IMG/VR virus record: IMGVR_UViG_3300009610_000069 | Location: 1-29,220 of that record | Source of the DNA: a virus | DNA: 29,220 nt | Direction: 5' to 3' (one strand) | Position numbers and translations under genes: made by a program | Notes under the pieces: model-generated | What the model saw: the letters and a program-made list of their open reading frames with translations, nothing else | The model's database searches: none | Told to the model about the DNA's origin: nothing | Shown: positions 1-29,220 of the stretch, one piece after another | Layout: every line of letters begins with the position of its first letter | How positions within the stretch are numbered: the first letter of the stretch is position 1

Positions 1-180
1 ATCACACTCAAAGCGGTGGAAGATCATGATCCTGCATCTCTAATTAATTCGATCTATGAGGAACGTCTAGCTTTTCTTAAGAGGCTCAAGACTTGGCCTG
101 TCTTTGGCAGAGGCTGGGGTAGACGTGTTAAAGAGGGGAGAGAATTAGCTCTATCCCTTCTGAATAAGTATAAAGGATAA
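1..180 (+). CDS. Endolysin, C-terminal fragment (muramidase-type, PG_binding_3-like)
   Basis: The frame is open from base 1 to a TAA at 178-180, giving 59 residues with the N-terminus outside the window. The tail contains ERLAFLKRLKTWPVFGRGW followed by GRRV. This matches the end of the peptidoglycan-binding domain that follows the catalytic GH108 (N-acetylmuramidase) domain in many phage and proteobacterial endolysins. The family degrades cell-wall glycan at lysis. The catalytic part, with the usual EGG motif, is not in the window, so activity is inferred from the C-terminal domain and from the small membrane-protein genes that follow at once. It is the first gene of the visible lysis cassette. 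Confidence 0.72.
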   Translation: MTLKAVEDHDPASLINSIYEERLAFLKRLKTWPVFGRGWGRRVKEGRELALSLLNKYKG

Positions 181-184
181 CAGT

Positions 185-313
185 ATGGAAGTTATTGGCG
201 GATTAGTATGTTTTGGTTTAGGGTATTATATAGGAAGGCGTGGTTATGAAGGCATCAAAGAAGATTTCCTCAGAATCAAAACCTTCTTCACTCCCAAGAA
301 AACGACGGCGTAA
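185..313 (+). CDS. Small membrane peptide of the lysis cassette, 42 aa
   Basis: ATG at 185 lies about 8 nt after an AAAGGA ribosome site that overlaps the endolysin stop. The product starts MEVIGGLVCFGLGYYIGRRG: one hydrophobic, glycine-rich segment (about residues 4-17) followed by a basic, cytoplasmic-looking tail ending PKKTTA. The last 68 nt overlap the start of the next gene in another frame, so translation of the two may be coupled. No family is recognised. A single membrane span right after an endolysin suggests a lysis accessory (pinholin, antiholin or spanin-like) role, which is inference only. Confidence 0.6.
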   Translation: MEVIGGLVCFGLGYYIGRRGYEGIKEDFLRIKTFFTPKKTTA

Positions 314-650
314 ATGGGTTGTAAAGCCCCTTACAGAACGGGAAATAAAACGCCCCACTAAGTGGGAAACAATTAAGCGTTGGTTTAACAATTCCGAAAT
401 TATCTTTTTAGCTCGTCTTGAAGCATTCGTCGGATTTGTAGTTACAATCTTTTCTATTATAGATTATGGTGATCTTCTGTCTTATAGCATTGCAAGTTCC
501 TTTAATTGGAAGAGCGGTATCTTATTGGGTAGTATTTTGATCTTCAAAGGCTTTGTCACAGAATGGGCACGTAGGCTCAATACAGTTAAGGTTGATGGAT
601 ACTTGGTGAATACAGAAATCGTTAAACGTAAAAGGATAAGGCATGTGTAG
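246..650 (+). CDS. Phage membrane protein, two predicted spans, 134 aa
   Basis: The frame is open from GTG 240, but AGGAAGG at 233-239 lies 7 nt before ATG 246, so 246 is the preferred start. The first 35 residues are very basic (PRKRRRK) and cytoplasmic. Two hydrophobic stretches follow: IIFLARLEAFVGFVVTIFSI (about residues 52-71) and SGILLGSILIFKGFVTEWAR (about 90-109). The pattern of a WAR/LAR first helix, an acidic loop and a second helix ending in VTEWARR is one I associate with phage membrane proteins beside lysis genes. A function in holin-type membrane permeabilisation is plausible but unproven. The gene overlaps the following Trp-rich ORF by 8 nt. Confidence 0.75.
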   Translation: MKASKKISSESKPSSLPRKRRRKWVVKPLTEREIKRPTKWETIKRWFNNSEIIFLARLEAFVGFVVTIFSIIDYGDLLSYSIASSFNWKSGILLGSILIFKGFVTEWARRLNTVKVDGYLVNTEIVKRKRIRHV

Positions 651-708
651 ATCAGTAGATCCAGATTGGTGGGCGTCTTGGCTGTGGCCGATATGGTATT
701 GGTGCTGA
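643..708 (+). CDS. Tryptophan-rich micropeptide, 21 aa
   Basis: ATG 643 is preceded by AAAGGATAAGGC, with AAAGGA 6 nt upstream, so it has its own good ribosome site. The ORF ends with TGA 706-708, one base before the ATG of the next gene at 710. Six of the 21 residues are Trp (positions 9, 10, 13, 15, 18, 20) and the peptide begins and ends with Cys near the termini (C2, C21). It is too short to match a family by eye. The tight fit between two lysis-region genes, the ribosome site and the extreme composition argue that it is translated. A membrane-active lysis peptide is one guess; a leader that couples translation to the holin-like gene is the other. Confidence 0.5.
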   Translation: MCRSVDPDWWASWLWPIWYWC

Positions 709-709
709 C

Positions 710-1153
710 ATGTTTAATTTCTTAAGTCTTATCTTTGGTTTCTTCTCAGGTCTTGCCGGCCCTATAGCGAGTGTTATCAATAAGATAACTGAGCTTAAGA
801 TGGCTCGTGCTAAGGCTGATAGCGAGACTTCTAAAGCTGAAATTAACCTAGAACTTGAGATTGCGCTCTCACGCAAAGCTATCCTTTTAGCAGAGGCTGG
901 TGATAAATTAACCAGACGTATTAATGGCTTTGTGAGACTTGTAGCAGCTTCAGGTCCGATAGCCTATCTAACTAAGATCTTCTTGTGGGACAAGACTATC
1001 GGAGCTTTCTATGGATGTTCTGGTGTGAGAGGAGATGTTAATATTGATTGTCATATATTTAATACAGATCCTTTGGCTGATGCCAATCTATGGTGGGTTG
1101 TAATTTCTGTTATTGGCTTCTACTTCATAGCAACAACGTGGCGACGTAAATGA
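710..1153 (+). CDS. Holin-like protein (GTA_holin_3TM-like), 147 aa
   Basis: The product begins MFNFLSLIFGFFSGLAGPIA, a hydrophobic N-terminal helix. A charged, Ala/Glu-rich amphipathic stretch follows (about residues 28-65), then a second hydrophobic region near VRLVAASGPIAYLTKIFLW and a C-terminal span in LWWVVISVIGFYFIATTW, closing with RRK. This layout of three membrane segments with an AEAGD...RR link resembles the three-span holins of phages and gene transfer agents. Such proteins oligomerise in the inner membrane to let endolysin reach peptidoglycan. The stop overlaps the next ATG (1150) by 4 nt. The position after the endolysin supports the assignment; the family match is by pattern only. 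Confidence 0.6.
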   Translation: MFNFLSLIFGFFSGLAGPIASVINKITELKMARAKADSETSKAEINLELEIALSRKAILLAEAGDKLTRRINGFVRLVAASGPIAYLTKIFLWDKTIGAFYGCSGVRGDVNIDCHIFNTDPLADANLWWVVISVIGFYFIATTWRRK

Positions 1154-1905
1154 AATATACACTATTAGAATTAACTCAGAACATCCTCTCTTCTATGGAC
1201 TCAGAGGAAGTCAATAGTATTGAGGAGAATACTGAGTCTAAACAAGTAGCTAAGGTTATCCGTACAGCTTACTACAACATGGTTGCTAGGGCTAATCCTC
1301 CTGAGAGTAAGAAGCTCTTTCAACTAGTTGAGAACAGCGCTGCTCAGCCAGTTCTAATGACTAGACCTGATGATATTAGCTCGATTGAATGGATTAAATA
1401 CAACAAGGAAACAGTTACGGCTCCCTCCGATATCTTTCAGTATGTGACTATCCTTCCTCTACAACAGTTCTTAGAACTCACTCATCAGTATAATTCAGAT
1501 GAAGTTTTCGTAGATACTATGACATTGAATGGTGAGTTATTCTACTTTAAGAATAATATAGCCCCCACTTATTGTACGGTAGTAGATGATCTCTATATCG
1601 TATTTGATTCTTACGATAGTGGTACAGATACTTTCTTACAAGCTTCTAAGACTATGTGCTTTGGACAAGCTCTCCCTGCATTCACAATGTCTGATGTCTT
1701 CATTCCTGAGTTAGATGACCAACAGTTTCCTCTGCTTCTCAATGAGGCTAAGTCTCTAGCTTTCTTCGAACTGAAACAACAGCCTCATGCTTATGCAGAG
1801 AAAGAATCTCGTAGACAATGGATTACTTTACAAAGAACTAAAACTCTAGAAAAGAGATCGGCTTTTGATGAATTACCCAATTATGGTAGAAATATTAGAT
1901 GTTAG
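1150..1905 (+). CDS. Head-to-tail adaptor / tail tube-like structural protein, 251 aa
   Basis: The N-terminus (MKYTLLELTQNILSSMDSEE then VNSI, ES.QVA, and an AYYNMV stretch) is the conserved opening of a podovirus adaptor family that occupies the position of T7 gp11 between portal and nozzle. The length of 251 aa is in the usual range of about 200-260. The middle holds a beta-rich region, and the C-terminal helical region (LLNEAKSLAFFELKQQP then QWITLQR) is also typical. It overlaps the holin-like gene by 4 nt and the next gene by 7 nt. It presumably docks under the portal and contacts the large tail protein encoded at 2200-4314. I am confident that it is virion-structural; the exact role is inferred from family and order. 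Confidence 0.8.
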   Translation: MKYTLLELTQNILSSMDSEEVNSIEENTESKQVAKVIRTAYYNMVARANPPESKKLFQLVENSAAQPVLMTRPDDISSIEWIKYNKETVTAPSDIFQYVTILPLQQFLELTHQYNSDEVFVDTMTLNGELFYFKNNIAPTYCTVVDDLYIVFDSYDSGTDTFLQASKTMCFGQALPAFTMSDVFIPELDDQQFPLLLNEAKSLAFFELKQQPHAYAEKESRRQWITLQRTKTLEKRSAFDELPNYGRNIRC

Positions 1906-2216
1906 ACAATAAACATATTGAGAAGATGAGAAGTGATGATCGTATTCTAGTTATTAAGCAAAGACCAGGTGAGAAGACAAAAGATGCAACAGGATTAATC
2001 GACTATCGTTTATTCAAAGGTGGTAACAGACTTCATGCTATGAAAGATCCTATTACCAATCTTTGGATGTTTAGATACGAAATGGGTGTTTTGCCTGAGC
2101 CTCTGAAACAAAAGTTCACTGGGTTTCAGGCTTTATTTAATCATGCAACTACGTATTTTTCTAAAAGAGGTTTAGAGATCGTAGAAGTTCAAGATCATCA
2201 TGCCGAGACAGCGTAA
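1899..2216 (+). CDS. Phage structural or assembly protein of unknown function, 105 aa
   Basis: ATG 1899 overlaps the stop of the adaptor gene, and its own end overlaps the next gene by 17 nt, so all three are probably translated in a coupled way. The protein is soluble and mixed in charge, with a short predicted beta-rich core (RLHAMKDPITNLWMFRYEMG) and a C-terminal helix (FQALFNHATTYFSKRGLEIV). I recognise it only as the small protein that in related podoviruses separates adaptor and nozzle genes. No catalytic motif, signal peptide or membrane segment is visible. The role is inferred from the tail-gene neighbourhood. Confidence 0.75.
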   Translation: MLDNKHIEKMRSDDRILVIKQRPGEKTKDATGLIDYRLFKGGNRLHAMKDPITNLWMFRYEMGVLPEPLKQKFTGFQALFNHATTYFSKRGLEIVEVQDHHAETA

Positions 2217-4314
2217 GATATCCGTTCAGAATAACTTCTCTAAGGGCTTAATCACAGAAGCAACTGGATTAAACTTTCCTGAGAATGCTTGTACGGACAC
2301 TATTAACTGTGAGTTTAATCATTTTGGATTGGCCAGTCGCAGGTTAGGTTTCGATTTAGAGAGTGGTTTCGCTGAGTTTACCGCTACTGTTTCTGGCGTT
2401 GTAGTGGCGTCCTATCTATGGACAGACGTAGCTGGTGAAGGGGATGTATCCTTTGTCGCAGTCCAGGTTGGAGATAATCTACATTTCTACAGAGTCAACG
2501 ATGCTTCCGGGCTATCTGCCAACAAGCATGCTACTGTAATTGATCTAACTGCATTCGTAGCCTCAGGTGTTTCCTCTGTTAACAATATTGAATGTCAATT
2601 CTCTGATGGCAATGGTCTTCTATTTGTCACCAATGATCGTTTGAATTCATTCTTCGTAACTTACAATGTTGCTTCTAATACCTTCTCCACAACTGTAATC
2701 GACATTCAGATTAGAGACTTTGAAGGGGATACGGCAGATCCTGAGCAAATAGACAGCAGGCCCACATCAACCTTAGCTGCTTTGAATGCCAGTCACAGAT
2801 ATAATCTTGAGAACCAAGGTTGGACTGTAGATAATCTTACTGCATGGGATACAGCACAGACAACTATGCCATCTAATGCAGATGTGCAACATTACTTTAA
2901 GACTGCAACCAATACATTTGATTTTACTAATGCTACTATTAACAACAGATTTGTAGGGAACTCTCCAGCCCCTAAAGGACACTTTAAGTATAGTTTATAT
3001 AATATCAACAGGAGTTCCAAGGTCTCTGGTGCTACAGACGAATCTATTAACCCTCAGAGAGTAGCTACTTCTGCTTTCTTTGCAGGTAGGGTATTCTATT
3101 CTGGACTTAAGGCTCCTCATACCAGCTCTAAGATATACTTTTCTCAAGTTGTAGAAAGACCTGAACAGTATGGACAATGTTATCAAATTAATGACCCTAC
3201 TTCTGAACAGCTGTTCGATCTTCTTCCTACTGATGGTGGTGTTATTGATATTATCGAGGCAGGCGGCATTGTAAAGATGATCCCTGTTCTTAACACATTG
3301 GTTGTCTTTGCTTCCAATGGTGTGTGGGCAATAACAGGTTCACAAGGCCAAGGCTTCACAGCTAATGACTATTCTATCCATAAGATATCTTCTATTAACA
3401 ACGTATCTCATACTAGTTTCGTATTAGCTGAAGGTATTCCTTACTGGTGGAATCTCGAGGGTATCTACTATCTTAAGATTGATCCTCAGACTAACTCTTT
3501 CAGAGCAGAGTCTATTACGGATAATTCAATTAGGTCTTTCTTCTTAGAGATTCCTGCTGAGAGTAAGCAGTTTGCCCGTGGCGTATTCGATCAGTTTGAT
3601 AAGAGAATTCAATGGATCTATCGGGCTACTACCTCTTCAAGCTTAAGCGGTAAGTATATGTTTAACCGTATGTTAACCTTAGACCTGATAACAGGAGCAT
3701 TCACTCCTTGGTCTGTTAGCACAGCAGGTGTGAAGATAAACTCTATTGTTAATGTTCAGGGTTTCGGCGGTACATTTGATGAACTCGATGTTTTCGATGG
3801 TGCTGATGATGTTGTTGATGGAGCTAATGATGTTATCACCTTTACTTCTGTAGGAAGTGGAGAAGTCTTCTCTGTTATTAAGTACTTCGTATCTTATAAC
3901 GACGGTGCTGACAGAATCTCTTGGGGACAGAACTATAGAGACAGTTACTTAGACTGGGAATCTTTTGCAACTGGGGAAGAGTATAACAGTTTCTTTGTGA
4001 CTGGATATGTGGTCCGTGGAGAAGCTGCGCGTAAGTTCCAGCAGAATTATATCAATGTCTTGTCTGAGTCTGAGTTTGATACTTCATATAAGATAAGAGG
4101 TCAGTGGGATTATGCGCTCTTGTCTGGTTCAGACAGATGGTCTGATGAACAGACGTTCTTCAATTCGTCCGATCTTAATTTCAAGTATAAGCCTAAGCGT
4201 ATCAAGATCAGAGGACATGGGAAGGCTTGTCAATTTAGAATAGAAAATAATGCTAATGATCCGTTTCATATTATCGGATGGTCAGTTGTTGAAACAGGAA
4301 ACGAATGGATTTAA
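2200..4314 (+). CDS. Large tail (nozzle-like) protein, 704 aa
   Basis: The N-terminus (PRQRKISVQNNFSKGLITEA followed by TGLNFPENAC and RRLGFDLE) is a hallmark of a podovirus tail protein family that fills the place of T7 gp12 (tail tubular protein B/nozzle). The rest is long and beta-rich, with many aromatic and Gly residues and little charge clustering, as expected for a nozzle built of propeller-like beta domains. No membrane span and no hydrolase motif is seen. It starts inside the preceding gene (17-nt overlap) and ends 4 nt before the gp14-like gene. It likely forms the distal tube through which DNA and the internal proteins leave the particle. Confidence 0.82.
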   Translation: MPRQRKISVQNNFSKGLITEATGLNFPENACTDTINCEFNHFGLASRRLGFDLESGFAEFTATVSGVVVASYLWTDVAGEGDVSFVAVQVGDNLHFYRVNDASGLSANKHATVIDLTAFVASGVSSVNNIECQFSDGNGLLFVTNDRLNSFFVTYNVASNTFSTTVIDIQIRDFEGDTADPEQIDSRPTSTLAALNASHRYNLENQGWTVDNLTAWDTAQTTMPSNADVQHYFKTATNTFDFTNATINNRFVGNSPAPKGHFKYSLYNINRSSKVSGATDESINPQRVATSAFFAGRVFYSGLKAPHTSSKIYFSQVVERPEQYGQCYQINDPTSEQLFDLLPTDGGVIDIIEAGGIVKMIPVLNTLVVFASNGVWAITGSQGQGFTANDYSIHKISSINNVSHTSFVLAEGIPYWWNLEGIYYLKIDPQTNSFRAESITDNSIRSFFLEIPAESKQFARGVFDQFDKRIQWIYRATTSSSLSGKYMFNRMLTLDLITGAFTPWSVSTAGVKINSIVNVQGFGGTFDELDVFDGADDVVDGANDVITFTSVGSGEVFSVIKYFVSYNDGADRISWGQNYRDSYLDWESFATGEEYNSFFVTGYVVRGEAARKFQQNYINVLSESEFDTSYKIRGQWDYALLSGSDRWSDEQTFFNSSDLNFKYKPKRIKIRGHGKACQFRIENNANDPFHIIGWSVVETGNEWI

Positions 4315-4318
4315 TTAA

Positions 4319-4816
4319 ATGGTCTTTCCTCTAATAGCTGCTGCTGTAGGTCTCGTTGCTGCTGGTACAGCTGTATCTATCTTTGGTGCGAGTAAAGCTA
4401 ATGAAGCTAATAAGGAAGCCATTCTTATTCAGCAACAGCAAGAAGCAGTACGTAGACAAGCAATGGAATTGGATGCCAGCCGTAGGCAGCTAGAGAATAT
4501 TAGAACAGTGCAACGGGCTAGAGCACAAGCTCTTGCAACAGCAACTCACCAAGGCGCTGGATTAGGATCAGGTCTACAAGGAGGCTTTGCACAGGTCTTT
4601 GGGCAAGGTGCTTGGAATGCTACAGGTATAGCTCAGAACCTACAGCTTGGTAGGAATATGTTTGATCTGAACGCTCAGCTTAGTGAAGTTAAAATGCAAC
4701 AGTCTGATGCTGGCATGATCTCTCAGATTGGAGGTGGGTTAACCTCTCTAGGTGGCAGTCTCTTAGGCAGTGCAGGAGCATTTGGAAGACTGACTTCAGG
4801 ACCTAGTAATGGTTGA
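4319..4816 (+). CDS. Internal virion protein, T7 gp14-like, 165 aa
   Basis: The protein opens with a hydrophobic, Ala-rich segment (MVFPLIAAAVGLVAAGTAVS then IFGASKANEANK). A long amphipathic helix rich in Gln, Arg and Ala follows (about residues 30-75), then a Gly/Ala-rich C-terminal half. This is the standard build of small gp14-type ejection proteins, which leave the virion first and form the outer-membrane end of the ejection channel. It is followed by two very long ORFs where T7 has gp15 and gp16, which supports the call. The stop overlaps the next ATG (4809) by 8 nt. Confidence 0.8.
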   Translation: MVFPLIAAAVGLVAAGTAVSIFGASKANEANKEAILIQQQQEAVRRQAMELDASRRQLENIRTVQRARAQALATATHQGAGLGSGLQGGFAQVFGQGAWNATGIAQNLQLGRNMFDLNAQLSEVKMQQSDAGMISQIGGGLTSLGGSLLGSAGAFGRLTSGPSNG

Positions 4817-7800
4817 GAACGTACCCCTCACACTTAATACTGCTGTACCTGTTGAAGAGCCTATTCTTAGTTTAACACCTAGTACGTATGATGTTCCTCT
4901 TCCTCCTGAGGTCGCGCAGCAACGCGCGTATAAGACATCTGTCGGACTCGATACTGCAGGTAAATCTTATGAGCAAGTCTACGGTGAGTTGCTCAGAGGT
5001 AACGAGAAGAAACTGCGCCTAGAACTCGCTACTAAGCTTGACTATGAGAAGCAGCTGCATGCTCAACGGGTTATCGGGGAGGTTAGCAATAGAATTAAGC
5101 GTCCTCTAACTTTAGAAGATCTTCAGTTCATTCAAGATCGAATCATCAACAAGCCTAGTGATCCTGGGAGTGTGATTGAAGAAGAGTATGCTAAGAAGCA
5201 TATATCTGCGCTAGACTCTGTGTCTTTCATGTCTGACTCGATTATGCCTGATGCTAGGAGAGATATTCCTAAGCGTACTGAAGAAGATATGCTCCGTGGG
5301 CAGATGGCTAAGGCTAAACAAGAGTTTGCTATTACGCACGTTCAGAATTCTAGGTCAGCAGTCGAACGTCAAGGTACACCTGGCTGGTTGCTAGACCAAG
5401 CGTTAATGCTATCTCAGATCTACACAGAAGGTAAGCTTAGAGGGCAAGTAAAGGATACTGGGTTCTTCGCTGGAGGTTTCCTCGGAGAGAATTTAGATCG
5501 ACAAGCTATAAAGCTCTTACAACTTCCCTGGGATCAGTATAAGGCTGAATTCAATAGGATCATGGACGGTCTGAATAAGACTAACCCTACTGCAGCCGTT
5601 AAATTTGCTAATGCTGTAGTGGGATTGTCCACTTCAGATAAGTTCCTAGACAACGTATTCACCCCTCTCATTTTGACTGGAGTGGGGACTGCTGCGTCTT
5701 TTGCTAAGGGTGTTAGAACAGCTAGAGATACTACTGCACTCACTAAGCAGATTGATAAAGCTATCAAGGATATGGTTGTCCCTGAGCGTCCTACGTATGG
5801 TGCTGGTATTGATGCTATCGTTAAACCTGGTGCAGGAATAGACGGTATATACTCTAAAGCTGCTACGTTAGAAGCTGCTGGTGATATTAAGGAAGCTGCC
5901 ATAGCTGCGGCTTCAGATGGTGTTGTCAAGACTCTGAAGGGCACTGTCAATCCTCTGACGGAAGCTAGAGACGCAATGCATGCTGTATTCAGCGGCGCTG
6001 CAGACTCTATTAAAGCTAACCCCGGAAGGTTTAGACAAGAGTTTGTCAATAGACTCGTAGAGCAGTATAGTACAGCTAAAGAAGCTCTGATCGCGGGTCT
6101 AGCTGATATCGCTAAGGTAGAACGTTTACCTGCTATCTTTAAGGTTGAACAGAATATCAGAGCTATAGCTGAACGTATGGGTGCGGAGTATCCTGGTCTT
6201 AAGAATACTATTATAGATATACCTACTCCCTATAAAGATTCTTCTTCTAATAATTACTTTGTCGATATACACTTTGGACAGTCTGGTGCTAAGTTATTCA
6301 GTAATCCTAAGACTGCAGAGACTTTCGCTAACATGCATGGTCTTAAAGGTACTATTGTCGAACAGAAGGGACTAGGCTTTTATATTAAAGTTACTAATCC
6401 TTTGAGGGAGACAGACAACGTAATCAGAGATGCTTTAGTTGCTACCGCAGAATCTAAGACTCCTGATAGTTGGCTCAATGCTTGGAGCAATCGTCTCGGT
6501 AGGTATAGAACTCCTGAAGATACTGTTAGTCTAGAACAGAGGCTTAACCGTAAGGTTGCTACGTATGCTCCTTCTGAACTAACTAAGATAATTGAAGAGA
6601 GTGTTAAAGATATTCAAACTCTAAGAGGCTGGCGTCCATCTTTCCTTCCTCAGAAACAGAAGTGGAAGGAATGGAGTGATGTTGTAGATGAGGCCAGAGA
6701 AGTCATTGGTCCTGATGGAGTCAAGAGATTGCCTACAAGTCCTGGAGAGTTCTCAGATCTTTATCAACGGGTTAAACAACGTCTACCTGATGAGCAGGAG
6801 GTTGCAGCTTACTTCGCCTACAAGCGTGGGGAAGAGATTAAGGAAGTCCTTCGTGTACGGAATGCCTATAGTAATCTAAATAGAATTGGGGCTAAGTCTT
6901 GGACTATTCAGATTCCCGATTTAGCTAGAGAGTCTGCTAAGATTATTCCAATGAAGGAAGCTACAGTCATTGCAACTAGATTAGAGAAGCTTCCCACATC
7001 TTCAGATAGTATGATCATCTCTAGGGTTGGACAAGATCTTAGAATTGTAGATTCAGGCGAGCTTCGGGGAGCATTCAGAACTAAGCTTGAGAAAGATATT
7101 GCCGAAGGAAGGGCGACTGTCTTGCAAGTGACTAATCCTGGGGATCGTCTGTTAGCAGATCTTCATCCTAAGATTGGTGATGCTAGAGTTAGGTATATTG
7201 TAACTGATGTGGCTAACAGCAGAGTTCTTTCTTGGAATGATATCAAGCTTCCTAAGACTGTTGACCACGATTATGATTGGACTATTAAGCAAGCTAGAGT
7301 TTCCTTTGACTCTGTGACTAGAAGGCATATCTACGAGGATGATACATCTATTGCCCATTTCAATTTAGGTGCAATGGGTAGAGATGTTGCTCAGCGGCTG
7401 GATAAAGTACGTCTGTTAATCAAAGAAGGTAAGTTAGCTGAAGCTAGAGCAGCCAATCCTCTTCCTAAAGACTTTGATGAAGTTCACAGTTGGTTTGTTG
7501 GGAAAGAAGTTCCCAGTCCTTCGTATAGAGCTTTCGTAGATTCCGGTGAACGAGAAATAGGCCAAGCACCTTTGCCTAAGCCTACATTCACTGCAGCTAA
7601 GCTTAGTCTAGATGAACCTATTCAATTGGTTCCTAGAAATAAGACTATAGGAGATCTCGATAACGCTCTCAAGCTTCGCTATGAGGGTCGAGACAAAGGT
7701 TTCAGAGACGGTACCATAGAAGGATATGGACGTCACTTTGCAGGTGAACGAGATCCTGGAGATCTATTCACTCTAAAGAATGAAGGTACTGCACACAATC

Positions 7801-9779
7801 CTCTGTACAACGTAGCGCCCGTCGAGAAGGTTAATCCTGTTACTGCTCTCAATAGAGGACTAAAGCGTGCTGTCGAAAGCACTTTCATGGATGACTATAA
7901 GATCTTCTCTGTTGAACACTGGATCAAAGAAGCTACTCCATACCTTAAAGCTACACCTGAAGAACTCAGGGATGCTCCTTTCTATTACTTCCATCATCCT
8001 GAGTGGAAGGCGGGGAGGAATCCTGAAGACCTAATGAGGAAGAATAACTTAGAAACAGTTAACTTCCAGATCAAACAGTTCATAGGTGTACAGAATGAAG
8101 CGGAGACTTTCCTACATGCGTGGGCGCAGAAGTTAGCGGATGTTACGTATGAGAAGGGTGGTAAATATCCCCTAGTGCCTGCAGCCCTACTCCCTAAGCT
8201 CCGAGATCCCTTCAGTTTTGTGAGATCTATTACCTTCGATGCTAAGCTGGGGGTGTTTGCTCTACCGCAGCTAATGGTCCAAGCACAAACCTTCTCAGCC
8301 ATATTTGGAATAGCGGGCGCTAAGATGGCAGCCCCTGGGTCCAGAGCGGCTATGCTACATCAGTGGTCCAGGGTTAACAGGAATCCTGAGATCATAGATC
8401 ACCTCGACAAATTAGCTTCCGAAGGAAAGATATTCGCTCCCGGTTGGATGGGGACAGCAACATTTAAGCCTGGTCAGTGGAAGGAAGCATATAATCTTCT
8501 GAAGAGTACTGGTTTTGCTAACGTAGCTGGTGAGCATGTCTTCTTAGACAATCCTATGCAGAAGAACTTCGTCTCCCATGGTGGGAGTAAGTTCTTACAG
8601 TGGGGTAGACTTCCGTTCACAGAAGGCGAGCGTAGTGTTCGTCTAGGTGCTTGGTATACATCCTACCTAGAGCACAGAGCTAAGAATCCTACTGGTCGTA
8701 TTACAGATGCAGATAAGGCTGCAATCCTAGATAGAGCTGATCTTCTCTCAATCAATATGTCTAGAGCTTCTGCGTCTAAAGCGCAGACGGGTGTCTGGTC
8801 TATTCCTATTCAGTTCTTGTCTTATCAATTACGTATGGCTGAACTAATGTTCAGTAAGCGTCTGACTTCTCTAGAGAGAGGTAGGCTTATCCTAACCAAC
8901 GCTGCGCTTTATGGGGTACCTGGTGCTATGGGACTAACTGGTCTGCCTATTGGCGACTGGTATCAAAGACAAGCACTTTCGGAAGGATATGTCGTAGGAC
9001 AAGATTATGCTCAATCTGCTTTCAACGAAGGCATACCGTCTATGTTGTTAGCGCTGACTACAGGCAACTGGTATAACATAAACGAACGTTTCGGAGTTCA
9101 AGGCTTTGATCCCATCAAGCAAGCATTAACGTCTGATCGTACTATCTGGGATATCCTAGGTGGTGCTGCGTTCAGCACTGGGGCAAATACCATAGCTAAC
9201 TTCAATGGGTTCTATAGAACTATGATTGGCTTCATCAGAGGGGATGAACATCCTCTTAAGATGGAAGACTTCACAGATATGTTTAAGGAAGTATCTTCTA
9301 TTAGTAATACAGCTAAATTCATAGCAGCCATTAATACTGGCAGAGTGGTGTCTAGGAAGGAAGCTTTCTTAACACCTCCCGACAGTGTGAGTACAGGCAA
9401 TGCTATTTGGATGTATTTCTCTGGCTTGTCTCCTAGAGGTGTTACGACAATGAACCAACAGGCTCTCAACAGAGAGCAGGAAAAAGAAGTTGCAGCCAAA
9501 GGTCTACAGATCTTCGTTAAAGAGTTTAGACGTGGACTGAATGCAAATAGTCCTGAGGAAGGTGTGGCTTTCTTCAAGAGAGGCTTCACAGCTCTTAAGA
9601 TGCTTGGCTATCCAGAAGAAGACTATGGTAAAGCTGTATCAATCGCTGCTGAAGGAAATGAATCTCTAATTGAGAGTATCAATTGGGATTACTACACGAA
9701 GAAGGTTCCTGAGACTCGTAAGCCTGCCGCTGAGAAGGGACTCGTAGAATCTTTGAAACAACAACAAGGTAATAAATAA
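4809..9779 (+). CDS. Giant internal virion (ejection) protein, gp16-like, 1656 aa
   Basis: AGGA lies 8 nt before ATG 4809, inside the end of the gp14-like gene. The protein is the largest in the window and mostly helical and charged. It has hydrophobic patches near residues 270-300 (VFTPLILTGVGTAASFAKG) and in the C-terminal third (about 1130-1330), where segments such as FALPQLMVQAQTFSAIFGIA and LILTNAALYGVPGAMGLTGL look membrane-active. T7 gp16, of similar size, carries a lytic transglycosylase domain at its N-terminus. I see no such motif here. The role, helping to form the trans-envelope conduit that moves DNA into the cell, is inferred from size, composition and position between the gp14-like and gp15-like genes. 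Confidence 0.78.
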   Translation: MVENVPLTLNTAVPVEEPILSLTPSTYDVPLPPEVAQQRAYKTSVGLDTAGKSYEQVYGELLRGNEKKLRLELATKLDYEKQLHAQRVIGEVSNRIKRPLTLEDLQFIQDRIINKPSDPGSVIEEEYAKKHISALDSVSFMSDSIMPDARRDIPKRTEEDMLRGQMAKAKQEFAITHVQNSRSAVERQGTPGWLLDQALMLSQIYTEGKLRGQVKDTGFFAGGFLGENLDRQAIKLLQLPWDQYKAEFNRIMDGLNKTNPTAAVKFANAVVGLSTSDKFLDNVFTPLILTGVGTAASFAKGVRTARDTTALTKQIDKAIKDMVVPERPTYGAGIDAIVKPGAGIDGIYSKAATLEAAGDIKEAAIAAASDGVVKTLKGTVNPLTEARDAMHAVFSGAADSIKANPGRFRQEFVNRLVEQYSTAKEALIAGLADIAKVERLPAIFKVEQNIRAIAERMGAEYPGLKNTIIDIPTPYKDSSSNNYFVDIHFGQSGAKLFSNPKTAETFANMHGLKGTIVEQKGLGFYIKVTNPLRETDNVIRDALVATAESKTPDSWLNAWSNRLGRYRTPEDTVSLEQRLNRKVATYAPSELTKIIEESVKDIQTLRGWRPSFLPQKQKWKEWSDVVDEAREVIGPDGVKRLPTSPGEFSDLYQRVKQRLPDEQEVAAYFAYKRGEEIKEVLRVRNAYSNLNRIGAKSWTIQIPDLARESAKIIPMKEATVIATRLEKLPTSSDSMIISRVGQDLRIVDSGELRGAFRTKLEKDIAEGRATVLQVTNPGDRLLADLHPKIGDARVRYIVTDVANSRVLSWNDIKLPKTVDHDYDWTIKQARVSFDSVTRRHIYEDDTSIAHFNLGAMGRDVAQRLDKVRLLIKEGKLAEARAANPLPKDFDEVHSWFVGKEVPSPSYRAFVDSGEREIGQAPLPKPTFTAAKLSLDEPIQLVPRNKTIGDLDNALKLRYEGRDKGFRDGTIEGYGRHFAGERDPGDLFTLKNEGTAHNPLYNVAPVEKVNPVTALNRGLKRAVESTFMDDYKIFSVEHWIKEATPYLKATPEELRDAPFYYFHHPEWKAGRNPEDLMRKNNLETVNFQIKQFIGVQNEAETFLHAWAQKLADVTYEKGGKYPLVPAALLPKLRDPFSFVRSITFDAKLGVFALPQLMVQAQTFSAIFGIAGAKMAAPGSRAAMLHQWSRVNRNPEIIDHLDKLASEGKIFAPGWMGTATFKPGQWKEAYNLLKSTGFANVAGEHVFLDNPMQKNFVSHGGSKFLQWGRLPFTEGERSVRLGAWYTSYLEHRAKNPTGRITDADKAAILDRADLLSINMSRASASKAQTGVWSIPIQFLSYQLRMAELMFSKRLTSLERGRLILTNAALYGVPGAMGLTGLPIGDWYQRQALSEGYVVGQDYAQSAFNEGIPSMLLALTTGNWYNINERFGVQGFDPIKQALTSDRTIWDILGGAAFSTGANTIANFNGFYRTMIGFIRGDEHPLKMEDFTDMFKEVSSISNTAKFIAAINTGRVVSRKEAFLTPPDSVSTGNAIWMYFSGLSPRGVTTMNQQALNREQEKEVAAKGLQIFVKEFRRGLNANSPEEGVAFFKRGFTALKMLGYPEEDYGKAVSIAAEGNESLIESINWDYYTKKVPETRKPAAEKGLVESLKQQQGNK

Positions 9780-11875
9780 TGGCAGTTTTTAATCCTCCTG
9801 TAAAAGATTTAGAGGAAAGACAATATTTAGGTCTATCTAAACCTATTGATGTTGGTCAACAGAAGAGTCTTGTAAGTGCATCCCTGGCAGGAGCTGGAGA
9901 AATATTCAGTGCTGTTGTTAAAGGTGCTGACGAATATGTTAAGCAGAAGGCTAGTGAAGATGTTCGTAATGAGATCGTTCCTGAACAGACCGCATATACC
10001 CAAGATCTAGAAGGAACTGACAAGTATGTCCGGGCTGTTGCGGGTACCAAATCTACTACAGCCGACTCATTAACAACTCCTCCTGAAGAATTACCTAGAG
10101 ATATTAAGAATCTACCACAGACCTTACAGACCTTTGCCAGTGCCAGAGCTTCTGGTAAGCTCTCTGAGACTGACTACTTCGGTAGGTTAAATGCTCTGGC
10201 TAAGGACATACGTTCTAGATACCCTGCTGGTTACCGAGAATACATTGACGATAGGGTTAAGGAGATCACAGGCGTAGATCCTGCTAATGCCTATATCAAA
10301 TCTATGATTGCTGACATCAACAGCTTCATCACTTCTGGCCAAGAAGATAAGAAGCATATCCGTAATCTAATAGATAAGAACTTAAAATACCCTGGCATGG
10401 CTGGTGAAAATGGCATAGCTGCCCGTTGGGAAAAGGGGCAGATTAGTGGCAATGATGTTCGTTCCTTTATCGGTAAGTTTGAGATGCAAGAGCGTCAAGA
10501 CGAACTTGATAGACAGGCTATGGATAAGACTATCAAGGGTTCTCAAGTCTCTAAGGTAGAAGCTGAGCCCATTGCTAATAGACAGGCTGTGACGGAAGCT
10601 AATAATTGGTTCTATAGAATCGAGGCTACATCTGGAACTACTGTAGCTGACCAACTAGAGAAGGTTAGAACAGGTGCTGTTCCTGGAGAACAGGCTGTAG
10701 AGTTTGGCAGACAAATTGAAGCTCAAGAAGGCAGATATCGTCAGGCTATGCAGAAGAAGTTTGCTGAAGGTGGGGAGAGGAGTATGTTTGCTACGTTAGG
10801 CACTACTGCAGCAAATAAGATTATAGATGATGGGGCTTCCGTATTTAGAATGGCCTCTGCTTCCATCTTTGATAAGAATTATGGCGCAGTCAATTTAGCT
10901 AAGCAGACTTCAGAAGCTATTACGAATGACACTACTTTAGGTTTACTTAAGCATAAAGATTTAGGCCCATTCATGCGTTCTATGGAAGCTACCAAGCAAT
11001 TTGGTGCTGGTGTATCTGAAAAGCTATTCACACAATTTCTGACGGGTCAGCCTAATCTAATTCCTGCTATGAAGGCTTGGGTTGCACAGCAGACTATGGA
11101 TCATATTAATCAACCTGCTGCAGGCAACGGTGGAACGAATACTATTCTAGATTCAGTGAATAAAGCTGTTGAAAAAGGGATACCTGTTCCCGAAGTCTTC
11201 GATCAGATGCTTAAGATTGTAGACGATCCCAACACTGGATTAACTAGTCCTAAGGTTCCTGAAGAAATGAAGATGAATATTGCTAAAGCTTTATTTGATC
11301 CTGCAAACCGTGGACTATTGTCTAAGTTTGAGAACGATAAGTATTCCCTATTCAAGCGGTTAACGTCTGATGATGTCACTAAGACTATGTGGGAGCTAGG
11401 TCAGAAGGATAAGAAGCAATGGTTGAACTATATGGACTGGGCTACACAATCCTTCGGTCAGGAGATCTTCCGGTCTTCGCTTAGAGATCTAAACGATATA
11501 CAAGTTAGATCCGGAATTGTTCTTAGATGGGATCAAGAATTCCATCAATGGGACGTATCTATGGCTCCTGTATCGCCGTCAGAAGCTGCCGGAGGGGAGA
11601 GGTATCAAGCAGTTCAAGCTTTTCCGCGCATCAAACATCAGATAGATAATCTGAATGCTGGGCTAACCTCAATGGCTAATATAGCTAAACAGGAGAATGC
11701 AGATATAGACGCTTGGCTTCTAGAGACTATGTTTACCTTTGGTTACAAGTTTGATCCTAGTAAGCCTCCGGAAGGTATTCCCGAGAATATGATTAAGTCT
11801 ATTGCTGATAAGAAGAAGCTTGAGCAGGAAGAAGAAGAGAGACGTAAGGCTCTTAAAGCAAAGGCTGCTAAGTAA
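9779..11875 (+). CDS. Internal virion protein, possibly gp15-like, 698 aa
   Basis: The start is a TAATG overlap with the giant ejection protein gene, with AAGG upstream. At 698 aa it is close to T7 gp15 (747 aa). The product is soluble, strongly helical and charged throughout, and ends in a lysine/glutamate coiled coil (KKKLEQEEEERRKALKAKAA). Such proteins form the periplasmic tube of the ejection apparatus in T7-like phages. I assign it by length, helical character and adjacency, not by a diagnostic motif. The order here (gp14-like, giant, gp15-like size) differs from T7 gp14-15-16. The next gene again starts at TAATG. Confidence 0.68.
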   Translation: MAVFNPPVKDLEERQYLGLSKPIDVGQQKSLVSASLAGAGEIFSAVVKGADEYVKQKASEDVRNEIVPEQTAYTQDLEGTDKYVRAVAGTKSTTADSLTTPPEELPRDIKNLPQTLQTFASARASGKLSETDYFGRLNALAKDIRSRYPAGYREYIDDRVKEITGVDPANAYIKSMIADINSFITSGQEDKKHIRNLIDKNLKYPGMAGENGIAARWEKGQISGNDVRSFIGKFEMQERQDELDRQAMDKTIKGSQVSKVEAEPIANRQAVTEANNWFYRIEATSGTTVADQLEKVRTGAVPGEQAVEFGRQIEAQEGRYRQAMQKKFAEGGERSMFATLGTTAANKIIDDGASVFRMASASIFDKNYGAVNLAKQTSEAITNDTTLGLLKHKDLGPFMRSMEATKQFGAGVSEKLFTQFLTGQPNLIPAMKAWVAQQTMDHINQPAAGNGGTNTILDSVNKAVEKGIPVPEVFDQMLKIVDDPNTGLTSPKVPEEMKMNIAKALFDPANRGLLSKFENDKYSLFKRLTSDDVTKTMWELGQKDKKQWLNYMDWATQSFGQEIFRSSLRDLNDIQVRSGIVLRWDQEFHQWDVSMAPVSPSEAAGGERYQAVQAFPRIKHQIDNLNAGLTSMANIAKQENADIDAWLLETMFTFGYKFDPSKPPEGIPENMIKSIADKKKLEQEEEERRKALKAKAAK

Positions 11876-12279
11876 TGGGTATTACCACTAGCGATGGGAA
11901 GTTCTTCGAAGATCGCTTCGACTATGCTTTAGATAATATATCCAGAGGGCCTGCTCCCCCTGTAAACCCTCCGCCTATCTCTTCTCCGCCCACGCAGCCT
12001 AAAGAATGGCCTCCAGCGCCTCTGACTGAGGAAGTTCCTTCCTTAACAGGACGACAGTATGCTCAGTTTGAGGATAAACCTTCAGATATAGTCAGGGAAG
12101 GATTCTCAGACGTTCGTCAAGGTTTAACCTCTAAAGGTGAGTCTATGGCAACAGATGCTTTGCCCATACCTAGATTGTTTGATAAGACTAGACGTAGGAA
12201 AGATGACATTGAGTTTCGTAGAGATATTGATGAGTATAAGAAACCCAGACGTGGCGGTGGACTGGGTACAGATTCTTAA
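11875..12279 (+). CDS. Proline-rich virion-region protein of unknown function, 134 aa
   Basis: TAATG overlap with the upstream gene. Residues 25-60 are dominated by proline and serine (PAPPVNPPPISSPPTQP) and look unstructured. The C-terminal half is highly charged with Arg/Lys/Asp (RRKDDIEFRRDIDEYKKPRR) and ends in a glycine-rich tail. No membrane span, signal or enzyme motif is visible. Such linkers are common in small virion or scaffold-like proteins, and the place at the end of the ejection-protein run suggests a packaged or assembly factor. I do not recognise the family. Confidence 0.7.
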   Translation: MGITTSDGKFFEDRFDYALDNISRGPAPPVNPPPISSPPTQPKEWPPAPLTEEVPSLTGRQYAQFEDKPSDIVREGFSDVRQGLTSKGESMATDALPIPRLFDKTRRRKDDIEFRRDIDEYKKPRRGGGLGTDS

Positions 12280-12288
12280 GGAGAAGAA

Positions 12289-13005
12289 ATGAATTGGTTT
12301 GCTAAAATGTTTACATCGGAGGATCCACCCTCCACCCCTAATAGAATGCCTCTCATTGCCACAGAGAAGCCCGCTGGTGAGTTTAAATTAGATTTAGGTA
12401 GTAGGGTAGCCACCGTAATGAACCTTTATGGTTATGAGTACTCTACTAAGCCTGGTGAGTGGGAAATCATATACGTAGAGGGTATAAATACGGATGGCGT
12501 ATTGAATGATGATGCGCCTAATAAGTTCAATGATGTACGTATGGTTATGTCTTTTGCAGAGGAAAAACCTATCATAAAGGGCATTTGGCAGGCTACTACA
12601 GAGCCTGGTAAGCTGTATACCGTTAGACCTGTTAACCATAAAGGTGCTGCTCGCATTAAGTTTGGACAGTATGAGGCATGGCAAGTAGGGATGCATAGAG
12701 GGAATCACGAAGCTCTAGTACAGACGGGAGGCCCAGTCACCGTGTGCAGAGATCTGAATAAGGATTACGAACGTGAGGGTGACAAGGAAGACACAGGATA
12801 TTTTGGTATTAATCAGCATAGGGGTTATGACTCTGCTTCTGATGATATTGGTTCTGCTTCTGCAGGTTGCTTTGTAGGAAGGACTAAGAAGGGTCATAGA
12901 GAATTTATGGTTCTAGTGAAGTCTGACTCTAGGTATAAGTCTGATCCTAAGTTCATATTTAGAACTACAATACTAGATGGTAGAGACGTAGATGACGTGG
13001 TTTGA
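12289..13005 (+). CDS. L,D-transpeptidase-fold (YkuD-like) protein, 238 aa
   Basis: An AAGGAG ribosome site lies 7 nt before ATG 12289. The C-terminal part holds GYFGINQHRGYDSASDDIG followed by SASAGC, with His177 and Cys194. HxG...S.GC is the catalytic signature of L,D-transpeptidase/carboxypeptidase domains, whose Cys attacks meso-diaminopimelate cross-links in peptidoglycan. The upstream part, with MHRGNHEALVQTGGPVTVCR, would build the beta sandwich. No signal peptide is seen, which fits delivery from the virion or from the cytoplasm after membrane permeabilisation. It lies at the end of the ejection-protein block, so it could open or remodel the wall during DNA entry, or act in lysis. The enzymatic class is likely; substrate and timing are inferred. 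Confidence 0.68.
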   Translation: MNWFAKMFTSEDPPSTPNRMPLIATEKPAGEFKLDLGSRVATVMNLYGYEYSTKPGEWEIIYVEGINTDGVLNDDAPNKFNDVRMVMSFAEEKPIIKGIWQATTEPGKLYTVRPVNHKGAARIKFGQYEAWQVGMHRGNHEALVQTGGPVTVCRDLNKDYEREGDKEDTGYFGINQHRGYDSASDDIGSASAGCFVGRTKKGHREFMVLVKSDSRYKSDPKFIFRTTILDGRDVDDVV

Positions 13006-13102
13006 GAAGACTGTTATGGTTTTTGGAGTAGTAGTAATCACACTTACTTGGTTGGCAGGAGGTGCCTTCCTAGTTATGTTGGCTACAGAATTATTTAAAT
13101 AA
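12992..13102 (+). CDS. Single-span membrane peptide, 36 aa
   Basis: ATG 12992 lies inside the end of the L,D-transpeptidase-like gene in a different frame (14-nt overlap) and reads to TAA 13100-13102. The peptide begins MTWFEKTVMVFGVVVITLTW, followed by LAGGAFLVML and a short ELFK tail, so it is almost entirely one membrane helix. The ribosome site is weak (GTAGAGACG), which suggests coupling to the upstream gene. It is the last gene before the convergent terminator. No family is recognised. Small single-span proteins at this place in phages can be lysis or exclusion factors, which is speculation here. Confidence 0.58.
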   Translation: MTWFEKTVMVFGVVVITLTWLAGGAFLVMLATELFK

Positions 13103-13128
13103 ACCTTAACATTTAATATAGACAATAA

Positions 13129-13166
13129 AAAACACCCCCTGAGGATTGCTCCCCAGAGGGTGTTTT
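13129..13166. terminator. Bidirectional rho-independent terminator between convergent blocks
   Basis: Arms 13129-13144 and 13151-13166 pair over 16 positions with two mismatches around a 6-nt loop (ATTGCT). The stem is flanked by AAAA on one side and TTTT on the other, so an RNA from either strand would end in a U run. It lies between the last plus-strand gene (stop 13102) and the last minus-strand gene (stop 13198), exactly where a shared terminator is expected. Confidence 0.9.
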
Positions 13167-13197
13167 CTTATGGGTAGTTGGGTCGTAATAACGACAC

Positions 13198-13647
13198 CTA
13201 GTGGAAAGTCTCCGCCTCGAACTTTTCGAGAGCAGCCAGACCCTCGGCAGGATTGCTGACTGCGATCATACGCTCAGCATCCTTCAGTGCCTTCTCCATC
13301 AGCTTCTCTGCAGCCGTGTAACCTTCTGCATCCTTAGGATGATCAGGGTCCACCCAGAGGATGTAACCGCTGACGTTGTAGACTGCGAAGGGATTATTCT
13401 GATCCGGTTCATCGACTCGCCAAGAACCGTCATCGTTGAGTCCGTGCTTCGCGAACTCGAACTTACCATCCTTGATTCGCTCCACATATTCCTTCGGAGA
13501 CATGGGAGGACACGGAGGATCCATGTGGAAGTGCTCGCGAAGCTCACTGATCTTGTTCCAGTAAGACGCATTCAGCTGGTTGCTGAGGTAGACAGCCTTA
13601 CGCTCATCGGGGGTGCTGTTGCAGTCATCGCTATAGAGATCGTACAT
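13198..13647 (-). CDS. Acidic phage protein of unknown function, 149 aa
   Basis: ATG at 13647 is preceded on the minus strand by AAAAAGGAGTCTGCC, a strong ribosome site. The product is soluble and acidic, with a Cys and Asp-rich start (MYDLYSDDCNSTPDERKAVY), an aromatic middle (VYNVSGYILWVDPDHP) and a helical C-terminus with alanine-rich turns (EKLMEKALKDAERMIAVSNP). No membrane segment or known motif is seen. It is the last gene of the minus-strand block and ends 32 nt from the convergent terminator. A hairpin just upstream (13682-13703) may separate its expression from the small-gene cluster. Confidence 0.75.
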   Translation of the reverse strand: MYDLYSDDCNSTPDERKAVYLSNQLNASYWNKISELREHFHMDPPCPPMSPKEYVERIKDGKFEFAKHGLNDDGSWRVDEPDQNNPFAVYNVSGYILWVDPDHPKDAEGYTAAEKLMEKALKDAERMIAVSNPAEGLAALEKFEAETFH

Positions 13648-13681
13648 GGCAGACTCCTTTTTGTTGTTTGTGCCATGAAAG

Positions 13682-13703
13682 AAGGGGGCCTTTCGACCCC
13701 CTT
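13682..13703 (-). terminator. Hairpin, possible weak terminator
   Basis: AAGGGGG (13682-13688) pairs with CCCCCTT (13697-13703) around an 8-nt loop. On the minus strand the stem is followed by CTTTC rather than a clean U run, so termination would be partial. It lies between the 33-aa gene and the 149-aa gene. Confidence 0.5.
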
Positions 13704-13725
13704 TGCCATCGTCATCACGATTGGA

Positions 13726-13827
13726 CTAATTAACTTTATCTGGAGCAGACTTGGCCCTTGCAATGGCCTTAAGCTCCTCAGGCGGCAGTTCTTTCTTTAC
13801 CGCCTTATCTTTAATCTTCTCTACCAT
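13726..13827 (-). CDS. Small charged protein, 33 aa
   Basis: ATG at 13827 follows GGAAAGTTG on the minus strand, with GGAAAG about 4 nt upstream, and the frame closes with TAG at 13726-13728. The peptide alternates Lys and Glu (MVEKIKDKAVKKELPPEELK) and is predicted helical. No family is recognised. A ribosome site, lysine-rich coding-like composition and a hairpin just downstream support it. It is one of a run of very small genes in the same direction. Confidence 0.5.
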   Translation of the reverse strand: MVEKIKDKAVKKELPPEELKAIARAKSAPDKVN

Positions 13828-13846
13828 CAACTTTCCTTTCTTGTTG

Positions 13847-14002
13847 TTACATATCTAAATGGTGTGTGTAGTGGTAATAATAACCCCAATTACCTTCCGA
13901 ATCATATACGATATTACCTAGACAAATTGCTATCGAAGCTAAATCTAAATTTAATAACTTACAAGATTTGCCAGTTACTGAGGCTGCACCATTATTTAGC
14001 AT
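13847..14002 (-). CDS. Small protein, 51 aa, start coupled to upstream gene
   Basis: The start codon overlaps the stop of the 84-aa gene as TAATG (start at 14002) and the frame ends with TAA at 13847-13849. The product has a weakly hydrophobic middle (LNLDLASIAICLGNIVYDS) and a Tyr/His-rich tail (WGYYYHYTHHLDM). It has no strong ribosome site of its own, so it would rely on re-initiation. No function is suggested by its sequence. It fills an otherwise empty gap exactly, which is the main support. Confidence 0.5.
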   Translation of the reverse strand: MLNNGAASVTGKSCKLLNLDLASIAICLGNIVYDSEGNWGYYYHYTHHLDM

Positions 14003-14256
14003 TATTTACGTGCAGAACCTCTAGCTTTAGTTTTAGGCTGTCTACGTCTATTAGCACTCTTACTTACCACTTTAGTGGGTACTTTGTCAAGACTACCTGT
14101 TCGATGAGAACCAAGGTGGTCTAATTCTTTATTGTCACCTTTGTGAACACGCCCTTCACGAAGGGCTTTACGTCTAGCTTTGTTACGGGCAACTCGTCTG
14201 CGCACCTGTTCAGGGCGGGCTTCATAAGCTGCCTCTTTCTTATAATTCCTTGCCAT
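14002..14256 (-). CDS. Small basic protein, degenerate HNH-like phage family, 84 aa
   Basis: The protein begins MARNYKKEAAYEARPEQVRR and continues with a very basic run (ARNKARRKALREG). It then has KGDNKELDH, a spacer, and VSKSANRRR, ending TKARGSARK. This resembles the small HNH-type proteins found in many tailed phages (MARNY...ARRK...KGD..DVDH....N..NLR..S.S.NR). In those the D-H and later Asn residues form the HNH motif. Here DH is present, but the middle Asn-rich stretch is replaced (GSHRTGSLDKVPTK), so nuclease activity is doubtful. Nucleic-acid binding is likely from the charge. It overlaps the upstream 77-aa gene by 17 nt and the downstream one at TAATG. Confidence 0.68.
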   Translation of the reverse strand: MARNYKKEAAYEARPEQVRRRVARNKARRKALREGRVHKGDNKELDHLGSHRTGSLDKVPTKVVSKSANRRRQPKTKARGSARK

Positions 14257-14473
14257 TGAATTTAATTGTATGTACCCCCTTCGTGGTTATAACTTCAACT
14301 GGTATTATCTTATCGTGAGAGACGTACCCTCCCGCGTAACCAAGACTAATACTCAGTATCTCATGGTCATGTTTGATAGCCTTAGTCGCATAGAGGAAAG
14401 AGGCTATCTGGTTTTCAATGTTACTCCAAGACAACTTACATTGGGTAGTTTCGAGCTTCTTCTTGGAGTTCAT
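14240..14473 (-). CDS. Small protein of unknown function, 77 aa
   Basis: The open frame reaches 14563, but ATG 14473 has AGGAG 8 nt upstream on the minus strand, and the longer form would lie wholly over the 57-aa gene, so 14473 is chosen. The product opens MNSKKKLETTQCKLSWSNIE, has a mixed middle (SFLYATKAIKHDHEILSISL) and a beta-like C-terminus (IPVEVITTKGVHTIKFNGKE). There is no membrane span. No family is recognised. It overlaps the previous gene by 38 nt and the next by 17 nt. Confidence 0.65.
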   Translation of the reverse strand: MNSKKKLETTQCKLSWSNIENQIASFLYATKAIKHDHEILSISLGYAGGYVSHDKIIPVEVITTKGVHTIKFNGKEL

Positions 14474-14609
14474 TTCTGGTCTCCTGGTCTTTGACCTGTT
14501 CTTTAAGTCTTCTCCGAAGTGCACTGTGTCGCCGTTGTCTTTCGGCTTCCTTCTTCTGGGCATTAACTAATCTCTCGTACCTATTGCTAGGATGTTTTAT
14601 TTTAGTCAT
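14436..14609 (-). CDS. Small coiled-coil protein, 57 aa
   Basis: ATG 14609 overlaps the TGA of the upstream zinc-ribbon ORF (ATGA) and the frame runs to TAA 14436-14438. From residue 10 on the peptide is one charged helix (RYERLVNAQKKEAERQRRHS, then RRRLKEQVKDQ), probably a coiled coil. It has no strong ribosome site, so translation is likely coupled. No function is known. Its overlap with both neighbours and its coherent helix pattern argue that it is real rather than a shadow. Confidence 0.62.
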   Translation of the reverse strand: MTKIKHPSNRYERLVNAQKKEAERQRRHSALRRRLKEQVKDQETRNELQEEARNYPM

Positions 14610-14782
14610 GAAGAATTATCTAAACGCTGTCCGTATTTGTTTCCTTCGCAGACACACAAATCTTTGTGTTGTCCGCAAGTTTGGCAGTAGAATCTAGTTC
14701 TGTAGATGTGCCAGAAGTCTCCACCTTCTTCTTCCATGATCTTAAGTATGGTGTCTATGTCCGACGATTTGAAGGGGATCAT
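14606..14782 (-). CDS. Small putative zinc-ribbon protein, 58 aa
   Basis: ATG 14782 overlaps the stop of the upstream gene (CTATGA) and the frame ends in TGA that overlaps the next ATG. The N-terminal half is helical and acidic (DIDTILKIMEEEGGDFWHIY). The C-terminal half has YCQTCGQHKDLCVCEG, a C-x2-C and C-x-C pair that could bind one zinc. Such short zinc ribbons are common in phage early regions as nucleic acid or protein binders. The specific role is not known. Confidence 0.65.
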   Translation of the reverse strand: MIPFKSSDIDTILKIMEEEGGDFWHIYRTRFYCQTCGQHKDLCVCEGNKYGQRLDNSS

Positions 14783-14925
14783 AGCGGCCTCGGTGCTGGA
14801 AGGGTTAAGAATTCTTCTTCAACCAGGAAGAGAAGTACATCTGCTTCGGTGAGTTCATTTAGTTCAAAGATTTCTTCTAGAGAATATGTTTGTAGGATAT
14901 TCTCGATAGTTTTACAGTCCTGCAA
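14779..14925 (-). CDS. Small acidic helical protein, 48 aa, probable TTG start
   Basis: The frame has no ATG or GTG upstream of its conserved-looking part; TTG at 14925 is the only usual start before an in-frame TAG. The product reads KTIENILQTYSLEEIFELNE then LTEADVLLFLVEEEF and ends LPAPRPL. The theme (…YSLEEI.E.N.LTE.DVL..LVE.GF..LP.P.PL) recurs in small phage proteins that I have seen beside replication genes. It overlaps the upstream membrane-peptide gene by 14 nt and the zinc-ribbon gene by 4 nt. The start codon is the weak point; the coding frame itself is well supported. Confidence 0.62.
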   Translation of the reverse strand: MQDCKTIENILQTYSLEEIFELNELTEADVLLFLVEEEFLTLPAPRPL

Positions 14926-15034
14926 CTTCTGCTAATATCCACAGCACAACGAAACAGACGAATACACCAGTCATGAATCCTAGAAGGTATCCATCCCACC
15001 ATCTGCTGTTTAGTTGTTTGATCCAGTCGCTCAT
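14912..15034 (-). CDS. Single-span membrane peptide, 40 aa
   Basis: ATG 15034 lies 2 nt after the stop of the endonuclease I-like gene, with AAAGGA about 10 nt upstream. The peptide has a short polar, Trp-containing N-terminus (SDWIKQLNSRWWDGYL) and one membrane helix (LLGFMTGVFVCFVVLWILAE). The Trp pair at the membrane edge is typical of interfacial anchoring. No family is recognised. Small membrane proteins in phage replication regions may affect host envelope or superinfection, which is only a possibility here. Confidence 0.65.
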   Translation of the reverse strand: MSDWIKQLNSRWWDGYLLGFMTGVFVCFVVLWILAEVAGL

Positions 15035-15036
15035 GC

Positions 15037-15396
15037 TTATAATCCTTTTAGCCATTCTGTTGGTATTGTTCCGATAGCATACTTAAAACCATTCTTTATT
15101 GCCCAGCGAATGTTCTTTTTATCGGTACTGTAGAATAACATTCGGATGTCTCGTTCTGGGTGTTGTCTCTTGACAGCGCATAACTTAACGCGACTCTCAC
15201 GTCGAAGATATCCTTTGCATTCAATATACAAAGTACCGTTAGGAGTGTCAATAATGAAGTCCGGAATATAGTGGCCAGCAACCACATAGGGTATTTTCTC
15301 TGATTCATACTTAAAAGGGACTTTAGCCCGTCGTAGTTGGGTGTATATCTTCGCTTCGAATCTGTTTCTTACTGAAGTTGACTTGGCCTTTGGCAT
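15037..15396 (-). CDS. Endonuclease I-like Holliday junction resolvase (T7 gp3 family), 119 aa
   Basis: The protein carries the PD-(D/E)XK core of T7 endonuclease I: RFEAKIYTQL with Glu14, then HYIPDFI with Asp46, and LYIECKG with Glu59 and Lys61. These correspond to the T7 active-site quartet Glu20, Asp55, Glu65 and Lys67. Length (119 aa against 149 in T7) and the downstream aromatic, basic stretch (RQHPERDIRMLFYSTDKKNI) also fit. The enzyme cuts branched DNA, resolving recombination intermediates before packaging and helping break down host DNA. The first 74 nt overlap the upstream 69-aa gene in another frame. It sits in the replication block near the exonuclease gene, as in T7-like phages. 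Confidence 0.9.
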   Translation of the reverse strand: MPKAKSTSVRNRFEAKIYTQLRRAKVPFKYESEKIPYVVAGHYIPDFIIDTPNGTLYIECKGYLRRESRVKLCAVKRQHPERDIRMLFYSTDKKNIRWAIKNGFKYAIGTIPTEWLKGL

Positions 15397-15532
15397 CTCT
15401 AACTAATTCAGGTACTTTCATTTGTTTAGTTGGAACACCTTTCCAGGTGATTGCGTTATTTCTTCTCCACCAACGGTAGGTAGCCGGGTCTCTGGGGATT
15501 CCGTGTTGCTTTCTAGTTCTTTCATACAACAT
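15323..15532 (-). CDS. Small basic protein of unknown function, 69 aa
   Basis: ATG 15532 has AGGGGG about 6 nt upstream on the minus strand. The product is basic and rich in Trp/Arg early on (RKQHGIPRDPATYRWWRRNN), with KGVPTKQMKVPELVRDAKGQ in the middle. The last 24 codons overlap the endonuclease I-like gene in another frame, a long overlap for a phage gene. It has no membrane segment and no known motif. The N-terminal 45 residues lie outside any other gene, and the ribosome site supports translation. A DNA-binding role is possible from charge only. Confidence 0.58.
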   Translation of the reverse strand: MLYERTRKQHGIPRDPATYRWWRRNNAITWKGVPTKQMKVPELVRDAKGQVNFSKKQIRSEDIHPTTTG

Positions 15533-15582
15533 AGTAACCCCCTATTGCTTTAGTCCTCTATGAAAATAAGAAAAGAGAAACA

Positions 15583-15600
15583 CTTAACACTCTGGTTAAG
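15583..15600 (-). terminator. Short hairpin downstream of exonuclease gene
   Basis: CTTAAC (15583-15588) pairs with GTTAAG (15595-15600) around a 6-nt loop. On the minus strand it is followed by G and a pyrimidine-rich TGTTTCTCTTTTCTT tract. The stem is short and AT-rich, so termination would be weak. It lies in the roughly 100-nt gap between the exonuclease stop (15640) and the 69-aa gene start (15532). Confidence 0.4.
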
Positions 15601-15639
15601 CTAAAGAGTAAAGAAGCTTTTATTTTAGCACATTTTTAA

Positions 15640-16521
15640 TCAATTGTAAACTACCTTTCCATTACGATCTACCTCTGTTATCGGTCCATTCTGATTAAAA
15701 GGACGTTTAACTACTTTCGTGAAGTATGCAGGTCCGTGTGCATAGAGGAAGGTCCGTAGGTGAGGATGACAGCAATACTTGTAAGACGAGTAGCTCGCTT
15801 TTGTATCAAGCTGCATGTTGCCTGCTGCTCCAGCCGGGATAGATCTGCACTCACAAGGAGGCGGCTCAGCCAGGCTAACGATGTACTTGTAACTTCTAAT
15901 TCGTTCCCTAAGAACTCTTTCTCGGTCATTGGTGACCTCATGTGGGTAAAGGTGCATATGTCCCAGCTGTTTATCGACAATAAGTAGATATCCTTTGTCC
16001 TTAACCTTCACGAGAGGATCATCTGCAGCAGCCAATACGTAGCTATCCAGCTGATCAAGATAGCCAAAGAGATCATCAAATACTCCGCTCTTGAACTTGG
16101 TAAAGCTGATGCTAGCAGCTGACTTAACATCAACGGTACAGCCGTCAATGATACAATCGCGGTGACCAACAATGCCGTCCAATACCAGTTCATCTTGTTC
16201 CCCCGTCACTTCATGACCAGCAGCCTTTGCGTAGGCTATGGCCAGTGCTTCTATCGTATGTCCAAAGGAATATTTTACTTCAGCCCAAGGCGGTAGCGCC
16301 TCAGTAAGTTCAGGAGTGTGTATGCTATGCCACAGTGCTCTCGGACAGCGTTGTCCCATCTGAGAGAGACGGAGTGTAGGCGGGCCTTGTCTTCCTTCAA
16401 ATTGCTCTTTAATGCGCCTAGCCAGCCCTTCTGAGAAATGTTCTCCAATTTCCTTTGTAAACCAACCATCCTTCTTTCTCACTAATGTATATATATCAGA
16501 AATAAGTGTATCTATTGTCAA
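15640..16521 (-). CDS. RecB/Cas4-type PD-(D/E)XK exonuclease, 293 aa
   Basis: The N-terminal part has GQRCPRALWHS (Cys59), followed by the nuclease core: GHTIE with Glu91, GHRDCIIDGCTVDVKSAA with Asp122, and Asp131-x-Lys133. The C-terminal region (GNMQLDTKASYSSYKYCCHP then LRTFLYAHGP) aligns with a segment that in this phage family normally carries C-x2-C-x5-C for a 4Fe-4S cluster. Here the first two positions are Ala242 and Ser245, and only Cys251 remains. The enzyme probably plays the role of T7 gp6 exonuclease, removing primers and degrading host DNA. The stop is followed by a gap of about 100 nt. The fold assignment is firm; the cluster state is discussed in the findings. Confidence 0.85.
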   Translation of the reverse strand: MTIDTLISDIYTLVRKKDGWFTKEIGEHFSEGLARRIKEQFEGRQGPPTLRLSQMGQRCPRALWHSIHTPELTEALPPWAEVKYSFGHTIEALAIAYAKAAGHEVTGEQDELVLDGIVGHRDCIIDGCTVDVKSAASISFTKFKSGVFDDLFGYLDQLDSYVLAAADDPLVKVKDKGYLLIVDKQLGHMHLYPHEVTNDRERVLRERIRSYKYIVSLAEPPPCECRSIPAGAAGNMQLDTKASYSSYKYCCHPHLRTFLYAHGPAYFTKVVKRPFNQNGPITEVDRNGKVVYN

Positions 16522-16536
16522 TTAATGGGTTCCTCC

Positions 16537-16833
16537 TTAGAACCCTAGGATCTTCTTCCAAATGATGAGGTATTCGATGTAAGTGACGATGGGGGAGAGG
16601 ATCAGAAGCAGAAGGATGGCCACCAAGAATGCGGACCATTGTTTCTTATCTTCCTTCTTCTCCATTGTCTTGAGATAACCGTCATACTTTCTCCACCAAT
16701 CAACTCTGGCGAAGAAAGCATCGTTCATATCATGCTCGTGACCCAACCTAGTTCCACCTAGCTTATGGGTGCGAACGCCTTTCTCATATTGAGGTGGAAG
16801 AAACTCGATACGGGTCGGCTTCAGATTATTCAT
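16537..16833 (-). CDS. Membrane-anchored phage protein, 98 aa
   Basis: ATG 16833 is preceded by GCACGGGAGCCTCAC, with GGGAG about 7 nt upstream. The N-terminal 60 residues are polar and charged (RIEFLPPQYEKGVRTHKLGG, with DWWRKYDGYLKTMEKK). The C-terminus has one membrane helix (AFLVAILLLLILSPIVTYIE) and a short tail, so the protein is probably a tail-anchored inner-membrane protein with its N-terminus in the cytoplasm. It follows directly the 3' end of the large noncoding RNA region and ends 16 nt before the exonuclease start. No family is recognised. Confidence 0.75.
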   Translation of the reverse strand: MNNLKPTRIEFLPPQYEKGVRTHKLGGTRLGHEHDMNDAFFARVDWWRKYDGYLKTMEKKEDKKQWSAFLVAILLLLILSPIVTYIEYLIIWKKILGF

Positions 16834-16871
16834 GTGAGGCTCCCGTGCTATTCATGTTCAAATTAATTAAG

Positions 16872-16898
16872 CGGGGGTTAGGTTTGCACCGGCCCCCG
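16872..16898 (-). terminator. 3' hairpin of the large RNA, terminator-like
   Basis: CGGGGG (16872-16877) pairs with CCCCCG (16893-16898); inside, GGT (16881-16883) can pair with ACC (16888-16890). On the minus strand the stem is followed by CTTAATTAATTTG, only moderately U-rich. It lies 38 nt upstream of the 98-aa gene and would mark the 3' end of the noncoding RNA, perhaps with partial read-through. Confidence 0.6.
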
Positions 16899-17332
16899 TC
16901 GTCTTGTTATCTATTTAAGGGGGCTGCTTAGGGGTGAAGAGATAGTACACCGTCATTATAGCCTCCAAAGTCGTTGACGTTTGGTGCTTGCGTCTTCGGG
17001 TTTCGTGGCCCTACCTGCTTACGGTACTAGTGTCCCTTAGTGCGAACGGACGCTCGTCTGCCATGCATGTAACCCACGGCCTGCGCTGGTTCACAGACTT
17101 TTGGGAGACCGCTGCCCATTCCCTTATCAGATACCGTCAGTAGCGTTAGGGACGGACATTTATTGAGGTAGGATTAGCCTTGTTTCACCTCGCCCCAAAT
17201 GGTGGGTTAATCCAAGGGTAACCTCGTGAACTGAACCCTGCCGAATCAGCAGTGCGTTTGCCTCCGTTTGCAGTCCCGGACTTTATTACGCCACCCGTTC
17301 TCCGGTTTCTAGGATACTTCCTTCAACACGGG

Positions 17333-17615
17333 GCAGGATTCGAACCTGCAGTTCAGTGATGCTGCGCCTCTGTTCACCTAGAAGTGGGGGGGCCACCGCC
17401 CGAATCGAACGGGCATCGAGACATCAGCGAGGCACGTCTTTGCATTACGTGCGTCCCCTTCCTCTATCTTCACGACTCCGGGGTCGGACTTGCACCGACA
17501 TTGGCCGGCTTTCACACCAGCTGCATGACTAGAGTTGAACGTCCAACTCTGGCTACCGCATCTCTACAACGTCAGTTGTAAAGACTTGCTCTAACTGAGG
17601 AGGATTCGAACCTCC
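17333..17615 (-). other. Cluster of four tRNA T-arm-like modules inside the large RNA
   Basis: Four 17-nt elements each have a perfect 5-bp stem and a 7-nt loop: 17599-17615, 17483-17499, 17398-17414 and 17333-17349. Minus-strand loops are TTCGAAT, TGCAAGT, TTCGATT and TTCGAAT; three fit the tRNA T-loop consensus TTCRANN. None has a matching acceptor 5' strand at tRNA spacing. The last two stems are separated by only 48 nt, too little for tandem tRNAs. D-arm-like stretches occur nearby (AGTTGGCTTGAGCA at 17674-17687 and CTCAGTTAGAGC at 17587-17598, minus strand). They look like T-loop modules built into a larger fold, or tRNA-derived remnants. Confidence 0.6.
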
Positions 17616-18303
17616 CTCGCCATTCTGCCACCCTCATCTATGGACTTTCGAGGTTAGGACATGCTGCCAGAGATGCTCAAGCCAACTACATCCATCACCA
17701 GGCTGTAGGAGACGTGTCTCTGGACTACTACTATGCTGCACCAGGGAGTTAGCCTGGTTGACCTAGGGCTATTACATTCCTGTTTTGCCGTCCCTCTTCT
17801 CGCCCTGCTATTCCCCACCGTAGTAGGAGCCCATAGCAGCTGGACTTGACCTAAGGTGACGAGACACGAACAGGACTTAGCACGCTGATCTCACGTCTGC
17901 GACCGGACAGGCGTCATAGCTTGTGGTCCTGGTAGGTGCTGGTCCTGTTTTAGCCTCCACCGGACAGCTAGGCGGGTGCACCTGCTTCCAGGTGCTGACA
18001 CCAGAGCTTCCATTCACAGGATAGCGTGGCGTGTGAGCACAGTTGTGTCGCCTCAGTCGTTTCCATCCTTTGGAGGGGATGTTGGCGTCTCACAGTCGGA
18101 CTGCACGCCTTGTCTTCCGACGATACGGCACTAGTTAAGTGCTGCTGCGAATCCAGGTTCGCAACTTCCTGACTCTCCCCCTTCGGCCTCAGGATATGAT
18201 CCTGATACACGCCACGGTTGACCGCCGTTCGCACCGACACTGGGAGTTAGAGAGTATTTGTATCCGCATCACATTCCGGATACGCGGTTTGACAATTCGC
18301 TAA

Positions 18304-18323
18304 TGGGGGGATTGCTCCCCCCA
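18304..18323 (-). terminator. GC hairpin between the 58-aa gene and the large RNA
   Basis: On the minus strand TGGGGGG, a 6-nt loop and CCCCCCA form a 7-bp stem, 5 nt after the stop of the 58-aa gene. No U run follows (next bases TTAGCG). It may be a 3' protective or processing hairpin, an inefficient terminator, or the first helix of the large RNA. Confidence 0.55.
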
Positions 18324-18328
18324 AACTG

Positions 18329-18505
18329 TTAGCTAAGCTTCTCGACCTCGATAGCCGGAACAACTTCCTTAGTCACGGCGATGGCCTGCACGATGGCATA
18401 CGGTTCGTCATTCTTAACCGTATACTGCTTAGCAACTCTCTCCGCCTCTGCGTACGTCTCGTAATTGAGACTGTGCATACGGAGGATATGGAACTTGTTC
18501 TTCAT
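18329..18505 (-). CDS. Small phage protein, 58 aa
   Basis: The frame extends to 18637, but ATG 18505 has AAGAAGGAAACAAGAAA directly upstream, an excellent ribosome site, while the longer form would overlap the SSB gene; 18505 is chosen. The product begins MKNKFHILRMHSLNYETYAE and then has AERVAKQYTVKNDEPYAIVQ, a short alpha-beta fold in which a helix is followed by beta strands ending in KEVVPAIEVEKLS. Compact proteins of this kind are common in phages. No function is known. It is the last protein gene before the large RNA. Confidence 0.72.
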   Translation of the reverse strand: MKNKFHILRMHSLNYETYAEAERVAKQYTVKNDEPYAIVQAIAVTKEVVPAIEVEKLS

Positions 18506-18526
18506 TTTCTTGTTTCCTTCTTCTTG

Positions 18527-18579
18527 GGCTATAGGATAGCAATAGCCTAAAGAATCTAGAGATTTAATATAATCTTTAG
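18527..18579 (-). promoter_or_regulatory. Tandem leader hairpins ahead of the 58-aa gene
   Basis: CTAAAGA/TCTTTAG (18547-18553 with 18573-18579) and GGCTAT/ATAGCC (18527-18532 with 18542-18547) form two adjoining hairpins, sharing base 18547. They occupy the gap between the SSB stop (18576) and the ribosome site of the 58-aa gene. They could protect or process the mRNA; no U run follows, so a terminator is unlikely. Confidence 0.4.
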
Positions 18580-19088
18580 AATAGCTGAGGAGGTTGGTCA
18601 TCCAACCCTTTAAGGTCTTTCTCTTTCCTTTCGTCACGAGACTCCTTTGTATATGGGACTAAGTTATCTACTCTAACGGCCATTAGTCTAATTGCCTTTC
18701 CTTTTGAGAAGATACCTTTCTTGAAGGGTCTCTTAAACGTATAGACCTCAACTTTAGCAGTGACATCAGAGCCATTGCCGATCATTACATCTTTGGGAAG
18801 AGGACGACCTTCGGCATCTAAAACATCTGGAGGAGACAATGGTTCAACACCTCTTCCGAAGTCCTTATACATCTGACGTCTGAGCGTTATAGACGTACCG
18901 TCGTCGTCCATTTTAACTTCATTCAAAATACCTTCTGTTTCCTCTTTAGATTCCTTCAATTTCATAAATTTATCTAAAGATTCCGGTGTCGGATAAAGTT
19001 TAAGGTTCCAGTTCTTATACACAAGATCAGGATGCTGAACTTTAGCATGATGAGCCTTACCTTGAAAAAATTCATATTGCTTAGGCAT
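18576..19088 (-). CDS. Single-stranded DNA-binding protein, T7 gp2.5-like, 170 aa
   Basis: The protein starts MPKQYEFFQGKAHHAKVQHP and has the phage SSB pattern of an aromatic/Gln start (FFQGKAHHAK), NLKLYPTPESLDKF in the first third, and IGNGSDVTAKVEVYTFK followed by GKAIRLMAVRVDNLVPY. These are typical OB-fold strands of the gp2.5-like family. The C-terminus (DLKGLDDQPPQLF) ends in Phe after acidic residues, as in T7 gp2.5, where this tail contacts polymerase and primase-helicase. It would coat ssDNA at the fork. GGAAGAAG lies 6 nt upstream of ATG 19088. The gene overlaps a 47-aa ORF by 8 nt and follows the polymerase gene, a usual T7-like neighbourhood. Confidence 0.78.
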   Translation of the reverse strand: MPKQYEFFQGKAHHAKVQHPDLVYKNWNLKLYPTPESLDKFMKLKESKEETEGILNEVKMDDDGTSITLRRQMYKDFGRGVEPLSPPDVLDAEGRPLPKDVMIGNGSDVTAKVEVYTFKRPFKKGIFSKGKAIRLMAVRVDNLVPYTKESRDERKEKDLKGLDDQPPQLF

Positions 19089-19224
19089 TAGTTACTTCTT
19101 CCACTCCTCTAATTGCGACGAAGATATCTGCATCAACTTCTGCCAGCTTGTCCAAGACAAGATCTTCCGCCGCTTCTTCATTCTTTGCTTCAACTTCAAT
19201 ATCTGTATTGACTACGTAAAGCAT
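19081..19224 (-). CDS. Small acidic protein, 47 aa
   Basis: ATG 19224 is preceded by TAGGAGTATGAA, with GGAG about 6 nt upstream. The frame ends in TAA at 19081-19083, overlapping the SSB gene by 8 nt. The product (MLYVVNTDIEVEAKNEEAAE, then DLVLDKLAEVDADIFVAI) has a strand-helix-strand pattern and is strongly acidic. No family is recognised. Tight packing between polymerase and SSB genes and a good ribosome site support it. DNA mimicry or polymerase binding would be speculation. Confidence 0.65.
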   Translation of the reverse strand: MLYVVNTDIEVEAKNEEAAEDLVLDKLAEVDADIFVAIRGVEEVTNA

Positions 19225-19233
19225 TTCATACTC

Positions 19234-21165
19234 CTAATGTGTCTTATACCAATTTGTTCCTATGGTATAGTCTTTGTTATCTTCATTCCAATAGCTTCCT
19301 GCCATTGGGCATTTAAGTTTGTATATCTCTCCTGCTTCCTTGATTGCGTCTGCTTTAATCTGTGCAACTCTCAAAGCAAAGTCCATTGAATTCCTAGTTT
19401 CAGATTGTAACTCATCATGAACTATGTCTACGAACATCCATTGTCCAAGTCTCTTTTCAGGTTCAAGATTAGTGTCCGCAATAATAGCGGCTCTCTTGAT
19501 GATAATGGCTTCGCCATTTTGTAGGTACCCAGACATACATAGATGAGTTCTCTCACTTTCCGTGCTGCCGGGGAGCGGGACCTTACGACCATCCAATCCG
19601 ATAAAGTATCCACGTCTCGCATCTTTTGGGATAACAGTTCGCTTAAGATACGCGAATCCAGTGTACCGTTCGAGTAGACGATCAAGCGCTTTGCGTGTTT
19701 CGGGTACTGGACAGTCAAGGATCTGAGCAAGCTTTCCAAGTCCCCCGCCAAGTAAGAGCGCATAGACGAAACGCTTAGCGTCTTGCCTAGATTTACAGAC
19801 GCTACCAAGGATTCGTTGGTTAAGCGAATGCGGATCGGTTTTAGTCTCTTTCCTGCCATTGACGAGGGCATCGGTAAACTCCTTATCGTCGATGTAGTGG
19901 GCAAATACCCTAAGCTGAATACCTTCTGCATCAACACCAACTAGTACTCTATTCTTAGGAGCACACCAGAGTTCTCGCATCTCTTTGCCTAGGAGTTTAA
20001 CAGGCGTAGGGATGTTTGCTGTATTAGGCTGCTGGTGAGCCATACGATGGGTCCAGGCTCCTATGCCGTAGAACCTACCGTGTATACGGTTATCCTCTTG
20101 GACGAGGCCAAGCCATTCGGTAAGAGTCCGTCGACGGCTTTCCAGGAGGATACGCTTAGCTAGGAGCCTGGCTCCTTCGGGAGCCCCATCTGGCAATGTA
20201 CCTAAGTTATTTTCATTAATCTTCCACCCACTAACCATAAGTTGTCGAAGCCGATGTCGTTCTTCTTCAGAAGGTTTCTTATTTCTTTGAATTTCTCTTT
20301 CGACATCAATGTGTGTTTGGGTCTTATCTTCTGGTTTCCACTTAGCTTCATTAAGCACTTCAATCAGCTGTTTATGACTACTCGGGTTAAAAGGTTCTAA
20401 TCGAGTGTGCTTATAAGTCTTACCATCCTCATACTTGTGTATTTCGTGATGAAGAACTCGGGGCACACTCGTTCGGGATATGGTCCCGAACTTGGTGAGT
20501 TTGGGCGTAAACTCCCTAATCAATACTTCTCTAGGAGGAAATGCTTCTAAGATCTTTTTGTCTAACTCAGTTAATTGCTTTTCTACCTTAGCAAGCAATA
20601 CAGTAGCACTAGACTTATTAAAATGGAAGCCCCCGTCATGTAACTCATTGACAATAAGTTGGAAGGAGTGTTCCAACTCAATAGAACTAGCCCATGTAGG
20701 ATCAGATATAATAGGCAGATACTTAAGATAAATTCTATGGCAAATGTCCACATCTCGTATGCAATAGTCCTCCAACGGTTGAGACCATTTCTTAAAGAAT
20801 TCTAGATAATGGTTCTTTCCCTTAGGTAGACCAAACTCTTCTCCATACTGTTCAATAGAGTGTCCGCCCTCTCGTGAATAGTTTACAAGCTTGGAAATAA
20901 TGAGAGTGTCAATACAATGAGTAGAAACATTATCACACTGAAGGTTAAGAAGCTTGCTGAGACAAGGCCAATCAAAGCCAAGGAAATGATGCCCAATCCA
21001 TAAGTCCACACTTTCTGCGAACTTAAGGAAATTCTCTTTAGCTTGTTCATCATCTTCGCACCTGAATATGTGATACTCGTTTGTATCTATGTTCTTACAA
21101 ACGATCAACCAAATCTTCGTAGGATTGTTGTAAGCATCGCATTCAATGTCTATTACAATTCTCAA
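19234..21165 (-). CDS. DNA polymerase, family A (T7 gp5-like), 643 aa
   Basis: An N-terminal 3'-5' exonuclease has Exo I DIE (Asp6, Glu8), Exo II GHHFLGFD (Asp65) and Exo III YCIRD (Tyr134, Asp138). The polymerase domain has motif A VGVDAEGIQLRVFAHY (Asp412), motif B with Lys464 and Tyr468 in QDAKRFVYALLLGGG, and motif C VHDE (His583, Asp584, Glu585). It is a little shorter than T7 gp5 (704 aa). All catalytic carboxylates are present, so it should be an active replicative polymerase with proofreading. The start is TTG at 21165, with AGGG about 9 nt upstream; no ATG precedes the exonuclease motif. Downstream come the 47-aa and SSB genes, so replication genes are co-transcribed. Confidence 0.95.
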   Translation of the reverse strand: MRIVIDIECDAYNNPTKIWLIVCKNIDTNEYHIFRCEDDEQAKENFLKFAESVDLWIGHHFLGFDWPCLSKLLNLQCDNVSTHCIDTLIISKLVNYSREGGHSIEQYGEEFGLPKGKNHYLEFFKKWSQPLEDYCIRDVDICHRIYLKYLPIISDPTWASSIELEHSFQLIVNELHDGGFHFNKSSATVLLAKVEKQLTELDKKILEAFPPREVLIREFTPKLTKFGTISRTSVPRVLHHEIHKYEDGKTYKHTRLEPFNPSSHKQLIEVLNEAKWKPEDKTQTHIDVEREIQRNKKPSEEERHRLRQLMVSGWKINENNLGTLPDGAPEGARLLAKRILLESRRRTLTEWLGLVQEDNRIHGRFYGIGAWTHRMAHQQPNTANIPTPVKLLGKEMRELWCAPKNRVLVGVDAEGIQLRVFAHYIDDKEFTDALVNGRKETKTDPHSLNQRILGSVCKSRQDAKRFVYALLLGGGLGKLAQILDCPVPETRKALDRLLERYTGFAYLKRTVIPKDARRGYFIGLDGRKVPLPGSTESERTHLCMSGYLQNGEAIIIKRAAIIADTNLEPEKRLGQWMFVDIVHDELQSETRNSMDFALRVAQIKADAIKEAGEIYKLKCPMAGSYWNEDNKDYTIGTNWYKTH

Positions 21166-21174
21166 AGTAGAACC

Positions 21175-21354
21175 CTAACCCACATACATCGTTAGGGTTC
21201 TGTTGTAGTAATCCTTGTCTATAGCAGCAATCTGCTGCTCTTGCTCGTCAGAGCTATTGCGGAAGGTTTGGTAAGATCTCTTAGACTCCAAGAGATCATT
21301 CCACCTTCGGGTCCTCAGTTCCTGGGACTCCTGCAAACCGATTACCTTTGTCAT
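21175..21354 (-). CDS. Small charged protein ahead of the polymerase gene, 59 aa
   Basis: ATG 21354 has ACAGGAGGCGCCA upstream, a near-consensus ribosome site, and the frame ends in TAG at 21175-21177, 9 nt before the polymerase start. The product begins MTKVIGLQESQELRTRRWND and continues with a Gln/Ser-rich helix (SYQTFRNSSDEQEQQIAAID). The first 59 nt overlap the end of the 135-aa gene in another frame. No family is recognised. The strong ribosome site and the exact fit to the gap make it very likely real. Confidence 0.72.
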   Translation of the reverse strand: MTKVIGLQESQELRTRRWNDLLESKRSYQTFRNSSDEQEQQIAAIDKDYYNRTLTMYVG

Positions 21355-21703
21355 TGGCGCCTCCTGTTTCTTCTTCTATTAAGGTGCCTAAGTCTTCATG
21401 AAGATCAAAGACATTACAGAATCTATTAGGATTAACCCATATCGTATGGGGAACAGTAGGGGATTGTAAGCCTACTGATCTATCTGTCTTATGCATAAGT
21501 CTAAATAGACCTAAGACATACTCAGCTGGGTTAGTCTTGTAACGCACTAAGAATACAGTACCTAAGGCTATTCTGTCAAGCCAATTACTGCCCTCCGGAG
21601 GTTCTTTCCCTCCTGTTATTAATTTAGGTGTGAAAGTCACTACATTTTCCTCTTCTTCCGGTTTTAGAGGGATCTTTGGGGTATTAGCCACTTCCCCCTC
21701 CAT
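21296..21703 (-). CDS. Phage protein of unknown function, 135 aa
   Basis: The product has an acidic, proline-containing N-terminus (GEVANTPKIPLKPEEEENVV) and a more ordered middle with hydrophobic beta-like segments (NWLDRIALGTVFLVRYKTNP, then EYVLGLFRLM). The tail is loose and Gly-rich, and encodes the ribosome site of the next gene. No membrane span or enzyme motif is seen. It overlaps the upstream HTH gene by 20 nt. ATG 21703 lacks a strong ribosome site of its own, so coupling to the HTH gene is likely. Confidence 0.7.
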   Translation of the reverse strand: MEGEVANTPKIPLKPEEEENVVTFTPKLITGGKEPPEGSNWLDRIALGTVFLVRYKTNPAEYVLGLFRLMHKTDRSVGLQSPTVPHTIWVNPNRFCNVFDLHEDLGTLIEEETGGANDKGNRFAGVPGTEDPKVE

Positions 21704-22097
21704 TGCTTATAGAATGCCCGCCATTGCTCTTAGGAAGCTCACTGGTGCGTTTCTGTGGGTACCCCTGTACCCCCCTACCGGCCCCCTTTTGCTTTCCATA
21801 GGAACGAGGCATAATCCCGTTCTTTTGCAGCACTCTACGGATAGTCATAGAGCTTACGTTAAGATCATGCTGTATAATCTTATAGAGTTTGCCAGCTCTC
21901 CGTAAAGCAACAATCCTTCCTATTTCACTCTGGGTGAGTCGTTTACCGTTCGACTTATTCTTAAGTTCAGTGGCTTGAAGGATACGTGCGACAGCACTTT
22001 CAAGAAGAGCTATCTCCCTTTGGTCCCACATAAGATGGGATACTTTAGACAGCCTCTTTACGAGAGTCCTCAGAGTTCGCTTCTGATGCCACTTCAT
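21684..22097 (-). CDS. Helix-turn-helix DNA-binding protein, 137 aa
   Basis: The frame opens to 22157, but ATG 22097 with AGGAGTACTCTC upstream is the best start. The centre contains KRLTQSEIGRIVALRRAG followed by KIIQHDLNVSSMTIRRVLQK, a Hin/resolvase-type helix-turn-helix: first helix TQSEIGRIV, recognition helix VSSMTIRRVL. The N-terminal part is helical and basic; the last 40 residues are Gly/Ser/Lys-rich and probably disordered. No recombinase catalytic domain is present, so it is more likely a transcriptional regulator or replication accessory factor than a transposase. It overlaps the upstream gene by 53 nt and the next by 20 nt. Confidence 0.72.
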   Translation of the reverse strand: MKWHQKRTLRTLVKRLSKVSHLMWDQREIALLESAVARILQATELKNKSNGKRLTQSEIGRIVALRRAGKLYKIIQHDLNVSSMTIRRVLQKNGIMPRSYGKQKGAGRGVQGYPQKRTSELPKSNGGHSISNGGGSG

Positions 22098-22452
22098 GAG
22101 AGTACTCCTGACTAACCTCTTGAGTGTAGACCTTCTCACGGCAGAACCAGGAGGCACCGAGAGCCCTCATGTCTCTTATAGCCATCCTAGGGGTATACCA
22201 ACCATTGCTGGTTTGTACTCTAGCTTTACGCTGATCTACAAAGTCACCTTGAGTATCAAACCCTGTGATAACAATATAATCTGCATACTTCCTACGCTTC
22301 TTATTGAGATTGACAACTTGATATTGCCAACCAATAGGAGCGGGGCCGTATTTAGTTAAGAAATCTTTAGCTACGTAGAGAGTCACCGGCTCGGCAAAGT
22401 GATAACGCCATTCGCCTTTAGGGTTAGTTATCTTGACGTTATGATTGCCCAT
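22045..22452 (-). CDS. Phage protein of unknown function, 135 aa
   Basis: GTAGGAGAGAGCG places AGGAG 7 nt before ATG 22452. The protein begins MGNHNVKITNPKGEWRYHFA and has a compact mixed alpha-beta core with aromatic strands (IGWQYQVVNLNKKRRKYADY and VITGFDTQGDFVDQRKARVQ). The C-terminus is acidic and Ser/Glu-rich (SQEYSHEVASEANSEDSRKE), encoded by the stretch that overlaps the HTH gene in another frame. No known motif or membrane segment is visible. Confidence 0.72.
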   Translation of the reverse strand: MGNHNVKITNPKGEWRYHFAEPVTLYVAKDFLTKYGPAPIGWQYQVVNLNKKRRKYADYIVITGFDTQGDFVDQRKARVQTSNGWYTPRMAIRDMRALGASWFCREKVYTQEVSQEYSHEVASEANSEDSRKEAV

Positions 22453-22493
22453 CGCTCTCTCCTACTTGACCTCATATAGGAATAAGTTATTCT

Positions 22494-22589
22494 TTAGAAG
22501 ATGATGACTCCGTGTGTATTCATGTAGACGACGTAGGCGATAATACCTATCAGGGTAAGGATTATGGCGGTGATAATTGCTTGTTGCAT
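22494..22589 (-). CDS. Single-span membrane peptide, 31 aa
   Basis: ATG 22589 has GGAG about 9 nt upstream, inside the end of the uracil-DNA glycosylase gene, and the frame ends with TAA at 22494-22496. The peptide is one membrane helix (AIITAIILTLIGIIAYVVYM) with a short NTHG tail. No family is recognised. It fills the gap between the glycosylase gene and the 135-aa gene. Confidence 0.6.
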   Translation of the reverse strand: MQQAIITAIILTLIGIIAYVVYMNTHGVIIF

Positions 22590-22591
22590 GG

Positions 22592-23230
22592 TTATAATCT
22601 CCAGTTAATTGGTTCTTTGCCTAGTTCGCTAAGCAAAGCATTAGTACGCGTGAATATTCTACTCCCTGAGAAGCCTCTACTGACTCCTAAAGGAGATGGG
22701 TGACTTGTATGAATAACAGGGCTACGAGTACAAGCCACAGTATGAAGTTGGGCCACCCTTCCGAGAGCCACAAAAACAACTTGACCATCGAGTCTCTCCA
22801 CTATCTCTTTGGTTAAGTAAGTCCATTCTTCCCAATGATGTGAGCCGGGTTTGCCTGTGGCACAACTTGGATACACATTCCACAATAGCACCCCCTGCTC
22901 ACACCATGGGGTTAAGTCCCCGTTCTTAGGTGCGGGGTAATGTAGATCATCTTCGTATTCCTTGAAGATGTTAACTAGCGTCGGCGGGAATTCTCCTACT
23001 CCACATGTTGCGGGGATGGAGAAGGCAACGCCGGTTGCGTGTAGGCGTTTGGGATAAGGATCTTGGCCGATGATCGCCACTCTGCAGGACTCTGGATGTA
23101 CAAGCCGCAGAGCAGCAAAAAGTTCAGTACGAGGAGGATTGTATTGAGTTTCATCCTTAAGCCTTTCCATGATGACTTGCCATTCACCTGTACGCCAGTA
23201 ACTTAAGTTCCAATAATTTACGCCAATCAT
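22592..23230 (-). CDS. ung: Uracil-DNA glycosylase, family 1, 212 aa
   Basis: Diagnostic motifs are present: GQDPYP (55-60) with the water-activating Asp57, GVAFS with the uracil-stacking Phe70, GVLLWN with Asn118, GKPGSHHWEEWT in the region that recognises DNA ends, and HPSPL (177-181) with catalytic His177. The length matches family 1 enzymes (about 220 aa). The enzyme removes uracil from DNA, leaving abasic sites for repair. The start overlaps the 62-aa gene as ATGA with GAGG just upstream. It lies between primase-helicase and polymerase genes, so it is expressed with replication. This implies normal thymine-containing phage DNA, unless the enzyme is aimed at host or rival DNA. Confidence 0.93.
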   Translation of the reverse strand: MIGVNYWNLSYWRTGEWQVIMERLKDETQYNPPRTELFAALRLVHPESCRVAIIGQDPYPKRLHATGVAFSIPATCGVGEFPPTLVNIFKEYEDDLHYPAPKNGDLTPWCEQGVLLWNVYPSCATGKPGSHHWEEWTYLTKEIVERLDGQVVFVALGRVAQLHTVACTRSPVIHTSHPSPLGVSRGFSGSRIFTRTNALLSELGKEPINWRL

Positions 23231-23415
23231 ATAACCTCTACTATTAAATCCTCTTTGTGCAAAGACTCTACTATGTCTTCTATATAATCTATTTGAACTC
23301 TAAAGCTATCGGCTTGGCCTAAGCCTACGTTCTGGATAATCCAGTTCTTACCCCTCACAGTCTCACCAAGAATATACGCATAGTCCTTTCTTCTCACGAC
23401 TAGGATATCGCGCAT
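23227..23415 (-). CDS. Small phage protein, 62 aa
   Basis: AAGGAGAGAGCT lies directly before ATG 23415. The protein begins MRDILVVRRKDYAYILGETV and has VQIDYIEDIVESLHKEDLIV near its end, a beta-rich start followed by an amphipathic helix. Its stop overlaps the glycosylase start. No function is recognised. The good ribosome site and overlaps on both sides support it as a real gene. Confidence 0.72.
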   Translation of the reverse strand: MRDILVVRRKDYAYILGETVRGKNWIIQNVGLGQADSFRVQIDYIEDIVESLHKEDLIVEVI

Positions 23416-23531
23416 AGCTCTCTCCTTGCTTGTCTGCGATACTGGTTGATGACTTGGGAACGCAACGCAAACGGTAAGCTACGATCTTTACAACAGAACT
23501 TAAACAAACTCTCATCCACTTTATGCTGCAT
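23400..23531 (-). CDS. Small basic protein, 43 aa
   Basis: ATG 23531 lies inside the end of the primase-helicase gene (11-nt overlap) and the frame ends in TAG at 23400-23402, overlapping the 62-aa gene by 16 nt. The product (MQHKVDESLFKFCCKDRSLP then ALRSQVINQYRRQARRELCA) is basic with a Cys pair at 13-14 and one late Cys. The ribosome site is weak, so it would be coupled to primase-helicase translation. It exactly fills a gap with no other gene. No family is recognised. Confidence 0.52.
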   Translation of the reverse strand: MQHKVDESLFKFCCKDRSLPFALRSQVINQYRRQARRELCAIS

Positions 23532-25086
23532 CACGCATAGCAATATCATTGGTATCTGGGACATTGTAGATCTCCGAGTATCGTTGTGTCATAGGATCAA
23601 ACAGATACGACCCGACGGGTCCTGAATTTCCACAGAATCGTCCGTACGGTATAGTAATATTAACTGTGTTCCGAACTCTTTGATCAGCATGAGCAGTATC
23701 TCTCGTGAGATCAATTCTAAGGTCGCAGAGTTTTCCAAGGTACCTACTCCCTCTTGTTTGACCGAAGTCATTGACGTGCGAGACGTAGATCAAGGCGAAG
23801 TCCAATTCCTTCACCATCATTTCTAGTCTTGTGGAGAGGTAGTCGAGTGCCACGCGCTCCGTATCACCTCCCAACCCAGACACAACCATGCCAATATGAT
23901 CGAGAAGAACATACTTACAAGCACAACTAGTGGCAAGAAATCGAATGGTGTCGAGAATGACTTCTGGATCATCGCTCCCAAAATGAGAGTAAAGATAAAG
24001 GCGGTCATCCCGCTTAACAACCTTATTGAAGGCTTCAACGATCTGATCGTTGGTAACACCCGAGTCTGGTAAGTGGACTGGTCTCCCAATTTCGATTCCA
24101 GCCAACGATTGAAGTGTTCTCTGCTTTGGCTCTTCAATGAAGAGGCCGCCGATACTAACATCATCGCCTGTCTCCTTCAAGAGGTTGTATAATAGGAAGT
24201 GCATGAACTCAGTCTTCCCCACCTTCTCTTGGGCTGTTATCAAGACAGTTTCGCCTGTTCTTATTCCGTATGTCATTTCCGTCAGCTTAGTGAACGGATA
24301 AGCCACACCTAACTTAATAGGGGCTTTAAGAATACTAACAAACTCTTCCTTAGAAGATATAATGTTCTCTGGAAGATACTTCTTAGAGTTCCACCAGATC
24401 TTCTTGAGTTCCTCCGTCTCACCAGCTTGAAGATATTCGTTGGCATCCTTGTGAGTGGTGAACTTTACATCGTAGATCTTATTAAAATCGAATAGTTTAG
24501 CAACCACTGCTTTAGCATCACGGCCGTGGGCGTCGTTGTCAAACGCGAGATATATGCGCTCGTATTCGTTAAGCCAGGATCGAGCACCAATACAATCACG
24601 CCTAGCACTAGAACTACTTTGCACAGAAACCACAGGCCCGCCAATAACCTGGTGAAGGGAGAGTGCATCAGGTTCACCCTCTGTGATCGTAACGTATTTG
24701 TATGATCCTGGATTGAACTTATCTTGTCCAAAGAGAGTTGCATCCGATCCAACTGTACCTGGATCATCCCCAAGCTCCCAGTGAAATACCTTTTCGTCAA
24801 GACTTCGGACTTTGTATCGTCCGCTTGGGTATTTGAATCCAATGGCGACTGGTCTACCTTCTCTGTCAATCTTAGTTCTGACATCGTAGAACTCCATTGT
24901 GCTTTTGTTCACACCACGCCAGGGTAGATACTCATAAGTAAAAGACACTTCTTCGAAGTCCTCTCGGCTAGGTTTGTAATACATACACGAAAAGCAATAA
25001 CCGTGCCCATCATCATACACATGATATGCATCTGACGATGGGCACTGGGGGCAAGGAAGTCTCGATTGTACTAGTTTAGAATTCAT
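23521..25086 (-). CDS. DNA primase-helicase (T7 gp4-like), 521 aa
   Basis: A zinc-binding domain comes first (Cys13, Cys16, Cys32, Cys35 counted with the GTG at 25089 as residue 1). A TOPRIM primase core follows, with EGEPDALSL (Glu138) and AFDNDAHGRDA (Asp184, Asp186). The C-terminal RecA-like helicase has the Walker A loop ITAQEKVGKTEF (Lys292, Thr293), Walker B YVLLDHI (Asp397) and VSHVND (437-441). The first Walker A residue is Ala instead of the usual Gly. The protein makes RNA primers and unwinds DNA as a hexamer, working with the polymerase and SSB. A GTG stands directly before ATG 25086 and could also serve. The start overlaps the upstream gene by 11 nt. Confidence 0.93.
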   Translation of the reverse strand: MNSKLVQSRLPCPQCPSSDAYHVYDDGHGYCFSCMYYKPSREDFEEVSFTYEYLPWRGVNKSTMEFYDVRTKIDREGRPVAIGFKYPSGRYKVRSLDEKVFHWELGDDPGTVGSDATLFGQDKFNPGSYKYVTITEGEPDALSLHQVIGGPVVSVQSSSSARRDCIGARSWLNEYERIYLAFDNDAHGRDAKAVVAKLFDFNKIYDVKFTTHKDANEYLQAGETEELKKIWWNSKKYLPENIISSKEEFVSILKAPIKLGVAYPFTKLTEMTYGIRTGETVLITAQEKVGKTEFMHFLLYNLLKETGDDVSIGGLFIEEPKQRTLQSLAGIEIGRPVHLPDSGVTNDQIVEAFNKVVKRDDRLYLYSHFGSDDPEVILDTIRFLATSCACKYVLLDHIGMVVSGLGGDTERVALDYLSTRLEMMVKELDFALIYVSHVNDFGQTRGSRYLGKLCDLRIDLTRDTAHADQRVRNTVNITIPYGRFCGNSGPVGSYLFDPMTQRYSEIYNVPDTNDIAMRDAA

Positions 25087-25708
25087 CACTCAGGAAGTGT
25101 TTGAGCCATCTGCTACGCGCCTGTCTACGATTGTGATGGTAACAATGGTCAATCACTGCCTGCGGAGGGTCACCCCAAACAGGAGTGGGCAGAGGCGGTG
25201 GATTGAGACAGAAACGATTGTGGAGGGTTTTGTTGTCGCTAGCCGCACTCTGCGCCAGCTGGAATGCAGGTTTACTCTGACGAATATTCCCACATCTTCC
25301 GGTCATGTCGTCCATCTCGATCAGATCAACCCAGTACCTACGAAGACCTTCGTAGATCCAGGCATAGGTCTGAACCAAATCGCCTCTATGGTCTCTGAAT
25401 GGAACATAGATAGCGACACGACGACGGGCACATTTTACTCCAATCTGACGCACTTTGTCAAGGTATTTCACCTCTTCGTCAGACATCCGATAGAGAATCC
25501 CTTCGGCCCGTGCCTTAGGCATGGAGTGAGCTTTCAACGCCACCAATTCGAACTCATCTTCCGTGGTTAGAGTCCAAAGAGAGATCTTTTCCACGGTGTA
25601 GGCTGTACAGATACGCTCGTAACTAAGGTCTGGACCGAAGTCCAAGATCTTATTTCCGATAGTGAACAGAGAAGGATCGAAGTTCGGGTAGCGGTCGCGG
25701 TGTACCAT
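25076..25708 (-). CDS. Gamma-glutamylcyclotransferase-fold (AIG2-like) phage protein, 210 aa
   Basis: The N-terminal two thirds resemble the GGCT/AIG2 fold: ...DPSLFTIGNKILDFG, then VALKAHSMPKARAEGILYRM, SDEEVKYLDKVRQIGVKCAR and RRVAIYVP. The G-x-LY-x-(M/I)-(S/T)-x-E-E-x-x-x-LD stretch is typical. In active members the LD is followed within a few residues by a Glu before a Y-x-R segment. Here KVRQIGVKCARR has no such Glu, so catalysis is uncertain. The last 70 residues are extra and Pro/Arg-rich. Proteins of this fold occur in several T7-like phages beside replication genes without a known job. ATG 25708 follows CACGGGAAATCCCC, where the ribosome site could pair with CCC. Confidence 0.55.
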   Translation of the reverse strand: MVHRDRYPNFDPSLFTIGNKILDFGPDLSYERICTAYTVEKISLWTLTTEDEFELVALKAHSMPKARAEGILYRMSDEEVKYLDKVRQIGVKCARRRVAIYVPFRDHRGDLVQTYAWIYEGLRRYWVDLIEMDDMTGRCGNIRQSKPAFQLAQSAASDNKTLHNRFCLNPPPLPTPVWGDPPQAVIDHCYHHNRRQARSRWLKHFLSDEF

Positions 25709-25742
25709 GGGGATTTCCCGTGCTTGAGGAGGGAAGATAAGA

Positions 25743-25775
25743 GGGACACAGGTACTGAATACTTACCCTGTGCCC
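25743..25775 (-). terminator. Rho-independent terminator after the 473-aa gene
   Basis: On the minus strand GGGCACAGGGTA, a 9-nt loop and TACCTGTGTCCC pair with a single bulge. The stem is followed by the pyrimidine-rich TCTTATCTTCC. It lies between the stop of the 473-aa gene (25816) and the start of the GGCT-like gene (25708), so it would limit read-through into the replication genes. Confidence 0.65.
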
Positions 25776-25815
25776 CTGCACCCAGGGTCAGAGGAGGTCC
25801 AGGCATGACCCCAGG

Positions 25816-27237
25816 TTAGCCAGTCTTACGCAATGCACGATCCTTCAGAGACAATGGCTTCTTATCAGCGTTAGCTGTGGCCACCTTCGTCTCTTCCGCC
25901 TTCTCGTCAATCAATCCTAATAGCCTGAGACGGGTCTCATGCCACAGGATTGTTTTGATATGGCCGGGAAGACGGTTATAACCCGCTGGGTTCATTAAGG
26001 CCAAATCGTTATAGTTCTCCCCAAGCTGGATGGAAGCCAAGGGATATTCAGAAATAGTTTCCTTGAGCTTCTCTCTGCTGGAGATGGGGAACATCCCCGA
26101 CTTCTTCATTTCGAGATAACGTTTCTTCTGGTCAGCGGGGATGAACAGGGTGATTTCACCCTTGTCCGGCTTATCCCCTTCTGCAATCTTCTTATCTGGC
26201 TGTGCCGGACCCTGTTCGCTCTCTGCTGTAGCAGGTCCAGTCACATTAGCCATGAATGCACGTATGGGTGAGGTAGGCTTCAAGCCAGTTATGGCAGGGA
26301 AGCCAGCGTACACCTTGGCATCGTCAGGACGTTCGAGGACAGAATGGTTGTTCCACCACTGCTTAGCCTCCTTCCAAGGAGAATTCTTTGGAGGCTTGGC
26401 GTACAGCACATTGTTGACCAATGCGAAGTTGTGCGTACCTGCCTTAGTTAGGAGGGCAAGTATTTCCTCCGGCTTAAGTTCTTTCTTCTCGTCCGTCTTC
26501 TCGGGTTCCCCCTCCTTTTCCTCCTCAGTTTTCTTCTCGGCACGAGCCTTCAACGAGAGCTTTCCGCTCACTGCGCCTTTGCCTGTGATAGGTTTTTCCT
26601 CCTCATAACCCAGCGTATTGGTGGTGTAGAACCCTTTGAATGCCTTGCCCTCAGTACCGGACATGACAGTCGAGGCCACTCCTTTGCAAGGAATGAAGAG
26701 GACCGTAGCCTTAGGCCCGAGCTTGGCAGCGATCTTATCCTTCTGTGTCTTCTTCTCCAGAAGGGCCATCAGACGTTCGATATCCTGCCCTGCCAAGTCC
26801 CACAATTCATCGACCAACGGCATCAGGAACCGATTGGTCATGTGGTAGGCGTCGGTGAACTCTTCCCCATCTTCGTTAAGACCAACGAATTCAGGGAATT
26901 CACCTACCACCATAGCCATGAGAACAGAACGTCGAGCATCCCCCTCCTTGTCGTTAGACAACAACTCGAAAGGCTGGATGCTATGCCAGTTCAACTCTCC
27001 ATCACCGGCATTAACGGCGTAGTAGAAGACACGGTCGTCGCTGTAGTGCTTCTCGACCTCGTTGATGGCAGCCTCAAGTTCCACCTCACCACCATCGAAG
27101 AGTTCGAAGTCAATCCGTTCGTTGTCCTGGGGGACAGCGTAGCCCAAGGCAATCGGATAGGCATCCAGGAGTTTCTTCCTGAAATCCTCCGGCAATGTAC
27201 TCTTGGGCTCACGGACTACTATAGCCTGCTCTAGCAT
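25816..27237 (-). CDS. Large phage protein of unknown function, 473 aa
   Basis: AGGAGATCTCA gives AGGAG about 6 nt before ATG 27237. The first 190 residues look globular, with LPEDFRKKLLDAYPIALGYA early and DELWDLAGQDIERLMALLEK later. A long Lys/Glu-rich segment follows (about 225-260, AEKKTEEEKEGEPEKTDEKK), then a second folded region with EEILALLTKAGTHNFALVNN and AKQWWNNHSVLE. The C-terminus is again basic and charged (KPLSLKDRALRKTG). Two segments, TVLFIPCKG and ITLFIPADQ, look alike and may mark a repeated unit. I do not recognise the family. Its size, good ribosome site and hairpin at the end suggest a well-expressed accessory protein. Confidence 0.8.
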   Translation of the reverse strand: MLEQAIVVREPKSTLPEDFRKKLLDAYPIALGYAVPQDNERIDFELFDGGEVELEAAINEVEKHYSDDRVFYYAVNAGDGELNWHSIQPFELLSNDKEGDARRSVLMAMVVGEFPEFVGLNEDGEEFTDAYHMTNRFLMPLVDELWDLAGQDIERLMALLEKKTQKDKIAAKLGPKATVLFIPCKGVASTVMSGTEGKAFKGFYTTNTLGYEEEKPITGKGAVSGKLSLKARAEKKTEEEKEGEPEKTDEKKELKPEEILALLTKAGTHNFALVNNVLYAKPPKNSPWKEAKQWWNNHSVLERPDDAKVYAGFPAITGLKPTSPIRAFMANVTGPATAESEQGPAQPDKKIAEGDKPDKGEITLFIPADQKKRYLEMKKSGMFPISSREKLKETISEYPLASIQLGENYNDLALMNPAGYNRLPGHIKTILWHETRLRLLGLIDEKAEETKVATANADKKPLSLKDRALRKTG

Positions 27238-27246
27238 TGAGATCTC

Positions 27247-27708
27247 CTATGACTTGGATTGTTTCAGTCCACGCAACACTCTCTCTTTCTTGCTGGGCTG
27301 GCTCCTCCCTCTCAATTTGTTAACAGCACTCGCAATGTCCACGCCCATTGCGATTAAGCGACGAGTGATAAACAACTTCGTCTTCTTGACATCCGGCACC
27401 CTACGCCTGGGTATCAAGTCGGGTAGGCTCAACGCCTTACCCAATTGTTTAGAGTACTTATGCTTCACAGCAGCGGAGATCTCTTTGTTGTAGACTGCAT
27501 TTGCGAGCGCAGCTTCCACAACGTCGGCGATCTTCCGGCGTTCCATTTTCCTCGCCATTGCTCTCTCCAAGTAACGAGGTGAGTGACGCCACAGCATCCA
27601 ATACATCATACCTACGAGGACTAGAGCAACGACCACACCTAGCCAGCGATCGTAGGTATCCAACGCATACGCGAACGCATACCAATTGAGCAGCGTGTAT
27701 GTAATCAC
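27247..27708 (-). CDS. Membrane-anchored basic protein, 153 aa, GTG start
   Basis: The start is GTG at 27708, preceded by AGGGAGGATAGC, a strong ribosome site. After a short aromatic N-terminus (MITYTLLNWYAFAYALDTYD) comes one membrane helix (LGVVVALVLVGMMYWMLWRH). A long basic cytoplasmic part follows, with MARKMERRKIADVVEAALAN and ending SKKERVLRGLKQSKS. The layout suits a protein tethered to the inner membrane with a nucleic acid or protein-binding tail. No family is recognised. An internal start at MARKMERRK would give a soluble form. It ends 10 nt before the 473-aa gene start. Confidence 0.72.
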   Translation of the reverse strand: MITYTLLNWYAFAYALDTYDRWLGVVVALVLVGMMYWMLWRHSPRYLERAMARKMERRKIADVVEAALANAVYNKEISAAVKHKYSKQLGKALSLPDLIPRRRVPDVKKTKLFITRRLIAMGVDIASAVNKLRGRSQPSKKERVLRGLKQSKS

Positions 27709-27709
27709 G

Positions 27710-27892
27710 CTATCCTCCCTTTGTGCGAAGCTTAACTACTAAAGATTTACCACCTACCCTGAACAATTTAGTAGTTGGTTTGAGCTTATTTTGACTGATG
27801 CACTCGGGGCAGTAAGTCTTGATATGGACTACCAATCCATCCTTCCACATTGCTCCGATCTTCTCATGTCCGCATTTGTACAGAAGAATCAT
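27710..27892 (-). CDS. Small zinc-ribbon-like protein, 60 aa
   Basis: GGAGGTGAGC precedes ATG 27892 at ideal spacing (a GTG two codons earlier lies within the ribosome site and is not chosen). The protein has ILLYKCGHEKIG and later HIKTYCPECISQNK, so one Cys-x-His and one Cys-x2-Cys could hold zinc. The rest is basic and beta-like (RVGGKSLVVKLRTK). Small zinc ribbons of this sort are frequent in phage early regions. It follows a long-loop hairpin (27915-27994). Confidence 0.72.
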   Translation of the reverse strand: MILLYKCGHEKIGAMWKDGLVVHIKTYCPECISQNKLKPTTKLFRVGGKSLVVKLRTKGG

Positions 27893-27914
27893 GCTCACCT
27901 CCGAAAGAGGTTAT

Positions 27915-27994
27915 AAAAAAGATGTCCCTGGTGAACGTAAACACTGAGCCGGGGTAAGAACCCAACACAACCCAACGCTACGACACCAGGGACA
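27915..27994 (-). terminator. Long-loop rho-independent terminator or attenuator
   Basis: TGTCCCTGGTG (27984-27994 read on the minus strand) pairs perfectly over 11 bp with CACCAGGGACA (27923-27933 region), followed on the minus strand by TCTTTTTT. The enclosed 50 nt contain a smaller GGGT/ACCC hairpin. It lies 22 nt upstream of the 60-aa gene and 48 nt after the stop of the 183-aa gene. As a terminator it would control expression of all genes to the left; the large structured loop leaves room for regulation. Confidence 0.75.
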
Positions 27995-28041
27995 CTCCCG
28001 ACGTAGGCAAGAGAGAGCGATCTAGGAGAGACCTACCTACA

Positions 28042-28593
28042 TCAAGAAATCGGTTCGGTTGTGATCCAGCTTATGTTATTGGTTTTGTATTGCCGTAACG
28101 CAACCTCAAGTCCTGCATACGTGCAAGAGATCCAACGTTTATTACCGATCTCCATTACGAATAGGACTTCAGTTCCAGAGAAGAACATAACTATAGAATA
28201 ACCGTCGCTCTCTTCCATCACTTTACGATGGTATTCAAGAACTCCTTGGTGCCGTTGTCCCTGCCATACCTTCATGTAGACAAGGGATCGCTTTTGTTCT
28301 TTAGCATGTGTAATCCTAAGTAACTCATGCTTAGCGTCCACTACTTCCCCTCTCTGCGAGCGAACCCATTCATTCCAATCAGGATCATAGGTGCTCAAGC
28401 TTTTGGTGCGAGGGACCGCAGACATAAAGTTACTATCTGGCTTATGTTGAACATCATTTTTGCTACCGAACGTAGCCTTAGATCGCTGCGCGCTATATGC
28501 CGCAGCTTTATTATGATCAATCCTAGGAGCTTTGATATAGTCCGACGCAAATTTCTTAGGGAATAGGCGCTTCATCCTTCGTCGTTTGCTCAC
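28042..28593 (-). CDS. Phage protein of unknown function, 183 aa, GTG start
   Basis: GTG 28593 has AGGAG 7 nt upstream and overlaps the TGA of the previous gene (GTGA). The longer frame to ATG 28626 would lie on an (AC)n stretch and over the Trp-rich gene. The N-terminal 60 residues are very basic (SKRRRMKRLFPKKFASDYIK). The rest looks like a compact beta-rich domain with ELLRITHAKEQKRSLVYMKV, YSIVMFFSGTEVLFVMEIGN and RWISCTYAGLEVALRQY. No membrane span or known motif. The basic tail suggests nucleic acid binding, which is inference. Confidence 0.72.
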   Translation of the reverse strand: MSKRRRMKRLFPKKFASDYIKAPRIDHNKAAAYSAQRSKATFGSKNDVQHKPDSNFMSAVPRTKSLSTYDPDWNEWVRSQRGEVVDAKHELLRITHAKEQKRSLVYMKVWQGQRHQGVLEYHRKVMEESDGYSIVMFFSGTEVLFVMEIGNKRWISCTYAGLEVALRQYKTNNISWITTEPIS

Positions 28594-28757
28594 GAGGTCT
28601 CTCCTGTGTGTGTGTGTGTTCTCCATCTACATTGAAACGGACCGAAGCCGGCGTAATGCACTTTTTGATTGAAATCCTTGTCTAGGATAGTGGCATAGAA
28701 TGGCCATATCTTCCACCAATTGGGCCAATACATTTGCCATTGATATAGAACAGTCAT
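28590..28757 (-). CDS. Small Trp-rich protein, 55 aa
   Basis: ATG 28757 is preceded by TTAGGAGAGACCG, with AGGAG about 7 nt upstream. The frame ends in TGA overlapping the GTG of the next gene. The N-terminus (MTVLYQWQMYWPNWWKIWPF) has five Trp and two Tyr in the first 20 residues. The tail includes RTHTHT, encoded by an (AC)n run. No family is recognised. The aromatic start suggests membrane-surface contact. The ribosome site and the 4-nt coupling support translation. Confidence 0.62.
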   Translation of the reverse strand: MTVLYQWQMYWPNWWKIWPFYATILDKDFNQKVHYAGFGPFQCRWRTHTHTGETS

Positions 28758-28776
28758 CGGTCTCTCCTAATTCTCT

Positions 28777-28820
28777 AAAGAAAAAGAGAGAGCGGGGACA
28801 ACGACACCCGCCCTCTCTCT
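28777..28820 (-). terminator. Rho-independent terminator after the 78-aa gene
   Basis: On the minus strand AGAGAGAG, a GG bulge and CGGG pair with CCCG and CTCTCTCT (arms 28807-28820 and 28785-28796), followed by TTTTTCTTT. The long GC and AG stem and clean U run make a strong terminator downstream of the gene that stops at 28865. Confidence 0.82.
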
Positions 28821-28857
28821 GAGCTTCCCAGGTACCCGCGCCAACATCCTGGGGCTC
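28821..28857 (-). other. Second hairpin directly upstream of the terminator
   Basis: GAGCCCCAGG (28848-28857 read on the minus strand) pairs with CCTGGG and GCTC (28821-28832) with a 2-nt bulge. It abuts the terminator hairpin, so the transcript end carries two stacked stems. It could stabilise the RNA end or be a processing site. Confidence 0.5.
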
Positions 28858-28864
28858 TACGCCG

Positions 28865-29101
28865 CTATGCTGCGGTAGCGGCGATCTCGTAGTCGTTGTT
28901 CTCGACCTTCTCGACGCAGACGCTGAATTCGTCATCGTCATCGTCGGTCGTGGCAGCAATCGCCAAAATGAACTGTTCGTCGTTGAGGGCGGTTGGCCTG
29001 CCTCTTTTGGCGTTGAACACAGCCCGACGTTCCGTCAGACTGACATCACCTTCGGAGACCAACATCTTGATCTCCTCAATGTGATTGCGGTTAAGCTTCA
29101 A
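28865..29101 (-). CDS. Small acidic phage protein, 78 aa, TTG start
   Basis: The frame starts at TTG 29101 with AGGAGGAAGAG and AAGGA upstream; an internal ATG (MLVSEGDVS) is a second choice. The first half is charged and helical (NRNHIEEIKMLVSEGDVSLT) followed by ERRAVFNAKRGRPTA. The second half is acidic with a run of five Asp (TTDDDDDEFSVCVEKVENND). No motif is recognised. It lies between two strong terminator hairpins, so it is a separately expressed, probably early, gene. Confidence 0.68.
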   Translation of the reverse strand: MKLNRNHIEEIKMLVSEGDVSLTERRAVFNAKRGRPTALNDEQFILAIAATTDDDDDEFSVCVEKVENNDYEIAATAA

Positions 29102-29142
29102 AGTCCTTGCTCTTCCTCCTCTCTCCTGTCGTACCGCAATAA

Positions 29143-29180
29143 AAAGTGGAGAGTAGGCGGCGGTCAGAAACCTACTCTCC
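29143..29180 (-). terminator. Strong rho-independent terminator upstream of the 78-aa gene
   Basis: GGAGAGTAGG (29171-29180 read on the minus strand) pairs perfectly over 10 bp with CCTACTCTCC (29148-29157), loop 13 nt, followed by ACTTTTTATT. It must end a transcript from a gene lying beyond the right edge, and it sits in the leader of the 78-aa gene. Confidence 0.85.
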
Positions 29181-29187
29181 CAGTTGT

Positions 29188-29214
29188 ACGGAGCTTGGGG
29201 TTACCCCGCTCCGT
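29188..29214 (-). other. Nested hairpin beside the right-end terminator
   Basis: ACGGAGC (29188-29194) pairs with GCTCCGT (29208-29214), and inside it GGGG pairs with CCCC around TTA. The element is a compact 27-nt rod 7 nt upstream of the terminator on the minus strand. It repeats the two-hairpin arrangement seen at 28777-28857. Confidence 0.6.
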
Positions 29215-29220
29215 ATTCTA

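Follow-up and report, generated by a model that had tools for sequence, protein, structure and literature searches.

The locus studied here raises the question of what a phage encodes in a long stretch of its replication block that lacks genes, and whether the product is an RNA of a known kind. The window, i.e., the whole stretch of DNA analyzed, is a virus record of 29,220 bases, in which the noncoding block extends from position 16872 to 18328 with the minus strand as RNA sense; all RNA features described below lie on this strand. The block is situated between an ORF of 102 and an ORF of 98 amino acids, and no credible ORF is present from 16833 to 18329, i.e., from the start of the 98-aa ORF to the end of the 102-aa ORF. 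Its G + C content is 0.51–0.57, compared with 0.39–0.47 in the flanks. A first-pass annotation of the sequence had described a gene-free, G + C-rich stretch with GC hairpins at both edges, which agrees with the present results, whereas the length that it gave (1,495 bp) has to be corrected to the 1,457 bp spanned by positions 16872–18328. Its central proposal, that the minus strand of the replication block encodes a structured noncoding RNA, is borne out by conservation and covariation across relatives, with a length of about 1.4 kb.

Conservation of the noncoding block and its fold

Upstream of the block, on the same strand, are the genes of a gp2.5-like single-stranded DNA-binding protein (SSB-like; 18576–19088; PHROG 112, E 3e-6) and an A-family DNA polymerase (19234–21165). 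The gene of a Cas4-domain exonuclease (15640–16521, minus strand; PHROG 1990, E 1.8e-20) is located downstream and was the query for collecting relatives. The replication block also encodes a Uracil-DNA-glycosylase superfamily protein (22592–23230) and a phage endonuclease I (15037–15396). The exonuclease retrieved 50 loci at first and 80 when a profile was used, and the clade was defined by an exonuclease identity of at least 48%, which comprises approximately 69 loci on uncultured soil-phage contigs. In every clade member whose locus covers the interval between the SSB-like and exonuclease genes, this interval contains a syntenic, mostly non-coding and divergent block, typically with 1–2 kb between long ORFs; several intervals hold extra ORFs, a few loci fall short of the interval, and some blocks that measure less than 1 kb between ORFs are broken up by spurious ones. 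In outgroups (exonuclease identity of 43% or less) the interval either measures 187 bp, as in the L041–L049 group, or is taken up by ORFs, and T-arms were not found in it. The noncoding block is a trait of the clade, and more distant phages are without it. The best exonuclease identity among isolate phages was 43%, which places no isolate inside the clade; the hosts are perhaps alphaproteobacterial. A search of bacterial genomes with the exonuclease profile yielded no relative, and the RNA used as blastn query found no match among isolate phages.

The block sequence is barely alignable across the clade, except with the nearest relative, L002/L003 (67% over 1.1 kb). Because a quick MAFFT alignment of all members aligned the window poorly, models of single domains were built instead; an exact-pattern search with CAATGTCGGTGCAAG returned mostly unrelated contigs. 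From comparison of the relatives, the minus strand between 16.9 and 18.3 kb is predicted to encode a single family of structured noncoding RNA, or several RNAs in a co-transcribed chain, with position and fold conserved across one uncultured soil-phage clade and the sequence hardly so.

The fold of the block as a single sequence is unremarkable (z −1.8 in sense and −3.5 in antisense direction), and therefore the many hairpins listed in the first-pass annotation were weak evidence by themselves; the structure that they were taken to indicate is supported comparatively. Windowed RNAalifold of the window and L002 gave z values of −4.1 to −5.7 in four windows of the 5′ half, which together cover 18315–18098, 18097–17946 and 17789–17633, with a weaker signal in the 3′ third. 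The consensus fold of these two sequences (span of up to 350) contained 61 double-changed, 36 one-sided and 175 unchanged pairs and 1 incompatible pair, counts that amount to support rather than proof because an energy-based consensus of two sequences favors compatible pairs. Covariation among homologs, on which the annotation had made its proposal depend, was found both in this consensus fold and in the domain models described below.

The 5′ half is supported by covariation with one relative and by a conserved hairpin in 17 loci. Its conserved 5′ block, CATTAGCGAATTGTCAAACCGCG (18283–18305), is identical in L002/L003, where the upstream sequence is unrelated. It is followed by a conserved hairpin with invariant pairs, GTTGCGAACCTGGATTCGCAGC (18144–18165), by the hairpin GCACCTG-GAAG-CAGGTGC (17978–17995) with three double-compensatory pairs relative to the nearest relative, and by the hairpin GGTCGCAGACGTGAGATCAGCG (17879–17904), whose inner stem is GAC/GTC, GGC/GCC or CGC/GCG among the 17 loci. 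The GC hairpin GGGGGG-AGCAAT-CCCCCC (18305–18322), which separates the conserved RNA from the upstream ORF, is missing from L002 and is thus placed outside the conserved RNA. At the other edge, the hairpin GGGGG...CCCCC (16873–16897) lies between a 3′ motif and the ribosome-binding site of the 98-aa ORF, and a hairpin near this position is also visible in cluster A.

The 3′ motif, CAGCCCCCTTAA (16915–16926), has the family consensus CNCCTTAA. Most members carry it close to the 3′ end of the block, some 20–140 nt before a likely ribosome-binding site, with its N varying freely. This arrangement, together with the small ORF often found 3′ of the RNA and the fitting synteny of the adjacent gene, would be expected if the RNA were a giant cis-regulatory 5′ leader of the membrane-like 98-aa ORF or of the exonuclease operon that reads the state of tRNAs or translation. 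Such a function is improbable, as the variable N does not track the Shine-Dalgarno sequence, no intrinsic terminator was found in 16400–19300, and the length is far beyond that of known riboswitches. The same behavior of the N led to rejection of the motif as an anti-Shine-Dalgarno element.

tRNA-like domains in standard and permuted order

A scan for T-arms (5-bp stem with a G53–C61 pair, and the T-loop consensus) in 41 regions, near-duplicate contigs included, found 81 T-arms in sense direction, compared with 1.2 expected from mononucleotide shuffles, and none in antisense direction. C56 is kept in 101 of the 118 T-loop hairpins that have G53–C61, T54 and A58. The window has four T-arms (17599–17615, 17483–17499, 17398–17414, and 17333–17349). 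The third of them, GCCCG-TTCGATT-CGGGC, forms a unit (17398–17452) with the hairpin GCACGT-AATGCAAAG-ACGTGC (17432–17452); the others were assigned to two tRNA-like domains, here termed TLS-A and TLS-B. Apart from T-loops, the commonest 7-nt loop across the clade blocks is CTCATTA (20 hairpins), followed by TGGTGAA, CTCTGAA, and CCCTGAA, and several of these common loops resemble anticodon loops with U33.

TLS-A was recognized by a trio that recurs across members, in which a short UAAU-like linker connects a hairpin whose loop is of the GUGNAA type to a T-arm. A covariance model of it, R1, was trained on seven sequences, among them the window, which it accordingly matches with E 1.7e-20 (17480–17529); the third unit of the window is a weak match (E 0.009). 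R1 found 24 loci at E < 1e-4, all in sense direction and all in the block, and none in the outgroups. On these loci 97.3% of the cells were paired and 11 of 11 pairs had double changes, with a covariation of 0.934 versus 0.243 in shuffled alignments (0 of 500 shuffles) and 0.06–0.18 in slid registers, statistics that lean toward the model because the alignment was fitted to it. A tRNA-Leu/Ser-like motif of the TGGCNGAAT type occurs 54–264 nt upstream in 17 of the 24 loci. Pairing is seen between the 7 nt in front of this motif and the 7 nt behind the T-arm (mean score 5.18 versus 3.29 with swapped partners, 0 of 5,000 permutations; in one locus with two candidates the better motif was taken, and a few loci are near relatives). 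Since the upstream motif is found and the flanking acceptor strands pair, TLS-A is read as a domain in tRNA order with a long insertion: 5′ acceptor, U8-G9-D-arm start, 54–264 nt of insertion, anticodon-arm-like hairpin, T-arm, and 3′ acceptor. In the window these parts are the acceptor-like strand ATGAGGG (17631–17637), which takes part in the family-wide pairing; the D-arm start TGGCAGAAT (17622–17630); an insertion that carries an additional T-arm, GGAGG-TTCGAAT-CCTCC (T-arm 1, 17599–17615); the hairpin GCTGGT-GTGAAA-GCCGGC (17504–17521), with double changes in six of six pairs, and the T-arm GTCGG-TGCAAGT-CCGAC (T-arm 2, 17483–17499), both part of R1; and the 3′ strand CCCGGAG (17476–17482), which is not followed by CCA.

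TLS-B (17230–17357) is circularly permuted. In 17 members a hairpin adjoins the 3′ side of a T-arm, either directly or after a very short linker, and leads on to U8-G9 and a D-arm that has G18-G19; this arrangement was found 0 times in antisense direction. The hairpin takes the place of the acceptor, for instance as CTACC-GAAA-GGTAG, CCCC-ACC-GGGG or CTAGC-AGTT-GCTAG, and its loop has 3–9 nt in several members. The domain of the window is swollen by a 29-nt acceptor loop and an insertion in the D-loop. Its T-arm, GCAGG-TTCGAAT-CCTGC (T-arm 4, 17333–17349), precedes the acceptor (17294–17332), which is regarded as closed because CCCGT (17328–17332) pairs across the loop with ACGGG downstream (17294–17298). 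This helix shows double changes relative to CTCAT/ATGAG of L002 and covaries at four of four modeled pairs in 20 loci. U8-G9 and the D-arm, TGGCGTAAT...GGCAAACGC with a GCG/CGC stem, follow at 17254–17293, and a hairpin identical in L059, CTGC-TGATTCG-GCAG (17238–17252), takes the anticodon-arm position. The outer helix of ACTGAAC (17351–17357) and GTTCAGT (17230–17236), which has 8–9 bp in the window and L059, attaches the domain and contains an extra hairpin in the window.

A second covariance model, R2, trained on seven loci without the window, found the window at 17254–17349 with E 8.8e-7 and 20 sources at E < 1e-3, all in sense direction. On 20 sequences 98.2% of the cells were paired and 9 of 12 pairs had double changes, with a covariation of 0.572 versus 0.158 in shuffled (0 of 500) and 0.04–0.11 in slid alignments, and the 11–24 pair of the D-arm switches between C-G and U-A among members. 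The strong matches of either model (24 for R1, 20 for R2) correspond to about 20–24 of the approximately 69 clade members. The strand after the D-arm pairs with sequence upstream of the T-arm over 10 bp (L071), 8 bp (L021, L087, L083) or 7 bp (L096, L115, L081); the score of this anticodon stem, taken as the best of a search, averaged 5.1 versus 3.9 with swapped partners and was individually significant in about 7 of the 17 members. A hairpin, partly read by eye, often occupies the place of a class II variable arm. In many members, TLS-B is predicted to be joined to the remainder of the RNA through its anticodon stem and often to have a long variable arm.

The order of TLS-B, with the 3′ half before the 5′ half and an opening at the anticodon, is also the exon order expected of a permuted group I intron-exon system that excises a circular tRNA-like RNA. 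This origin is extremely improbable: the group I intron core (RF00028) had no match in the window and none above cut-off in 19 other records, acceptor loops of 3–9 nt leave no site for processing or for CCA in several members, and the bacterial Y RNA YrlA regularly shows this closed layout too. Permuted tRNA genes of algae and archaea likewise encode the 3′ half before the 5′ half, and their transcripts are processed back into standard tRNAs according to work cited in PMC10085705. The short acceptor loops of several members and the lack of CCA suggest that in the clade RNA the permuted form is the final form.

Comparison with known RNA classes

Neither the block of the window nor that of 14 relatives contained an Rfam match at gathering score, and a permissive search of the window block (E up to 10) gave chance-level matches only, none of them to GOLLD, ROOL, OLE, HEARO or raiA. 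The suggestion of the first-pass annotation that these RNAs are the closest class thus found no support, and no family in the searched RNA library covers the whole molecule. ARAGORN detected neither a tRNA nor a tmRNA in the window, and an ordinary tRNA array was dismissed as there was no RF00005 or ARAGORN call in the block of the window or its relatives. The annotation had held that a set of ordinary tRNA genes would speak against its proposal; no such set is present, but the block does hold tRNA-like domains, one of them permuted, which the annotation overlooked. Standard searches for tRNAs and RNA families can miss tRNA-like structures that are permuted or carry insertions.

The numerous T-arms and the D-arm sequences resembling tRNA-Leu/Ser might be the remnants of phage tRNA genes that drift without function, and 5 of 20 records do have one ordinary tRNA each elsewhere. 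Such decay is very improbable, being contradicted by the compensatory changes in every modeled pair of TLS-A and in all pairs of the acceptor hairpin, by the closure of acceptors on themselves, by the fact that these compact phages have retained a block of about 1 kb or more wherever the locus is covered in the clade, and by the lack of calls mentioned above. A tmRNA, which is likewise a long RNA with a tRNA-like domain and has a permuted gene order in some bacteria, was rejected because neither RF00023 nor ARAGORN identified one in the window or its relatives; the clade RNA also differs by the sealed acceptor of TLS-B, the lack of CCA, and the lack of a predicted tag frame.

With RNAs of the GOLLD and ROOL type the clade RNA shares its great length, its elaborate structure, and its occurrence in phages. 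These large phage RNAs form homo-oligomeric cages and are often tied to tRNAs (PMC12286853). The clade RNA is longer, and its tRNA-like domains would be part of its own fold instead of neighboring tRNA genes. Large ornate phage RNAs are known, and a search of open-licence PubMed Central papers found none described with such domains in its own fold. By analogy with these cages, the domains may be purely architectural, forming the rigid elbows at the corners of a large RNA scaffold or cage without binding tRNA factors, and their free variation and permutation among members would suit structural parts. The T-arms nevertheless keep the full tRNA T-loop consensus including C56, and the D-arms keep G18-G19 and the covariation of the 11–24 pair, which argues for a likeness to tRNA closer than a generic T-loop needs; moreover, the clade RNA has no sequence kinship with GOLLD or ROOL. 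A scaffold alone is a serious though rather doubtful explanation, and nearly as good as one in which the elbows contact host factors.

Likeness to bacterial Y RNAs and possible role

The layout of TLS-B is already known from YrlA, to which a pattern scan of bacterial genomes and an Rfam search led. Both have a T-arm, an acceptor hairpin closed by a loop, a U8-G9-like linker and a D-arm, attached via the anticodon-stem side, and by this criterion (T-arm, closed acceptor hairpin, D-arm) the clade RNA is predicted to possess the tRNA-mimic module of YrlA. In Aliiroseovarius (L290), the cmscan alignment to the YrlA model RF02553 shows T-arm, acceptor hairpin and D-arm in the order of TLS-B. Within the clade, matches to this module alone came from L069 (E 5e-6) and L113 (E 1.7e-4), with weaker ones from L074, L060, and further records; the window matched with its T-arm only (E 0.76, 10.7 bits). 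None of them reached the gathering score of 69 bits set for the whole model, the best clade member having 29.4 bits, and control genomes likewise give matches below cut-off, for which tRNAs can be responsible. YrlA has 90–150 nt; the Ro protein Rsr sits on its basal stem, PNPase binds to the tRNA-like domain, and DusA and TruB modify the RNA (review PMC8394870). The setting here would be an RNA ten times longer, of more than 1 kb, in which the module is one part and often has a class-II-like variable arm. As no TROVE gene (PF05731, Ro/Rsr) was found in 16 clade phage records, the analogy to YrlA is limited to the tRNA-like module.

The best explanation is a structured RNA with two tRNA-like domains that engages host factors, and as a whole it is held with moderate confidence. 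Its structural part is highly probable, and the contact with host factors, which rests on analogy, is tentative. T-loop/D-loop pairs would form tRNA elbows, which may help the large RNA to fold. Because the acceptor is sealed in TLS-B and CCA is lacking in TLS-A, neither domain is expected to be chargeable, and the RNA might expose uncharged elbows to elbow-reading host factors, for which YrlA suggests PNPase, TruB, and DusA as candidates. While the phage replicates, the RNA would most likely recruit or titrate host factors that act in RNA decay or bind tRNA. Conceivably, the clade RNA represents a new class of giant phage RNA that consists largely of domains derived from tRNA, in normal as well as permuted order, and captures the host machinery for RNA decay or tRNA handling as a multivalent mimic of tRNA elbows. 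It joins three subjects treated separately so far, giant phage RNAs, bacterial Y RNAs and permuted tRNAs, and offers a concrete guess at the host contacts of giant phage RNAs; in these compact phages most bases of the RNA change, yet T-arms, D-arms and the Y-RNA-like permuted module are kept.

Several observations outside the block concern the same permuted order; 64 of the viral matches to the permuted pattern turned out to be two adjacent ordinary tRNAs. Aliiroseovarius halocynthiae (L290, 2684–3271) contains an array of YrlA copies beside a tRNA, one above the gathering score, one with 61 bits and one weak, and the 61-bit copy has a tRNA-Leu-like D-arm in place of the usual GUAGCUCA type. 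In other bacterial genomes, mostly of Bacteroidota (L289, L292, L303, L305, and others), noncoding stretches with a T-arm, a closed hairpin and a tRNA-Leu-like D-arm were found, some with two joints in tandem (T-arm, hairpin, D-arm, T-arm, hairpin, D-arm); they are not YrlA at gathering score and are partly called as poor tRNAs. Short RNAs that share this permuted order and have a closed acceptor hairpin of 7–8 bp were found in large phages, several of them within tRNA-rich regions (L192, 3957–4008; L173, 7956–8008, also L214 and L218; L180, 1241–1293; L178, L190, L167, L212, and L231). An ACAGCAA motif and an outer helix that closes the structure are present in several of them. These RNAs escaped ARAGORN as well as Rfam at gathering score; RF02553 recognizes some below cut-off (records of L192, E 4e-11, and L178, E 1.7e-7), and they therefore look like phage Y RNAs.

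Within the clade, two contigs (L002 and L003/L059) are 99.9% identical over the RNA but are distinguished by a piece of 117 nt at the 5′ end of the RNA, just 5′ of CATTAGCGAATTG. This piece holds a T-arm and the acceptor-like ends GGGTTAGG ... CCCAACCC, and a tRNA-like module would thus have been gained or lost recently.
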